A stretch of 64,000 nt of DNA from Chitinilyticum piscinae (GTDB lineage: Bacteria; Pseudomonadota; Gammaproteobacteria; Burkholderiales; Chitinibacteraceae): contig NZ_JADFUA010000004.1 of the NCBI RefSeq assembly GCF_015223195.1, forward strand, positions 186,001-250,000, in the 5' to 3' direction. Position numbers and translations under genes: made by a program. Below the pieces are notes generated by a model. That model did not search any database and had not been told where the DNA came from. It saw only the letters and a list, made by a program, of their open reading frames with translations. This document shows positions 1-64,000 of this stretch, piece after piece. Every line of letters begins with the position of its first letter. Position 1 is the first letter of the stretch.

Positions 1-780
1 AAGCAAATGCTTGCATCCTTCATTGACCGGCTGGGTGTCATGTCGCAAAGCACCGATCGTTACCACGACCGCATTGCCGGGTATGCCGGACAGATCGAGA
101 AAGCCAAGGACCTGGCCAGCATCCGCGAAGTGATGGAGGGCTTGTTGCAGGATACCCGCAGCATGCAGCTGGACGTGCAGCGCTCGCGCGATGAACTGAA
201 CGATGCCCGCCGTCAGGCCGATGAAGCGCATAATCGTGTGGTTGAACTGGAACAGCAGCTCAGCGAACTGAGCCACCGCGTGCGAGAAGACCAGCTGACC
301 GGCGCACTGAACCGGCGCGGAATGGAAGAAATGATGGATACGGAAATGGCGCGAGCCAGTCGCAATGGCAAGCCGCTATCCCTGGCCCTGCTTGACATCG
401 ACAACTTCAAAAAACTGAATGATTCCAAAGGGCATGGCGCGGGTGACGACGCACTCAAGCACCTGGTCGGTGTCATCAAGTCCATCATCCGCCCGATGGA
501 TTCGGTCGCACGCTATGGTGGCGAGGAATTTGTACTGGTCATGCCAGAAACGGACACGGCCAATGCGGTCATCGCCATGCAACGGGTGCAGCGGGAACTG
601 ACCAAGCGCTTCTTCCTGCACAATAACGAGAAGCTGCTGATCACCTTCAGTGCGGGAGTAACCGAAATCGAGACAGGAGACACCCCGCAAGCCGTGCTCG
701 AACGCGCCGATCATGCCATGTATCTGGCCAAGCGTGGCGGAAAAAACCGGGTGGAGGTGTATACCCACCCGGGTAGCTAG
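1..780 (+). CDS. GGDEF diguanylate cyclase, 5' end outside window
   Basis: The protein would make the second messenger cyclic di-GMP from two GTP. The reading frame is already open at base 1 (codons AAG CAA ATG), so the true start is probably upstream and an N-terminal part is missing. Visible residues 1-50 are helical. Residues about 50-95 look like a coiled coil rich in Glu, Arg and Gln. A GGDEF domain follows from about residue 95 to 252 with the active-site loop GGEEF at about 168-172, and DIDNFKKLND preceding it as in active cyclases. No RxxD inhibitory site is obvious before the loop. The coiled coil is a signalling helix typical of GGDEF proteins controlled by an N-terminal sensor. It converges with hldA. 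Active-site residues are intact, so activity is likely; the sensed signal is unknown. Confidence 0.9.
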   Translation, partial: KQMLASFIDRLGVMSQSTDRYHDRIAGYAGQIEKAKDLASIREVMEGLLQDTRSMQLDVQRSRDELNDARRQADEAHNRVVELEQQLSELSHRVREDQLTGALNRRGMEEMMDTEMARASRNGKPLSLALLDIDNFKKLNDSKGHGAGDDALKHLVGVIKSIIRPMDSVARYGGEEFVLVMPETDTANAVIAMQRVQRELTKRFFLHNNEKLLITFSAGVTEIETGDTPQAVLERADHAMYLAKRGGKNRVEVYTHPGS

Positions 781-785
781 AACTC

Positions 786-801
786 GCTGGTCAGCACCAG
801 C
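786..801. terminator. small hairpin between convergent genes
   Basis: A 6-bp perfect stem (GCTGGT/ACCAGC) with a 4-base loop lies between the stops of the GGDEF gene and hldA. It lacks a strong T run on either side, so it is only a weak terminator candidate. Confidence 0.3.
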
Positions 802-804
802 AGT

Positions 805-1743
805 TTACAGCGTTTCGGCAAACAGCTCTTCTGGCAGGACGACTGCCGTTCCCAGCTTTCCGACCACAATGCCTGCCGCCTTGTTGGACCAGGCCATCGC
901 CTGCGGCAACTTGGCACCAGCGGCCAGCATCAGCCCAAGAGTGCCGATTACCGTATCACCGGCACCCGACACGTCGAAAACCTCCTGGGCCAATGTAGGC
1001 TGATGGACGACCTGATCAGCCGCAAACAGCGTCATTCCCTCTTCACTGCGCGTCACCAGTAAAGCCTCCAGTCGCAGCTCGGCACGCAGCGCCTCGGCCT
1101 TGGCCGTCAGTTCGGCTTCATCCTGCCACCGTCCTGCCACCTGCTTGAATTCGCTGCGATTGGGAGTCAGTAGTGTCGCACCGCGATAGCGCGAGTAATC
1201 ATCGCCCTTGGGGTCGACGAGTACCTGCTTGCCATGCGCTCGCGCCACATCAATCATCTGCTGGACGTGACGCAAGCCCCCCTTGCCGTAATCGGACAAG
1301 ATCACGACATCGACTTGCGGCAGCATTGCAGCAAATTCATCCAGCTTGGCCGCCAGAACTTCATGGCTCGGCTCGTTCTCGAAATCGATGCGCAGCAGCT
1401 GCTGCTGGCGTGCCAGCACCCGCAATTTCACCGTGGTGGCAATGGCCGGGTCGCGGTGCAAGGACGCCTTAACCCCGTGCGCCGACAACAATCGCTCGAG
1501 TGCCGTGCCTGCCTCATCATCGCCGACCACGGCAAGCAGATAGGCCTGACCACCCAGTGCGGCAATATTGCGGGCCACATTGGCGGCTCCCCCTGCGCGT
1601 TCGTCCGTGCGCAGGATGCGGGCCACAGGCACCGGCGCCTCGGGCGAGATGCGCTCGACATCACCAAACCAGTATCGATCAAGCATTACATCGCCGACGA
1701 CCAATACCCGGGCATTGGCAATTTGCTGCTGAAGTGCTGTCAT
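805..1743 (-). CDS. hldA: D-glycero-beta-D-manno-heptose-7-phosphate kinase (kinase-only HldA/RfaE1)
   Basis: This enzyme phosphorylates heptose-7-phosphate at C1 in the ADP-L-glycero-D-manno-heptose pathway for the LPS inner core. The 312-residue protein is a PfkB/ribokinase-fold kinase: an N-terminal GDVMLDRYWFG segment, a glycine-rich AGGAANVARN motif at about 51-60, and the C-terminal GAGDT motif holding the catalytic Asp at about 260. It matches only the kinase half of E. coli HldE; no cytidylyltransferase domain follows, so a separate hldC is expected elsewhere in the genome. It lies 14 bases downstream of pyrF on the same strand and is probably co-transcribed with it. hldD, the last enzyme of the pathway, is at 40386-41387. 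Confidence 0.93.
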   Translation of the reverse strand: MTALQQQIANARVLVVGDVMLDRYWFGDVERISPEAPVPVARILRTDERAGGAANVARNIAALGGQAYLLAVVGDDEAGTALERLLSAHGVKASLHRDPAIATTVKLRVLARQQQLLRIDFENEPSHEVLAAKLDEFAAMLPQVDVVILSDYGKGGLRHVQQMIDVARAHGKQVLVDPKGDDYSRYRGATLLTPNRSEFKQVAGRWQDEAELTAKAEALRAELRLEALLVTRSEEGMTLFAADQVVHQPTLAQEVFDVSGAGDTVIGTLGLMLAAGAKLPQAMAWSNKAAGIVVGKLGTAVVLPEELFAETL

Positions 1744-1757
1744 TGTGGTCTCCGGAT

Positions 1758-2453
1758 TCAGGCGGTCAGAATGCTGGCATTGATTTCAGCCAGAGTCTGC
1801 ATGGGATCGGCACTCTGGGTAATCGGACGGCCGATCACCAGATAGTCCGAACCAGCCGCAATCGCAGCAGGAGGTGTCATGATGCGGGTCTGGTCGTCGG
1901 CATTACTGCTTGCCGGCCGGATTCCCGGGGTTACGAGCTTGAATTCACGCCCACAGCGTCGCTTCAGCATGTCGGCCTCCTGAGCGGAACAGACCACACC
2001 ATCCACGCCGGCAGATTGCGCCAACATGGCCAGCCGCTCGACCTGGATTTCAGCAGCTGGCAAGCCAAGTTCGGAAAGATCAGCATTTCCCATACTGGTC
2101 AGGACAGTCACGGCAATCAACAGCGGCCGCTGCGCAAGCTTGTCCAGTGCCTCGCGACTGGCCTCCATCATGCGCCGGCCACCGCTGGCATGCACATTGA
2201 CCATCCACACCCCAAGTTTGGCTGCAGAAACGCACGCCTGTGCCGTGGTGTTCGGAATGTCGTGGAATTTCAGATCCAGAAACACATCGAACCCCAGAGC
2301 CACCAGCTTCTCGACCAATTGCGGGCCTGCTGCGGTAAACAACTCCTTGCCCACCTTCAATCGGCATTGCTGCGGCGAGACGCGCGCAGCAAACGCCAGT
2401 GCGGCTTCGGCAGCCGGGAAATCCAGCGCAACAATTACTTTCGGATCATTCAT
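1758..2453 (-). CDS. pyrF: orotidine 5'-phosphate decarboxylase
   Basis: PyrF converts OMP to UMP, the last step of de novo pyrimidine synthesis. The 231-residue length is normal for the short class I family. The catalytic signature [10 protein letters not shown], with its Asp-x-Lys-x-x-Asp tetrad, is at about residues 60-69. A phosphate-binding end is visible as [12 protein letters not shown] near 206-217. The ATG start is the first codon of a clean N-terminus ([13 protein letters not shown]). The gene is 89 bases downstream of lapB and 14 bases upstream of hldA, so it probably belongs to a lapA-lapB-pyrF-hldA transcription unit. Confidence 0.96.
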
Positions 2454-2542
2454 GGATGGTAACCTCTATTGCTTGGCCGAATCGCTCAAACCTAAGCGGG
2501 CAGAGGAGCCCGATTGTCTGGTGATTCAGTCCGGATAAGTTG

Positions 2543-3715
2543 TCAGTGCCCAAGCCGGCGCTGGCCGCGCACGGGGGGATAGGATTCCCAGGCGTTGCAC
2601 GCGGGGCAGTGCCAGAAATACTGCCGTGTGCGAAAACCGCACTCGCCGCAGTAATAGACCGTGTTTTCGCGGTTTTCCTCATGGATGAGGCGCACGATGA
2701 TCTCAAGATCCGGTTGCTGCTCTGACGGCGCCTGCAGCAGATAGGCTTCCAGTACTTTGCGCAGTCCGGGCATGGTCGGATGTTCCCGCAGTCGTTCACG
2801 GACAAATGCGCTCACCGCCTCGGCTCCGGAGCGTGCCAGGATTCGTTCGTACAACACATCCAGCACATCCAGATCAGGATGCTGCTGCAACAAACCCTGC
2901 AGGTAGCGCTCCCCTTCGGCCGTCTTGCCAACGGCGTCGAATGCTGCCAGCAGATGACGGGCAACCAGCGCCAGGTACAGCACATCCTGCTTCTCGATCA
3001 ATCCCCATTCAGTGATCGCCTGTTCATGCTGCTGTTGGGCTAGAGCATGTTCGCCCAGCATCACCCTTGCGCGGGCGCACTGGCGATTAGCCTGCAGGGC
3101 AGCCTCCAGCTCCCTGCTGACTTCCTCATGCCGTGCGTGCAGCATGGCCTGGGCAGCAAGCTCGCAGTGAAAGTGCGCGATTTCATGCTGATAGCCATGG
3201 CTTTCGTCACGCAGTTGCTGCGCCAGTTCGATCGCCTTTTTCCACTCGTGTTCCTGCTGATAGATCGCAAGCAACTCGCGCCGGGCTTGGCGAGCGAAGT
3301 TGGTATCCGCAAGCTGGTGCAGCAGATCTTCGGCGCGGTCGTACAGTCCGGCCTTCATGAAGTCAATCGCCAGTTCCAGTGTGGCCTGCTGGCGATGGTT
3401 ATCGGACAGATCTTTGCGGTCCAGCAAACGCTGATGCATGCGGATCGCCCGCTCCAGCTCGCCGCGACGCCGGAACAGATGTCCCAGCGTAAATTGCAGT
3501 TCGCTGGTTTCGGCATGTAGCTTGGCGATATCGACATACACCTCGACAGCCCGGTTGGTATCGCCATTGAGCAGGTGATTCAAACCCTGAAAATACTGCG
3601 CAGGCAGCGACCGGGTTTCGGCAAGGACATGCTTGATGTCGATACGTGCGGCGAGCCATCCCAGCCCGAAAAAAACCGGGAGGATAATCAGCCACCAGAG
3701 CTGAATTTCAATCAT
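2543..3715 (-). CDS. lapB: lipopolysaccharide assembly protein LapB (YciM)
   Basis: LapB is an inner-membrane TPR protein that controls LPS synthesis, in E. coli by promoting FtsH-dependent turnover of LpxC. Residues 1-20 form a single N-terminal membrane anchor (WWLIILPVFFGLGWLAA). Residues about 40-340 are consecutive TPR helices. The C-terminal 35 residues form a rubredoxin-like metal site with two CxxC pairs (CGEC and CPAC). At 390 residues it matches E. coli LapB (389). It follows lapA by 39 bases in the conserved lapAB pair. Function by homology is secure; whether it acts on LpxC in this organism is inferred. Confidence 0.93.
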   Translation of the reverse strand: MIEIQLWWLIILPVFFGLGWLAARIDIKHVLAETRSLPAQYFQGLNHLLNGDTNRAVEVYVDIAKLHAETSELQFTLGHLFRRRGELERAIRMHQRLLDRKDLSDNHRQQATLELAIDFMKAGLYDRAEDLLHQLADTNFARQARRELLAIYQQEHEWKKAIELAQQLRDESHGYQHEIAHFHCELAAQAMLHARHEEVSRELEAALQANRQCARARVMLGEHALAQQQHEQAITEWGLIEKQDVLYLALVARHLLAAFDAVGKTAEGERYLQGLLQQHPDLDVLDVLYERILARSGAEAVSAFVRERLREHPTMPGLRKVLEAYLLQAPSEQQPDLEIIVRLIHEENRENTVYYCGECGFRTRQYFWHCPACNAWESYPPVRGQRRLGH

Positions 3716-3754
3716 GGATATGAATCATTGATGAATGTTGATTGACGTCACCGA

Positions 3755-4063
3755 TCAGGACGGCTCGCCCGCAGTGCTTGCCATGTCGGGGCGAGCCGGA
3801 ATGGTCGCAGGCCCGGGTTGGCGGATCTTTCTATCCTTGCGCAGCTGCACCACTTCACGTCGCAGGCGGATGCTCTGGCCAAGACTGGCCAGAATACCGA
3901 GCACAGCACCCAGCACCAGCACGATCAGCAAAACCAGTGCCATGGGGGCATCCCAGCTATAACCGAGAAAAAAACGGATACGCACCGGTTCGGCATTATT
4001 CATCGCGAAGACGAACAAGAGGGCGAACAGCAGGAATTTGATACCCCAGAGCAGATAGCGCAT
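3755..4063 (-). CDS. lapA: LapA family inner-membrane protein (YciS)
   Basis: LapA is the small membrane partner of LapB in control of LPS assembly. The 102-residue protein has two transmembrane helices (about residues 3-20 and 41-62) separated by the conserved NNAEPVRIRFFLGYSW loop typical of the LapA (DUF1049) domain, followed by a basic helix and a disordered tail. It precedes lapB. A -10-like box lies 33 bases upstream, and the ihfB terminator lies just beyond, so lapA probably starts its own transcription unit. Confidence 0.88.
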   Translation of the reverse strand: MRYLLWGIKFLLFALLFVFAMNNAEPVRIRFFLGYSWDAPMALVLLIVLVLGAVLGILASLGQSIRLRREVVQLRKDRKIRQPGPATIPARPDMASTAGEPS

Positions 4064-4095
4064 GTGCAGATAGACCGGCGGCTTCAGATCGCCCT

Positions 4096-4101
4096 ATTGT
4101 A
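4096..4101 (-). promoter_or_regulatory. candidate -10 box for lapAB
   Basis: On the minus strand the hexamer TACAAT sits 33 bases before the lapA ATG, downstream of the ihfB terminator. No good -35 is seen, so this is only a candidate. Confidence 0.35.
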
Positions 4102-4150
4102 GCCGAAAATCCCGTTGCACATTACAGGCCTTACCATCGGTCACACCCTC

Positions 4151-4185
4151 CAAAGAAAAAGGCGGCATCACAAGATGCCGCCTTT
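4151..4185 (-). terminator. Rho-independent terminator of ihfB
   Basis: A perfect 12-bp stem (AAAGGCGGCATC with its complement) and a 4-base loop, followed on the minus strand by TTTTTCTTTG. It begins about 20 bases after the ihfB stop. Confidence 0.9.
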
Positions 4186-4206
4186 CGCTACTGCCGGTTT
4201 TGCCGC

Positions 4207-4506
4207 TCAGGCTTCGACGTCAGTCACATCGACGCGTTCGCGCAATTCCTTGCCCGCCTTGAAGTGGGGAACGAATTTCTCCGGAACCGCCACTTTCGTG
4301 CCGGATTTCGGATTGCGCCCCATGCGCGGCGGACGGTAGTTCAGGTCGAAGCTGCCAAAGCCACGAATCTCGATGCGCTGGCCTTGCGAGAGGCTCTTGG
4401 CCATCGCATCAAGGATCGTTTTCACGGCCAACTCCGCATCCTTCGCCACCAGCTGCGGATAGCGGGCGGTGAGTTTTGCGATGAGTTCCGATTTGGTCAT
4501 GCCCAT
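4207..4506 (-). CDS. ihfB: integration host factor subunit beta
   Basis: IHF-beta pairs with IHF-alpha to bend DNA at specific sites in transcription, recombination and replication. The 99-residue protein carries the DNABII signature [21 protein letters not shown], including the Pro that intercalates in DNA (about residues 60-80), and the IEIRGFGSF beta strand before it. Two in-frame ATGs are possible (4506 and 4500). The second matches the E. coli N-terminus MTKSEL, but AAGG spaced 11 bases from the first favours 4506. It lies 13 bases after rpsA, the conserved rpsA-ihfB order, and ends in a strong terminator. Confidence 0.95.
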
Positions 4507-4519
4507 ACTACCCTGAACC

Positions 4520-6214
4520 TTATTCCTGACCGGACAGCTTGGCCTTCAGCAGTGCGCCGAGGTTGGTGGTGCCAGCGGAAGCATCAGCAGCCAGCGTGCT
4601 CATGGCAGCCTTTTCTTCACCGGCGTCCTTGGCCTTGATCGACAGGTTGATCGAACGGTTCTTGCGATCAACGTTGATGATCATGGCTTCAACTTCATCA
4701 CCTTCCTTCAGGACGGTGCGGATGTCTTCGACGCGGTCACGCGATACTTCAGTAGCGCGCAGGTAGCCTTCAACGTCGTCAGCCAGGCCAACAACTGCAC
4801 CCTTGGCATCCAGGGACTTCACGGTACCACGCACGATGGTGCCCTTGTCGCTGGAAGCAACGTAGTTGTTGAACGGATCACCTTCCAGTTGCTTGATGCC
4901 GAGGCTGATGCGTTCCTTTTCCATGTCGATGGACAGAACCACGGCTTCAACTTCGTCGCCCTTCTTGTAGTTGCGAACGGCTTCTTCGCCGGCAACATGC
5001 CAGGACAGGTCGGACAGGTGAACCAGGCCGTCGATGCCACCCGGCAGACCAACGAACACACCGAAATCGGTGATGGACTTGATCGCGCCTTGCAGCTTGT
5101 CGCCCTTCTTGTAGTTCTGGCTGAACTCTTCCCACGGATTGGCCAGGCACTGCTTCATGCCCAGGCTGATACGACGCTTTTCTTCGTCGATGTCGAGGAT
5201 CATCACTTCGACTTCGTCGCCCAGCTGAACAACCTTGGACGGGTGAACATTCTTGTTGGTCCAGTCCATTTCGGACACGTGCACCAGGCCTTCGATACCT
5301 TGTTCGATTTCAACGAACGCACCGTAGTCGGTCAGGTTGGTCACCTTGCCGAACAGGCGGGTACCTTGCGGGTAACGACGGGACAGGCCCACCCACGGAT
5401 CTTCGCCCAGTTGCTTCAGACCCAGGGATACGCGGTTCTTCTCTTGATCGAACTTCAGAACCTTGGCTTCAACTTCATCACCCACAGCCAGAACTTCGCT
5501 CGGGTGCTTGACACGGCGCCATGCCAGATCGGTGATGTGCAGCAGGCCATCGATACCGCCCAGATCAACGAACGCACCGTAGTCGGTGATGTTCTTGACG
5601 ATACCCTTGATGACAGCGCCTTCCTTCAGGGTTTCGAGCAGCTTGGCGCGCTCTTCGCCCAGGGACTCTTCCAGTACGGCACGACGGGAAACAACCACGT
5701 TGTTGCGCTTGCGATCGAGCTTGATAACCTTGAACTCGACTTGCTTGCCTTCGAACGGAGTGGTGTCCTTGATCGGACGGGTGTCGACCAGCGAACCCGG
5801 CAGGAACGCACGCAGGCCGTTGACCATAACAGTCAGACCGCCCTTCACCTTGCCGGAGATCACGCCAGTCATGATGGCGCCCTTCTCCAGTGCGTCTTCC
5901 AGCTCGATCCAGGAAGCCAGGCGCTTGGCCTTTTCGCGGGACAGCTTGGTTTCGCCATAGCCGTTTTCCAGGCTATCGATCGCAACGGTCACGAAATCGC
6001 CGATCTTGACGTCAACTTCACCGTTGTCGTTCTTGAATTCTTCGATGGCAATCAGGGACTCGGACTTCAGACCGGCGTTGACAGTCACCCAGTTCTGGTC
6101 GATACCAACCACCTCGGCGGTGATCACTTCACCGGAGCGCATTTCCTGGCTCTTGAGGGATTCTTCAAACAGGGCGGCAAAGCTGTCCATGCCGGACAAA
6201 GTAGCAGTAGTCAT
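4520..6214 (-). CDS. rpsA: 30S ribosomal protein S1
   Basis: S1 binds mRNA and brings it to the 30S subunit; it is needed for most initiation on structured or weak-SD messages. The 564-residue protein (E. coli 557) has six S1 OB-fold repeats spaced about 85 residues apart from residue 25 to 521. The later repeats show the typical [11 protein letters not shown] and [12 protein letters not shown] strands. The start is [19 protein letters not shown]. Only a weak SD (GGAT, 11 bases before ATG) is seen, as is usual for rpsA, whose leader is an autoregulatory target in E. coli. It is preceded by a good sigma70 promoter and followed by ihfB. Confidence 0.97.
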
Positions 6215-6360
6215 ATTGGGATAGGATCCAATTTGCCCGTAACCCCAAACGGGATCGCGGACGGGTTAGTTGTACAAAAGGCCGGTACTGCCTTGCGCAG
6301 CCGGCCACAGATGCCCTTGCGGGCGGCCTGCATCACGAACCAGGGTAATGCAAGACCGTT

Positions 6361-6389
6361 ATCTTAATGAAATCCTGTTTTGCGATCAA
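6361..6389 (-). promoter_or_regulatory. sigma70 promoter of rpsA-ihfB
   Basis: On the minus strand, -35 TTGATC (6384-6389) and -10 TAAGAT (6361-6366) are separated by exactly 17 bases, just past the cmk stop codon. This predicts a leader of about 140 bases (6215-6355) before the rpsA ATG. The leader contains GC-rich inverted segments (for example GGCCGGCTGC and the later CAGTACCGGCC) that could fold, consistent with S1 autoregulation in other bacteria. Confidence 0.7.
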
Positions 6390-6396
6390 GTGCTTA

Positions 6397-7065
6397 TCAT
6401 GCTGTCGCCTGGCTTTGCTCTTGCCACCAGCCCAGTACCGTGGCGACAGCCTCCTCGATGCCCATGGCGGTCGTATCGAGCAGCCGCGCATCGGGCAGCT
6501 GACGCAAGGGGGCAACCGGCCGCTGACGGTCACGCTCGTCACGTGCGGCGAGATCGGCAGTGATCGCGGCCAGGTCGGCCACTTCGCCACGACCAAGCAG
6601 CTGCTTGTAACGCCGCTCGGCACGTGCTTCGGCCGAGGCCGTCAGGAACACCTTGAGCTGCGCCTGCGGGAAAATGACCTCCCCCATATCGCGCCCATCG
6701 CCCACCAGCCCCGGCGCCTGCGCGAAATCGCGCTGACGCTGCAGCAGGGCCGTTCGTACCGCCGGCAAGGCGGCTACCTTCGAGGCCCCAACGCCGATGT
6801 GTTCACTGCGAATTGCCAGACTAACATCCTCGCCCCCCAGCGTGACGGCTTCACCGGCGAACACCACGTCGAGCGCCTCGGCCACCGCGGCCACCGCGCC
6901 CTCATCCGCCCAATCCGCGCCTGCCTTTTCTGCCGCGAGTGCAGTCAGTCGATATAGCGCGCCGGAATCCAGATAGTGAAAGCCAAGCACACTGGCCACA
7001 CGCTGCGCAACCGTACCCTTGCCCGAAGCCGAAGGACCATCAATGGCAATGACAGAAATACTCAT
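6397..7065 (-). CDS. cmk: cytidylate kinase
   Basis: Cmk phosphorylates CMP and dCMP to the diphosphates. The 222-residue protein begins with a P-loop (IAIDGPSASGKGTVAQ, residues 6-21), followed by LDSGALYRLTALAA and GRDMGEVIFPQA, the CMP-binding signatures, and a lid region near ERRYKQLLGRG. The length is normal. It is upstream of rpsA in the conserved order. The ATG is directly preceded on the coding strand by a 15-bp dyad element that includes its SD-like CAGG. Confidence 0.96.
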   Translation of the reverse strand: MSISVIAIDGPSASGKGTVAQRVASVLGFHYLDSGALYRLTALAAEKAGADWADEGAVAAVAEALDVVFAGEAVTLGGEDVSLAIRSEHIGVGASKVAALPAVRTALLQRQRDFAQAPGLVGDGRDMGEVIFPQAQLKVFLTASAEARAERRYKQLLGRGEVADLAAITADLAARDERDRQRPVAPLRQLPDARLLDTTAMGIEEAVATVLGWWQEQSQATA

Positions 7066-7078
7066 GGGTATACACCTG
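7064..7078. repeat. CAGG-type intergenic dyad element abutting the cmk start
   Basis: ATGG-GTATACA-CCTG on the plus strand overlaps the start codon. On the coding strand it reads CAGG-TGTATAC-CCAT, so the SD-like CAGG is 10 bases before ATG. It is one of at least six copies in this window. Confidence 0.5.
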
Positions 7079-7106
7079 CAAGCTAATCAAATTCGAATTC
7101 GCAAGC

Positions 7107-8093
7107 CTATACACTTGCCAGTATTTCTTCAATGCGCGCCAGCTCGTCGGCACTGAACTCCAGCTTGCGCACCGCACCGAGGTTTTCCTCGATTTGGGAA
7201 ACCCGGCTGGCACCAATAATGACCGAGGTCACCGTTTGCAAAGCCCACGCCAGCGCCATCTGCGCCAGCGTCTGGCCGCGCTGCGCAGCGATGGCATTGA
7301 GTGCCCGTACCTGCGCGATGCGGGCATCCACCTTTTCCGCGGTCAGGAACGGATTGTCGGCTGAGCCGGCACGCGAATCGGCCGGCACGCCATCCAGATA
7401 GCGACTGGTCAGGAGCCCTTGCGCCAGCGGGCAGAAGGCAATCGAGCCGATTCCCTGCTCCTTGAGTACGCCCGTCAAGCCACCCTCGATCCAGCGATCG
7501 AACATCGAAAAGCTGGGCTGATGAATCAGACAAGGCGTTCCCAGCTCCTTGAGGATGCGTGCCGCAGCCGCAGTTTCTTCGGCGGAATACGACGAAATGC
7601 CCACATACAGCGCCTTGCCCTGACGCACGATGGCATCCAGAGCCCCCATGGTTTCTTCCAGTGGTGTATCCGGATCGGGACGATGCGAGTAATAGATGTC
7701 GACATAGTCCAGCCCCATGCGCTTCAGGCTCTGGTCAAGACTGGCTACCAGATACTTGCGGCTACCCCACTCGCCATATGGGCCGTCCCACATGCGCCAG
7801 CCGGCCTTGGTCGAGATGATCAACTCGTCGCGATAGGCACGCAGGTCCTGCGCCAGCACGCGCCCGAAGGTTTCCTCGGCTGCCCCGGGTTTGGGGCCGT
7901 AGTTGTTGGCCAGATCGAAGTGCGTAATACCATGATCGAAGGCATGCAGAATCATCGCCCGGCTATTGTCGTACGGCCGGTTGTCGCCAAAGTTGTGCCA
8001 CAGCCCCAGCGAAATCGCCGGCAGCATCAGGCCGCTGCGGCCACAGCGGCGGTAAGGCATGGTGTCGTAACGCTGGGCAGCGGCCTGGTACAT
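7107..8093 (-). CDS. aldo/keto reductase, YghZ/Gpr type (L-glyceraldehyde 3-phosphate reductase-like)
   Basis: The protein resembles E. coli YghZ (Gpr) along its whole length, which reduces L-glyceraldehyde 3-phosphate and methylglyoxal with NADPH. Visible features in 328 residues: MPYRRCGRSGLMLPAISLGLWHN at the start, the catalytic Tyr in FDLANNYGP, the Lys in IISTKAGWRMWDG, the His in YVDIYYSHRPD, and the NADPH-binding IIGASRVSQIEEN near the C-terminus. It has an RBS (GGAG, 7 bases before ATG). It stands between tyrA and cmk, where most betaproteobacteria carry aroA. A detoxification role for triose or dicarbonyl compounds is inferred from family. Confidence 0.88.
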   Translation of the reverse strand: MYQAAAQRYDTMPYRRCGRSGLMLPAISLGLWHNFGDNRPYDNSRAMILHAFDHGITHFDLANNYGPKPGAAEETFGRVLAQDLRAYRDELIISTKAGWRMWDGPYGEWGSRKYLVASLDQSLKRMGLDYVDIYYSHRPDPDTPLEETMGALDAIVRQGKALYVGISSYSAEETAAAARILKELGTPCLIHQPSFSMFDRWIEGGLTGVLKEQGIGSIAFCPLAQGLLTSRYLDGVPADSRAGSADNPFLTAEKVDARIAQVRALNAIAAQRGQTLAQMALAWALQTVTSVIIGASRVSQIEENLGAVRKLEFSADELARIEEILASV

Positions 8094-8203
8094 GGCAGAA
8101 CTCCGGTAAGTCAGGGTAATGCAGCCAGTGTCGCCTATCCGGCAATGACTGGGAATACCGTCTGACCATTAGCGCAACGGGTGATAAAACCCCTGCCGTA
8201 TCG

Positions 8204-9085
8204 CTAGCGCTTGCCCCACTTGCTGCGCGCCTTGCTGGCCCGGTCAATGTAGGCGGTCAGCGCGTCGGCATCGGCATGCTCCACCAGCGCAATCAATTCC
8301 TCCAGCCGTGCACGGTTGGCGTGCAGGTCGCGCAGGATGGCTTCGCGGTTGGCCAGCGTGATATCGCGCCACATTTCCGGGTGCGAGCCGGCGATGCGGG
8401 TGAAATCGCGAAAACCCGTCGCGGCAAAATCGAGGCAGCGCTCGGCATTGCGCCGATCCAGCACGGCATTCATGTAGGAAAACGCCAGCAGGTGCGGCAC
8501 ATGACTGACGCAGGCAAACACACCGTCGTGCTCCTCGGCGCTCATTTCATGCACCACCGCACCACAGGCTTCCCACAGCGCACGCACACGAGCAATACTC
8601 TCCCGGGTATTTTCCGGCAAGGCAGTCAATACCACGCGCCGCCCCTCATACAGGCCATACTGCGCCGCTGATGCACCACTGAGATCGGAGCCGGCAATCG
8701 GATGACCGGGCACACAGCGCGGCAAGTGTGCGGACAAATGCTCGCGATACAGGGCCACCACATCCTGCTTGGTCGAGCCACCATCGGTAATTAGGCAGTC
8801 TTCCGGCAGATGCGGGGCGATCTGCTGCATGAGCCGCCCCATCTGCCCTACCGGCGTGCCGAGCATGACCAGACCAGCACCCTGCACGGCTTGCGCCGCA
8901 TCCAGACAAGCCTGGTCGATCACTTTAAGTTCGATGGCGCGATCCAGATTGGCCTGATTGCGGCCGACGCCGACCACCTCGTCAACCAGGCGTGCGCGCT
9001 TGAGCGCCAGCGCAAACGAACCGCCAATCAGGCCGGTGCCCAGCAGCACCAGTTTGCGCAGCGGTGCAATCCTCGCCGCATTCAT
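8204..9085 (-). CDS. tyrA: prephenate dehydrogenase
   Basis: TyrA oxidatively decarboxylates prephenate to 4-hydroxyphenylpyruvate for tyrosine synthesis. It has 293 residues with an N-terminal Rossmann motif GTGLIGGSFALALK, the conserved VPGHPIAGSDLSGASAA loop with its catalytic His, and SHVPHLLAF in the helical C-terminal domain. No chorismate mutase or ACT domain is fused. The start ATG at 9085 overlaps the aroF stop as TGATG; a GTG one codon earlier is also possible. Translational coupling to the DAHP synthase gene upstream is likely. Confidence 0.95.
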   Translation of the reverse strand: MNAARIAPLRKLVLLGTGLIGGSFALALKRARLVDEVVGVGRNQANLDRAIELKVIDQACLDAAQAVQGAGLVMLGTPVGQMGRLMQQIAPHLPEDCLITDGGSTKQDVVALYREHLSAHLPRCVPGHPIAGSDLSGASAAQYGLYEGRRVVLTALPENTRESIARVRALWEACGAVVHEMSAEEHDGVFACVSHVPHLLAFSYMNAVLDRRNAERCLDFAATGFRDFTRIAGSHPEMWRDITLANREAILRDLHANRARLEELIALVEHADADALTAYIDRASKARSKWGKR

Positions 9086-10101
9086 CACAGACTGCGCCCC
9101 ACGGCGCGGGCAATCGCGCCCAGCGTTGTAACCAGCGATTTCAGCTCATCGGGCGACAGAGCCTGATCGGCGTCACACCAGGCTTCGCAGGGATTTGGGT
9201 GCATTTCGACCAGGATGCCGTCGGCACCGGCGGCCACCGCCGCCTGAGCCAGGGCTGGCACCATCCAGGCCTTGCCGCCGGCGTGGCTGGGATCAACGAT
9301 CACCGGCAGATGCGTTTCCTTTTTCAGCACCGGGATGGCGGTCACATCCAGCACATTACGGTAAGCCGTTTCGAAGGTGCGGATGCCGCGCTCGCAGAAA
9401 ATGATGTTGTGGTTGCCGCCAGCGGCGATGTATTCGGCGGCCATCAGCCATTCACTGATGGTGGCAGAGAGGCCGCGCTTGAGGATGATGGGCTTGTTGA
9501 CCCGTCCCACCTCCTTGAGCAGGTCGAAATTCTGCATGTTGCGCGCGCCAATCTGGATCACGTCGACGTCGTATTCCATGAAGGTATCGAGCATGCGCAC
9601 ATCCATCAGCTCGGTCACGATCGGCAGATTGTATCGGCCGGCCGCTTCCTTCAGGTATTCCAGCCCCTGCACGCCCAGCCCCTGGAAGGCATACGGACTG
9701 GTGCGCGGCTTGAAGGCGCCGCCGCGCATCATGCTGCAGCCAGCGTCGAATACCCCTTGCGCCGCCAGCGCCATCTGCTCGGGTGTTTCCACCGAGCATG
9801 GCCCGCCGATGATCTGGATCTGCTCGCCACCGAGCGGAATGCCGCGAATCTTGATGACCGACCCTGCCGGATGCGTTACTCGGGAGACAATCTTGTACTG
9901 CTTGGCCACGCGGGTGACCCGTTCGACGCCTGGCAGCACTTCGAAGCGTGCCTGATCGAGTTTGTCCTCGTCGCCGATCGCACCGATGATCACCAGCTCG
10001 GAGCCGCGTGACACATGCTCCTGCAGGCCCGCCTCGCGGATATGGGCGACAACGTTGCCGATTTCTTCATCACTGGCGTGGTATTGCATGACGATGATCA
10101 T
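9085..10101 (-). CDS. aroF: 3-deoxy-7-phosphoheptulonate synthase, class I-beta
   Basis: DAHP synthase condenses PEP and erythrose 4-phosphate, the first step of aromatic amino acid synthesis. The 338-residue form has an N-terminal ferredoxin-like regulatory domain (residues 1-65, MIIVMQYHASDEEIGNVVAHI) seen in the I-beta subtype of Bacillus and Thermotoga rather than the E. coli AroFGH subtype. The barrel follows with GGPCSVET, RGGAFKPRTSPYAFQGLG and the metal-site region HLPVIVDPSHAGGK. The start at 10101 is chosen for its AGGA, 9 bases before ATG; frames further upstream have no family match. It overlaps tyrA. Feedback by an aromatic amino acid through the N-terminal domain is inferred. 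Confidence 0.95.
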   Translation of the reverse strand: MIIVMQYHASDEEIGNVVAHIREAGLQEHVSRGSELVIIGAIGDEDKLDQARFEVLPGVERVTRVAKQYKIVSRVTHPAGSVIKIRGIPLGGEQIQIIGGPCSVETPEQMALAAQGVFDAGCSMMRGGAFKPRTSPYAFQGLGVQGLEYLKEAAGRYNLPIVTELMDVRMLDTFMEYDVDVIQIGARNMQNFDLLKEVGRVNKPIILKRGLSATISEWLMAAEYIAAGGNHNIIFCERGIRTFETAYRNVLDVTAIPVLKKETHLPVIVDPSHAGGKAWMVPALAQAAVAAGADGILVEMHPNPCEAWCDADQALSPDELKSLVTTLGAIARAVGRSL

Positions 10102-10218
10102 GGGTGCGATTCCTGAATGCGGTTTGCCCGCCAGCCACAACCCACCTATGGTAAGTACAGGCTGGCAAAAGGCTTACTTTACCAGAGCTGCCCACACCGC
10201 GCTCAGTCCGGAGGCTGC

Positions 10219-11088
10219 ATGAATACCCTGCTCAACCATCTGCTGAAAAGCCTGCACACCGTGGCCCTGCTGGTCGAGGCGCGTGATGCCTATACCGGCG
10301 GTCACCTCTGGCGTGTCTCGCAGTTTGCCCGGCTCATGGCCGAAGACGGCGGACTGGATGATCACGAAACCGCCCGTATCACGCTCGGCGGATTTCTGCA
10401 TGATTTCGGCAAGATCGCCGTTCCCGACGCCATTCTCAACAAGAGCGGCAGACTGAGCGATGACGAATACACCATCATGAAAACCCACCCCGGGATTGGC
10501 GAGCGCATGATTGCCCAGCACCCGCTGGCCCCGCTGATCCGTGGCGCCATTGCCTGGCACCACGAGCGCATCGATGGCCAGGGCTACCCCTACCAGTTGC
10601 AAGGGGACGCCATTCCGCTGGATGCACGCATTGTGTCACTGGCCGATGCCTTTGACGCCATGACATCCAATCGCCCCTACCGGCGCGGCATGAGCATCGA
10701 CGACGCACTGCAGGAAATCAGCCGGCATCTGGGTAGCCAGTTTGATGCCGAATGGGGCGAGCGGCTGATCCGGCTGGGTCGGACTGGCAAGCTCCATCAC
10801 ATCGTCAGCCACAGTGAGCCGGGGATTCCACTGCAGCATTGCCCGAATTGCGGGCCGACCGTTACCCTGAGCCGGCGCGCCCGCTCCGGCGATCGCGCCT
10901 GGTGTCCGGCCTGTCATGGCGAATTGCGCGTACTTGGACGCGATGGCGACTGGCTACTCAGCGCCACCGGACGCAAGCTCGACTATCAGGCACCGCAGAT
11001 CGACGAAGAACTGATCGGCGAACTCACCCGTGCAGTGGGCGACAAGCTCAATCTGCGCATACTCGAAGCAATCGGCATTCCGCTCTGA
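10219..11088 (+). CDS. HD-GYP domain phosphodiesterase-like protein with C-terminal Cys4 motif
   Basis: HD-GYP domains hydrolyse cyclic di-GMP. In this 289-residue protein the domain spans about residues 5-200: HLWRVSQFARLMA, the metal site GGFLHDFGKIAVPD, HPGIGERMIA, and HHERIDGQGYP containing the GYP triad, then SLADAFDAMTSNRPYR. After it come two Cys pairs (CPNCG and CPACHG, about residues 212 and 235) that look like a zinc ribbon, and an uncharacterised 45-residue tail. ATG 10219 is supported by GGAGG five bases upstream. No receiver or sensor domain is present, so input may come through the Cys region. It is divergent from aroF. Confidence 0.88.
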   Translation: MNTLLNHLLKSLHTVALLVEARDAYTGGHLWRVSQFARLMAEDGGLDDHETARITLGGFLHDFGKIAVPDAILNKSGRLSDDEYTIMKTHPGIGERMIAQHPLAPLIRGAIAWHHERIDGQGYPYQLQGDAIPLDARIVSLADAFDAMTSNRPYRRGMSIDDALQEISRHLGSQFDAEWGERLIRLGRTGKLHHIVSHSEPGIPLQHCPNCGPTVTLSRRARSGDRAWCPACHGELRVLGRDGDWLLSATGRKLDYQAPQIDEELIGELTRAVGDKLNLRILEAIGIPL

Positions 11089-11121
11089 TACCCAGTCACG
11101 TATAAGGTAAATTCTGTCGGA

Positions 11122-12273
11122 TTAGCTATGCTTGCGATCGATACTCCACCAAGCCACCAGCCCACCCAGCACCGCAGCAAACGCGGCAGCCGTAAACACC
11201 CACATTCCACCCCAGTGCGGCCATAACCAGCCGGCCAGCACGCCGCCACTGGTACCTCCCAGCCCGAAGGAAAAGGCGATGTTCAGCGCCTGCCCCTTGG
11301 CCTGGTGCGCCCCGCGGAAATGTTTGTGGATATACGCCATGGTCACGGCGTGATGACAGCCAAAGGTAAAGCCGTGGCCAAGTTGTGCCAGCAGCAGCAC
11401 TGCGGGATGACTCACCCCCCAGGCAATCAGCAGGAAACGCGCGGCCGCCAGCGCCAGACCGAACAGGAGCAGCGCCCGCAGCGAAAAGCGGCGTGTCAGC
11501 TGCGGCATCAGCCAGAATACGGCAATCTCGGCCATCACCCCGATGGTCCACAGCCAGCCGATGGCACTTTTGCTCCAGCCGTGATCGGCCACGTAGATCG
11601 AATAAAAACTGTAGTACGGCCCATGCGCCAGCGCCATCAGGAAGCAGGCAGCAAACAATGCCCGCACTTCACCACGCCGCAAAATGGCGCCAAAGGGCTC
11701 GGCAGCCCCCCCTTCCTCGCGGTTTGCCGCCACGGGGCGCACCAGAAAGCTGTATACCGCCAGGCCAGCCATGATGGCCATGACCAGCCAGGGCAGCACC
11801 CCCACTCCCAGCGCCTGAATGAGATAACCAGCCACAACGGTAGCAACAACAAACCCGATCGACCCCCAGATGCGCAAGCGCGCATACGCACCGCCATCAC
11901 CCTTGAGCAGGCTCATCGAGGTGGCCTCGACCAGCGGCAGCGCCGCACTCCAGAAGAAGCTCGCCAGCCACACACCCAGCAACAGCGGCCAGAATTCGCG
12001 ACTCACCAGCAGCACGGTAAAGCCAGACACCGCCATCAGCCCGGCGATACGCAGGATCAGCACCTGGCGGCCGGATCGGTCAGCGAGCCATCCCCACAGC
12101 GTGGGCGCGTAGATGCGATTAACCTGGGTCAGCGAGGTCAGGATGCCGATCTGCCAGCTCGGGAAGGCCAATGCCGCCAGATAAAGCCCCCAGTAGGGCG
12201 AGAAAATGCCGTTGAAGGCGAAGTAGCAGAAATAGAAACCGGCGATCGCCAGCAAGGACTTGCGCTGCGGCAT
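11122..12273 (-). CDS. MFS transporter of the HcaT / MFS_1-like (LacY-related) family
   Basis: A 383-residue inner-membrane permease with about 12 hydrophobic helices. It starts MPQRKSLLAIAGFYFCYFAFNGIFSPY, the pattern of HcaT (3-phenylpropionate permease-like) proteins. It has the loop 2-3 motif WGWLADRSGRQ and the symmetric loop near ARLRIWGSIGFV. The substrate cannot be read from sequence; phenylpropionate, nucleosides and sugars are transported by relatives. It converges with the HD-GYP gene and is 69 bases downstream of pgsA on the same strand. A dyad element sits just before its start codon. Confidence 0.82.
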   Translation of the reverse strand: MPQRKSLLAIAGFYFCYFAFNGIFSPYWGLYLAALAFPSWQIGILTSLTQVNRIYAPTLWGWLADRSGRQVLILRIAGLMAVSGFTVLLVSREFWPLLLGVWLASFFWSAALPLVEATSMSLLKGDGGAYARLRIWGSIGFVVATVVAGYLIQALGVGVLPWLVMAIMAGLAVYSFLVRPVAANREEGGAAEPFGAILRRGEVRALFAACFLMALAHGPYYSFYSIYVADHGWSKSAIGWLWTIGVMAEIAVFWLMPQLTRRFSLRALLLFGLALAAARFLLIAWGVSHPAVLLLAQLGHGFTFGCHHAVTMAYIHKHFRGAHQAKGQALNIAFSFGLGGTSGGVLAGWLWPHWGGMWVFTAAAFAAVLGGLVAWWSIDRKHS

Positions 12274-12279
12274 AGATAT

Positions 12280-12294
12280 CAGGGTATTGCCTTG
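12280..12294. repeat. CAGG-type intergenic dyad element before the MFS gene
   Basis: CAGG-GTATTGC-CTTG on the plus strand, 6 bases upstream of the MFS start codon. It is the most divergent of the six clear copies in the right half-site. Confidence 0.45.
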
Positions 12295-12342
12295 CGGGGC
12301 TTGTTGATCAATACATACAACCGCGTACCCATGAACATTGCA

Positions 12343-12909
12343 CTACTGGCGGAATTGCTCGGCCGCAACGCGCAGGTAGTAGAACATCGAGACAATCGTC
12401 AATGCACTGGCGATATAGAGTGCGATCAAGCCCAGCAGGGCGGTGCTGATACCGGGCACCAGCGGCCCCCACCACAGCAGCAGCACGATCGCCAGCATCT
12501 GCGCGGTCGTTTTGAACTTGCCAATGGTTGCCACCGCAACGCTCTTGGATTTGCCGATTTGCGCCATCCACTCGCGCAGCGCGGAGATGGTGATTTCGCG
12601 GCCAATGATGATCACGGCCAGCCAGGATGGCGCCCGCGCCAGCTCGACCAGCAAGATCAGCGCCGCCGCGACCATCAGCTTGTCCGCCACCGGATCGAGA
12701 AACGCTCCGAAACTGGAGGTCTGGTTCCAGCGCCGCGCGAGAAAGCCGTCAAACCAGTCAGTGATGGCGGCCAGCGCGAATACCACGGTCGCGAGGATGT
12801 TCTTCAGCTGCGGTGCCAGCATGGCATCGGGCAGATAGAAAATCCCGACGATGATGGGAATCAGCGCGACGCGCAGCCAAGTCAGGATAATGGGCAGATT
12901 CAGCGGCAT
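12343..12909 (-). CDS. pgsA: CDP-diacylglycerol-glycerol-3-phosphate 3-phosphatidyltransferase
   Basis: PgsA makes phosphatidylglycerol phosphate, the committed step to phosphatidylglycerol and cardiolipin. The 188-residue integral membrane protein has the CDP-alcohol phosphatidyltransferase signature D-G-x2-A-R-x8-G-x3-D-x3-D, seen from DWFDGFLARR to GAFLDPVADK at about residues 55-80. The start is set at ATG 12909 (MPLNLPIILTWLRV), the usual N-terminus; a weak GAG lies seven bases upstream. It follows argP on the same strand with a 47-base gap. Confidence 0.95.
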   Translation of the reverse strand: MPLNLPIILTWLRVALIPIIVGIFYLPDAMLAPQLKNILATVVFALAAITDWFDGFLARRWNQTSSFGAFLDPVADKLMVAAALILLVELARAPSWLAVIIIGREITISALREWMAQIGKSKSVAVATIGKFKTTAQMLAIVLLLWWGPLVPGISTALLGLIALYIASALTIVSMFYYLRVAAEQFRQ

Positions 12910-12956
12910 GAATAAGCTCGTGGGCACAGTTGGCCGCATTCTAACAGAGAAGCCGC

Positions 12957-13874
12957 TCACACTTCCGGCAAAGCTGTACCGTCCTTGCGCTCAAGCAAGA
13001 CCGCCCGTGCTGCATTCACAACCCGACGGGACAAGCGCTCCAGCGTTGGCGACTGCACTTTCCAGCGATGCCAGTAGAGCGCAACATCGACCGGCATGTC
13101 CGGTGCCAGATCCAGCACCCGGCCCGCAGCCAGCGCCGGCAGCGCTTGCACATCCGGGGCCATGCCGTAGCCGATTCCCAGTTCGATCGCATGCAGGAAC
13201 GGTTCGGTCGCCGGCACATGATGACAGGGATAGCCACCAGTCAGGCCAAAACGCCGGCGCAGGAAATCGGCCTGCAAGGCGTCCTTGCGATTGAACACCA
13301 GCACCGGCGCCCTGCCTGCTGCCTCGCGGGTGAACCCAGCCGGGAACCAGCGCGCGACATACGCCGGCGACGCCAGCATCCGGTAGCGCATGATGCCCAG
13401 CGGCTCGGCAATGCAGCCCCGCATCGCCTGCGGCTCGCTGCTCACGCAGGCGAGCGCCTGGCCACTGGCCAGCAAGGCATAGGTGTGATCCTGATCGTCG
13501 ACACTCAGATCCACGAGCACCTGCTCATCCGCCAGAAAGTCCGCCAGGGCCGGCAGCAGCCAGGTGCCCAGCGTATCGGCATTGATCGCGATCGCGACTT
13601 CCTGCCAGCCAGCCGGACCGGCAGCCAGTTCCTGCAGCAGGTCTTCTTCCAGCAGGCGCGCGCGACGCAGGTACTGCAACAGTTTCTGCCCCGCCGGCGT
13701 GGCGCGGCACGGGCGGCTGCGCACCACCAGCGGCGTCCCCAGCCCGGTTTCCAGTGCGCGCACACGCAGCGACACCGCCGAAGCGGTGAGGTGCAGGCGC
13801 TCGGCCGCCAGCTCAAACGAGCCGGTGTCGATGACAGCGAGGAAGGCTTCGCCATGGCGCGGATCGATCTGCAT
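12957..13874 (-). CDS. argP: LysR-family regulator, ArgP (IciA) type
   Basis: ArgP is the lysine/arginine-responsive activator of the arginine exporter argO. The 305-residue protein has an N-terminal winged helix (residues 3-60: HGEAFLAVIDTGSFELAAERLHLTASAVSLRVRALE, split here for description) and a C-terminal effector-binding domain. The short N-terminus and the wording of the HTH match ArgP rather than generic LysR proteins. It is divergent from argO with a 108-base shared spacer (13875-13982), the standard argP/argO arrangement, so it very likely controls that gene. The start is MQIDPRHGEAF; longer upstream frames have no family support. Confidence 0.9.
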   Translation of the reverse strand: MQIDPRHGEAFLAVIDTGSFELAAERLHLTASAVSLRVRALETGLGTPLVVRSRPCRATPAGQKLLQYLRRARLLEEDLLQELAAGPAGWQEVAIAINADTLGTWLLPALADFLADEQVLVDLSVDDQDHTYALLASGQALACVSSEPQAMRGCIAEPLGIMRYRMLASPAYVARWFPAGFTREAAGRAPVLVFNRKDALQADFLRRRFGLTGGYPCHHVPATEPFLHAIELGIGYGMAPDVQALPALAAGRVLDLAPDMPVDVALYWHRWKVQSPTLERLSRRVVNAARAVLLERKDGTALPEV

Positions 13875-13982
13875 GGTAATCAAGTATTTTTTAGGTATCC
13901 GGATAAATATTAATCCTGCTTCGTTTATCTCGCCAGCCAGTGCATGCTGCAGGCATCGAATTGCAGCAATGGATGGCATGGC

Positions 13983-14585
13983 ATGAGCACAAGCGTGTAT
14001 TTTCAGGGGCTGGGACTGTGTGCCAGCCTGATCATGGCGATCGGGGCGCAAAATGCACACGTCTTGCGCATGGGGCTGGCGCGGCAGCATGTCGTGCCGA
14101 CCATCGCCATCTGCATCGTGCTGGATTGCATCCTGATCACGCTGGGTGTGGCCGGCATGGGCAAGCTGATCGAAGATACCCCGTTGCTGTTGGCGATAAC
14201 CCGCTGGGGCGGCGCAGCCTTTCTGGTCTGGTACGGGCTGCGCGCCTGGCGCAGTGCGCTGTCGAGCAACCAGCTCGACGCGCGCGGGGCGCCCGCGCTG
14301 GATCGGCGTACCGCCATCATCACTGTGTTGACCCTCTCGCTACTGAACCCGCATGTGTATCTGGATACGGTACTGCTGGTCGGCAGCATCGGCGGCCAGC
14401 AGGCCCCGGATAGTCGCCCGGCCTTTGTGCTGGGTGCCTGGACGGCGTCGGCGCTGTGGTTCATCAGTCTAGGCTTTGGCGCCCGCCTGCTGGCGCCCCT
14501 GTTTGCCCGACCGCTTGCATGGCGCATTCTGGACGGGCTGATCGGCGCGGTGATGCTGCTGATCGCCGCCCTGCTGGTGATCTGA
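13983..14585 (+). CDS. argO: L-arginine/L-lysine exporter, LysE/ArgO family
   Basis: The 200-residue membrane protein would export basic amino acids and protect against analogues such as canavanine. It begins MSTSVYFQGLGLCASLIMAIGAQNAHVLRMG, with the YFQGL and GAQNA signatures of ArgO (E. coli has YFQGLAL and GPQNAF). It also has LTLSLLNPHVYLDTVLLVGSIGGQ, the conserved second repeat, and five to six hydrophobic helices. The upstream ATG at 13944 is rejected because the extra residues do not match the family. The spacer holds an AT-rich stretch at 13880-13920 that probably contains the ArgP site and promoter. Confidence 0.92.
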   Translation: MSTSVYFQGLGLCASLIMAIGAQNAHVLRMGLARQHVVPTIAICIVLDCILITLGVAGMGKLIEDTPLLLAITRWGGAAFLVWYGLRAWRSALSSNQLDARGAPALDRRTAIITVLTLSLLNPHVYLDTVLLVGSIGGQQAPDSRPAFVLGAWTASALWFISLGFGARLLAPLFARPLAWRILDGLIGAVMLLIAALLVI

Positions 14586-14730
14586 CGGGTATACACAGGA
14601 GCATCATGAAAATCATGTACTTGCGAGGCATACACTTGGCCGTATGACTGCAGCACTCAGGTACACCGACGTCAATGTGTATAGTAACGGGAACCCAGGC
14701 CCATCCGGCCTGCCACAATAGCCCTGTGTA

Positions 14731-15612
14731 ATGCCAAGCTCGAGCACCCCCGCCATGCTGCGCCAGTTTCTGCCTGATTTCATCGACAAAGCCTTTTTCC
14801 ACGACCTTGTTGCCTCGCTGCTGCTGCTGATCTTCCTGATCATCGTGCGGGCAGTACTGCGCAGCGCCATCCTGCGGCGCGAAGACCTGCCGGTCGATAC
14901 CCGCCGCCGCTGGCTGATCAGCGTGCGCAACACGATCCTGCTGGTGATGATGCTTGGTCTGGCGCTGATCTGGTCAAACGAGATCGAGGCCGTGGCGGTG
15001 TCGATGGTGGCTATTGCTGCCGCGATCGTGATCGCCAACAAGGAGCTGATCCTGTGCATGTTGGGCTCGATCTACCGCACCAGCACGCACGCCTACAGTG
15101 CCGGTGATCGCATCGAAATCCGCGGCCTGCGCGGCCAGGTACTCGATACCTCGCTGCTGGCCACCACCCTGCTTGAATCCAGCCAGGCCAATCAGGCCAA
15201 GGGCACGGTCGGACGCACCATCACCATCCCCAACAGCGTGCTGCTGTCCGAGCCGGTATACAACGAAACCAAGCTGGGCAGTTATGTGATTCACACCATC
15301 CATGTCGAGCTGGGCCGTGGCGAAGACTGGCAACGTGCCGAGCGCGTGCTGCTGGACGCCGCCAGCGCAATCGTCGCAGGCTACCAGAATGAGCTGGAAG
15401 CGCACCGGCGCGAGATCGAACAGAGTTTCGCCCTGGAAAGCCCTTCGCTATCACCGCGGGTGCGTATTGCCCTGGGTGACCACGAAACGATTTCCCTGCA
15501 CCTGCAGTTGCCGGTCGCACTGGGTGAGCGCTCGCGCACCGAACAGCAGATTCTGCGCCTCTACCTCGCTGGTGCAGCCACAAATTCCGCAACAGGCACA
15601 GAAAAATCATAA
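14731..15612 (+). CDS. MscS-family mechanosensitive ion channel
   Basis: Small-conductance mechanosensitive channels release solutes on osmotic down-shock. In this 293-residue protein there are about three N-terminal membrane helices. The pore-lining helix is around VSMVAIAAAIVIANKELI (residues 90-108). It is followed by the MscS beta domain (YSAGDRIEIRGLRGQVLDTSLLATTLLE) and a C-terminal alpha/beta domain. The pore helix lacks the strong Ala/Gly repeat of E. coli MscS, so conductance may differ. A second in-frame ATG at 14755 (MLRQFLPDF) is an alternative start; neither has a strong SD. It ends at a clear terminator. Confidence 0.82.
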   Translation: MPSSSTPAMLRQFLPDFIDKAFFHDLVASLLLLIFLIIVRAVLRSAILRREDLPVDTRRRWLISVRNTILLVMMLGLALIWSNEIEAVAVSMVAIAAAIVIANKELILCMLGSIYRTSTHAYSAGDRIEIRGLRGQVLDTSLLATTLLESSQANQAKGTVGRTITIPNSVLLSEPVYNETKLGSYVIHTIHVELGRGEDWQRAERVLLDAASAIVAGYQNELEAHRREIEQSFALESPSLSPRVRIALGDHETISLHLQLPVALGERSRTEQQILRLYLAGAATNSATGTEKS

Positions 15613-15653
15613 AGCAGTTGCGTTTCGCGCAACACTTTGTGATAATGCATCGC

Positions 15654-15690
15654 AACAAGCCCGCACCAGCGCGGGCTTGTTCGTTTTATT
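15654..15690 (+). terminator. Rho-independent terminator of the MscS gene
   Basis: A perfect 11-bp stem (AACAAGCCCGC and its complement) with a 6-base loop, followed by CGTTTTATT, 41 bases after the stop codon. Confidence 0.88.
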
Positions 15691-15824
15691 GCATCGTTCC
15701 TGACCCTGTTCTTGCGTGACGGCCCAAGGCCGCCATGGCGAAACCCGCATAGCGGCGTGATGTGGTTGGCACCGATGTTTATCCCCGCGATGACGCGGGC
15801 CAACCTTCCTTATCAGGACACACC

Positions 15825-17627
15825 ATGACGCATCCCCTCGCGGACAATGCATTTGTCGCGCTCGGCCTCGACCCCGTTCTGGCGAAAATGCTCGCCGATC
15901 AAGAAATCACTACCCCGACTCCGGTTCAGGAACAGACCATTCCGGCACTGCTGGAAGGCAATGACGTCCTCGCCTCCGCCCAAACCGGCACCGGCAAGAC
16001 CGCAGCGTTCCTGCTGCCCGCACTGCAAAAACTGATGGCGCCGGCCAAGACCCATGCCCGTGGCCCGCGCGTTCTCATTCTTACCCCGACCCGTGAACTG
16101 GCCGAACAGGTTTCCAAGGTGGCCATCTCCTTCTGTCGCCCGATTCCGCGCTGCAAGGTAGTTTGCGTGGTCGGTGGCGTACCGTATCCGGTGCAAAATC
16201 GCCAGATCTCCCAGCCTTACGAAGTGCTGGTTGCCACCCCGGGCCGCCTGCAGGATCTGATGTCCTCGGGTCGCATCGATTTCCGCCGTCTGGAAACCTT
16301 CATCCTCGATGAAGCGGACCGCATGCTCGACATGGGCTTTATCGAAGAAGTCGAAGCCATCGCCTCCGCACTGCCGGCCGATCGCCAGACCGCCCTGTTC
16401 TCGGCCACCGTTTCGCCTTCCGTTGAAGAATTCGCCGCACCGATCCTGCGTGATCCGCTGCGCATCACCGTTGCTCCGGCCGAACGCGAACCGATCGCCC
16501 AGGCGCTGCACTATGCCGACGGCTATGACCACAAGCTCAAGCTTGCCGCGTCGTTCCTGAAGAGCCACAGCGAACAGCAAGCCGTGATGTTCACCGCCAC
16601 CAAGGCTGATGCCGACCAGGTTGCCGACTGGCTGAAGCTGGAAGGCATTCGTGCGGCTGCCATGCACGGCGATCTGCCGCAAAGCGCCCGCCGCCGTACG
16701 CTCGATCGCGTTCGCCGTGGTGAAGTCGACGTACTGGTCGCCACCGATGTGGCCGCTCGCGGTATTGACGTGGCCAGCATCGACCTGGTGATCAACTTCG
16801 ACCTGCCGCGCGCAGCCGAAGACTATATCCACCGCATCGGCCGTACCGGCCGTGCCGGTCGCAGCGGCCAGGCGATTTCGCTGATCAGCCGCAACGATGC
16901 CGTACCGCTGATCCGCATCCGCAACGCCTACAAGATTGACTTTGAAGAACTCACCGTCGAAGGCCTGGAAGCCAACTTCCGCCCGCGTGACCGCAAGCAG
17001 GGTGGTGGTCGCGGCGGTCGCCCGCAAGGCAATGGCGGCGGCCGTCGTTTCGAAGGTGGCCGCAATGAAGGCCGCTCTTTCGATGGCGAACGTCGTGCAC
17101 CGCGTCGCGATGGCAACAACTTCGACTCTGGCAAGCGTTTCGGCGGCAACAAGCGTGAAGAAGGCAACCGCTTTGCCCCGAGCCGTGATTTCGACGCCAG
17201 CCACCGCTTCGATGGCACGCGCAGCGAAGACCAGCATGGCGAAGCACGCCGTGAACGCGAACCGCGCCACCACGAAACCCGCGGCTTCAACGACAGCCAC
17301 GGGCGCAAGCCACAAGGCTTTGGCGGCGACCGTCCGGCACGCCAGGGTCAGGGCGAAGCCCGCTACGGTGCTCCGCGTGGCGAAGGCAAGCGTTTTGACG
17401 GCCCGCGTGATGGCGCTCCGCGTCGTGAATCCGCACCGCAAGATGGCAAGCGCTTCGACTCCCGCGGCGGCGACAACCGCTTTGACCGTTCGCGCAGCAG
17501 CGATGACCGTCCGCGTCGCGAAGGCGGATTCTCCCAGCGTACCGACAGCCGCCCGGCCGGCAACCGCGAAGGTGGCGAGCGCCGCCCGAGCTTTGGCCAG
17601 AAGCCGCGCGCGCCGCGTTTCGGCTAA
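15825..17627 (+). CDS. DEAD-box ATP-dependent RNA helicase with long Arg/Gly-rich tail
   Basis: The 600-residue protein unwinds RNA duplexes, probably in ribosome assembly, mRNA decay or cold adaptation. Residues 20-400 hold all core motifs: Q motif TPTPVQEQ (31-37), Walker A AQTGTGKTA (Lys58), PTRELA, TPGR, DEAD at about 162, SAT, ARGID and HRIGRTGR at about 336. The last 190 residues are low complexity and basic, with phased Arg-Phe-Asp-Gly type repeats (GRRFEGG, KRFGGN, HRFDGT, KRFDGP, NRFDRS), a probable disordered RNA-binding tail. It is closest in layout to RhlE. ATG 15825 has AGGA upstream; the in-frame extension to 15762 is rejected. A strong terminator follows. Confidence 0.93.
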   Translation: MTHPLADNAFVALGLDPVLAKMLADQEITTPTPVQEQTIPALLEGNDVLASAQTGTGKTAAFLLPALQKLMAPAKTHARGPRVLILTPTRELAEQVSKVAISFCRPIPRCKVVCVVGGVPYPVQNRQISQPYEVLVATPGRLQDLMSSGRIDFRRLETFILDEADRMLDMGFIEEVEAIASALPADRQTALFSATVSPSVEEFAAPILRDPLRITVAPAEREPIAQALHYADGYDHKLKLAASFLKSHSEQQAVMFTATKADADQVADWLKLEGIRAAAMHGDLPQSARRRTLDRVRRGEVDVLVATDVAARGIDVASIDLVINFDLPRAAEDYIHRIGRTGRAGRSGQAISLISRNDAVPLIRIRNAYKIDFEELTVEGLEANFRPRDRKQGGGRGGRPQGNGGGRRFEGGRNEGRSFDGERRAPRRDGNNFDSGKRFGGNKREEGNRFAPSRDFDASHRFDGTRSEDQHGEARREREPRHHETRGFNDSHGRKPQGFGGDRPARQGQGEARYGAPRGEGKRFDGPRDGAPRRESAPQDGKRFDSRGGDNRFDRSRSSDDRPRREGGFSQRTDSRPAGNREGGERRPSFGQKPRAPRFG

Positions 17628-17639
17628 GCCAGCCATGGC

Positions 17640-17677
17640 AAATAAAAAGGGATACCTGAGGGTATCCCTTTTTATTT
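17640..17677. terminator. bidirectional terminator between helicase gene and rquA
   Basis: A perfect 17-bp stem that includes A5/T5 tracts on both arms (AAATAAAAAGGGATACC and its complement) with loop TGAG. The symmetric T-rich arms can stop transcription from both convergent genes. Confidence 0.93.
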
Positions 17678-17716
17678 GGCGATTCGCCTTGACTACACGG
17701 CAATACCCGGCAATGT

Positions 17717-18427
17717 TTACTTGCTGTGTGTGACCACGACGCGCTGGTATACGCCCCCGAAGAAGGTTTGCTTCTCCCAGCTGAAACGCCCGGCATCCCG
17801 CGCGTAGCTGCTGATTTCGCGCTGCCACAGTGTCTTGGCAAACGGCTCCAGCAGTGCATTGACCACACGCAGGATCCAGCCTACCGGATGCAGGGCATGC
17901 GGGCGAGAGTAATCAACAAATACCGCCTTGCCGTGCACCGGCAATTGATCGAGGATGTTGTTGACGATGGCAGCCTTCTTGTCTTCCGGTACTTCATGCA
18001 GCAGGAAGAAGCTGCAGATCAGATCGTATGGGGCTTCTTCCGGTGCGCGCCAGACCGCCGCATCGGCGCGCATCACGCGAGCCCAGTATTTACTCCTCAG
18101 CTTGGCTGAGCCGTGCTCGATCTGGATTGGCGTGATATCGGTCAGATGGAAGCTGCCACCAGGCCCTACCTTGTCGGCCGCACGTGCAACCAGATCACCA
18201 TACACATGCGCCACCTGCCACACCCGCATGCCGGGCTCGATTTCGGCCAGATAAGATCGCATCAACCGCTGATCGTTGCCGAACAGCAAGGTGGTTACCA
18301 CCAGATTGCGGTCCAGAAACTTCACCCAATTCGGATCCACGTAGGCCCAGTCATACACTTCGGTCATGTACTCGGGAACGCCTTCGTAGTACGGATTTTC
18401 CTTCAGTTCGGGGTGATTGCGGGTCAT
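17717..18427 (-). CDS. rquA: rhodoquinone biosynthesis enzyme RquA
   Basis: RquA replaces the 2-methoxy group of ubiquinone with an amino group, giving rhodoquinone, the low-potential quinone used for fumarate reduction. The 236-residue protein is a class I SAM-fold relative with features I recognise from RquA. They are YDWAYVDPNWVKFLDRN at about 25-41, LLFGNDQRLMRSYL, QVAHVYGDLVARAA in place of the normal glycine-rich SAM motif, FFLLHEVPEDKK, LEPFAKTLWQREI and the C-terminal FFGGVYQRVVV. Those segments separate it from UbiE/UbiG/COQ5 methyltransferases. It has an unusually good SD (GGAGGAGG) and is a single-gene unit bounded by terminators. The assignment is by sequence pattern from memory; a profile search would settle it. 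Confidence 0.87.
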   Translation of the reverse strand: MTRNHPELKENPYYEGVPEYMTEVYDWAYVDPNWVKFLDRNLVVTTLLFGNDQRLMRSYLAEIEPGMRVWQVAHVYGDLVARAADKVGPGGSFHLTDITPIQIEHGSAKLRSKYWARVMRADAAVWRAPEEAPYDLICSFFLLHEVPEDKKAAIVNNILDQLPVHGKAVFVDYSRPHALHPVGWILRVVNALLEPFAKTLWQREISSYARDAGRFSWEKQTFFGGVYQRVVVTHSK

Positions 18428-18537
18428 GCTGACCTCCTCCTTTCGACAGTCGCAGCCAGTCTAACAGCACTCCCTGCCCTCGGGTTTGCGCTGCAACAAG
18501 GCCGGGAGCAATCCTGACATTCCCGTATGACCAGCCC

Positions 18538-18570
18538 ATGAAAAAGCCGGCTGCAAGCCGGCTTTTTCAT
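18538..18570 (-). terminator. Rho-independent terminator of leuB
   Basis: A perfect 14-bp stem (ATGAAAAAGCCGGC and its complement) with a 5-base loop, 16 bases after the leuB stop. The A/T tracts on both arms make it potentially bidirectional. Confidence 0.9.
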
Positions 18571-18586
18571 GGGGCAACGTCAACGC

Positions 18587-19651
18587 TCAGAGCGCAGCCA
18601 CCACCGCATCACCCATGGCCGAGCAGCCAACCTTGATCGTGCCAGCTTCGTAGATATCGGCAGTGCGCAGGCCGTCGGCCAGCACCTTCTTCACCGCGTT
18701 TTCGATGCGCAGCGCCGCAGCTTCTTCATTGAAGGTATAGCGCAGCAGCATCGCGGCCGAGAGGATAGTCGCCAGCGGGTTGGCCACATCCTTGCCGGCG
18801 ATGTCCGGTGCCGAACCGTGGCTGGGCTCGTACAGACCCTTGTTGTTGGCATCCAGCGAGGCACTGGGCAGCATGCCGATCGAGCCGGTCAGCATCGACG
18901 CTTCATCGCTCAGAATGTCGCCGAAGATATTGCCGGTCACCATGACGTCGAACTGCTTCGGCGCTTTCACCAGCTGCATCGCGGCGTTATCGACCAGCAT
19001 GTGGGAAAGCTCCACATCCGGGTACTCCTTGGCCACGTCGGTCATGATTTCCTTCCAGAATTCGGTGGTCTCCAGCACATTGGCCTTGTCGACCGAGCAC
19101 ACCTTCTTGCCGCGCTTTTGCGCCGCCTGGAAGGCGACGTGACCGATACGGCGGATTTCCGACTCGGCGTACAGCATGGTATTGAAGCCTTCGCGCTCAC
19201 CGTTGTCGTTCACGCGAATGCCGCGCGGCTGGCCGAAATAGATGTCGCCAGTCAATTCGCGCACGATCAGGATGTCCAAACCGGACACCACTTCGGGCTT
19301 CAGGGTGGAGGCATTGGCCAGCTCCGGATACAGAATGGCCGGGCGCAGGTTGGCAAACAGGTTCAGATCCTTGCGGATGGCCAGCAAGCCGCGCTCCGGG
19401 CGCAGCGGACGCTCCAGCTTGTCATACTGCGGGCCGCCAACCGCCCCCAGCAGAATGGCATCGGCTTCGCGCGCCAGCTTCTGCGTGAATTCGGGATACG
19501 GGCTGCCGTACTGATCGTACGCCGCGCCACCCAGCGGCGCTTCGGTCAGCTCGATCGGCATGCCTTCCGCTGCCAGCTTGTTCAGGACTTTTTTCGCTTG
19601 CGCGACAATCTCGGGACCAATGCCGTCACCGGGCAGAACCAAAATCTTCAT
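18587..19651 (-). CDS. leuB: 3-isopropylmalate dehydrogenase
   Basis: LeuB oxidises and decarboxylates 3-isopropylmalate to 2-ketoisocaproate in leucine synthesis. It has 354 residues with the N-terminal [18 protein letters not shown], the substrate-binding [19 protein letters not shown], and the metal/NAD motif [26 protein letters not shown]. The start is set at ATG 19651 (GGAG seven bases upstream), not the longer frame. Unlike the usual leuCDB cluster, it is separated from leuD by nagB and its terminator, so it must have its own promoter in 19652-19757, where a dyad element also lies. Confidence 0.96.
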
Positions 19652-19674
19652 AGGTGTTCTCCAGTCAATCAATA

Positions 19675-19689
19675 CAGGGTATATGCCTG
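19675..19689. repeat. CAGG-type intergenic dyad element upstream of leuB
   Basis: CAGG-GTATATG-CCTG, a clean copy 23 bases before the leuB start. A second half-related segment (CCATATACC) follows at about 19716-19724. Confidence 0.55.
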
Positions 19690-19757
19690 CAAGTCATTAT
19701 TTAAATAGGTTACAGCCATATACCTAAAGGACAATGCCTTTCATTCAGCAATCATGC

Positions 19758-19787
19758 CAAAAAGAAAGAGGGGCTAGCCCCTCTTTC
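19758..19787 (-). terminator. Rho-independent terminator of nagB
   Basis: A perfect 10-bp stem (GAAAGAGGGG and its complement) with loop CTAG, followed on the minus strand by TTTTTGG. It starts 19 bases after the nagB stop. Confidence 0.9.
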
Positions 19788-19806
19788 CTGACCAGGCGGT
19801 CGAGTC

Positions 19807-20538
19807 TTACGGCTGGCGCTTGTATTCCACGTCGCAATCGGTCATCACGATCACGCGCGGGTGCGTTTGCAGCAGCGAAGCCGGCACTTGCGTGGTAATC
19901 GGGCCATTCAGAGTGGCATCCAGAATGGCGGCCTTCTCGGCGCCCTTCACCACCAGCAGGATGGCCTTGGCCTGCATGATCGAACCCATGCCCATGGTTA
20001 CGGCGTGCGTCGGCACTTCGTCGAGGCTGTTGAAGAAGCGCTTGTTGGCTTCGCGGGTTTCGTCCTTCAGGGTCACCTTGTAGGTGAAGCGCGACAATTG
20101 GGTGTCAGGCTCGTTGAAGCCGATGTGGCCGTTGTGGCCAATGCCCAGCAGTTGCAGGTCAACCGGACCTTGCTCGTACATCATTTCGTCGTAGCGGCGG
20201 CATTCGGCATCCACATCGGCGGCATTGCCGTTCGGAACATGGGTGTTGGCCGGGTTGATGTCGATGTGGTCAAACAGGTTGCGCTGCATGAAGGCGCGAT
20301 AGGATTCCGGATGCGTGATCGGCAGACCGACGTATTCGTCAAGATTGAAGGTCTTGGCTTGCGCGAAGCTCACCAGGCCTTGCTGGTGAGACTTCACGAT
20401 TTCCTTGTACAGGCCAACCGGAGTGCCACCCGTAGCCATGCCCAGAACGGCATTCGGCTTGGCGCGCACGGTGGAGATGATGAGATCGGCTGCGGCGCGA
20501 TCGAGGTCGGCCTGATTCTTGAACTTATGCAGGATCAT
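19807..20538 (-). CDS. nagB: glucosamine-6-phosphate deaminase
   Basis: NagB converts glucosamine 6-phosphate to fructose 6-phosphate and ammonia, linking amino-sugar catabolism to glycolysis. In 243 residues it shows MATGGTPVGLYKEI (phosphate loop), TFNLDEYVGLP with the catalytic Asp, LLGIGHNGHIGFNEPDT with the catalytic His, and the C-terminal domain present in shorter NagB forms. E. coli NagB has 266 residues, so the allosteric C-terminal tail is absent, suggesting the non-allosteric Bacillus-like type. The gene sits between leuD and leuB with its own terminator; no nagA or nagE is adjacent. It fits a chitin diet together with the chitinase at 24034. Confidence 0.96.
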   Translation of the reverse strand: MILHKFKNQADLDRAAADLIISTVRAKPNAVLGMATGGTPVGLYKEIVKSHQQGLVSFAQAKTFNLDEYVGLPITHPESYRAFMQRNLFDHIDINPANTHVPNGNAADVDAECRRYDEMMYEQGPVDLQLLGIGHNGHIGFNEPDTQLSRFTYKVTLKDETREANKRFFNSLDEVPTHAVTMGMGSIMQAKAILLVVKGAEKAAILDATLNGPITTQVPASLLQTHPRVIVMTDCDVEYKRQP

Positions 20539-20667
20539 GTGAATGGTTTCCGGTATTGACGGGTGACTAAAAAAGAACAGCGTAACTATACGGCAAAAAT
20601 GCTGCTGAAAAGTTGACGTAAACGAAATCGCCGGCTTTCAGCTGCATTTTCACCGCACCGGCGCCAT

Positions 20668-21306
20668 TCAGGCGAACAGCCAGGGTTGCTCGCTCTTGCG
20701 CTTTTCTTCGAATGCGCGGATTTCATCGGCATGGCGCAGCGTCAGGCCGATTTCATCCCAGCCATTCAACAGGCACGCCTTGCGGTGCTCGGTGATCTCG
20801 AAGCTGAACACCTGGCCAGAAGGCGTGGTGATCGTTTGCGCGGCCAGATCGATATTCAGGCGATAGCCTTCGCTGGCAGCGGCTTCACGGAACAACTGAT
20901 CCACCACGTCGGCAGGCTGTACGATGGGCAACAGGCCATTCTTGAAGCAGTTATTGAAAAAGATGTCGGCAAAGCTCGGCGCAATCAGCGCGCGAAAGCC
21001 GTAATCCTCGATCGCCCAGGGGGCGTGCTCGCGGCTGGAGCCGCAGCCGAAGTTGTCGCGCGCCAGCAGGACTTCCGCACCGGCATAGCGCGGGAAATTC
21101 AGTTCGAACTCCGGATTCAGCGGGCGCTGGCTGTTGTCCATGCCCGGCTCGCCATGATCCAGATAGCGCCATTCGTCAAACAGATTCGGGCCGAAACCGG
21201 AACGTTTGATCGACTTGAGGAACTGCTTGGGAATGATGGCGTCGGTATCGACGTTGGCGCGATCCATCGCGCACACCAGTCCATTGAGTTGGGTAAATGC
21301 TTTCAT
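20668..21306 (-). CDS. leuD: 3-isopropylmalate dehydratase small subunit
   Basis: LeuD forms the isopropylmalate isomerase with LeuC. The 212-residue protein has the aconitase swivel-domain motifs [16 protein letters not shown] (residues 18-33), [20 protein letters not shown] and [17 protein letters not shown]. The ATG is preceded by AGGG at a normal distance. The order is leuC, entericidin, leuD on the minus strand, probably one transcript. No clear terminator is visible in 20539-20667, a 129-base gap that must also hold the nagB promoter. Confidence 0.96.
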
Positions 21307-21377
21307 TGTATTGCCCTTCGTATTTCTGCCGGAGCCGGGAGTACGCCCGGTGGCGCGCCCCTGCGACTCCGTGGCGA

Positions 21378-21506
21378 TTATTTGCCCGAGCTCTTGTCGA
21401 TCTTGCCACCCAGGTGTTCCAGATCCTTGCCAAAGCCGCTAACGGTATTGCAGGCGCTCAGAGTCAGTACAGCCATAACAACAGCAAACAGTGCGAGTTT
21501 GTTCAT
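21378..21506 (-). CDS. entericidin A/B family lipoprotein
   Basis: A 42-residue lipoprotein. It has a hydrophobic signal sequence ending in the lipobox LSAC (Cys at about 19) followed by [21 protein letters not shown], the standard entericidin body. In E. coli entericidins form a small toxin/antidote-like pair in stationary phase; here only one gene is present, so a toxin role is not implied. The start is fixed by GGGAGG seven bases upstream. Its place between leuC and leuD is common in betaproteobacteria. Confidence 0.85.
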
Positions 21507-21532
21507 GATGTAGCCTCCCGGATTGAGTTGAA

Positions 21533-22942
21533 TTAGTTCCAGTTGCGGATATCGACAAAATGGCCGGCGATGGCCGCGGCGGCAGCCATTTCCGGGCTGA
21601 CAAGGTGCGTGCGCCCGCCTTGTCCCTGCCGACCTTCGAAGTTGCGGTTCGACGTCGATGCGCAGCGCTCGCCCGGCTCCAGCCGGTCGGCATTCATGGC
21701 CAGACACATCGAACAGCCCGGCTCGCGCCACTCGAAACCGGCCTCGATGAAGATCTTGTCCAGGCCTTCCTCTTCGGCCTGGCGCTTCACCAGACCCGAC
21801 CCCGGTACAATCAGCACCAGCTTGACGCTGTCCGCCTTTTTCTTGCCCTTGACCACCCCGGCGGCTGCGCGCAGGTCTTCGATACGGCTATTGGTGCAGG
21901 AACCGATGAACACTTTGTCGACCGGAATGTCGGTAATCGGGGTGTTGGCTTCCAGCCCCATGTACTGCAGCGCGCGGGTATAGCTGGCCTGCTTGACCGG
22001 ATCGGCCTGGTCGGCGGGATTGGGCACCACGGCAGTCACCGGCAGCACCTGCTCCGGGCTGGTGCCCCAGGTCACTTGCGGAGCAATGTCTTCCGCCTTC
22101 AGTTCAACCACGGCGTCGAATTGCGCACCCTCGTCGGAGACCAGAGAGCTCCAGTAGGCGACGGCCTTGTCCCACAGTTCGCCCTTCGGCGCGAAATCGC
22201 GTCCTTTCAGGTACTCGGCAGTTTTGTCGTCAAACGCGACCATGCCGGCACGCGCACCGCCTTCGATGGCCATGTTGCACAGCGTCATGCGCCCCTCGAT
22301 CGACAGCCCGCGGATCGCGCTGCCACCGAATTCGATCGCGTAACCGGTACCGCCTGCGGTGCCGATCTTGCCGATAATGGCGAGCGCCACATCCTTGGCA
22401 GTCACGCCCTTGCCCAGCACACCGTCAACGCGCACCAGCATGGCCTTGGATTTCTTCGCGACCAGCGTTTGCGTGGCCATCACGTGTTCAACTTCGGAAG
22501 TACCGATACCGTGAGCCAGTGCCGCAAATGCACCGTGGGTAGAGGTATGGCTGTCACCACAGACGACCGTCATGCCCGGCAGGGTTGCGCCGTTTTCCGG
22601 GCCAACCACATGGACGATGCCCTGCTTGATGTCCTTGAACGGGAAATAGGCCAGTGCACCGAATTCCTTGATGTTCGCATCCAGGGTTTCCACCTGGGTG
22701 CGCGAAATCGGATCCTGGATGCCCTTGTCCCATTCATTGGTCGGGGTGTTGTGATCGGCAGTCGATACGATCGAACTCTTGCGCCACAGTTGGCGCCCGG
22801 CGAGCTTGAGCCCTTCGAAGGCCTGCGGGCTGGTGACTTCATGCACCAGATGACGGTCGATATAGATCAGACAGGTGCCGTCGGCTTCCTGGCGCACAAT
22901 GTGCGATTCCCAGAGCTTGTCATACAAAGTTTTACAGGACAT
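21533..22942 (-). CDS. leuC: 3-isopropylmalate dehydratase large subunit
   Basis: LeuC carries the 4Fe-4S cluster of isopropylmalate isomerase. The 469-residue protein has the expected cluster cysteines in [17 protein letters not shown] and in [11 protein letters not shown], plus [21 protein letters not shown] near residue 130. Length and domains are typical of the bacterial LeuC family. It is first in the leuC-entericidin-leuD unit and is divergent from the XRE regulator at 23107, sharing a 164-base spacer. Confidence 0.97.
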
Positions 22943-23063
22943 GGCGCTTCCCGGTCATGCAACGGTTCATCGAATACGCGCATGATGCCAAAAGCCGGCA
23001 CAGCGCGCAGCACGGATTTGCAACAAGGATACTGCCGCCTTGATACCGGAACAAGACTAGTAG

Positions 23064-23077
23064 TTATACTGGTATAA
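23064..23077. promoter_or_regulatory. palindromic operator candidate upstream of the XRE gene
   Basis: TTATACTGGTATAA is a perfect inverted repeat (TTATAC/GTATAA, 2-base centre) 29 bases before the XRE start. It contains possible -10 boxes (TATACT, TATAAA), so binding here could block transcription. It lies in the leuC/XRE divergent spacer. Confidence 0.5.
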
Positions 23078-23106
23078 ATGCTAATAGCCAGTCCGCCGAA
23101 GCCCCC

Positions 23107-23883
23107 ATGAGCAATCACCAGCAGGAACTTGCCGACTTTCTCAAATCACTGCGTCAGCGCTGTGAGCCAGCGCAATTCGGCATTGCCGCCGGTGGCCGCA
23201 GGCGCACGCAGGGCCTGCGTCGCGAGGAGGTCGCGCAACTGGCCGGCATCAGCCCGACCTGGTACACCTGGCTGGAGCAGGCGCGCGACATCAGCATGTC
23301 ACCTGCCGTGCTCGACCGACTGGCGAGCGCCCTGCGCATGGACAAAACCCAGCGGGGGTATCTGTTCGAACTAGCCGGTAAAGTTGATCCTCAGCCCCAT
23401 ACCCATGAGGATATCCTGCCTGCCAGCAGCAAGCAGGCCCTGGTCGAGCGCATCAGCACACCCGCCTATCTGCTCGGGCGGTGCTGGGACATCGAGGCCT
23501 TCAATGCCGCAGCTGGCAGCTTGTTTACCAGCTGGCCAGCCAGCGAGGTACCGCTGAATCTGCTGCATTATGTGTTCTTCGACCCGGCCGCACGCGAGCT
23601 GGTGGCTGACTGGGAGCAGCGGGCACGGCGACTGGTTGCGGAATTTCGCGCCGACACGCATGGCCTGCGCGATGATCCGGCCTTTCGCCTGCGCTTTGAC
23701 CGGCTGGAGCAAAGCCCGGAGTTTCGCGCCAGCTGGCTGCGCCACGATGTCCTGGAGCGCCAGGGCGGCGTGCGCAGCTTCCATCATCCAGTGCTTGGCG
23801 CCATCAGCTATCAGCAATACACCTTCCGGCTGGAGCAGCAGGAAGACGTCAAGCTGGTCATCCTGACCCCGGTCGCCGGCTAA
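23107..23883 (+). CDS. XRE-family regulator with MmyB-like ligand-binding domain
   Basis: A 258-residue transcription factor. An N-terminal helix-turn-helix covers about residues 7-75 (RRRTQGLRREEVAQLAGISPTWYTWLEQ, the MmyB-type HTH). It is followed by a PAS-like ligand domain (residues about 110-255) with AYLLGRCWDIEAFNAAA and the terminal SYQQYTFRLEQQEDVKLVILTP typical of MmyB proteins, some of which bind fatty acids. The palindrome 29 bases upstream is a probable autoregulatory site. Targets are unknown; neighbours are leuC (divergent) and the chitinase (convergent), neither an obvious partner. Confidence 0.85.
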   Translation: MSNHQQELADFLKSLRQRCEPAQFGIAAGGRRRTQGLRREEVAQLAGISPTWYTWLEQARDISMSPAVLDRLASALRMDKTQRGYLFELAGKVDPQPHTHEDILPASSKQALVERISTPAYLLGRCWDIEAFNAAAGSLFTSWPASEVPLNLLHYVFFDPAARELVADWEQRARRLVAEFRADTHGLRDDPAFRLRFDRLEQSPEFRASWLRHDVLERQGGVRSFHHPVLGAISYQQYTFRLEQQEDVKLVILTPVAG

Positions 23884-23983
23884 CAGGCGGCGATTGTTTG
23901 CGGCCAGGCCGGGGAAAATACCTAAAAGCTGCAACCAGATCCCTAAGTCCGGGGCACGGGGTTGAAATCAGCGCCCGCAGCAG

Positions 23984-24015
23984 ACAAAAAAAGACCCGGC
24001 CTGAGCCGGGTCTTT
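23984..24015 (-). terminator. Rho-independent terminator of the chitinase gene
   Basis: A perfect 11-bp stem (AAAGACCCGGC and its complement) with a 4-base loop, followed on the minus strand by a run of T, 19 bases after the chitinase stop. Confidence 0.92.
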
Positions 24016-24033
24016 CATTTCAGCACGAGCTGA

Positions 24034-26007
24034 TTACTTCGCGACGTCAGCCATGGCCTTGGTCAATGCTGCATCCGCGGTGTCCGCATCCAGCGACCAG
24101 CTCATCAGGCCGTTCAGTCCCTTGGCCTTGACGTACTGCACCTTGCTGGCGATGGTGGTCGGATCGTCGTAGCTCCACCAGTCACCAGTACTGGTATACA
24201 GATAGAGCTGCTTGGTGACCGGATGGTACTTGCGGGTTCCGGTCGCAGTCACCAGCGCACGGTAATCACCGTAGCCGGCCTCTGTACTCACACCCACCTT
24301 GCCGGCTGCACGGGTAGCCTTCTGATACAGGCCATCGCCATTCGGGCCCGCCGGTACACCACCCCAGCCGCGGCCGTAATACGGCACACCCAGCACCAGT
24401 TTATTGGCCGGCATGCCCGCATTGATCAGCGTATTTACTGCGGTATCGATGTTGTACTTGCCAGCAACCGTATTGGCGCCCGGATCGGCCGGATCCGGAT
24501 ACAGGTGCGAATGGAAGTTCGTCGTATCTTCCCAGCTGCCATGGAAGTCATACGTCATCACGTTAACCCAGTCCATGTACTTGCTGTAGTCGGCCGGATT
24601 GGTGTTGGAGATCTTGTCCACACCGGCACCGATAGCCGCAGTCAGGTAGAAGTGCTTGTTGCCATTGGCAGCACCGTACGCCTCCAGCTGCTTGCGGAAT
24701 TCAGCCATCAGCAAGGTGAAGTTTTCCTTGTCGGCAGCGGAGGCCACATTGCCATCCAGACCACCGCCACCCGGGTATTCCCAGTCGATGTCAAAGCCGT
24801 CGAAGATCCCGGCAGCGGCTGCTGCACCACCGGCCGGATCCCCACCGCTCTTCTTCAGGTTACCCTTCAGATAGACGTCGATACACGAGGCCACCAGCTT
24901 CTGGCGGTTGGCATCGCTCGCTGCGGCAGTCGAGAAATACTTCGACCAGGTCCAGCCGCCCAGGGAGATCAGCACCTTCATGTTCGGGTATTTCTTCTTC
25001 AGCTTCTTGAGCTGGTTGAAATTACCCTTGAGCTTGTCTTCCCAGACGTCACCCACGCCATCGACCGAGTCGCTGGCCTTGTAATCCATCTGGTAGTCGG
25101 CCCAGGCGTCGCCGCCATCGCCTGCGGTGTTGTTCTCGTTAGCCTTGTTGATGCCGCTGTCACACTGCACCGAACCATCGGCCTGACGATAGATATTGCC
25201 AAAGGCGTAGTTGATGAAGGTGAGCTTGCCAGCAGCACCGCTGGTATCAACCGCTTTCACAAAGTAGGCACTGTCATACACGCCCCACTGGGTGAAGTAG
25301 GCACCAACCTGCGGCTTGTCCGGAGCCGGAACCACGCTACCTGTCGGAGTCGGGGTAGACGTCGGAGTCGGGGTGGCTGTCGGCGTCGGAGTAGCCGTCG
25401 GCGTCGGAGTAGCTGTCGGGGTCGGAGTAGCTGTCGGGGTCGGAGTAGCTGTCGGCGTCGGAGTAGCTGTCGGTGTCGGAGTGGCTGTCGGGGTCGGAGT
25501 AGCTGTCGGAGTCGGAGTGGCACCACAAGCCCCCAGATCCTTCCAGGCGCCCCATTCGGCATTGCTAGGCGTATCGGTTGTCCACCACTTGGCTTCGTAA
25601 TTGCGCCCGTTATAGGTCACTCGCTGGCCGCCGGTATAGGCAGTGCCGGACTTCCAGGTCACATAACAGCCGGCTGCCGGAGTCGGGGTTGCTGTCGGAA
25701 GTGGTGTTGCTGTCGGAAGTGGTGTTGCTGTCGGAGCCGGTGTTGCTGTCGGAGCCGGTGTCGCGGTCGGAGCTGGCGTCGCTGAACCGGTCACATCCTT
25801 CCACAGCGTCGGCGAGGCCAGCGGATTCCAGCCGGTGCCCACATAAGCGGTGTGGGTGACCAGTGCCTGGTAGTCACGCCCGTTATAACTTACATAAGCA
25901 CCAGCTTGATAGGTATTTCCTTCAGCCCATTGCGGGTAGGTTGCCGCAGAAGCATAAACAGCAAAGCTTGTTGATAACAAAGCCATTATTAGCTTTTTCT
26001 GATCCAT
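24034..26007 (-). CDS. secreted GH18 chitinase with two CBM5/12 domains
   Basis: The enzyme cleaves beta-1,4 bonds of chitin outside the cell. The 657-residue layout is as follows: signal peptide 1-21 (cut after ASA); CBM5/12 domain at 23-73 ([20 protein letters not shown]); Pro/Thr linker 75-111; second CBM5/12 at 112-162 ([20 protein letters not shown]); longer Thr-Pro linker to about 226; GH18 barrel from about 230 to the end. The catalytic motif is DGFDIDWE with the acid Glu at residue 410. SLGGW and MTYDFHGSW, both GH18 signatures, are present. The Asn-rich insert with Cys pairs suggests a ChiA/ChiC-like family A catalytic domain. RBS is GGAGGG. It is a single gene with its own terminator. 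Confidence 0.94.
25342..25517 (-). repeat. Thr-Pro linker repeat inside the chitinase (about ten 18-bp units)
   Basis: Tandem 18-base units encode the hexapeptide TPTPTA, with one TPTPTS variant near the catalytic domain. Third-position changes between units show selection on the protein. Copy number may vary between strains. Confidence 0.9.
25680..25780 (-). repeat. Pro/Thr linker repeat between the two CBMs
   Basis: About six 18-base units encode TATPAP and TATPLP hexapeptides joining CBM 1 and CBM 2. The first three carry Ala, the next two Leu, so units diverged in two blocks. Confidence 0.85.
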
Positions 26008-26456
26008 TACTCATCCCTCCAGGATATTATTGGTATGGAATTGCATTATGCTTCGATACCAGAACGAGTAAGGATTAACACTTATTTAGTTTTGAAACGG
26101 TGTTGCATTTTTGTGAAGCCGACCGAATATCTGGCTTACGGTGAACCGCCATTCAGGGCAGAAATCACATCAACGCACATTTGTGGAGCGTCACCTCAGT
26201 GCTGCCTATGGCGCTGCTCGACAACCCGGACCCACCATGCGCGGCCCGATGCGCAACAAAAGGCAATTCAGAAGCCATTCGGCAGATGCCCGCCGCATTG
26301 ACACAGCCGCACCTTGGTATTGCGAACAGGGCGGCGTGGAAACGCATGCTTCAGGGCAGAGCACGAAAATACGAAAACAAAAAGGGGTATCTGCCCAAAG
26401 AAGAACAAATACCCCTTTTACAAAACCATACCCATCTTGGGTATTGCTTCAATAAC
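26008..26456. other. 449-base spacer upstream of the chitinase gene
   Basis: No supported gene. The right end (26375-26456) holds the yheS terminator and a small ATACCC/GGGTAT stem at 26428-26444. The left end (26008-26120) is AT-rich and should contain the chitinase promoter. There, on the chitinase strand, CATAAT lies about 40 bases upstream of ATG, and an inverted repeat TGGTAT/ATACCA with 19 bases between lies at 26031-26061, a possible operator. The middle (26120-26370) looks GC-rich and structureless. Confidence 0.6.
26375..26419 (-). terminator. Rho-independent terminator of yheS
   Basis: An 11-bp stem (AAAAGGGGTAT, 26380-26390, with ATACCCCTTTT, 26409-26419) and an 18-base loop, followed on the minus strand by TGTTTTCG. 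It starts about 38 bases after the yheS stop. Confidence 0.8.
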
Positions 26457-28355
26457 CTAGCCCTGCAACGCCTCCAGCGCTTCGTGCAGCTCCAGCCAGC
26501 GCAACTCGTACTCGTCCAGCAACCCCTTCACTTCCGCCTCGCGGCGCAGTGTCTGCTGCAGCTCATCCTTGTTTGCAGGGTCGTACAACCCCTCCTCACC
26601 CAATCGCTGACTGAGGCGCGCATGCTCTTCGGTGAGTGGTGCCATTTTCTTTTCCAGTTGCTGCAGCTCTTTTTCCAGTGGCTTGCGCTGACTGGCCAGT
26701 CGCTGCCGGGCTTCGGCCTCTTCACGTTTCTGGGTGCGCCGATCCATACTGGCCACCGAACCGCGCAAATCACCCTGCTGGCTTTGGCGCAAGTCCTGGC
26801 TGTAGCGCGTGTAGTCGTCAAGGTCACCATCAAAGGGGCGCACATGGCCTGCCTCGATCAACCAGAAATCATCAACCGTTGCGCGCAGCAGATGCCGGTC
26901 GTGCGAGACGACAATCAGCGCGCCTTCGAAATCCTGCATGGCCAGAGTCAGCGCCTGGCGCATTTCGATATCCAGGTGATTGGTAGGTTCGTCCAGCAGC
27001 AACAGATTCGGACGCTGCCAGATCAGCAACGCCAGTGCGAGCCGGGCCTTCTCGCCACCGGAGAATGGTGCAATCGGACTGGTCGCCATCTCGCCACGGA
27101 AATCGAAACCGCCAAGATAGTTGCGATGCTCCTGCTCGCGTGTGGTCGGATCCAGTTTCTGCAGGTGCCACAATGGGGACTCTTCCAGCCGCAGATGCTC
27201 AAGCTGGTGCTGGGCAAAATAACCGATCTTCAGCCCCTTGCCTTCAACCAGCTGACCGGCAAGCAAAGGGCGCTCGCCGGCCAGGGCCTTGATCAGGGTC
27301 GACTTGCCGGCGCCATTTACCCCGAGCAGACCCAACCGCGCCGATTTTTCCAGGCTGAGATTCAGACCGGTCAGGATGGGATTCGCGGCATCATAGCCGG
27401 CACTGCCATTTTCGATCCGCAGTAATGGATTGGGGCTGGATTCAGGCTCGCGAAATTCGAAACTGAACGGTGAATCAACGTGCGCGGCAGCAATGCGCTC
27501 CATGCGCTCCAGCGACTTGACGCGACTCTGCGCCTGCTTGGCCTTGCTGGCTTTGGCCTTGAAGCGGGTGATAAAAGACTCGAGATGGGCAATCTCTCGC
27601 TGCTGCTTTTCGAATGCCGCCTGCTGCAATGCCAGGCGCTGCGCCTTCTGCTCTTCAAAATCGGCGTAATTGCCGGTATAGAGTGCGAGTTGCGCACGCT
27701 CGATATGCAAAATCTGGCGTACGGTGTTGTCCAGAAAATCGCGATCGTGCGAAATGACCAGCAACATCCCCTGATAGCTGTTGAGCCAGTTTTCCAGCCA
27801 GACCACGGTTTCAAGATCCAGATGGTTCGTCGGCTCATCCAGCAGCAGCAGATCGGAGCGACACATCAGAGCCTGAGCCAGATTCAGGCGCATGCGCCAG
27901 CCACCCGAAAAGTTTGATACCGGCCGTGCGGTTTCTTCCTGACTGAAGCCCAGACCAGCCAGCAGTTTGCCAGCGCGAGCCCGCGCCGAATAACCATCAA
28001 TTGCCTCCAGTTGCGCCAGCAACTCGGCGTGGGCATGACCTTCATGATCGGCAATTCCCGCCAGCTCGCTTTCGATACGGCAGAGCTCGGCATCGCCTTG
28101 CAGTACATAATCCAGCGCCGAAATCGGCAATGCGGGGGTTTCCTGCGCAACATGCGCGATGGTGATGCGGGGCGGCATGTCCAGATCGCCGGAATCCGCA
28201 TGGATTTCACCGCGCAGCATGGCAAAGAGGCTGGATTTGCCGGCGCCATTGGCGCCCACCAGGCCAGTCTTGCTGCCAGGATGAAGGGTCAGATTGACGC
28301 GGTCCAGCAGTTGCTTGGTGCCGCGCAGCATAGAGAGATTGATAAGTCGGATCAT
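26457..28355 (-). CDS. yheS: ABC-F family ATPase YheS
   Basis: ABC-F proteins bind the ribosomal E site and help stalled or idle ribosomes; they are not transporters. The 632-residue protein closely follows E. coli YheS. It has two nucleotide-binding domains with Walker A GANGAGKSS (about 35) and GVNGAGKST (about 343). Both signature motifs are present, NFSGGWRMRLNLAQAL and PFSGGEKARLALALL, with LLLLDEPTNHLDLE and LLLLDEPTNHLDIE. A basic P-site linker around AKASKAKQAQSRVKSLERME lies between them, and a C-terminal coiled coil spans about residues 530-630. It has its own terminator. Physiological substrate in this organism is unknown. Confidence 0.93.
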   Translation of the reverse strand: MIRLINLSMLRGTKQLLDRVNLTLHPGSKTGLVGANGAGKSSLFAMLRGEIHADSGDLDMPPRITIAHVAQETPALPISALDYVLQGDAELCRIESELAGIADHEGHAHAELLAQLEAIDGYSARARAGKLLAGLGFSQEETARPVSNFSGGWRMRLNLAQALMCRSDLLLLDEPTNHLDLETVVWLENWLNSYQGMLLVISHDRDFLDNTVRQILHIERAQLALYTGNYADFEEQKAQRLALQQAAFEKQQREIAHLESFITRFKAKASKAKQAQSRVKSLERMERIAAAHVDSPFSFEFREPESSPNPLLRIENGSAGYDAANPILTGLNLSLEKSARLGLLGVNGAGKSTLIKALAGERPLLAGQLVEGKGLKIGYFAQHQLEHLRLEESPLWHLQKLDPTTREQEHRNYLGGFDFRGEMATSPIAPFSGGEKARLALALLIWQRPNLLLLDEPTNHLDIEMRQALTLAMQDFEGALIVVSHDRHLLRATVDDFWLIEAGHVRPFDGDLDDYTRYSQDLRQSQQGDLRGSVASMDRRTQKREEAEARQRLASQRKPLEKELQQLEKKMAPLTEEHARLSQRLGEEGLYDPANKDELQQTLRREAEVKGLLDEYELRWLELHEALEALQG

Positions 28356-28402
28356 GGGGCGGGAGTTTACCAGACGCCGCCCGATCCCGTTGCCAACGCG
28401 CG

Positions 28403-30589
28403 TTAGACTTCCAGCACCTGACGAACCGAGTCAATGGCGCGATCGGTCAGTGAGCCATCGGCATTCAGGCGACGGATCAAGCCCTTGCGAATTGCTGCAT
28501 GCATTTCATGACGCAACAGAGTCTTGCCATTCCCCCCTGACCGATTGGTCAGCAGGAAGCGAGTTCCCTGGGGGCTGATCCAGGAGACACGCAGCCGCTG
28601 TGGCTGCGCCTCGCCATCAAGCAAGAATTCGACCCATTCCCCGCGCTCCGGCAGCAAATCCTGCGGCACCGGTTGCAGCGCAGGAACCGGCTCGGGCGCT
28701 GGCAAGAGCGCAACCTGCTCCTGAATGGCCGGCGCGGCCAGATCCACAGTCGCGGGAGTCTGCGGCTTGAGCCCGGCACGAATCGCGGCGGCATGGCAAT
28801 GCACCAGTTCAGCAAAGAAGGCCTTGCATTCCTCATCGCTCGAGCCGGCTGCGCGTGAACCATCCTCCAGCGTTTTCAGCATGTCTGGCAGCACATTGAC
28901 GAGCTGCAGGCGCTCTTCGGCCCCGGATTTGGGCTGGACACTCCAGATCAGCTGATCCATGGCCCTCACCCGTGCAGCGAATAGCGGCTCCTCTTCTCCT
29001 TGCGGGCCATAGGCATGCGCCAGAGCCGGTCGCCAATGCCGTGCCAGGAAATCAGCAACCAGAATGGGTAATTCCTGAGTACTCAGGCGCACCCGTACTA
29101 GCGTATCCGCAGTGGCACGCCCCAGTTCGCTGACTTCGTTATCCAGCAGCTCGCTGGTCGTACTGGCCGTACTGGCTTCGACATTTTTGAGCTCGGCGGC
29201 CAGATACGATTCCAGCTCCTGCAGCGCCAGCTCGAAGACTTCGACATTGTCGTCGAACTTGGCGACAACCCAGGCGACAACAGTCGCCAGTTTTTCGAAA
29301 CGCTGGTCGCCGGCTTCCATCTTGTCCGGTGCATCCAGCGCCGCGTCGGCGATGCAGTCAAGCAGACGGCGTGCCGGATGGTTCTTGCGGGAGAAGAACG
29401 ACCCATCAAGCATCGATACTTTCAGCACCGGAATCTGCAGGCGGCCAATCAATCCTTTGACGGTTACCGGCAGGCGACTGTCGTTGAACATGTGTTCGAA
29501 CAACAGCGCTACCAGATCCAGCGTCATGCCATCGACCTGCGACAGCTTTTTCGCCCACTGCGTCGAGCGCAGCATGGCCACCATATTCCGACCGGCCAGC
29601 GGATCCGCAACCGCGTCACCTTCCGGCGCCGCCTTGCCCTGCAAGGGATTGCGTTTTTGCAAGGCACTCAGGAATTCGAGCCACTGCGGTGCAGGCTGTG
29701 CATGCAGCGCTTCGGGCGCCCCCTCATCTTCGGCTTGCTGCTGCAGTGCAGTAAAGTGGGCCGCAAGTTCCTCGGTGACATGCACAGGCAAGGTAGCGCC
29801 CTGTTCGGCTGACCTTGCAGGCGCAGCCTGTGACGCCTCCTGCCCTGATGTGGCCGTCTGCTGCACGACTGGCCGCGAAGGCGGGCGCTGCGGATTTTTC
29901 GGGCGCACCGAGACAGGTTCGACATGCTGCTGAATCAGGAACTGATTGACACTGCGGTACACCTGCGCCACTTGGCCGGCCAGTTCGCGCTCGAATGCCT
30001 TCAGCGCCACCAGGCGGGCATCCAGCCCGCTTTCCAGTTGCCGGCAAGCAGTCAGGAAGGCTTCGCAGATGGCCTCCGGACTCATCGGGTTGGCGCTGGC
30101 TTCGTCAGGCGAAATCAGCGAAGCGAAACGCTGCTCAAGTTGGGTCAACTCTTCGCCGCCGTTATTTTTCAGTACCTGAGCCAGATTGGTCGCGCTCAGA
30201 TTTTCTTCGTATTCATCGTTGGCAACCAGGGAAAGCGTCGTCTCCGGCGCTTTGACCTTGTAGAAATCCGATTTGGCCTGCTGGCTTTGTGCATGCTGCA
30301 TGCGGGCATTGAAAGCAGCGATAAAACGCTGGCGAAACTCTTCAGCCAGCACGGCTCGCTTGCGCTGCATTTCGGCGCGGGCTGCGAAATAGGTATCGCG
30401 CAAGGCACGGTCGTGGGTTTTGTCTGCCAGATCGAGATAGGTTTGCTCAAGACGGATAAAGAAACCGTCGAGCGACTGTCCCAGCAGCTGAATCGCAAGA
30501 TCACGGCAGGCGGCGAGCGTCGGATCAGCCGCAAATCCGGCCGAAGCAGCTGCACTTCGATTGGACGACTGCGTATTCGGAATGCTCAT
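28403..30589 (-). CDS. DUF1631 family protein
   Basis: A large (728-residue) protein of unknown function matching the DUF1631 pattern: a conserved N-terminal helical block (RDLAIQLLGQSLDGFFIRLEQ), a low-complexity Pro/Gln/Ala segment at about 215-275, a helical middle domain, and the C-terminal beta-rich end GEWVEFLLDGEAQPQRLRVSW with FLLTNRSGGNGKTL. The last segment resembles PilZ-like beta barrels found at the ends of such proteins, but no cyclic di-GMP RxxxR motif is evident. No signal peptide or membrane helix. RBS GGAG is present. An AT-rich stretch at 30620-30660 probably holds the promoter. It is divergent from the glutamate dehydrogenase gene. Confidence 0.8.
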   Translation of the reverse strand: MSIPNTQSSNRSAAASAGFAADPTLAACRDLAIQLLGQSLDGFFIRLEQTYLDLADKTHDRALRDTYFAARAEMQRKRAVLAEEFRQRFIAAFNARMQHAQSQQAKSDFYKVKAPETTLSLVANDEYEENLSATNLAQVLKNNGGEELTQLEQRFASLISPDEASANPMSPEAICEAFLTACRQLESGLDARLVALKAFERELAGQVAQVYRSVNQFLIQQHVEPVSVRPKNPQRPPSRPVVQQTATSGQEASQAAPARSAEQGATLPVHVTEELAAHFTALQQQAEDEGAPEALHAQPAPQWLEFLSALQKRNPLQGKAAPEGDAVADPLAGRNMVAMLRSTQWAKKLSQVDGMTLDLVALLFEHMFNDSRLPVTVKGLIGRLQIPVLKVSMLDGSFFSRKNHPARRLLDCIADAALDAPDKMEAGDQRFEKLATVVAWVVAKFDDNVEVFELALQELESYLAAELKNVEASTASTTSELLDNEVSELGRATADTLVRVRLSTQELPILVADFLARHWRPALAHAYGPQGEEEPLFAARVRAMDQLIWSVQPKSGAEERLQLVNVLPDMLKTLEDGSRAAGSSDEECKAFFAELVHCHAAAIRAGLKPQTPATVDLAAPAIQEQVALLPAPEPVPALQPVPQDLLPERGEWVEFLLDGEAQPQRLRVSWISPQGTRFLLTNRSGGNGKTLLRHEMHAAIRKGLIRRLNADGSLTDRAIDSVRQVLEV

Positions 30590-30776
30590 GGCAACGCTCC
30601 GTGCCTCGGGATGAGACGAATTTGATAAATATTAGCACATCATGATATTTTAAATCCACTACCAGCCATCACCTGTAGCGCCACTCTGGTCTGCAAGATC
30701 CAAAACGCCCGTAGTCACTTCGATGGCAAGCCAAGCCGTGAGTGCCTAAGCTGAGACAAACCAGCAGGAGGCTGAA

Positions 30777-33700
30777 ATGACGCGTTTGATCGAGACCCTA
30801 CAGGAACTGATCCCCTCCAGAGACTGTACCAGCGCCGCTGGCTGGATTCCATTGTATTTCAGAGACTTGCCGGAAGAAGATACAGCGGTGCGCACGCCGG
30901 ACAGCTGGTTATGCCAGTTTCTGCTGCACCTTCGTCTCGCCCAATCCTTACCGGAAGCTGGCAAAGCCTACCGCATCACGATCTGCAATCCGGAACTCTC
31001 GGAACATGGCTGGCAATCCCGCCATACAGTCGTCGACCTGGTCATCAATGACATGCCTTTTCTGGTGGACACGATTTCCATGGCCATTGCCAGGCAGGGG
31101 CTGAAAATCCACCTGATCATTCATCCCGTCATGCGCGGAATCAGGAGTGAATCCGGTGAACTCTGCGTCGATCTCGGCGGCACCCGGCATGAAGCCTGGA
31201 TGCATTTCGAAATCGACCGGATTACCGGCCCCCGTCTTGACGAGCTCGAAGCCGAAATCGATGCTGCCCTGCAGGCGCTGCTGGCGGCCGTGGCAGACTG
31301 GCCCGCCATGGTCCGCCGTGTCGGCGAAGAACGGGAATGGCTCTCCCGTCAACCGGCGGCATCCGCACATGGCGAAGCGGCCGAATTTCTTGACTGGCTG
31401 CTGGCTGGCAATTTCGTTTTTCTGGGCTGCCGGGACTATCTGCTCAAGGATGGCCAGCTGGATATCGTCCCTGACTCGAATCTTGGCATCATCCGCAATA
31501 CCAGAGGCAATGGCACCTCGCGGGTCTGGCAGCATCTGCCCGCCGCGCTCAGGGCTCAGGCCTATGCAGCCGAACGTCCGGTCCAGCTGACCAAATCCGA
31601 ACGCCGCTCGATCATCCACCGCCCGGCTTACCTCGATCTGGTCATGCTGCGCCGTTTTGATGCGGCGGGGGAACTGGAAAGCGAACTTCGCCTGTTCGGG
31701 CTCTACTCGGCCAGTGCCTATAACACGCCATCGCGCCAGATCCCGCTGATCCGGCAGAAAATCGATCAGGTTCTGCAACTGTGCAGTGCCGATCTCAGCG
31801 GCCATCGCGGCAAGGCCCTGCTGAACATTCTGGACACCTACCCGCGCGACGAACTGATCGAAATCGATCCGGAGAGTCTCGCCCGCATCGCCAGCGGCAT
31901 CCTCGGTCTCAACGAGCGGCAACGGGTCAGGGCGTTTTTCCGTGATGATCTCTACGGGCGTTACACCTCGGTCATGCTGTTTGTGCCGCGTGACAACTAC
32001 AACTCGGACCTGCGGGAAAAAATCATCGAGCTGCTGCGTACGCAGTTGTCGGGCTCGCGCGTCGAATTCACCGTCACGATGAACGACAGCCCGCTGGCGC
32101 GCATCCATTTTCTGGTTCATCGCAATCCCGATGCACCACCGCCGCTCACGGACAACGCCACACTCGAAGCACGCATTGCCGTCATGGCGCGCCGCTGGCA
32201 GGACGGACTGCTGGAAGCCCTGTTGGCCATGCACGGGGAAGAAACCGGCAACACGCTCTTCCAGCGCTATCAGCATGCCTTCAGCGCCGCATACTGTGCC
32301 GAACATCAACCTGAAGTTGCCGTACACGATATCGACCACATCGAACTGGCACGTTCAGCCGGAACGCTCCAGCTTGCGCTGCATCCGGCCGGGCCGCTGG
32401 ATCGGCGAAACTGGCGCATCAAACTGTATCACACCCACTCCGTCACGCTATCGGACTGCCTGCCTCTGCTGGAAAACCTCGGCCTGCACGTGATTGACGA
32501 GCGGCCACATCCCGTCATGATCGGCAGCGTATCACCGGCCTGGGTGATTGATATCGGCATCGAACTTCCCGATGGCTGTAGCCTGGAAAAAACACCCGAC
32601 CGCCAGCGTCTGCTGGAGGGGTTTGCGGCGACCTTTGCCGGCCAGAATGAAAATGACAGCTTCAACCGCCTGCTGCTGTTCGCCGGACTTGAGTGGCAGG
32701 ATGTGCGACTGCTGCGAGCTTACTGCCGTTTTCTCAAGCAAGTGGGCCTCAAGCATGCCAGCGAACATCTGGCCGAGACACTGATCCGGCTACAGTCCAT
32801 GACCCGCCAGCTGGCACTGCTCTTTCACCTGCGCCACGATCCGGACAATCCGCAGGATGCGGTTGCTGATTTGCTGGCCGAAGAAATCGCCCAGGGCAGC
32901 GTCGCACTGCCGAATGCCGATGACGAGCGGGTCATCAGTAGCCTGCTTTCCGCGATTGAGGCCACGGTGCGCAGCAATTTCTACCAGCTCACCCCTGCCG
33001 GCACCCCGAAAGCCTACCTGTCGTTCAAACTCGAATCAGCGCGCGTTCTGGGCATGCCACAGCCGGTACCGCTCTTCGAAATCTTTGTTTACGCTGCCGA
33101 TTTCGAAGGCGTACATCTGCGTGGCGGCAAAGTGGCACGTGGCGGGCTGCGCTGGTCGGACCGGCGCGAAGATTTTCGCACCGAGGTGCTAGGGCTGGTA
33201 AAAGCACAGATGGTCAAGAACACGGTCATTGTGCCGGTTGGCTCCAAAGGCGGCTTTGTGCTGAAAAATCCGCCGGTACAACGCGAAGCCTGGCTGGAGT
33301 GCGGCCAGCGCTGTTACCAGAACTTCATCCGCGGGCTGCTCGATCTGACCGACAACCGCAAAAATGGCGAAATTATCCCGCCGGCACGGCTGCGCCGGCG
33401 CGACGCAGACGACCCCTATCTCGTGGTTGCCGCCGACAAGGGAACGGCCAGCTTTTCCGATCTGGCCAACTCGGTCAGCCAGGAATACGGCTTCTGGCTT
33501 GACGACGCCTTCGCGTCAGGCGGCTCGGCTGGCTATGACCACAAGAAAATGGGGATCACTGCCCGCGGCGCCTGGGTATCGGTCGAGCGCCATTTCCTCG
33601 AGCTGGGCATTGCCCCGCTAAAGGACGCGTTTACTGTCGTCGGGATCGGCGACATGTCGGGCGATGTCTTCGGCAATGGCATGCTGCTCTCGCCCCGGAT

Positions 33701-35420
33701 CTGCCTGCTGGCGGCTTTTGATCACCGGCATATTTTCCTTGATCCGGCCCCCGACCCCGTAGTATCGCTAGCAGAGCGGCAGCGGCTGTTTCTGCTGCCG
33801 CGTTCAAGCTGGGAAGATTACGACCCGAGCCTGATTTCAAAAGGAGGAGGGGTATACTCGCGCACACTAAAGAAAATCAAGATATCCAGCGAAATACGCG
33901 AAGCCCTATGCATTGATGCCGATGAGCTTGAGCCCAATGCACTAATCCAGCAATTGCTCAAGGCGCCGGTCGACCTGCTGTACAACGGCGGGATCGGCAC
34001 CTACGTCAAGGCCAGCACGCAAAGCCATGCCGAAGTCAATGATCGCTCCAATGACGTATTGCGCGTCGATGGACGCGAGTTGCGCTGCCGCTGTGTTTCC
34101 GAAGGCGGCAACCTGGGCTTCACCCAGTCCGGACGCATCGAATACGCCCTTAATGGCGGCCGCATCCATACCGACGCGATCGATAATTCGGCCGGGGTCG
34201 ATTGCTCGGATCATGAAGTCAACATCAAGATCCTGCTCGGCGGCATCGTGGCCGACGGGGATCTGACCATCAAGCAGCGCAATACGCTTCTGGCCAGCAT
34301 GACCGATGCAGTTGCGGCGCAGGTTCTCGCCGACAATGCCGGCCAGACCCTGGCACTGGCACTGGAAGCGGCGCAGGGGGTCTCCCTGTTGCCGGTGCAC
34401 CAGCGCTTCATGCAAGCACTGGAAGCCAGCGGCAAACTATCGCGCCGGCTGGAATACCTGCCCAGTGACAGCGTCATCCAGTCGCGACTGGAAGCTGACC
34501 AGGCCCTGACTCGTCCCGAGCTGGCCGTACTGCTGGCCTACGCCAAGATCGTGCTCAGCCAGTCACTACTGGCCAGCGCGCTCCCGGACGAGCCGCAATT
34601 TGCCGGCACCCTGCTCGCCTACTTCCCGCAGGCCCTGGTTGAACACTACAGCAACCGCATCGCCCGCCACCCGTTGCGCCGGGAAATCATTACGACTGCA
34701 ATCACCAACCGCATCGTCAACCAGTACGGGCTGACCTGTGTGTTCCGCCTGACCGAAGAAACCGAATCGGGCGCAGACAAGGTGGTCGACGCGCTGCTGC
34801 GCGCCGAGGCACTGCTCGCTGGTGGCGAGCGCATCCGTCAGCTCGAAGGGGCCGCCGCACGGCTGGGCGCCAATGAACAGATCCGCCAGTTGCTCGCCGT
34901 ACGCCAGCACACGGAACGGCTGGCGCGCTGGCTGCTGCAGCACCCGCAACCCGGCGAGCGGCAGCTAAGCCTGTGGCCGGTTCTGCTGGGTCGCATCGCG
35001 CCCACCGAGGCCGACAGCGCGGAATATTGCTCCGGACTGGAACATGCCCTTGGCATGATGGAACTGTTGCTGCGTCTGCCCGAACACCTCGATGATCAGG
35101 AACTGCAACTGCTCTGCCAGAGCTATCTGGGGCTGTACCGCACACTGGAGCTGGACTGGCTGTCGAGCGTCATCGAATCCCTGCCGCGCAGCAACCGCTG
35201 GCAGACGCTGGCGCGGCTGGCCGCCCGCGATGAACTGCACCGCATCCACGCCGAACTGACGCTGGCCGCGGCCAGCAGTGGCTGCGAGGCGTGGCTCGAC
35301 CAGCACGGCGATGACCGGACACGCATCGGGCGTCTCTTTGCCGAATTGCGCACTGCCCCTTGTGACCTGGCCATGATCACGGCGGCCCTGCGAGAACTGC
35401 GAGCCCGGCTGCTCAGCTGA
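30777..35420 (+). CDS. gdhB: NAD-specific glutamate dehydrogenase, large (180-kDa) class
   Basis: The enzyme oxidises glutamate to 2-oxoglutarate with NAD and is catabolic. At 1547 residues it belongs to the large GDH class of Streptomyces, Pseudomonas and Caulobacter. The N-terminal half (to about 750) has ACT-like and helical regulatory domains. The catalytic core begins near 780 with [19 protein letters not shown] and [20 protein letters not shown], holding the glutamate-binding lysines. The Rossmann part follows with [14 protein letters not shown] and [21 protein letters not shown] is seven bases before ATG. It is a single gene with its own terminator. It is often allosterically controlled in relatives; the effectors here cannot be read from sequence. 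Confidence 0.93.
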
Positions 35421-35438
35421 CACAGCGCTTAGAGGCAC

Positions 35439-35464
35439 ACCGCCGGCTGCTGCCGGCGGTTTTT
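35439..35464 (+). terminator. Rho-independent terminator of the glutamate dehydrogenase gene
   Basis: A perfect 9-bp GC-rich stem (ACCGCCGGC and its complement) with loop TGCT, followed by TTTTC, 18 bases after the stop. Confidence 0.92.
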
Positions 35465-35500
35465 CTTGCGCACTGCGCGCCAGAGCGGGCGCCGGGCTGG

Positions 35501-35506
35501 TATAAT
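35501..35506 (+). promoter_or_regulatory. extended -10 promoter of prfB
   Basis: A consensus TATAAT preceded by TGG (extended -10) lies 37 bases before the prfB ATG and after the upstream terminator. No -35 match is seen, as allowed for extended -10 promoters. Confidence 0.6.
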
Positions 35507-35542
35507 CACCGGTTTTGCAAGCACATTAGCGGACTGAACTGC

Positions 35543-36646
35543 ATGGAAGCGGAACAGCTCAATCAGATCGCCAACCGGTTTGATGATCTTGGCCAGCGCG
35601 CCGAGGAACTGAAACGATATCTGGATTACCCGACCAAGGTTGACCGCCTCGAAGAGGTGGTGCGCATGAGCGAGGATCCGGAACTCTGGAACGACCCGAA
35701 GAAAGCCCAGGAAGTCGGTCGCGAGAAGAAAGCCCTCGAAGACGTGGTCGTCGTGCTCGACGACGTGACCAGTGGCGTCAATGACGGCCGCGAGCTGTTC
35801 GAGATGGCGCGGGCCGAGGATGACTTCGACACCGTTGCCGCCATCGAGGACGACCTTGTGCAGCTCGAAGAGCGCATCGCCAAGCTCGAATTCCGCCGCA
35901 TGTTCAACAACCCGATGGATCCGAACGCCTGCTTTATCGACATCCAGTCGGGCGCCGGTGGCACCGAAGCGCAGGATTGGGCCGGCATGCTGCTGCGCAT
36001 GTACGTCCGCTACGGCGAGCGCAAGGGTTTTACTGTCGAAGTGATGGAAGAGTCCGAAGGCGAAGTGGCCGGCATTACCAGCGCCACCATCAAGCTGACC
36101 GGCGATTACGCCTACGGCTTCCTGCGCACCGAAACCGGTGTGCACCGCCTGGTGCGCGTTTCGCCGTTCGATTCGAACGCCCGCCGTCATACCTCGTTCT
36201 GCTCGGTGTTCGTGTACCCGGAAGTCGACGACAGTTTCGAGATCGAGATCAACCCGGCCGATGTGCGCACCGACACCTACCGTGCCAGCGGTGCGGGTGG
36301 CCAGCACATCAACAAGACCGATTCAGCCGTGCGCCTGACACACATGCCGACCGGCATTGTCGTGCAATGCCAAAATGACCGTTCGCAGCACCGCAACCGT
36401 GACGAAGCCTGGTCCATGCTGCGCGCCAAGCTGTACGAACTGGAGCTGCGCAAGCGCATGGAAGCCCAGCAGCAACTCGAAGCCGGCAAGTCCGACATCG
36501 GCTGGGGCCACCAGATCCGCTCCTACGTCTTCGACCAGAGCCGCATCAAGGATCTGCGTACCGGCTACGAAGTCGGCAACCTCAAGGGCGTCATGGATGG
36601 CGACCTCGACGGCTTTATCGAGGCCAGCCTCAAGCAAGGCGTTTAA
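35543..36646 (+). CDS. prfB: peptide chain release factor 2, without programmed frameshift
   Basis: RF2 releases peptides at UGA and UAA. The 367-residue protein has the tripeptide anticodon SPF (in [13 protein letters not shown]) and the catalytic GGQ in [16 protein letters not shown]. In many bacteria the gene is split at codon 26 by an in-frame TGA that needs a +1 frameshift. Here the equivalent stretch reads RYLDYPTK from CGA TAT CTG GAT TAC in a single open frame, so no frameshift is needed and RF2 does not control its own level this way. It lies upstream of lysS, the conserved prfB-lysS pair. Confidence 0.97.
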
Positions 36647-36657
36647 TTCATTTCAGG

Positions 36658-36682
36658 CAGGCAGATACAGGGTATCTGCCTG
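36658..36682. repeat. perfect hairpin containing a dyad element between prfB and lysS
   Basis: CAGGCAGATAC and GTATCTGCCTG form an 11-bp perfect stem with a 3-base loop, 12 bases after the prfB stop. The right part (36668-36682, CAGG-GTATCTG-CCTG) is also a copy of the dyad element. It lacks a T run, so it is unlikely to be a full terminator; it may tune prfB-lysS read-through or bind a regulator. Confidence 0.6.
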
Positions 36683-36718
36683 TAATCCATTCAGATCAAG
36701 AATCGCAGGCCAATACCC

Positions 36719-38221
36719 ATGTCCGACGAACAAATCATCCAGCAAGACGAAAACCAGATCATCGCCGAGCGCCGCGCCAAGCTGGCCAACATCCGCGCCA
36801 ATGGCGTCGCCTTCCCCAACGACTTCAAGCGCGAGCACCTGTCTGCCGATCTGCACGCCAAATACGGCGAAGTCGAGAAGGAAGAACTGGAAGGCCAAGC
36901 AGTTAGCGTGGCCGTAGCCGGCCGCATGATGCTCAAGCGCGTGATGGGCAAGGCCAGCTTTGCCACCGTGCAGGACGGTGCCGGCCGCATCCAGTTCTAC
37001 ATCACCCGCGACAACGTCGGTGAAGAGGTGTACGCCAGTTTCAAGACCTGGGACATGGGCGACATCATCGCGGCCAAGGGTACGCTGATGAAAACCAAGA
37101 CCGGCGAACTGTCGGTACAAGTGTCGGAACTGCGCCTGCTGACCAAATCACTGCGCCCGCTACCGGAAAAATTCCACGGCCTCACCGATCAGGAACAGAA
37201 ATACCGCCAGCGCTATCTGGATCTGATCACCAACGACACCAGCCGCGATACCTTCGTGAAGCGCTCGCGCATCGTGCAGAAGATTCGCGAGTTCATGGTG
37301 AACGAGCGCTATCTGGAAGTCGAAACCCCGATGATGCACCCGATCCCCGGTGGCGCCTCGGCCAAGCCCTTCATCACCCACCACAACGCGCTGGACATGC
37401 AACTGTTCCTGCGCATTGCACCGGAGCTCTACCTGAAGCGTCTGGTCGTTGGCGGCATGGAACGCGTGTTTGAAATCAACCGCAACTTCCGCAACGAAGG
37501 CATGAGCACCCGTCACAACCCCGAATTCACGATGATGGAGTTCTACGAGGCCTACGCCGACTACGAACGCATGATCGACCTGACCGAGGGCGTGATCCGC
37601 TTTGCTGCGAAGGAAGTCATCGGCCATACCGTGATCGACTACCAGGGCAAGCAGGTTGACCTGTCCAAGCCCTTTGCCCGCTTCACCATCGCCGCCGCCA
37701 TCCAGCACTACAACCCGCAGTACACCGACGAGCAGCTGCACGACCGCGCCTTCCTGAAGGCCGAAATCGCGCGCCTGGGCGGCAAACCGGTCCTGACGGA
37801 TGGCATCGGCGGCCTGCAACTGAGCCTGTTTGAAGAAACCACCGAAGAAAAGCTGTGGGAGCCGACCTTCATCATCGACTACCCGGCAGAAGTCTCCCCG
37901 CTGGCGCGCGCGTCCGACACCCGCCCGGGCATTACCGAACGCTTCGAGCTGTTCATCGTTGGCCGCGAACATGCGAATGGCTATTCCGAGTTGAACGATC
38001 CGGAAGACCAGGCCGAGCGCTTCCAGGCGCAGGTTGCCCTGAAGGACAAGGGCGATGACGAAGCCATGCACTATGACGCCGATTATGTACGCGCACTGGA
38101 ATTCGGCCTGCCGCCGACCGGTGGTTGCGGCATCGGCATCGACCGCCTGGTGATGCTGCTGACGGATGCTCCGAGCATTCGCGACGTAATCCTCTTCCCG
38201 CAAATGCGCCGCGAAGATTAA
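36719..38221 (+). CDS. lysS: lysyl-tRNA synthetase, class II
   Basis: LysS charges tRNA-Lys. The 500-residue class II enzyme has an N-terminal OB anticodon-binding domain (about residues 60-165, [23 protein letters not shown]) and a catalytic core with motif 1 near [16 protein letters not shown]. Motif 2 is [26 protein letters not shown] (only part is given as fused text), and motif 3 is [19 protein letters not shown]. It is the normal partner downstream of prfB. A terminator lies 57 bases after the stop, and a dyad element overlaps the stop codon. Confidence 0.97.
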
Positions 38222-38234
38222 GGGTATAACCCTG
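38220..38234. repeat. CAGG-type dyad element overlapping the lysS stop
   Basis: AAGG-GTATAAC-CCTG starts inside the TAA stop codon of lysS. GGTATTG and CAATACC, 13 bases apart further downstream (38242-38271), form a second related inverted pair. Confidence 0.5.
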
Positions 38235-38277
38235 AAGGCATTGGTATTGTTTGGCTTCGGCGCAATACCCAGAAAAG

Positions 38278-38306
38278 GCCAGCCTACAGGCTGGCTTTTT
38301 CATTTT
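38278..38306 (+). terminator. Rho-independent terminator of lysS
   Basis: A 7-bp stem (GCCAGCC/GGCTGGC) with loop TACA, then TTTTTCATTTT. It stops prfB-lysS transcription before the hydrolase gene. Confidence 0.85.
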
Positions 38307-38323
38307 CGATTAGAATCTGATCC

Positions 38324-39190
38324 ATGTCCCGCTATCGTTTCCATCGCATCTTCTGGCTGATTGTGCCTCTGGCCCTTGGATTAGGAGCACTGATCCTGAT
38401 CGGTGAGCGACTTACCAGTCCCGCAAACCGCGTTATTGGCGCTCCGCCAGCCGCGCTAGGTGCTACGCGTGTAACACTGCAGACGCAAAATAGCGATTAT
38501 GTGTCAGGTTGGCACATTCGTGGACGCGCCGGCGTTGGGTCAGTATTGCTATTGCACGGCGTGCGATCAGACCGGCGACAGATGCTTGCTCGGGCAGAGC
38601 GTCTTGTAGCCTTAGGTTTCGGCGTATTACTCATCGACCTGCCGGCACATGGCGAAAGTACAGGCCAGCACATTACCTTTGGCCACAACGAATCTTTGGC
38701 TGTCACCGCCGCAATCGATTGGTTGCACGCACAGGCGCCTGAAGACAAAATTGGCGTAATCGGTGTGTCGCTTGGTGGAGCATCCCTGATACTCGCGAAA
38801 CCATCACCATTTCTACGCGCCGCGGTGGTTGAATCAATGTATCCGGATATTGGCAACGCGATTACCAATCGGTTAACCATGCGGATCGGCAAAACGGGTG
38901 AAGTGATTAGTCCGCTTCTGCAGCTTCAGTTGAAATGGCAACTGGGTGTTGACCCGCAGGAGCTTCAGCCAATCAGCCATATTAGGCAACTCAATGCTCC
39001 ACTACTACTTGTTTCCGGCAGCGAAGACCAGCATACGACTCTTGCAGAAACACAACGGTTGTTTGCTGCTGCAAGTGAACCCAAACAACTATGGGTAGTC
39101 AACGGGGCCGCACACGTCGATCTCTTCAGGTACAGCCCTCGAGAGTACGAAGCACATGTTTTTTCATTTCTGCTTCAGAATCTTCGTTGA
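38324..39190 (+). CDS. alpha/beta hydrolase, membrane-anchored
   Basis: A 288-residue serine hydrolase with an N-terminal membrane helix (about residues 9-28, FWLIVPLALGLGALILIG). The core has VLLLHGVRSDRR (oxyanion strand), the nucleophile elbow GVSLGG (Ser at about 150), an Asp in SGSEDQHT and a terminal His in NGAAHVD, a full catalytic triad. It resembles YfhR/BEM46-type hydrolases; the substrate is unknown. The codon use and base composition look AT-richer than lysS and prfB, a possible sign of transfer. The start has no clear SD. It is followed by a terminator at 39311. Confidence 0.78.
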   Translation: MSRYRFHRIFWLIVPLALGLGALILIGERLTSPANRVIGAPPAALGATRVTLQTQNSDYVSGWHIRGRAGVGSVLLLHGVRSDRRQMLARAERLVALGFGVLLIDLPAHGESTGQHITFGHNESLAVTAAIDWLHAQAPEDKIGVIGVSLGGASLILAKPSPFLRAAVVESMYPDIGNAITNRLTMRIGKTGEVISPLLQLQLKWQLGVDPQELQPISHIRQLNAPLLLVSGSEDQHTTLAETQRLFAAASEPKQLWVVNGAAHVDLFRYSPREYEAHVFSFLLQNLR

Positions 39191-39233
39191 CACATAAGGA
39201 GGCAGTGATCAACAGTTGCAACAACGACGGAAA

Positions 39234-39306
39234 AAGAAAACGACAACAGCCGGTTTTCAGTTAATTCAAATCAGCGCTTAACCCAAGCCCAACGCCAGCT
39301 TATCCG
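39234..39306 (-). pseudogene. degenerate copy of the 3' end of the TerB-like gene
   Basis: Plus-strand bases 39247-39299 align without gaps to 39778-39830, the last codons and flank of the TerB-like gene, at roughly three-quarters identity by hand count. AAGAAAA is shared just upstream at 39234 and 39764. On the minus strand the copy still reads LALGLG before an early stop, where the intact gene reads LALGLAEAPV. The two copies flank the small gene at 39336-39695. It looks like a decayed duplication. Confidence 0.55.
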
Positions 39307-39310
39307 AATA

Positions 39311-39334
39311 CAAGCCAGCCCCAAGGCTGACTTG
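39311..39334. terminator. bidirectional terminator between hydrolase gene and 39336 gene
   Basis: A 10-bp stem (CAAGCCAGCC with GGCTGACTTG, one G-U pair) and loop CCAA, followed by TTCATT on the plus strand. It directly abuts the stop of the minus-strand gene. Confidence 0.6.
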
Positions 39335-39335
39335 T

Positions 39336-39695
39336 TCATTCTGTGCACAGGTAACTTAACTCTCGCTCGATGGCCGCCGCATGCCGATTCCAGGCTTCAA
39401 GCAGGCCGCCAACATTTTCCCCTTCTTCCGCTGCGGTACGCAGTAAATAGTTGCGATCAGCAGTCCAGTACATTCTCAGCCTTTGCTGATCGTACGTACT
39501 GATCAAAGCCGGAATATTGTGGGCATGACTGGCGGCAACCCGAGCTAGGCGCAAATTCGGGCAATGACGAATGCATAGCAAGGTGTGATAAAGAATATCC
39601 AGCAAGGCTTCCGCGATTGCTGGCGGACAAGCCGGACAGGAGGATTTAAGCCGCAGCCTGCAGCTCAGGCGAGCAATGAAGTCACTTAGCGGCAT
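39336..39695 (-). CDS. hypothetical protein, 119 residues
   Basis: I do not recognise this protein. It is Leu/Ala/Arg-rich and helical. It has Cys clusters near the N-terminus (SCPACPP at about 19-25, LLCIRHCPNLRLARV after it) and ends TADRNYLLRTAAEEGENVGGLLEAWNRHAA. No signal peptide or membrane span is evident. The SD is weak. It lies between two related copies of the TerB-like gene's 3' end, so it may have arrived with a rearrangement. The CxxC-like pair might bind a metal, but this is speculation. The frame is plausible but could be spurious. Confidence 0.5.
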   Translation of the reverse strand: MPLSDFIARLSCRLRLKSSCPACPPAIAEALLDILYHTLLCIRHCPNLRLARVAASHAHNIPALISTYDQQRLRMYWTADRNYLLRTAAEEGENVGGLLEAWNRHAAAIERELSYLCTE

Positions 39696-39796
39696 GGATT
39701 TTCACTTACTGCGGCAGAAAATTAGTCGCGCCAGAGGCAAGAACAACTCCGGAATTCAGTAGCAAGAAAATCGGCTGCAGCCGGCTTACTGTCAAT

Positions 39797-40285
39797 TCAG
39801 ACCGGCGCTTCAGCCAGCCCCAGCGCCAGCAGTGTCCGGTGCAGCACGCGGTGTTCTTCTTCGTGAATGCGCGCGCGGCGGCCGTAGGGGTACTGGCTGA
39901 CCGCGGCGGCGGCGATGTCGAGGCAGTATTCGTAGAGTTCGCGGGTTTTGCCGCGCTCACGCATCAGCTTGGGCGAGGCATTGATCCATTCGAACGCCAG
40001 CTGGCTGAGGCCGGCCAGCAGTTCAGGATCGGGGCGAGCCCGGGTGAAGCGCTCGATAAAGGCGTTGATCTGCTCCGGCTCGACAATCAGCTCGCCATCA
40101 GCCACCTCGGCCAGGTACGCCAGCCACTCGCATGCGTATTCGTTCAGGATGGAGATTTCGGCATCCTGCAGCTTGCCGTCGGCCCACATGATTTCGAGGA
40201 TGGGAACGAGGTTGAGCAGGAAAACATCGGTTTCGTTCAGTCCGTACTGGCTGACCAGTTCGTCGATGATGCGCTGGCGGGGCAT
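39797..40285 (-). CDS. TerB/DjlA-like protein
   Basis: The 162-residue cytoplasmic protein has the all-helical TerB-like fold by pattern. It shows an MWADGKLQDAEISILNEYA segment (residues 32-50), the acidic metal-binding loop of TerB and DjlA N-terminal domains, and a matching C-terminal half with EEEHRVLHRTLLALGL. Family members are linked to tellurite resistance or envelope stress, but single-gene versions are of unknown role. The start is set at ATG 40285 (GGA six bases upstream). It precedes no partner ter genes, so a tellurite function should not be assumed. Confidence 0.65.
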   Translation of the reverse strand: MPRQRIIDELVSQYGLNETDVFLLNLVPILEIMWADGKLQDAEISILNEYACEWLAYLAEVADGELIVEPEQINAFIERFTRARPDPELLAGLSQLAFEWINASPKLMRERGKTRELYEYCLDIAAAAVSQYPYGRRARIHEEEHRVLHRTLLALGLAEAPV

Positions 40286-40336
40286 GAGAATTCCATGAAA
40301 AAGGCCCGGCAAGTTGCCGAGCCTCCATCTTAATGC

Positions 40337-40378
40337 CAGCGTGCTGTGCCGCCAAAATCAGCAGGGCACGGCACGCTG
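40337..40378 (-). terminator. long hairpin downstream of hldD
   Basis: A 14-bp stem (CAGCGTGCTGTGCC, 40337-40350, with 40365-40378, one G-U pair) and a 14-base loop begin 7 bases after the hldD stop. No T run follows on the minus strand, so it may protect the mRNA 3' end or act with Rho. Confidence 0.5.
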
Positions 40379-40385
40379 CAGCGGG

Positions 40386-41387
40386 TCAGCCGCGCAACAG
40401 CGCTTCAACATAACGCCCCACCCCCTGCTCGACAGTCAGGAAAGCCTGGTCGTAACCGGCTTCGCGCAAGAGCGTCAGGTCGGCTTCGGTGAAACACTGG
40501 TACTTGCCCTTCAGCGCCTCGGGGAAATCGGTGTATTCCAGAATACCCTGGCTGACCAGTTCCGCCAGCGACAGCGGCGGCAGTCCGTCCGCCGCACGAC
40601 AGGTGTTGACGACGGTGACGGCGATGTCGTTGAACGGCTGTGCGCGGCCAGTGCCGACGTTGTAGATACCGCAGACTTCGGGGTTATCCAGAAACCACAG
40701 GTTCACTTTCACCACGTCTTCCACCGAGATGAAATCGCGGGTATGACCACCGGCCGGATAGTCGTTGTACTCGCCGAACAGCTTGACCTTGCCGGATTCG
40801 CGGTACTGGTTGAAGTGGTGAAACGCCACCGAGGCCATGCGCTCCTTGTGCTGCTCGCGCGAACCGTAAACGTTGAAATAGCGGAAACCGGCCACCTGCG
40901 CGGTGATGCGCTCGTCTTCCATGCGGCGGCGCACGATCTGGTCAAACAGCAGCTTGGAGTAGCCGTAGACGTTCAGCGGCTTTTCGCAATCCGGTGTTTC
41001 GATGAAGCCTTGACGGCCGTTGCCGTAGGTGGCGGCGCTCGAGGCATAAATGAACTGCGCCTCTTCCTGCTGCGCCCATTCGAACAGCGTCAGGGTGTAC
41101 TGATAGTTGTTGTCCATCATGTACTTGCCGTTGTGCTCCATGGTGTCGGAGCACGCGCCCTGGTGCAGGATGGCGCTGACTTCGCCGTCGAATTCACCGG
41201 CGGCCAGCGCCTCGATGAAGTCGTGCTTGTCCATGTAATGCAGGATGTCGAGATCGACCAGATTGCGGAATTTGTCACCACGGGTGAGGTTGTCCACCGC
41301 AATGATGTCGCGCTCGCCACGGTCGTTCAGCGCCTTCACCACATTCGAACCGATGAATCCGGCGGCGCCGGTTACGATAATTGCCAT
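40386..41387 (-). CDS. hldD: ADP-L-glycero-D-manno-heptose 6-epimerase
   Basis: HldD makes ADP-L-glycero-D-manno-heptose for the LPS core. The 333-residue short-chain dehydrogenase has the NADP-binding [14 protein letters not shown] at residues 7-20. The active-site [10 protein letters not shown] carries Tyr and Lys, and HQGACSDT and [14 protein letters not shown] are diagnostic for HldD. It is last in a minus-strand series with GH9 and ROK genes but 25 bases beyond the GH9 stop is its upstream neighbour only in the opposite order: transcription runs ROK, GH9, hldD. The start abuts a dyad element that supplies its SD-like AGGGA. Confidence 0.96.
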
Positions 41388-41400
41388 GGGTATATCCCTG
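41386..41400. repeat. CAGG-type dyad element abutting the hldD start
   Basis: ATGG-GTATATC-CCTG on the plus strand overlaps the hldD start codon. On the coding strand it gives CAGGGATATACCC directly before ATG, an arrangement almost identical to cmk. Confidence 0.55.
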
Positions 41401-41412
41401 TATCTTCCAGTT

Positions 41413-43167
41413 TTATTGTGTCATGCGGCTACACAGTGCCAGGTATAGCCAGGCGCCGTGCGGAATCCATTGCTCGGTCCAGCGCCAGCTGTGCGCCATG
41501 GTGGCGACTTCGGACTTGCGGAAATCGATGCTGTCCTCGTCATCCAGCCCGCTGGTGATGCCGTTGCATACGCCGCCGGGCGCGTTGAAGAAGCCCGGTT
41601 CGTAGCGCGGATTGTTGCGCCCCCAGCCCTGCAGCATGCAGGCATCAAAGGGGTTGGCACCCAGCAACCAGTTGAAGGCATTGTCGCCGTATTCACGGAT
41701 CTGCGCAGCAAATTCCGCATCATCGGCAAACACGCGGCTGGCGACTTCGGCTGCGGCAACAATCGAGCCCAGCCGTGCATTTTCACCCTGCCACCAGTAG
41801 CCGGTTTCATTGTCGTGCGGGATGAAGAACTGTGTTCCCCCCGGCTGCTTGGCATTCTTGACGAAATGGCGCGGATAGCCGAAGGGGTTGTTTACTTCAT
41901 TGGTGATGGCGATTTCGAAACGGTAGGCCTTCTCCAGCGCGGCGCGGATGCGGCCGGCCAGCGGCGATGCCGGCGCCACTTCCAGATAGCGCATCAGTGC
42001 CAGATAGGGCAAGCCGGCTTCGGCCGCGTGGTAGTAGCTGCGCTCACCCGCGTCATCCATGCGGAACCAGCCGGCGTCCTGCTGGCGAGCCAGCAGGCTG
42101 TCGACGCGGCGCGCCGCCGCGGCGGCGTACACGCCCTCGCCCGTCACCGCCAGCAGTTCGGTCGCAGCGAGCAGCGCGCAGTAGTCGTCGATCATGTTTT
42201 CGCGGCCGTCTTCCAGATAGCGCACATTGTTCGCCTCCAGATCGGCAAAACCCTTCTTCGCACCAGCCAGATACTCTGCGCGGCTGAAGCTCTCCCCGTC
42301 GCGGGCCAGCTGACTGGCGCGCGCCAGCGCGGCAATCGCCACACCACCACCCTGACGGTAGGCCGCGTGATAGGTGGCGAATTTCTCGCCCTTCTGCGTC
42401 TTGTATTCGCAAATGTCGCGACGGTTTTCGTCCTTGCTCCACTGGTCAAATACCGTCATGTAGAAATAGCCGTCCTCCGACTGCATGCGCAGCAGGAAGT
42501 CCGCACCATGCAGTGCCTCGTCGGTGATGCGCTCATAGAACCACTTGTTGAAGAACGCGATGGTCTTGCCGCTGTCCGGGCCTTCCGGATCATCCAGACG
42601 CTCGATCACCCACTCGGGGCGCTGCGGCAGCCGCGCCAGACCATCGATCAGGTTCCAGACCACTTGCGGGGTCTGTTGCGGGTTCATGTATTGCGAAAAC
42701 GACAGATGCGACAGGTATTTCGACACATCGCCCGAGGCGTCGTACCAGCCGCCATGCACATCACGGCGCTCGTCGCTGCCCCACAGCGGGCGGCTGCGGT
42801 CGGCCAGATCGAACAGACCGCTGCAGCGCTGGCCTTTGAGGTAGTGCACGATGTCGGAGATCATCAGTTCGGCAAACACACGCGAATGCACTGCAAAACT
42901 GGCCGACACCAGCGGAGGCTGCACACCGTCGATGACCAGGAAGTATTCGCCTTCCTGCGTCAGCGCCGAAAAATCGGCGCTCAGGAAATACCAGCCCTGC
43001 CACTTGGCAACACTGCCGCGGGCCTCGAGAGTACCTTGCAGCACTGCTTCGCGGCTGGCCGCGTCATAGACACGGAAACCCTGACCGGCGAGGGCTTGAT
43101 TGGCTTCGATAATGGCGACCTTTCTGGCCGATGGCGCATAACCCAGATGGTTGAGCAGAATTTTCAC
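41413..43167 (-). CDS. GH9 family glycosidase, probable cytoplasmic glucosaminidase
   Basis: The 584-residue protein has an N-terminal Ig-like CelD_N domain (residues 1-85, [19 protein letters not shown]). A GH9 (alpha/alpha)6 barrel follows, with the catalytic pair in [14 protein letters not shown] (about 120) and the terminal acid near [13 protein letters not shown]. It has no signal peptide. Cytoplasmic GH9 enzymes of this type in vibrios are exo-beta-glucosaminidases acting on chitosan oligomers, which fits the ROK sugar kinase 34 bases upstream. GTG 43167 is chosen because the longer frame overlaps the kinase gene and lacks homology. Cellulose-derived substrates remain possible. Confidence 0.8.
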
Positions 43168-43201
43168 AGGCGATCTCGTAAGTAGAAGGTATTCGAAGCG
43201 A

Positions 43202-44074
43202 TCAGGCGCAGCTTTGCAGCCAGTTGCGCACAGCACCAATCATGCCGGCGTGGTTGCCGGCATTCGCCAGCACGACGCGGCTCATGGTGCGGAAATCGGG
43301 TTGCAGACGTGGCAGCAGTGCCGCATCCAGCTCACTCTGGAATTGCGGCCGGTTGGCTATCCCGCCACCAATCACCACCCGCTCGGGGTTCAGCACATAG
43401 ATGAGATTGGCAATGCCGGCAGCCAGCAGATCCAGCCATTCGCTGACCAGCGCAGCGATCATGACGTCACCGGCATCACGCGCCGCAAAAATCTGCCGGC
43501 CATCGAGCTGCTGGCCGGTGCGCACGCTCACCAGATTGACCAGGCCACGCATCGAGGCGTGATCTTCCCAGCAGCGGTTGTCGATGTGCATATACCCCCA
43601 TTCGCCGGCTGCTGCCTTGTGCCCGCGATACAGCTGGCCATTGATGACGATACCGCCACCGATGCCGGTGCCGATGGCCACGGCCAGATAGTTGCGCACG
43701 CCTGCCGCCGCGCCGACCCAGCCTTCGGCCAGCGCCACGCAGTTGACGTCGTTTTCCACCGTGACCGGCAAGCCGAAGTGGCTAGCGAGCCGTTCGCCCA
43801 GCGCTATGCCAGCATAACCGGGTATCGCCTCGGCGGCGCCAAGTATCGTTCCGCCCTGCGGCGCAATCAGCCCCAGCGACGAGACGGCGATGCCGATCGG
43901 CTGCTGTGCCGGGCGCAGCGACGCCAGTGCCGCAATCATGCGTGCAATCACGGCTTCGGCGCCGTCCTTGCCCTGTGTATCGGCAACATGGGCCTCCAGA
44001 ACGAGGCCGTCTTCCTGCACGATGCCGTACTTGAGCTGGGTTCCGCCCACGTCCAGAGCCAGCAGCTGGCGCAT
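43202..44074 (-). CDS. ROK family sugar kinase
   Basis: The 290-residue kinase phosphorylates a hexose, probably glucosamine, N-acetylglucosamine or glucose. It has the ATP motif ALDVGGTQLKYGI (residues 6-18), the ENDVNCVALAEGWVGAA catalytic Asp region and GTGIGGGIVINGQLYRG. The usual ROK zinc site CxCGxxGCxE is replaced: GEWGYMHIDNRCWEDHASM has only one Cys. This places it with zinc-free ROK kinases. The ATG overlaps the ung stop as TAATG, so it is translationally coupled to ung. Pairing with a GH9 glycosidase suggests the product of that enzyme is its substrate. Confidence 0.82.
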   Translation of the reverse strand: MRQLLALDVGGTQLKYGIVQEDGLVLEAHVADTQGKDGAEAVIARMIAALASLRPAQQPIGIAVSSLGLIAPQGGTILGAAEAIPGYAGIALGERLASHFGLPVTVENDVNCVALAEGWVGAAAGVRNYLAVAIGTGIGGGIVINGQLYRGHKAAAGEWGYMHIDNRCWEDHASMRGLVNLVSVRTGQQLDGRQIFAARDAGDVMIAALVSEWLDLLAAGIANLIYVLNPERVVIGGGIANRPQFQSELDAALLPRLQPDFRTMSRVVLANAGNHAGMIGAVRNWLQSCA

Positions 44075-44742
44075 TACACACACTCCCAGTTGATCGGGGC
44101 ACACCCTTGCGCCCGCAGATAGTCGTTAGCCGCAGAAAAATGACCGTTTCCCAGAAAACCGCGGTACGCCGACAGGGGCGATGGATGCGCGGATTTCAGC
44201 AGCAGATGGCGCTCGGCCGGGATGCGGGACGCCTTTTTCTGCGCATGACTGCCCCACAGCATGAATACCAGATGCGGGAAACGTCCAGCCAGCTGTTCGA
44301 TCAAACAATCAGTGAATTCTTCCCAGCCGCGTTTTGCATGCGAGGCGGCGCAATCCGCCTCGACCGTCAGCACGGAGTTGAGCAGCAGAACCCCCTGCGC
44401 AGCCCAGCCCGCCAGATTGCCATGCTGCGGTGGAGTATGCCCGAGGTCACGGGCGATTTCTTTCCAGATGTTGCGCAATGAGGGCGGCACCGCTACACCA
44501 TGCGGCACGGAAAAGCTCAGCCCATGCGCTTCACCTGCACCGTGGTAGGGATCCTGCCCCAGAATCACTACCCGGACGGCTTCGGGGGATACAGCGTCCA
44601 GTGCAGCAAACCGCAGCGCGGCCGGCGGGTAGATCTGTTTGCCGGCGGCTTCCTCTGCCGCCAGAAATTCCTGCAGAGCCTGCCAGCGCGGGCTTTCGGT
44701 AAAGGAATCCAGCAGGGGTTGCCAGTTTGCGGGGATCAGCAT
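44074..44742 (-). CDS. ung: uracil-DNA glycosylase
   Basis: Ung removes uracil from DNA. The 222-residue protein carries motif GQDPYHG with the catalytic Asp (about residue 62) and HPSPLSAYRGF with the His loop (about 187), plus LNSVLTVEADCAASH. The start ATG 44742 is supported by AGGAG; ten further codons upstream are possible but overlap the previous gene. It overlaps the PilZ-like gene by 7 bases and the ROK gene by one, so these genes are translated from one message. Confidence 0.96.
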   Translation of the reverse strand: MLIPANWQPLLDSFTESPRWQALQEFLAAEEAAGKQIYPPAALRFAALDAVSPEAVRVVILGQDPYHGAGEAHGLSFSVPHGVAVPPSLRNIWKEIARDLGHTPPQHGNLAGWAAQGVLLLNSVLTVEADCAASHAKRGWEEFTDCLIEQLAGRFPHLVFMLWGSHAQKKASRIPAERHLLLKSAHPSPLSAYRGFLGNGHFSAANDYLRAQGCAPINWECV

Positions 44743-45251
44743 GCCTGCTCCTGTTTGTGCTGACGCAAGCACTGCCGGTGCCGGCCGAAGAGAAAACGGG
44801 CAAATGCTTCGTCCTGCTCTTCATCGCTGAAAATCAGCCTGGCAGTGACTCGCGAGCGACCATCTGCCAGTGCCAGGCAGGCAGTGATTCTGGCGGCGAA
44901 TTCGAACTGCGCCGGCAGCGCCGCGGACAACTCGCAGATCACGACCCCCTCGGCCCCCACGACCAGTGCATCCGCCTGGATCCAGGACAACTCCCCCACG
45001 GCAAACTCGAGCGCACAGGGTGTCAGCGGCTCGTTGCGCTGGCTTTGCGCCAGCCACAGCAGCAGCACATCCAGCTTGGCCTGCAGCAACCCCTGCGCCG
45101 CATCGGGTTCGGCGGGCTGGTCGTAGTCGTGCAGGATCTGCAACAAAGCGCCGGTTTCCCGGGCAGAGCGCCGCACGGGCCTGCCTGACTGCCAGGCGAA
45201 GGGCAATTCGGCCTGCCAGAGTGGCGCTGAGGTTTTCTCGTCAGGGTTCAT
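44736..45251 (-). CDS. hypothetical protein with PilZ-like C-terminus
   Basis: A 171-residue cytoplasmic protein with weak similarity, by eye, to small PilZ-type proteins. The C-terminal end RVTARLIFSDEEQDEAFARF followed by LFGRHRQCLRQ resembles the last beta strand and helix of PilZ domains. No clear RxxxR/DxSxxG cyclic di-GMP motif is seen, so it would be a non-binding or diverged member. The N-terminal part (residues 1-85) is unrecognised. It overlaps ung and starts this minus-strand series; the promoter probably lies in 45252-45350. Confidence 0.5.
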   Translation of the reverse strand: MNPDEKTSAPLWQAELPFAWQSGRPVRRSARETGALLQILHDYDQPAEPDAAQGLLQAKLDVLLLWLAQSQRNEPLTPCALEFAVGELSWIQADALVVGAEGVVICELSAALPAQFEFAARITACLALADGRSRVTARLIFSDEEQDEAFARFLFGRHRQCLRQHKQEQAC

Positions 45252-45350
45252 GGCGCGCTGTGGGGCAAAAACCGCGATTGTACCGGCATTTGCTTGAGTT
45301 TTTCCGCCAGCGCACTAAGCTCGGCTTATTACTGCCTTCCGGATTACGTC

Positions 45351-46190
45351 ATGCGCTCGCTGATCTGCTCACTTGCCCTGCTGTTCGCAGCCGGCAACAC
45401 ACTCGCCAGCTCGACCTCTCATGCCCCTGCGGCCTCGCACAAGGCCCCTGCCGCGCATGCGAAAACCAAGGCAGCCAGCCATGACAGCAAGGGTAGCCAG
45501 CACGATGGACCGGTACACTGGAGCTACGAGGGGGCCGGGGGGCCGGAAAACTGGGCCGGGCTGGATGCGGCCAACGGCTTGTGTGCCAGCGGGCGACAGC
45601 AATCCCCCATCGATATTCGCACCACCTATTCGATGGCGCTCGACCCGCTGCAGTTTGACTACAAACCGACCAAACTCAATGTGCTGAACAACGGCCACAC
45701 CATCCAGCACAATATCGAGCCGGGCAGTTGGCTGCAGGTTGGCAATGACCGCTACCAGCTGCTGCAATTCCATTTTCATACGCCCAGCGAAGAAGCCGTT
45801 GGCGGCAAGCGCTATCCGATGGTCGCCCATCTGGTGCACAAGAACGACGCCGGCCAGCTCGCGGTCGTCGCCGTATTCCTGACGCAGGGCACAGTCGACA
45901 ATCCGCTGTTCAATCAGCTCTGGGCGCGCCTGCCGGACGAGCACCCCATGTCGCTGACGTTCGAAGACCAGAAGTACAACCCTGCCACCATTCTGCCGCG
46001 CGATCTGCGTTACTGGACCCTGATGGGGTCGCTGACCACCCCGCCGTGCAGCGAAGGCGTACGCTGGTTGATCCTGAAAACCCCGGTCGCCATTTCCAAA
46101 AAGCAGCTCGCGCAGTTCCGCAAGGAATTCAGCATGAATGCGCGCCCCATTCAGCCACTGAATGAGCGGGCGATTCTCGACGCCCAGTAG
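45351..46190 (+). CDS. alpha-class carbonic anhydrase, periplasmic
   Basis: The enzyme interconverts CO2 and bicarbonate. The 279-residue precursor has a signal peptide (1-21, MRSLICSLALLFAAGNTLAS) and a His/Ala/Lys-rich segment to residue 55. The alpha-CA domain follows with WSYEGAGGPENWAGL, QSPIDIRT, the zinc ligands in QFHFHTPSEE and VAHLVH, and GSLTTPPCSEGVRW. All three zinc histidines appear intact. Start ATG 45351 (GGA upstream); the upstream in-frame codon at 45294 is rejected because it would precede the signal. It converges with tadA, 14 bases apart. Confidence 0.93.
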   Translation: MRSLICSLALLFAAGNTLASSTSHAPAASHKAPAAHAKTKAASHDSKGSQHDGPVHWSYEGAGGPENWAGLDAANGLCASGRQQSPIDIRTTYSMALDPLQFDYKPTKLNVLNNGHTIQHNIEPGSWLQVGNDRYQLLQFHFHTPSEEAVGGKRYPMVAHLVHKNDAGQLAVVAVFLTQGTVDNPLFNQLWARLPDEHPMSLTFEDQKYNPATILPRDLRYWTLMGSLTTPPCSEGVRWLILKTPVAISKKQLAQFRKEFSMNARPIQPLNERAILDAQ

Positions 46191-46204
46191 AAACTGGCTA
46201 GCGT

Positions 46205-47111
<907 letters not shown>

Positions 47112-47119
47112 GGCATAGG

Positions 47120-48781
47120 CTAGCCGGCAATACCCAGCATTTCTTCGGCATGCTGGCGCGTGGTTTCAGTGATGGTGACGCCGCCCAGCATCCGGGCAAT
47201 TTCGTCGATGCGTTCAGCCTGCTTCAGTTCGGTGATGGCGCTGACCACACCGCCGGCGTCGCTGGTCTTGCTCACCTGCAAGTGCTGATGGCCGCAGGCC
47301 GCCACCTGAGGCAGATGGGTGATGCACAACACCTGCCGTGCCTCACCCAGCTCGCGCAGGCGTCGCCCCACGATTTCGGCGACCTTGCCGCCGATGCCGA
47401 CATCCACTTCATCGAAAATCAGCGTCGGTACGGCAGCAAGCCTGCTGGTGACAACCTGCAGTGCCAGCGAAATGCGCGACAGCTCCCCGCCGGAAGCCAC
47501 TTTCGCCAGCGCCCGCAAGGGGGCGCTGGGGTGGTTGGCCACTTGCAGCTCGACCTGCTCCAAGCCGTAGACTGCTGGCGTATCCAGTGGCAGCAAGGTG
47601 ATCGCAAAGCGCGATGAACCCAGCGCCAGCTCGGGCAACTGGGCATTCACCGCGGTTTCCAGCGCGATGGCAGCGGCAGCCCGCTGCTGGCTAAGCTGCG
47701 TAGCGCAGTCCCGGAATGCGTTTTCTGCTGCGGCCACACGCGCTTGCAGACCCTCCAGCCCGCCAGTGCCACCCAGTTCAGACAGACGTGCCTGCCAGTC
47801 CTGCAGTTGCCGGGGCAAATCTTCGGGTGGCAGGCGGAATTTGCGCGCCATGCGGAAGACCGCATCCAGCCGTGCTTCGACTTCGGAGAGCCGCGCCGGA
47901 TCCAGCTCCAGCCGGTCGGCGTAATGCCGCAGCGCATGCACGGCATCAGCCAATTGTGCTTCGGCGCCTTCCAGCAATCCCAGTGTTTCATTGATTCCGG
48001 CATCGTAATCGGCCAGACCGGCAAGCTGGTGCTGCACGCTGGCCAGCCAGCTCTGGCAATTCTCGTCGCCATCCGCCAGCACATTCAGCCCGGACTGCAC
48101 GCCTTCGATCAGGCTCGCAGCATGATGCAGGCGCTTGTGCTCGGTTTGCAGCTCCGGCCACTCGCCTTCGGCCAGATTGAGCGCCGCAAGTTCATCGATC
48201 TGCCATTGCAGACGCTCGCATTCGGCTTCGTAGGCACTCTGGTTGCGTTCGGCCTCCTGCAGCTCACCCAGCAAGCCCTGCCAGTGCCGATAGGCGTCAC
48301 GAACCTCGCGCGCCAGCGCAGCAGCCTGAGCATAGTCATCCAGCAGTGCCCGCTGTGCGTCAGCGCGCAACAGCGACTGATGCGCATGCTGGCCATGGAT
48401 GTCGACCAGCAGTTCGCCCAGTGATTTCAGCTGCGCCAGCGTCACCGGCGTGCCATTGATCCACGCGCGGCTCTTGCCGCTACTGTCGATCACTCGCCGC
48501 AAGAGCAGCTGCCCATCATCACCCTGCAGGGCTTCCGCCTCGAGCCATGCGGCAATACCGGGCTGGGCATCAGGCGTGAACACGGCATTGAGTTCGGCGC
48601 GTTCGGCTCCCTGCCGTACCAGCCCTGCATCGGCACGCTCCCCCAGCAGCAGGCCCAGCGCGTCGATCAGGATGGATTTGCCGGCGCCGGTTTCACCGGT
48701 CAGCACGGTCAGGCCGGCGCTGAAACTCAGCTCCAGCTCGCGAACGATGACGAAATCACGCAAATGCAGGGAATGCAGCAT
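47120..48781 (-). CDS. recN: DNA repair protein RecN
   Basis: RecN is an SMC-like ATPase in double-strand break repair. The 553-residue protein has an N-terminal Walker A GETGAGKSILIDALGLL (residues 27-43), two long coiled-coil arms around about 160-240 and 270-370, and a C-terminal ATPase half with ASGGELSRISLALQV and TLIFDEVDVGIGGKVAE. The length is normal. It follows nadK by 54 bases. No LexA box was sought in detail. Confidence 0.96.
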   Translation of the reverse strand: MLHSLHLRDFVIVRELELSFSAGLTVLTGETGAGKSILIDALGLLLGERADAGLVRQGAERAELNAVFTPDAQPGIAAWLEAEALQGDDGQLLLRRVIDSSGKSRAWINGTPVTLAQLKSLGELLVDIHGQHAHQSLLRADAQRALLDDYAQAAALAREVRDAYRHWQGLLGELQEAERNQSAYEAECERLQWQIDELAALNLAEGEWPELQTEHKRLHHAASLIEGVQSGLNVLADGDENCQSWLASVQHQLAGLADYDAGINETLGLLEGAEAQLADAVHALRHYADRLELDPARLSEVEARLDAVFRMARKFRLPPEDLPRQLQDWQARLSELGGTGGLEGLQARVAAAENAFRDCATQLSQQRAAAAIALETAVNAQLPELALGSSRFAITLLPLDTPAVYGLEQVELQVANHPSAPLRALAKVASGGELSRISLALQVVTSRLAAVPTLIFDEVDVGIGGKVAEIVGRRLRELGEARQVLCITHLPQVAACGHQHLQVSKTSDAGGVVSAITELKQAERIDEIARMLGGVTITETTRQHAEEMLGIAG

Positions 48782-48835
48782 GGTCAGGGCAATCCGGAAT
48801 TGCCGGAGTAAGCCGGCGGGGTCGTCGAAGAAAAA

Positions 48836-49711
48836 TCAGAGCAGCTTCTCGCCCCAGCGCAGTTTGGCGCGGAGCATGTCGTAGTAGTTGTAACCGAGCG
48901 GATGCAGGATGGTCAGAGTATTCGGGTAGCGGCGGATAATCACGCGATCCATTTCACGCAGCTCGCTGTCGCTCTGGTTGTCGAAATACACGCGCGCATC
49001 CTGGCCGCGGGTGAGCAGGAAGGTCACTTCCGAGGTATCGCTGACCACGATTGGCCGGTTGGACAGCGATTGCGGGCAGATCGGTACGAGCGAAATGGCT
49101 GGCACGGTCGGCTGCAGAATGGGGCCACCGGAGGCCAGCGCGTAGGCGGTCGAGCCGGTGGGCGTGGAAACGATCAGACCATCCGAGCGCTGGCTGTAGA
49201 CAAATTGCTGGTCGATGAAAATCTCGAATTCGATCATCGAGCCGATGGAGCCGCGACTGAACACCACATCATTGAAGGCCAGAGACTGATGGATCTCCTC
49301 GGAGCCCCTGATAATGGTTGTATCCAGCAGGATACGCTGCTCAGGTATCGATTCACCGGCCAGAATGCGCGGCACGATGGCTTCCATTTCGTGCAGTGGA
49401 ATGTCGGTCATGAAGCCCAGCCGCCCCTGATTGATGCCGATCAGCGGGATATTGTGCGGGGCGACCAGCCGCGCCACGGAGAGCATCGTGCCGTCGCCCC
49501 CCATCACGACGATGGCGTCGGCGGCTTCGCCGATATCCTGCCGCTGCACCTGTTCGAACTGGGTAATCCCGTGTTCGCTGGCGACCTGGGCCTCCAGCAA
49601 CACGCGGACGCCACGCCGCTGCAGCAGCGTGCCCAGCTGGCGCAGTGGCTCTCCCAGAGCGGGGGTGGCAAGGCGGCCAACCAGGGCCACCGTTTTGAAC
49701 AGACTTTCCAT
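48836..49711 (-). CDS. nadK: NAD kinase
   Basis: NadK makes NADP from NAD. The 291-residue enzyme has the diagnostic GGDGTML (about residue 73) and NQGRLGFMTDI motifs, and the Asp/Ser-rich SDGLIVSTPTGSTAYALASGGPI. The true start is MESLFKTVALVGRLATP at 49711; the longer frame upstream, across the hrcA region, is not coding. It is divergent from hrcA and upstream of recN, the common betaproteobacterial order. Confidence 0.96.
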   Translation of the reverse strand: MESLFKTVALVGRLATPALGEPLRQLGTLLQRRGVRVLLEAQVASEHGITQFEQVQRQDIGEAADAIVVMGGDGTMLSVARLVAPHNIPLIGINQGRLGFMTDIPLHEMEAIVPRILAGESIPEQRILLDTTIIRGSEEIHQSLAFNDVVFSRGSIGSMIEFEIFIDQQFVYSQRSDGLIVSTPTGSTAYALASGGPILQPTVPAISLVPICPQSLSNRPIVVSDTSEVTFLLTRGQDARVYFDNQSDSELREMDRVIIRRYPNTLTILHPLGYNYYDMLRAKLRWGEKLL

Positions 49712-49933
49712 GGCTTGTAATCGCAGGTAATTGCCCGCAATTAAACACACAAGACCGGTTAAAATCCAGCCTGACAGGTGCTTGGCAAGCATACTGTCTG
49801 CTGTTTTCAGCAAATGATTCGCTGGCAACCGCCGCCGCAACCCACCAAGCCATTGATTTTTAGCTGCTTGTACGCACAGATGACTCTGCCGCGTCGAGCC
49901 CGAACCCGCCCGGACTGTCGAGCATTTGCACTG

Positions 49934-50950
49934 ATGAACGAACGCGCCCAACTTCTGCTGCGCACCCTGATCGAGCGCTATGTCGCCGAGGGGCAGCCTG
50001 TCGGCTCGAAAACGCTGTCGCAACACGCCGGGCTGGATGTCAGCCCGGCTACCATCCGCAACATCATGGCGGATCTGGAAGACCACGGTTTCATCGCCAG
50101 CCCGCATACCTCGGCCGGGCGTATCCCCACTGCACGTGGCTACCGTTTTTTTGTCGATGCCCTGCTGGCAGCCCGCCCGATGGTGCGCGAACAGAACCTG
50201 CCCGCCGAGCTGCCCAGCGATACGCCCCAGCACAGCATCGAAGCCGCCTCGCAGCTGCTGTCGCAACTGACCTGCTTTGCCGGGGTCGTACTGACGCCGC
50301 GACGGCAGGAGCTGTCATTGCGGCATGTCGAATTCCTGCCCCTATCCGATAAACGTGTCCTGCTGATTCTGGTGACCAGCGACGGCAGCGTGCAGAATCG
50401 CATCCTCCACACCGAACGCAATTACAGCGCGGTCGAGCTGCTGGAGGCTGGCAATTTCCTCACCCTGCACGCCAGCGGCAGAACGCTGGCCGAACTGGTC
50501 GTGCTGGTGCAGCACGAATTGCTACGGCTGAAAGGTGACATCGTCGCACTGATGAATGCGGCGGTGGAAGTCGGCAGCAGCACGGCTACCGGTGGCGAAA
50601 CCGTGCTGGTTTCCGGCGAGCTGCAACTTCTTGGCATCAGCGAGCTCTCAGCCAATGTCGGCCGAGTGCGCCAGCTGCTGGAATTGTTCGAGCAGAAAAC
50701 CGCGCTACTGCAGCTGCTCGATCAGGGCAGCCGCGCCGATGGCGTACAGATCTACATTGGCGGTGAATCCGGACTGGCGCCGCTGGATGAATGCTCGGTC
50801 GTGACTGCACCCTACCATGTCGACGGCGCAGTTGTCGGCACGCTGGGCGTGATCGGCCCCACCCGCATGGCCTATGACCGTGTGATTCCGATTGTTGATA
50901 TTACCGCCCGACTGCTGTCGAGCGCCCTAACCCTGCAAAGCAAACAATGA
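49934..50950 (+). CDS. hrcA: heat-inducible transcription repressor HrcA
   Basis: HrcA represses groEL and dnaK operons by binding CIRCE elements. The 338-residue protein has an N-terminal winged helix (residues 3-75, LLLRTLIERYVAEGQPVGSK and SPATIRNIMADLEDHGFI) and the conserved central and C-terminal HrcA domains (TSAGRIPTARGYRFFVD, IYIGGES, GTLGVIGPTRMAYDRVIPIVD). No CIRCE inverted repeat is seen in 49712-49933, so it appears not to control itself that way. It is immediately followed by mltB with a 4-base ATGA overlap. Confidence 0.95.
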   Translation: MNERAQLLLRTLIERYVAEGQPVGSKTLSQHAGLDVSPATIRNIMADLEDHGFIASPHTSAGRIPTARGYRFFVDALLAARPMVREQNLPAELPSDTPQHSIEAASQLLSQLTCFAGVVLTPRRQELSLRHVEFLPLSDKRVLLILVTSDGSVQNRILHTERNYSAVELLEAGNFLTLHASGRTLAELVVLVQHELLRLKGDIVALMNAAVEVGSSTATGGETVLVSGELQLLGISELSANVGRVRQLLELFEQKTALLQLLDQGSRADGVQIYIGGESGLAPLDECSVVTAPYHVDGAVVGTLGVIGPTRMAYDRVIPIVDITARLLSSALTLQSKQ

Positions 50951-52017
50951 CCCGATTCCTTCGCGCCCTTGGCGCCTCCGCCCTGCTCTTCGCCGCCTCC
51001 GCCCACGCTGACGAGGCCATGCTGCAACGCGACGATGTCAAAGCCTATCTGGATGAAATCAGTGCCCAGTACGGTTTCAACCGCAGCGAGCTCGACACGC
51101 TGTTCATGCAGGTGACCCCGAAACCGAATATCCTCAATTTCTTCGACCGGCCATCCACCAGCAAGCCCTGGTATGAATTCCGCCCGAATTTCGTCACGCA
51201 AGGCCGTGCCATCAGTGGTGCACGTTTCTGGCGCGCCAATGCGGAGCTGGTCGGCAAGATCAGCAAGGCCTATCAGGTCGAGCCGGAAGTCGTCCTGGCC
51301 ATCCTGAATGTCGAAACCGGCTACGGCAAGAACCAGGGCAGCTTCCGTGTGATCGACGTGCTCTCGACTGTTGCCTTTGATTACCCGCGTCGCGCCGAAT
51401 ATTTCCGGCGCGAGCTGACCGAGTTCCTGCTGCTGGCCCGTGCCGAAGGCTGGGATCCGCTTGGCTTCAAGGGCAGCTACGCCGGCGCGATGGGCTGGCC
51501 GCAGTTCATGCCCTCGTCATTTCGCAACTTTGCGCAGGACTGGGACAAGGACGGCCATCACGACATCTGGAACAACCCGGGCGATGCACTGGCCAGCGCA
51601 GCCAACTACCTGAAGGAGCATGGCTGGCAACAAGGCAAGCCGGCCTACGCGGCAGTGAATTTCAGCGGTGAGGCCGAGCCGCTGCTCGCAGAAAAATTCA
51701 ACCTGAAATACACCGTGGCCGAGCTCATGGAAAAAGGCGTCCAGCCGCTGACCGAGCAGGATACCCGTGAAAAAGCCGTGTATTTCGCCCTTGAGACCGC
51801 GCCGGGTGAAACCAGCCACTACCTCGGCTACACCAATTTCTACGTGATTACCCGCTACAACAAGAGCACGCTCTACGCGACCGCCGTGCTGCAGCTCGCC
51901 GAAGAAATCAAAACGGCTTACCACAGCGGAGCGGATCTGGCCACCGGCAAAAAAACCGGCAAGCCAGCGGCCAAACCGGCAAGCAAAACGGGCAGCAGCA
52001 AACAAAAGCTCTGGTAA
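50947..52017 (+). CDS. mltB: lytic murein transglycosylase B
   Basis: MltB cuts peptidoglycan with formation of anhydromuramic acid. The 356-residue precursor has a signal peptide (1-21, ending in AHADEA) with no lipobox, so it is a soluble periplasmic form. The catalytic Glu is in AILNVETGYGKNQGSFRVID (about 118), and GSYAGAMGWPQFMPSSF and DGHHDIWNNPGDALASAANYL are family signatures. A Lys/Ser-rich tail (residues 333-356) follows. It overlaps hrcA by 4 bases, so both are translated together. Confidence 0.95.
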   Translation: MTRFLRALGASALLFAASAHADEAMLQRDDVKAYLDEISAQYGFNRSELDTLFMQVTPKPNILNFFDRPSTSKPWYEFRPNFVTQGRAISGARFWRANAELVGKISKAYQVEPEVVLAILNVETGYGKNQGSFRVIDVLSTVAFDYPRRAEYFRRELTEFLLLARAEGWDPLGFKGSYAGAMGWPQFMPSSFRNFAQDWDKDGHHDIWNNPGDALASAANYLKEHGWQQGKPAYAAVNFSGEAEPLLAEKFNLKYTVAELMEKGVQPLTEQDTREKAVYFALETAPGETSHYLGYTNFYVITRYNKSTLYATAVLQLAEEIKTAYHSGADLATGKKTGKPAAKPASKTGSSKQKLW

Positions 52018-52025
52018 AGCGGAAC

Positions 52026-52046
52026 ATGGGCGCCACCGGCGCCCAT
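52026..52046 (+). terminator. hairpin downstream of mltB
   Basis: A perfect 9-bp stem (ATGGGCGCC and its complement) with a 3-base loop, 8 bases after the mltB stop. No T run follows, so termination is uncertain. Confidence 0.5.
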
Positions 52047-52232
52047 ACCCAACTATGTATCGATAAAGGTGCCGCGCTGTAAATTAGCCACTCGACGATA
52101 CCCATAGGCCAACGATAAAACGCACAGCAAATCCAGGCTTGATTCTTGCAGAAACCAGAGCTGGTTAGTGTGGGCGGCCTGTCGCATCAACTTGTTCAGG
52201 CCATGACTTGGTTCAGGGATTTGAACTCTTGA

Positions 52233-52886
52233 CTAAAGCCATTGATACAAACTCAGTTTTTCACGTGCCTTAGTAAAATCCAACAACCCCAGCCGCAATT
52301 CGAATAGGTGGGTTTCGTTTTTCAGATATACCCCTTTCGACATGGACACCTCGATTTTTTTCAGTGATTGGCGCGGCAACACCACCACTTCGCCAGAACA
52401 TCCGTAGCCAGCCAAACTGGAAATGATTTCTGAAGGGAGTTGCTCAAGAGAAACAGCGCCAGCAGCTTTTAAACGAGGTTTAGTCATTGTATTTTCAATC
52501 AGCATTGCGGCAGCACCCACAATTGCCCCGCCGATAGCACCGCCTAACAGTCCCCCAATAACACCAAGTTGCGAGTGCCCGATAGCTGCGCCCAGTACGC
52601 CACCGAAACCGGTCGCAGGGGCAACCCCGCTCTTTCTTGCCAGATAGATTGCATCTTCCGTGAGCAAGACTGCACCTGTAGTTTCAGTGATTTGCAGGAG
52701 TTTTGACTTTGCAATCACGTATTTTTTACAAAGTAAAAGAGGCTTTTTCTGCACATCCCCAACGGCACCAGTAGCAACATTGGCGCTGTATTTCGCATAA
52801 GCAATTCCACAGGATGGGCACTGCCATTCATGGGCTGCATCTCCGGCCATGCGTGTATAGCTACATTTTGGACAAACAGTATTCAT
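52233..52886 (-). CDS. hypothetical zinc-ribbon and glycine-zipper protein
   Basis: I do not recognise this 217-residue protein. An N-terminal zinc ribbon has two CxxC pairs (CPKC at about 5, CPSC at about 23). After a variable segment comes a Gly/Ala-rich glycine zipper (about residues 93-130, GGVLGAAIGHSQLGVIGG then LLGGAIGGAIVGAAAMLIE), likely a membrane segment or amyloid-like core. A C-terminal beta-rich domain follows (EVVVLPRQSLKKIEVSMSKG). Start ATG 52886 has AAGG eight bases upstream. It is clearly AT-richer than the surrounding genes, which suggests recent transfer. It is isolated among gene-poor DNA. Confidence 0.65.
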   Translation of the reverse strand: MNTVCPKCSYTRMAGDAAHEWQCPSCGIAYAKYSANVATGAVGDVQKKPLLLCKKYVIAKSKLLQITETTGAVLLTEDAIYLARKSGVAPATGFGGVLGAAIGHSQLGVIGGLLGGAIGGAIVGAAAMLIENTMTKPRLKAAGAVSLEQLPSEIISSLAGYGCSGEVVVLPRQSLKKIEVSMSKGVYLKNETHLFELRLGLLDFTKAREKLSLYQWL

Positions 52887-53212
52887 TTGTGAGCCTTTGA
52901 TTCTCAGTATGTATGGCCATCTCAATCAATGGATGCAGCCTATACCTTCTGTGAATTACAGTACAAAAGCTTGATGTCAGTCGTAGCCGGGTGACAACAA
53001 CTGCAAGGCAAGAGTCTGGAGCGATTGTCCACTTTACCACAGATGAAAGGCGGCTTTGGCCGATCAACTTTTCCAGGTCTGCCGCTGATGTCCCCGCTCC
53101 ATCCGCCGCATCGTGCCCAGCGCCAGATAAGGCTGTCACGAGCAATCCGACTCCTCAACCAGTACCCCGCCATGCGATAACCTTGCTGGCAGCAAACGGA
53201 ACAGATGCGCAA
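52887..53212. other. 326-base gap with no supported gene
   Basis: Short open frames exist on both strands but none has a convincing start or family. On the minus strand two similar words (AAAAGTTGATCGG and TAAAGTGGACAATCG) occur about 34 bases apart, so some repeat-derived or remnant DNA may be present. It contains the promoter and SD for the zinc-ribbon gene at its left end. I see no tRNA, terminator or inverted repeat of note. Confidence 0.5.
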
Positions 53213-53683
53213 TCAAACAGCGGCTTCGCTCACATCCAGCAAAAACTCCCAGATACCCTTGCGCTGGTAGTGCACCAGTAACTCATCGAGCATCGCCAGC
53301 ACACGGCCGGCATCGGCACAGAAGGCGACATTCGGGTGATAGATCGGCAGGCCTTCAAAGACATTGTGCGCAGTTTCTTCGTCCGGGGTCAGGCGTTTGA
53401 AGCGGTCGATGGCAATGCGGATCAGGGTGTTTTCGGTCTGGTGCGCGCCATCCTGGCTGCAATCGGCCAGCAGGCGGAAGCGGTAACCATGCCGCTCGAA
53501 TTCGGCGCAACGGCCGGCACGGCGCACGGCCAGATAGGTGCGGGCATTGGCCGGCAGTTCTTCCCGGGCCACGTAATCCGCCAACACCGCTTCAGGATCG
53601 CGCCCGAACACGGTCGCTTCCACCATGCCGGTTTTGACACGGACAATTCGGAAGCGGAAGAGGACCTCAAGAACGTCGTTCAT
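53213..53683 (-). CDS. hypothetical protein, 156 residues
   Basis: A cytoplasmic protein with no signal or membrane span. It starts MNDVLEVLFRFRIVRVKTGM, contains two or three alternating strand-helix units, a Cys at about 59 and 75, and ends YQRKGIWEFLLDVSEAA. No family is recognised. GC content looks similar to the core genes, so it may be a resident gene. It is on the same strand as tex and 95 bases downstream of nothing else, so it is probably monocistronic. Confidence 0.6.
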   Translation of the reverse strand: MNDVLEVLFRFRIVRVKTGMVEATVFGRDPEAVLADYVAREELPANARTYLAVRRAGRCAEFERHGYRFRLLADCSQDGAHQTENTLIRIAIDRFKRLTPDEETAHNVFEGLPIYHPNVAFCADAGRVLAMLDELLVHYQRKGIWEFLLDVSEAAV

Positions 53684-53778
53684 GACCTGAATATGAAAAC
53701 ACCTGCAGCGAGAGCATACCTGACAGCATCAGGATCTGCTGAAATTACGCTGCAGGCGTTGTATGAACGGCAGTATTT

Positions 53779-56079
53779 TTACTTCTTGAGCTTCAGTCCT
53801 GCCAGTGCGGCAGCCATGGCACCCTGCGGTTCGTTCTGCCGGCTCTGGCTATTCTGCTGGCGACGGACATCGTTGCGGTTGCCGCCGCTCTTGGTGTCGG
53901 TTTTCGGAGCCACTTCGTCATTGAGGCGCATGGTCAGTGCGATGCGCTGCCGGGGTACGTCCACCTCGACGACCTTGACCTTTACAACCTGGCCGGCCTT
54001 CACCACCTCGCGCGGATCCTTGACGAACTTGTTCGACAGCACGGAGACGTGCACCAGCCCGTCCTGATGCACGCCAATGTCAACAAAGGCACCGAAGTTG
54101 GCCACGTTGGTGACGACACCTTCCAGCACCATGCCCGGCTGCAGATCCTTGATGTCGTTCACGCCCTCGGTAAACGTGGCGGTTTTGAACTCCGGGCGTG
54201 GGTCACGGCCGGGCTTGTCGAGCTCGGCAAGAATATCCTTCACGGTCGGCAGACCGAAGCGCTCGTCAGTGAATTCAGCGGCGTTCAAACTTTTGAGCGT
54301 GGTGCTGTCACCGATGATGGCACGGGCATCTTTCTGTACTTTGGCCAGGATCTTTTCAACCACCGGATAGGCTTCCGGATGCACGGCAGAGGCATCCAAT
54401 GGATTTTTTCCATGCATGATGCGCAGGAAGCCGGCGGCCTGCTCGAAGGTCTTGTCGCCGAGTCGTGGTACTTTCTTTAGCGCGACGCGATCAGCAAACG
54501 CGCCATACTCGTCGCGGTATGCAACGATATTACTTGCCAGCGTTGGATTAAGGCCAGATACCCTTGTCAGCAGGGCTGCAGAAGCGGTATTCACATCCAC
54601 CCCTACGGCATTCACGCAATCCTCGACGGTGGCATCCAGACTGCGCGCCAGCTGCGTCTGGTTCACGTCATGCTGGTACTGCCCCACACCAATCGACTTC
54701 GGGTCGATCTTGACCAGCTCGGCCAACGGATCCTGCAGGCGACGGGCAATCGACACCGCACCACGCAAGCTGACATCCAGATCGGGGAATTCCTTCGCCG
54801 CCAGCTCGGATGCCGAATACACCGAAGCACCCGCTTCGGAAACCACAATTTTCTGCAACTTCCCGCCCGCCGCCTTGACCAGTTCACCCGCCAGCTGATC
54901 GGTTTCACGGCTGGCCGTGCCGTTGCCGATGGCAACGAGTTCGACCTTGTGCTTCATTACCAGTGCGGCCAGCACGGCCAGCGATTTGTCCCATTCCCGG
55001 CGCGGTTCATGCGGGTAGATGGTGGCGGTATCGAGCAACTTGCCGGTGGCATCGACTACGGCCACCTTCACGCCGGTGCGCAGACCCGGATCCAGACCCA
55101 GGGTCGCGCGCGGTCCAGCGGGTGCGGCCAGCAGCAGATCTTTCAGATTGGCACCGAACACGCGAATGGCCTCGGCCTCGGCCGCATCCCGCAACTCGCC
55201 CAGCAGCTCGGTTTCCAGGCTCACCGACAATTTGGCTCGCCAGGTCAGACGCACGGTGTCGGAGAGCCACTTGTCCGCGGCCCGACCGGCATTTTTCACG
55301 CCAACGGCCTCGGCAATCATGATTTCGCAAGGGCTGACCGGCAGCGGCGCTTCCAGCTCCTGCGGCAGCAGCAGCGCCAGGCTCAGCACACCTTCGTTGC
55401 GGCCACGCAGCATGGCCAGCATCCGGTGCGAAGGCACGCGCGCCAGCGGCTCGTGGTGATTGAAATAATCGGCAAACTTGGCTCCCTCGGCCTCCTTGCC
55501 TTCGATCACGCGGCTGACCAGCTCGGCGCGTTCGCGCAGCGTAGTGCGCAACTTATCCAGCAGCGCGGCGTTTTCGGAAAAGGTTTCGATCAGAATGGCC
55601 CTTGCACCATCGAGTGCGGCCTTTTCATCGGCAACCTCGGCATTGAGGAAAGCGGCGGCTTCGGCCTGCGGATCGCGACTCGGGTCAGCCAGCAGCAGGT
55701 CGGCCAGCGGCTGCAGGCCGGCCTCGCGGGCGATCTGCGCCTTGGTTCGGCGCTTGGGCTTGTAAGGCAGATACAGGTCTTCGAGGCGCTGCTTGTTGTC
55801 GGCGGTTTTGAGATCGAATTCCAGCGCGGGCGTCAGCTTGCCCTGCTCCGCCACGCTGGCCAGAATCGTCGTCCTGCGGTCTTCCAGCTCGCGCAGATAC
55901 ACCAGACGCTCGGCCAGATTGCGCAGCTGCGTGTCATCGAGCCCGCCCGTCACTTCCTTGCGGTAGCGTGCAATAAACGGCACGGTTGCGCCTTCGTCGA
56001 GCAGACCGACTGCGGCGTTGATCTGAGCCTCGCGGCAGCTGAGTTCCTGGGCGAGACGCTGGGCAATCGAGGGCAGCAT
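53779..56079 (-). CDS. tex: transcription accessory protein Tex (YhgF)
   Basis: Tex is an RNA-binding protein of uncertain role linked to transcription and toxin gene expression. The 766-residue protein follows the standard order: an N-terminal helical domain with [17 protein letters not shown], a YqgF-like RNase H fold ([19 protein letters not shown]), two helix-hairpin-helix motifs (around [21 protein letters not shown]), and a C-terminal S1 domain ([24 protein letters not shown]). Start ATG 56079 has AGGA five bases upstream; the longer frame is rejected. It is 73 bases downstream of the sugar transporter gene gtsD. Confidence 0.95.
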
Positions 56080-56152
56080 GGCAATCCTGTTGCAAACACA
56101 AAGAGCGCGATTGTAGCCGAGCTGCCGGCGATCACAAATGCTATGGGGTCCA

Positions 56153-57241
56153 TCAGGCCACACGCGCTTCGGTAGCGGGATCAAACAGCACCGCCTTACG
56201 CAGATCAGGCTGCAGATGGCATGACTCACCCGCTTGGGGTGCATGCCGCGGGTGCACCCGTGCGATGATGTCCTTGCCGTTGATCTGGCTGAACAGCATA
56301 GTATCCGGCCCGGTGGGCTCGGTGATGCACACCTTGCAGCTCAGTCCGTCTGCGGCACTGACCAGATCGAACTGCTCCGGACGCAAGCCCAGCGTCAGCG
56401 CCTGCCCCAGACGTTCGCGCAGCTGCAACTTGTCCGGCAGCGGCCAGAACCTCGCATCACCATCGCCTTGCAGTACCACCCCGATTTCTCCCTCGCGTTC
56501 GGCCACATGCACGGGAATGAAATTCATCGAGGGCGAGCCGATAAATCCCGCGACAAACTGATTGGCTGGCGAATCATAAATTTCCTGCGGGCTGCCGAAC
56601 TGCTGAATCACGCCGTCCTTCATGACAGCAATACGATCACCAAGCGTCATGGCTTCGATCTGATCGTGGGTCACGTAGACCACCGTCGTTTTCAGGCGCT
56701 GGTGCAGCTGCTTGATTTCGGCACGCATCTCGACCCGCAGCTTGGCATCCAGGTTGGAGAGCGGTTCGTCAAACAGGAATAGTTTGGGATTGCGCGCCAG
56801 CGCACGCCCCATGGCCACCCGCTGGCGCTGGCCACCGGAAAGCTCGCCGGGCTTGCGCTTGAGCAGATGGTCGATCTGCAGCATTTTGGCAACCCGGGCA
56901 ATGGTTTCATCCTGCTCGGCCTTGGGCACCTTGCGGGTTTCCAGACCAAACGCAATGTTCTGCCGCACGTTCATGGTGGGGTACAGTGCGTAGCTCTGGA
57001 ACACCATGGCAATATCGCGATCCTTGGGCGCGACGTGATTCACCAGCCGGTCGCCGATATGAACCTCACCGCTACTGGGGCCCTCCAGGCCCGCGATGAT
57101 GTTCATCAGCGTGGATTTGCCACAGCCCGAGGGACCCACCAGAATCAGAAACTGGCCTGCGTCGATGTCGATATTGATGCCCTTCAGGATCTGGGTTTCG
57201 CCGAAGGTCTTGGTAATGTTGCGGATGGACAGTGCACCCAT
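56153..57241 (-). CDS. gtsD: sugar ABC transporter ATP-binding protein (GtsD/UgpC-like)
   Basis: The 362-residue ATPase powers the importer encoded just upstream. It has Walker [11 protein letters not shown] (residues 36-45), Q-loop, signature [15 protein letters not shown], Walker [16 protein letters not shown] and H-loop VTHDQ, then a MalK-type C-terminal OB regulatory domain from about 240. The same subunit is shared by several sugar importers in other bacteria, so it may serve more than one. RBS GGGGAG. It is the last gene of the gtsABCD-like cluster. Confidence 0.92.
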
Positions 57242-57321
57242 GTTTGCTCCCCGGACGGGCTGCCGTCAGGCGGCAGCTGTCAGTCATTGATCCGGCAGCA
57301 GCCGGCCTGTGCAAAATGCGG

Positions 57322-58179
57322 CTAACCCTTTACCGCGCCGGCAGTCAGCCCGCGCACGAAGTATTTGCCAGCCAGCACGTAAACGATGATGGTCGGCAAG
57401 GCGGCGATCAGCGCAGCAGCCATGTCGACGTTGTATTCCTTCACGCTGGTAGTGGTATTCGCCAGATTGTTCAGCCCCACGGTAATCGGACGTGAATCCA
57501 GTCCCGAGAACACCACGCCGAAGAGGAAATCATTCCAGATCTGCGTGAATTGCCAGATCACGGTCACGGTGAGAATGGGCGTCGACATCGGCAGGATGAT
57601 GCGCAAGAAAATCCGCCAGAATCCGGCGCCATCCAGCCGCGCGGCCTTGATCAGCTCGTCGGGAATGCCGACGTAGTAATTGCGGAAAAACAGCGTGGTA
57701 CTCGCCAGTCCGCAGACCACATGCACGAATACCAGGCCCGGAATGGAACTCGCCATGCCGAAGAGCCCCAGCGTCTGCGCCATCGGCAGCAGCAACACCT
57801 GAAAGGGAATGAAGACCCCGAACAGAATCATCCCGAACACGATTTCCGAACCTCGGAACTGCCACTTGGAGAGCACGTAACCATTGATGGCCCCAAGCGC
57901 TGTCGAAATGGCCACGGCAGGCACGACCATCAGTACCGAATTCCAGAAGTACGGTTGAAGCCCGCTGCAATCGACACCGGTACAGGCACTCGACCAGGCC
58001 TTTTGCCAGGCCGCCAGGCTGATATCCAGTGGCAGCGACAGCAGATTGCCGTTGCGGATTTCCTCCATGCCTTTCAGCGAGGTGGTAAACATCACATACA
58101 GTGGCAGCAGGTAGTACACGGCCGCGATCAGCAGCGAGCCATAGACGACGATGCGCCAGAAGCGGTTTTGCTCAATCAC
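57322..58179 (-). CDS. gtsC: sugar ABC transporter permease (GtsC/MalG-like)
   Basis: A 285-residue inner-membrane permease with about six helices and the EAA-type coupling loop (DELIKAARLDGAGFWRIFLRIILPMSTPILTVT shown here only in outline), which contacts the ATPase. It pairs with GtsB. It starts with GTG at 58179, eight bases inside the gtsB gene, with GGAG nine bases upstream. GtsC-type subunits bring glucose or mannose through the membrane in pseudomonads. Confidence 0.9.
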   Translation of the reverse strand: MIEQNRFWRIVVYGSLLIAAVYYLLPLYVMFTTSLKGMEEIRNGNLLSLPLDISLAAWQKAWSSACTGVDCSGLQPYFWNSVLMVVPAVAISTALGAINGYVLSKWQFRGSEIVFGMILFGVFIPFQVLLLPMAQTLGLFGMASSIPGLVFVHVVCGLASTTLFFRNYYVGIPDELIKAARLDGAGFWRIFLRIILPMSTPILTVTVIWQFTQIWNDFLFGVVFSGLDSRPITVGLNNLANTTTSVKEYNVDMAAALIAALPTIIVYVLAGKYFVRGLTAGAVKG

Positions 58180-59071
58180 GGCGCTTGCTCCTCAGTTCGG
58201 AATACAGATACGGCACCACCAGAGCCGCAACGGTCGCCAGCATCATCATGGCCGACGCCGCGCCCAGCCCCATCTGGCCGCGCGTGAAGGCCATCTGGTA
58301 CATGAAGGTTGCCGGCAGATCGGAAGAGAAACCCGGGCCGCCCCCCGTGAGCGCCATGACCAGATCGAAACTCTTGATGGCAATGTGCGCCAGAATCATC
58401 AGGGTCGAGAAAAACACCGGACGCAATGCCGGCAGCACGATGCGCCAGTAGATGCGCGGCAGTGACGCGCCATCGATCTGGGCGGCCTTGATGATGCTGT
58501 CATCGATACCGCGCAAACCGGCCAGAAACAGTGCCATCACAAAACCCGAGGATTGCCACATGGCGGCGATCACGACCGTATAGATCGAATAATCCGGGTT
58601 CACCAGCCAGTCGAAGGTGAAGCTGGCAAATCCCCAGTCATGCAGCAGTTTTTCCAGGCCAAGACCGGGATTGAGCATCCACTTCCACGCAGTGCCCGTC
58701 ACGATGAATGACAGTGCGAGCGGATACAGATAAATGGTGCGGAGCACACCCTCGGCGCGGATTTTCTGATCCAGCATCACCGCCAGGAAAATCCCGACAG
58801 CCATCGCCCCGCCGATGAACAGCACGCCGAAAATGCCCAGATTCTGCACCGCGGTCCACCAGCGCTCGCTGGCGAACAGTGCTTCGTACTGGGACAGACC
58901 TGCCGACTCGTAATTGGGCAGAATGCGCGAGCGGGTAAACGAGAGGTAACCATTCCAGGCGATGAAGCCATAAATGAAGACCAGCGAAAGCAGGAAAGAA
59001 GGTGCCAGAACCAGGCGCGGCAGCCAGCGCTCCGCAAACCCGTAGTGTGCGGATTGAGTGGTATGACTCAT
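58172..59071 (-). CDS. gtsB: sugar ABC transporter permease (GtsB/MalF-like)
   Basis: The partner permease of 299 residues with about six membrane helices and the coupling loop around DDSIIKAAQIDGASLPRIYW. RBS GGAG stands six bases before ATG 59071. It overlaps gtsC by 8 bases. It follows the gtsA binding-protein gene with an 83-base gap that contains a strong hairpin. Confidence 0.9.
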   Translation of the reverse strand: MSHTTQSAHYGFAERWLPRLVLAPSFLLSLVFIYGFIAWNGYLSFTRSRILPNYESAGLSQYEALFASERWWTAVQNLGIFGVLFIGGAMAVGIFLAVMLDQKIRAEGVLRTIYLYPLALSFIVTGTAWKWMLNPGLGLEKLLHDWGFASFTFDWLVNPDYSIYTVVIAAMWQSSGFVMALFLAGLRGIDDSIIKAAQIDGASLPRIYWRIVLPALRPVFFSTLMILAHIAIKSFDLVMALTGGGPGFSSDLPATFMYQMAFTRGQMGLGAASAMMMLATVAALVVPYLYSELRSKRRD

Positions 59072-59082
59072 GTCGATCTCCA

Positions 59083-59106
59083 ACCTCCCGCCTGCTGGCG
59101 GGAGGT
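59083..59106 (-). promoter_or_regulatory. intercistronic hairpin between gtsA and gtsB
   Basis: A perfect 10-bp stem (ACCTCCCGCC with GGCGGGAGGT) and a 4-base loop lies 48 bases after gtsA and 11 bases before gtsB. It would stabilise the upstream gtsA message and reduce read-through to the permeases, as at malE-malF in E. coli. Confidence 0.7.
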
Positions 59107-59154
59107 ATTCAGAGCAAGGCCTTGGTATGACTAGCCTGTGTGGCTATACCCTGA

Positions 59155-60399
59155 TTATTGGACCTTGGCGGCGGTAGCCAGCTTGTCGGCAGCCTGCTGC
59201 GCCGACATCTTGTCGTCGTTCCAGTATTGCGACACCACGTCATAGATGGCCCCCTGGGTGGCCGAACGCATGGCCATGCCGTGAGCCCATGACGGAACCA
59301 GCGAACCGGACTTGGCCGTGGCCGCAAAATCAGCCGACGACTTCTTGCCGCATTCGTCGAATTTGGCCATGTCCATCCCGGTACGCGCAGGGATTGATCC
59401 CTTGTTCAGGTTGAAGGTTTCCTGGAATGCCGGGCTCATCAGTGCAGTAGCCAGATTATACTGCCCCTTCTCCACCTCCTTGCTGCCCTGCTTGAAGAAC
59501 ACAAAGGAATCGATATTGAAGGTGAAGGCCTTGTCGGTTCCCGGCGCGGCCACGCAGAGGAAATCCTTGCCCGGAACCTTTCCAGCGGCGAGGAATTCAC
59601 CCTTGGCCCAGTCACCCATGAACTGCATGGCGGCCTTGCCGTTGATCACCATGCTGGTCGCCTGGTTCCAGTCACGACCAGCCGAATTTTTATCCGTATA
59701 CGGCTTGAGTTTCTTGTAGGTTTCCAGTGATTTCAGCATGGTGGGGCTCTTGAGTGCCCCCTGATCGAGCTTGACGAAGGCTTTCTGATAGAAGTCCGCC
59801 CCGCCCACACCCAGCGCGATGCTCTCGAATACCGTGGCATCCTGCCAGGGCTGACCACCGTAGGCCAACGGCTGGATGCCGGCTTTTTTCAGCGCTTCCA
59901 GCGTGACGAACAGTTCATCCAGTGTTGCCGGCACCTTGGCATTGGCCTTTTTCAGCAACTCGGGGTTAACCCACAGCCAGTTCACCCGGTGCACGTTGAC
60001 CGGTGCCGCCACATATTGCCCTTTGTACTTCATCACGCCCGAAACCACGGGTGGGAGCAGTTTGTCCCAGCCTTCCTTCTTGGCAACCGGATCAATCGTG
60101 GCAAGGACGCCTTCGTCACCCCACTCCTGGATGGCCGGGCCCTTGATCTGTGCCGCCGCAGGCGGCTGACCGGAAACCACACGGCTTTTCAGCACGGTCA
60201 TGGCATTTTCACCTCCGCCACCGGCGACCGCGAAGTCTTTCCACTTGTGGCCCTTGCCTTCCATGGTTTTCTTCAACTCCACCGCCGCCTTGGCCTCACC
60301 GCCTGAGGTCCACCAGTGCAGCACTTCCACTTCGGCGGCGCTGGCGCCAAAAGCCAGCATCATGCCTGCAGCCAGAACGGCGATTTTCTGCTTTGCCAT
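59155..60399 (-). CDS. gtsA: glucose/mannose-type ABC transporter substrate-binding protein (GtsA-like)
   Basis: The 414-residue periplasmic protein matches Pseudomonas GtsA in order and wording. Its signal peptide (1-20) is followed by AEVEVLHWWTSGGEAKA, MTVLKSRVVSGQPPAAAQ, KGPAIQEWGDEGVLA, PVNVHRVNWLW and the C-terminal YDVVSQYWNDDK. It belongs to the bacterial SBP_1 family. The ATG at 60399 is supported by AGGAG nine bases upstream. It is the first gene of the gts-like cluster. The substrate is probably glucose or a related hexose, inferred from the GtsA likeness. An inverted repeat and UTR hairpin lie upstream. Confidence 0.92.
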   Translation of the reverse strand: MAKQKIAVLAAGMMLAFGASAAEVEVLHWWTSGGEAKAAVELKKTMEGKGHKWKDFAVAGGGGENAMTVLKSRVVSGQPPAAAQIKGPAIQEWGDEGVLATIDPVAKKEGWDKLLPPVVSGVMKYKGQYVAAPVNVHRVNWLWVNPELLKKANAKVPATLDELFVTLEALKKAGIQPLAYGGQPWQDATVFESIALGVGGADFYQKAFVKLDQGALKSPTMLKSLETYKKLKPYTDKNSAGRDWNQATSMVINGKAAMQFMGDWAKGEFLAAGKVPGKDFLCVAAPGTDKAFTFNIDSFVFFKQGSKEVEKGQYNLATALMSPAFQETFNLNKGSIPARTGMDMAKFDECGKKSSADFAATAKSGSLVPSWAHGMAMRSATQGAIYDVVSQYWNDDKMSAQQAADKLATAAKVQ

Positions 60400-60425
60400 G
60401 TGTGTGATCTCCTGATTGTTGTGCT

Positions 60426-60445
60426 TCCGGAGTGGCTGCTCCGGA
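60426..60445 (-). promoter_or_regulatory. hairpin in the gtsA 5' UTR
   Basis: A perfect 7-bp stem (TCCGGAG with CTCCGGA) and a 6-base loop lies about 27 bases before the ATG, just upstream of the SD. It may stabilise the mRNA 5' end. Confidence 0.5.
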
Positions 60446-60470
60446 TGTAGTTCAGAGTATGACAACTACA
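60446..60470. promoter_or_regulatory. inverted repeat, candidate operator of gtsA
   Basis: TGTAGTT and AACTACA are perfect inverted repeats separated by 11 bases. They overlap the best -10-like box (CATACT on the minus strand), as expected for a repressor site. No regulator gene is adjacent. Confidence 0.5.
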
Positions 60471-60738
60471 CTCATTTGCAACATCAGGTCCTTACCCGTC
60501 AGGGACGGGCCTTATCCGGCAAGGTGACACACAGACAATTGAGAAAATCTGTAAGTAATCAAGCCTCAGCAACTACAAGGATTGACGTGGGTTTCGCCTA
60601 CCCCTGTGGCAAACCTGCCGTTTATGGGCTTGCGCATGCAGCCGGCGAACGACATACCCCAAGAGCCTACCGGTCGGTAGCCGCTTCCATCCAAGATGTT
60701 CAGAGCGATACGCGCAGCACTTATGCCGCAACGCAGCA

Positions 60739-63210
<2,472 letters not shown>

Positions 63211-64000
63211 TCAGGCGAACAGACGCAGCGCCGCTACCGATCCGGGAGCAATGCCACGATCATCCATGCGGGCATAGATGCCAGCAAGTTGCTTACGGAT
63301 GCTGGCGATGCTGGGCGGAGTCAACGGCTTGCCGTTGTCGTCGACCAGATTGCCAGCCAGCGCACCCGACAGGCTCTGGGCGAAATCGCACAGGTAATCA
63401 AATACCGGCAAGCCTCCGGCCACCCGCGGCACGTCAAACAGCAGCGTGAGGGCCTCCGAGGTTTTGCCAAACGGCGACTGATCCTGATTGGCCAGGGTAA
63501 ACAGTGTCTTGCCCGAATCGCTGCGATAGTGGAACGCGCCATCCTGACCGCGCACCAGACCGGATTGCTCGGCAAGCACCCGCACCTTTTCCAGCGGGAA
63601 TGGGCGATCAACGGCAAGGATATTCAGACCGATCAGCACATCAACACCGGCACAGAAATCATCCAGATCTTGCGCTGATGCGAGCTTGCTGCTGCGCTGC
63701 GGATAGGAAACACTGGCTTCGATGCCATCGGCAAACTGCTGCACGCTCATGGTGAAGGCATTGAGCTGCTCGGGGGTAACGGCGCCCTGACGGTCGGCCA
63801 GTTGCAGCGCGATGCGCAGTTCGCTGTAGCGGCTGCGGCTGTGCGGGTGAACGGCTTCCCAGTGATCCTGCACGGTACGGCCGATCACCTGGATGCGCTT
63901 GGCACCGGAGAACGGCGGCACTTCACCCGCCGAGACCGGCTCGCCGGCATGCACTTCAGCAATGAAATCCAGCGCGGGATCGATCAGGCTGGTCGCCAGC
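63211..64000 (-). CDS. zipA: cell division protein ZipA, C-terminal part (5' end outside window)
   Basis: ZipA anchors FtsZ to the inner membrane at the division ring. The visible 262 codons include most of the C-terminal FtsZ-binding domain, from LIDPALDFIAEVHAGEPVSA at the window edge to KQLAGIYARMDDRGIAPGS. The N-terminal membrane helix and linker lie upstream of base 64000. The frame is open to the window edge, so the start is unseen. Gene order zipA-ligA is conserved in Gammaproteobacteria and Neisseriales. Assignment rests on the C-terminal wording and on position. Confidence 0.8.
   Translation of the reverse strand, partial: LATSLIDPALDFIAEVHAGEPVSAGEVPPFSGAKRIQVIGRTVQDHWEAVHPHSRSRYSELRIALQLADRQGAVTPEQLNAFTMSVQQFADGIEASVSYPQRSSKLASAQDLDDFCAGVDVLIGLNILAVDRPFPLEKVRVLAEQSGLVRGQDGAFHYRSDSGKTLFTLANQDQSPFGKTSEALTLLFDVPRVAGGLPVFDYLCDFAQSLSGALAGNLVDDNGKPLTPPSIASIRKQLAGIYARMDDRGIAPGSVAALRLFA

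Follow-up and report, generated by a model that had tools for sequence, protein, structure and literature searches.

The window analysed here, the whole 64,000-nucleotide stretch of Chitinilyticum piscinae DNA, contains a gene whose product, judged from its sequence, is a true RquA, the enzyme of rhodoquinone (RQ) biosynthesis, and upstream of it lies a predicted FNR/CRP-family operator followed at fixed distance by a predicted -10 element. As an annotation of a known enzyme this is sound, and within the Chitinibacteraceae carriage of rquA is the rule; what goes beyond annotation is a testable operator for turning rhodoquinone on, predicted to the base and having a spacing that many genera share. 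In the mechanism that we propose, C. piscinae RquA would swap one methoxy group of ubiquinone for a SAM-derived amino group, yielding rhodoquinone, with the ubiquinone substrate being made without oxygen through ubiUVT. The gene would be transcribed alone from a predicted class II promoter of the FNR/CRP type, falling oxygen would lead to rhodoquinone being added to the quinone pool, and rhodoquinol would hand the electrons of complex I on to an acceptor of low potential; fumarate, reduced via the single succinate dehydrogenase (SDH) working in reverse, appears the likeliest. Taken as a whole, a resident RquA, anaerobic ubiquinone synthesis, an FNR/CRP-type promoter and rhodoquinone formed at low oxygen make up a reading that we consider very probable.

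The encoded enzyme and its gene

In R. rubrum, RquA replaces a methoxy group of ubiquinone (UQ) with an amino group drawn from SAM in an Mn2+-dependent manner, giving RQ. The C. piscinae protein (Table 1) matched the NCBIfam equivalog model NF038261 (rhodoquin_RquA) with 293.7 bits (E 8.6e-88; cut-off 175) across 217 of the 218 profile positions, whereas the UbiE profile NF001240 gave the same protein 29 bits against a cut-off of 378, placing it outside UbiE/COQ5. Its motif I reads VWQVAHVYGDL and lacks the GxG that UbiE/COQ5 C-methyltransferases keep; a separate UbiE encoded in the same genome has an intact motif I, VLDIAGGTGDL. Residues Q71, Y76, G77 and D97 were identical in all 39 aligned RquA rows, and position 122 was D in 34 of these and N in five. 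D97 and D122 lie 25 residues apart, matching the spacing of D118 and D143 in R. rubrum RquA (numbering from the available text of PMC9814641), with which we equate them by spacing and motif and not by direct alignment.

A phylogeny, proposed as a check in a first-pass annotation of this DNA, grouped the protein with RquA and outside the UbiE clade, UbiE serving as outgroup. In this sample of 20 RquA and 15 UbiE-like rows the two groups were split at 99/96 support and in 99% of 200 bootstrap trees, the bootstrap being rough (correlation 0.985), the groups meeting on long branches, and one UbiE-like row (L159) being just 30% identical to the UbiE of C. piscinae itself. An AlphaFold2 model built from the 39-row alignment (pLDDT 89.8, pTM 0.88) adopted the class I methyltransferase fold common to RquA and the SAM-dependent UbiE/COQ5 enzymes, with a phospholipid N-methyltransferase as the best structural match, and generic Pfam methyltransferase matches were also obtained. 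Both the RquA identity and the altered SAM motif named in the first-pass annotation are upheld by these data, motif I having changed while the fold is kept.

The generic Pfam matches and the top structural match favour an alternative in which the protein is a relative of RquA and UbiE whose methylation substrate is a quinone or some other lipid and which makes no rhodoquinone. We give this almost no credence in view of an equivalog score far above cut-off, the position in the tree together with RquA, a disrupted motif I alongside invariant Q71, Y76 and G77, and the presence of a separate UbiE whose motif is intact. As a true RquA, the protein itself is unremarkable: it has in common with R. 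rubrum RquA and the NF038261 family the equivalog profile, the altered motif I, the two aspartates at their constant distance, and the use of a single enzyme for the step from UQ to RQ. Profile, tree, residues and structure model, together with the presence of the precursor pathway, support a capacity for making rhodoquinone, and we infer that C. piscinae may produce it. A counterpoint is that E. coli carrying rquA from a Desulfobacterota genome made no RQ (PMC13386864, partial text).

Table 1 Features at the rquA locus of C. piscinae, in window coordinates
Feature	Position	Strand	Basis or remark
DEAD-box RNA helicase, convergent to rquA	15762..17627	+	NCBIfam scan
Bidirectional terminator-like hairpin, helicase/rquA convergent	17639..17678		-25.0 and -28.3 kcal/mol
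rquA, rhodoquinone biosynthesis enzyme RquA (predicted)	17717..18427	-	ATG start, 236 aa; profile, tree, AlphaFold2 model
Shine-Dalgarno AAAGGAGGAGG, AAGGAGG core 8 nt before ATG	18433..18443	-	Read from sequence
Predicted -10 element TAGACT with extended TG	18458..18463	-	TAnnnT 29 nt from operator centre
Predicted FNR/CRP-family operator TTGTTGCAGCGCAA, centre at -41.5 of predicted start	18486..18499	-	TTG-N8-CAA
Terminator-like hairpin after leuB, upstream of rquA promoter	18535..18573		-32.8 and -33.4 kcal/mol
leuB, 3-isopropylmalate dehydrogenase	18587..19672	-	TIGR00169 498.7 vs 353.2 bits

The layout of the gene fits, and looks like, a one-gene transcription unit. Compared with shuffled sequences, the hairpin between rquA and the helicase gene reached z -7.6 on both strands, and the one between leuB and the rquA promoter z -5.7 and -7.5 on the two strands. 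The lone gene, the very strong Shine-Dalgarno sequence and the hairpins on both sides had all been described in the first-pass annotation and are indeed there; the "cassette" that it saw in them is an interpretation, not an observation. Upstream of rquA and on the same strand lies leuB, and the best DEAD-box NCBIfam models for the helicase on the other side all scored below their equivalog cut-offs. Neither neighbour is part of the rhodoquinone function. Helicase genes are found near rquA, in 12-kb loci, in five of ten family genera (g1, g3, g5, g8 and g9), with RhlE-type DEAD-box helicases in the four genera other than that of C. piscinae (L035, L037, L039, L040, L051). A conserved pairing of helicase and rquA was rejected, since the RhlE-type genes elsewhere and the helicase near C. 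piscinae rquA are distinct paralogues, and no functional role is claimed.

A promoter-like element upstream of rquA

The canonical FNR box has the consensus TTGATNNNNATCAA. Searching for it in the 3.7-kb rquA locus of C. piscinae returned 13 sites with up to three mismatches where 7.8 are expected, a count reached by 12 of 200 shuffles, and the box was rejected as a candidate in this form. Across 103 rquA upstream regions, its best match had zero or one mismatch in 2, two in 22, three in 59 and four in 20. TTGG...CAA strings recurred among these matches, which led us to test TTG-N8-CAA.

Of 102 distinct upstream regions, many of them from close relatives, 57 have this motif at 50-115 nt from rquA, against a mean of 1.4 and a maximum of 6 in base shuffles, the motif having been found in the same data in which it was counted. 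The spacing of the -10 element was not part of that choice: among the 56 rquA sites located 60-95 nt before the gene, 50 have a TAnnnT whose first base is exactly 29 nt past the operator centre, and any other offset from 15 to 49 is seen in at most four. The spacer between operator and -10 varies in sequence and is constant in length, and the two elements together give the consensus TTGGYYYAGCKCAA. Scored with a leave-one-out matrix, which omits the scored row only and not its relatives, the C. piscinae copy reached 19.1 (99% shuffle bound, 7.2; largest of 2040 shuffles, 17.8). With this matrix 57 of the 102 regions exceeded the 99% bound, and in 54 of these the site is 65-87 nt ahead of the start; the other three, with sites elsewhere, probably reflect chance.

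Carriers of the element comprise Chromobacterium, Aquitalea, Deefgea, Iodobacter, Chitinibacter, Chitiniphilus, Silvimonas, Paludibacterium and Uliginosibacterium. It was not found in 45 of the 102 upstream regions, a number in which a wrongly cut region (L047, a split gene) and one with a doubtful start (L048) are counted as misses. Nor was it found in the rquA upstream regions of Formivibrio citricus and Propionivibrio dicarboxylicus, both of which are strict anaerobes; that of F. citricus contains TATAAT instead of the operator.

The gapped pattern TTG-N8-CAA-N22-TAnnnT occurs once in the window, at rquA. In 80 named loci (887 kb) it was met 36 times ahead of rquA and at 12 other places, and a narrower version gave 26 matches in the 43 family genomes, 16 of them at rquA (reversed control, 23), with two in the C. 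piscinae genome, one at rquA. A regulon was rejected, as the other ten matches are at chance level and the pattern is not enriched genome-wide (26 vs 23); the only striking feature is its position before rquA. Class II FNR/CRP activator sites centre at -41.5, and the predicted C. piscinae element (18499-18458) has the sequence geometry of a promoter activated in this way. To us it looks like an oxygen-controlled switch, one that often precedes rquA in the family.

A similar arrangement precedes ubiU. A TTGA-type site lies 56-84 nt before ubiU in all 21 family loci, ending in TAA in 17, and in 19 of 22 sites (L060 upstream of 4362 (-), L175-L194) the distance from the operator centre to the -10, often TAAGCT, is 29 nt, the 22-site list having been made with a pattern that requires A and the 21-locus counts with a wider one. 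In ubiU, position 4 of the operator is A; in the 56 rquA sites it is G in 52, C in three, T in one and never A, the C. piscinae operator carrying T and differing from the canonical FNR box. Set beside the FNR-activated ubiTUV promoters of PMC11707229 (partial text), ubiU and rquA of the family both show a dyad with a -10 at 29 nt, but ubiU sites are TTGA and mostly end in TAA, whereas rquA sites are mostly TTGG and end in CAA.

The consistent lack of A at position 4 of rquA sites, as opposed to the TTGA-type site before every ubiU, would fit a member of the CRP/FNR family other than FNR binding TTG-N8-CAA, so that RQ and anaerobic ubiquinone synthesis would be controlled separately. We regard this as a tentative possibility, the shared geometry and the similar -10 also fitting a single regulator that binds one site more strongly than the other. 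rquA and ubiU would answer either to one FNR with different strength or to a second regulator. FNR motif searches for ubiT, ubiU and ubiV are described in the available text of PMC11707229 (ISME J 2024), in whose main text, to the same extent, no such search for rquA was found. An rquA operator was found neither there nor in the available text of PMC6529003, and PMC13386864 (partial text) was the one other full-text match in searches on rquA regulation. rquA is among the R. rubrum genes up-regulated in anaerobic growth, according to part of PMC6529003.

Distribution and descent of rquA

We searched 150 genomes for rquA, that of C. piscinae and those of 149 relatives, and obtained scores over cut-off in 45, namely 40 of the 43 Chitinibacteraceae and 5 of 107 genomes from other families of the order. 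One of the five is split over two frames (G142:C25:104570-105222, L047) and is probably a pseudogene or a sequencing error; a sixth candidate outside the family (G057) fell just under the cut-off of 175 with 174.6 bits. Within the family, the sample covers the genera Deefgea, Chitinibacter, Iodobacter, Jeongeupia, Formivibrio, Silvimonas, Chitiniphilus, Chitinolyticbacter and Amantichitinum. All three family genomes without rquA (G007, G016 and G024) belong to one genus, g7, and two of them also miss ubiV, pointing to a joint loss of anaerobic quinone synthesis.

RquA had been portrayed in the first-pass annotation as found only in scattered bacteria and often acquired by transfer. For this copy, the presence of the gene in 40 of 43 family genomes contradicts that picture, as does a tblastn search (1e-5) of plasmid and phage collections, which returned no rquA match. 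Its GC content is 57.7% (window, 60.2%) and its GC3 an ordinary 71.3% (66-80% in 11 other window genes), and on the helicase side five flanking genes are conserved in the sister species G001. All of these observations weigh against rquA being a recent arrival as a mobile cassette. What speaks for such an arrival is the lone gene flanked by two hairpins, a gene order around rquA that varies among genera, and the outcome of an 84-row tree, in which one clade made up of the 36 family RquA rows alone was rejected (AU p 0.003). A family clade was not rejected once 18 rows of the Propionivibrio/Accumulibacter type had been dropped (AU p 0.47), so that the transfer most likely lies on the Propionivibrio/Accumulibacter branch, and we rate a recent arrival in C. 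piscinae as highly unlikely.

The union of the family with the Propionivibrio/Accumulibacter-type rows was not rejected either (AU p 0.35). P. dicarboxylicus RquA pairs with Deefgea at 96/84, and in a larger quick tree the Propionivibrio/Accumulibacter-type proteins (the L063-L142 set) stand beside Deefgea; the one pairing of C. piscinae RquA is with the protein of its sister species, any deeper placement being tentative. The AU tests were run after the first quick tree had been inspected, the quick trees have open forks at 33 of 100 and 25 of 81 inner branches, and the 84-row tree leaves out 19 of 103 rows (the outgroup, distant or long-branched rows, and some of the Accumulibacter type and from Burkholderiales). 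The simplest reading of these trees, and the most likely one, is a transfer out of the Chitinibacteraceae into relatives of Propionivibrio and Accumulibacter and not into the C. piscinae lineage. rquA is, in our view, a real old resident of the Chitinibacteraceae, near-universal there and not exotic. The Propionivibrio/Accumulibacter-type copies are without the promoter element at the rquA-proximal position.

Quinone supply and electron acceptors

In the C. piscinae genome ubiU, ubiV and ubiT are adjacent and all score over their NCBIfam cut-offs, so ubiquinone, the substrate of RquA, could be made without oxygen. Of the 43 family genomes, 40 have a ubiV that passes its cut-off, the misses being two of genus g7 and G041, which has rquA; 39 genomes have both genes, two have neither and one each has either alone (Fisher p 0.0098, a value that ignores shared ancestry and is given no weight). 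menB was over cut-off in none of the 43, and classical menaquinone synthesis by the menB route is not indicated by these searches. NuoD is over cut-off in C. piscinae, and cytochrome bd is present.

The C. piscinae genome encodes one complex II, an ordinary sdhCDAB set, beside mdh, gltA and sucA, which were recognised by eye from their translations and which we take to be TCA-cycle genes. Its SdhA scored 936.9 bits with the SDH equivalog TIGR01816 (cut-off 727.35) and 518.8 with the fumarate reductase model TIGR01176 (cut-off 932.7), and the profile search of the genome found neither a dedicated fumarate reductase, for which the first-pass annotation had suggested looking, nor a second complex II. 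Fumarate reduction would hence need SDH in reverse; the title of a reference in PMC6529003 (partial text) concerns E. coli SDH replacing fumarate reductase. With this single SDH-type complex, and with F. citricus keeping rquA (see below), the earlier statement that RquA implies fumarate respiration is too strong, and for C. piscinae fumarate respiration is something we only infer.

Other rquA carriers are differently equipped. A second complex II flavoprotein, a label that denotes a score band (~716-766 bits) and not a tested subfamily, is present in 9 of 9 genomes of g8 (Iodobacter) and in many of the 51 RquA-positive genomes examined, a set that includes two family genomes again; Iodobacter and Chromobacterium genomes with rquA have it. 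In G071:C277 (L043), the gene for such a second-type flavoprotein and a sequence-divergent rquA share a strand, the former ~1.9 kb ahead of the latter, a neighbourhood of the kind described in PMC5953543 (Stairs and others, partial text), where a complex II gene is linked with rquA.

SdhA/FrdA was over cut-off in 48 of the 51 RquA-positive genomes and in 42 of the 43 family genomes. The family exception is F. citricus (G010), and the other two are a metagenome-assembled genome without SdhA/FrdA (G175) and a genome with pieces only (G191). In the draft genome of F. citricus (~40 contigs, 99% complete) no complex II was found; among its 12 FAD_binding_2 matches a single long one is NadB (936.7 vs 629 bits), and the next-best flavoprotein match reads as a D-amino acid dehydrogenase. 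Its rquA is unbroken and encodes 237 aa (L104, L041), and UbiV, UbiE, NuoD and cytochrome bd are present as well.

Together with the sole SDH-type complex II of C. piscinae, the gene content of F. citricus speaks for a rhodoquinone whose acceptors differ from fumarate, as in the case of a general pool of low potential that serves complex I, and whose main partner is not complex II. The published function of RQ is fumarate reduction (PMC9814641, partial text), a second complex II flavoprotein accompanies rquA in Iodobacter and Chromobacterium and is its near neighbour in G071, and the Formivibrio genome is a draft; we therefore deem this reading unlikely. Even so, F. citricus, with its rquA and no complex II found, offers a natural case for asking whether rhodoquinone has roles besides fumarate reduction. 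One could go further and suppose that in Neisseriales and some Rhodocyclales RQ synthesis is under a CRP/FNR-family regulator of its own that recognises a dedicated operator, TTGGYYYAGCKCAA, different from the FNR-like box at ubiUVT, and that RQ does more than serve fumarate reduction, which would explain the retention of rquA in F. citricus after the loss of its complex II; this combined proposal seems to us rather improbable.

Two further genes of the window deserve mention. A GH18 chitinase with CBM5/12 modules (24034-26007, minus strand) supports a chitin-degrading lifestyle. Between leuB and a leuD-like open reading frame, inside an apparent leucine gene cluster, lies a gene of the glucosamine-6-phosphate isomerase family (19807-20538, minus strand).
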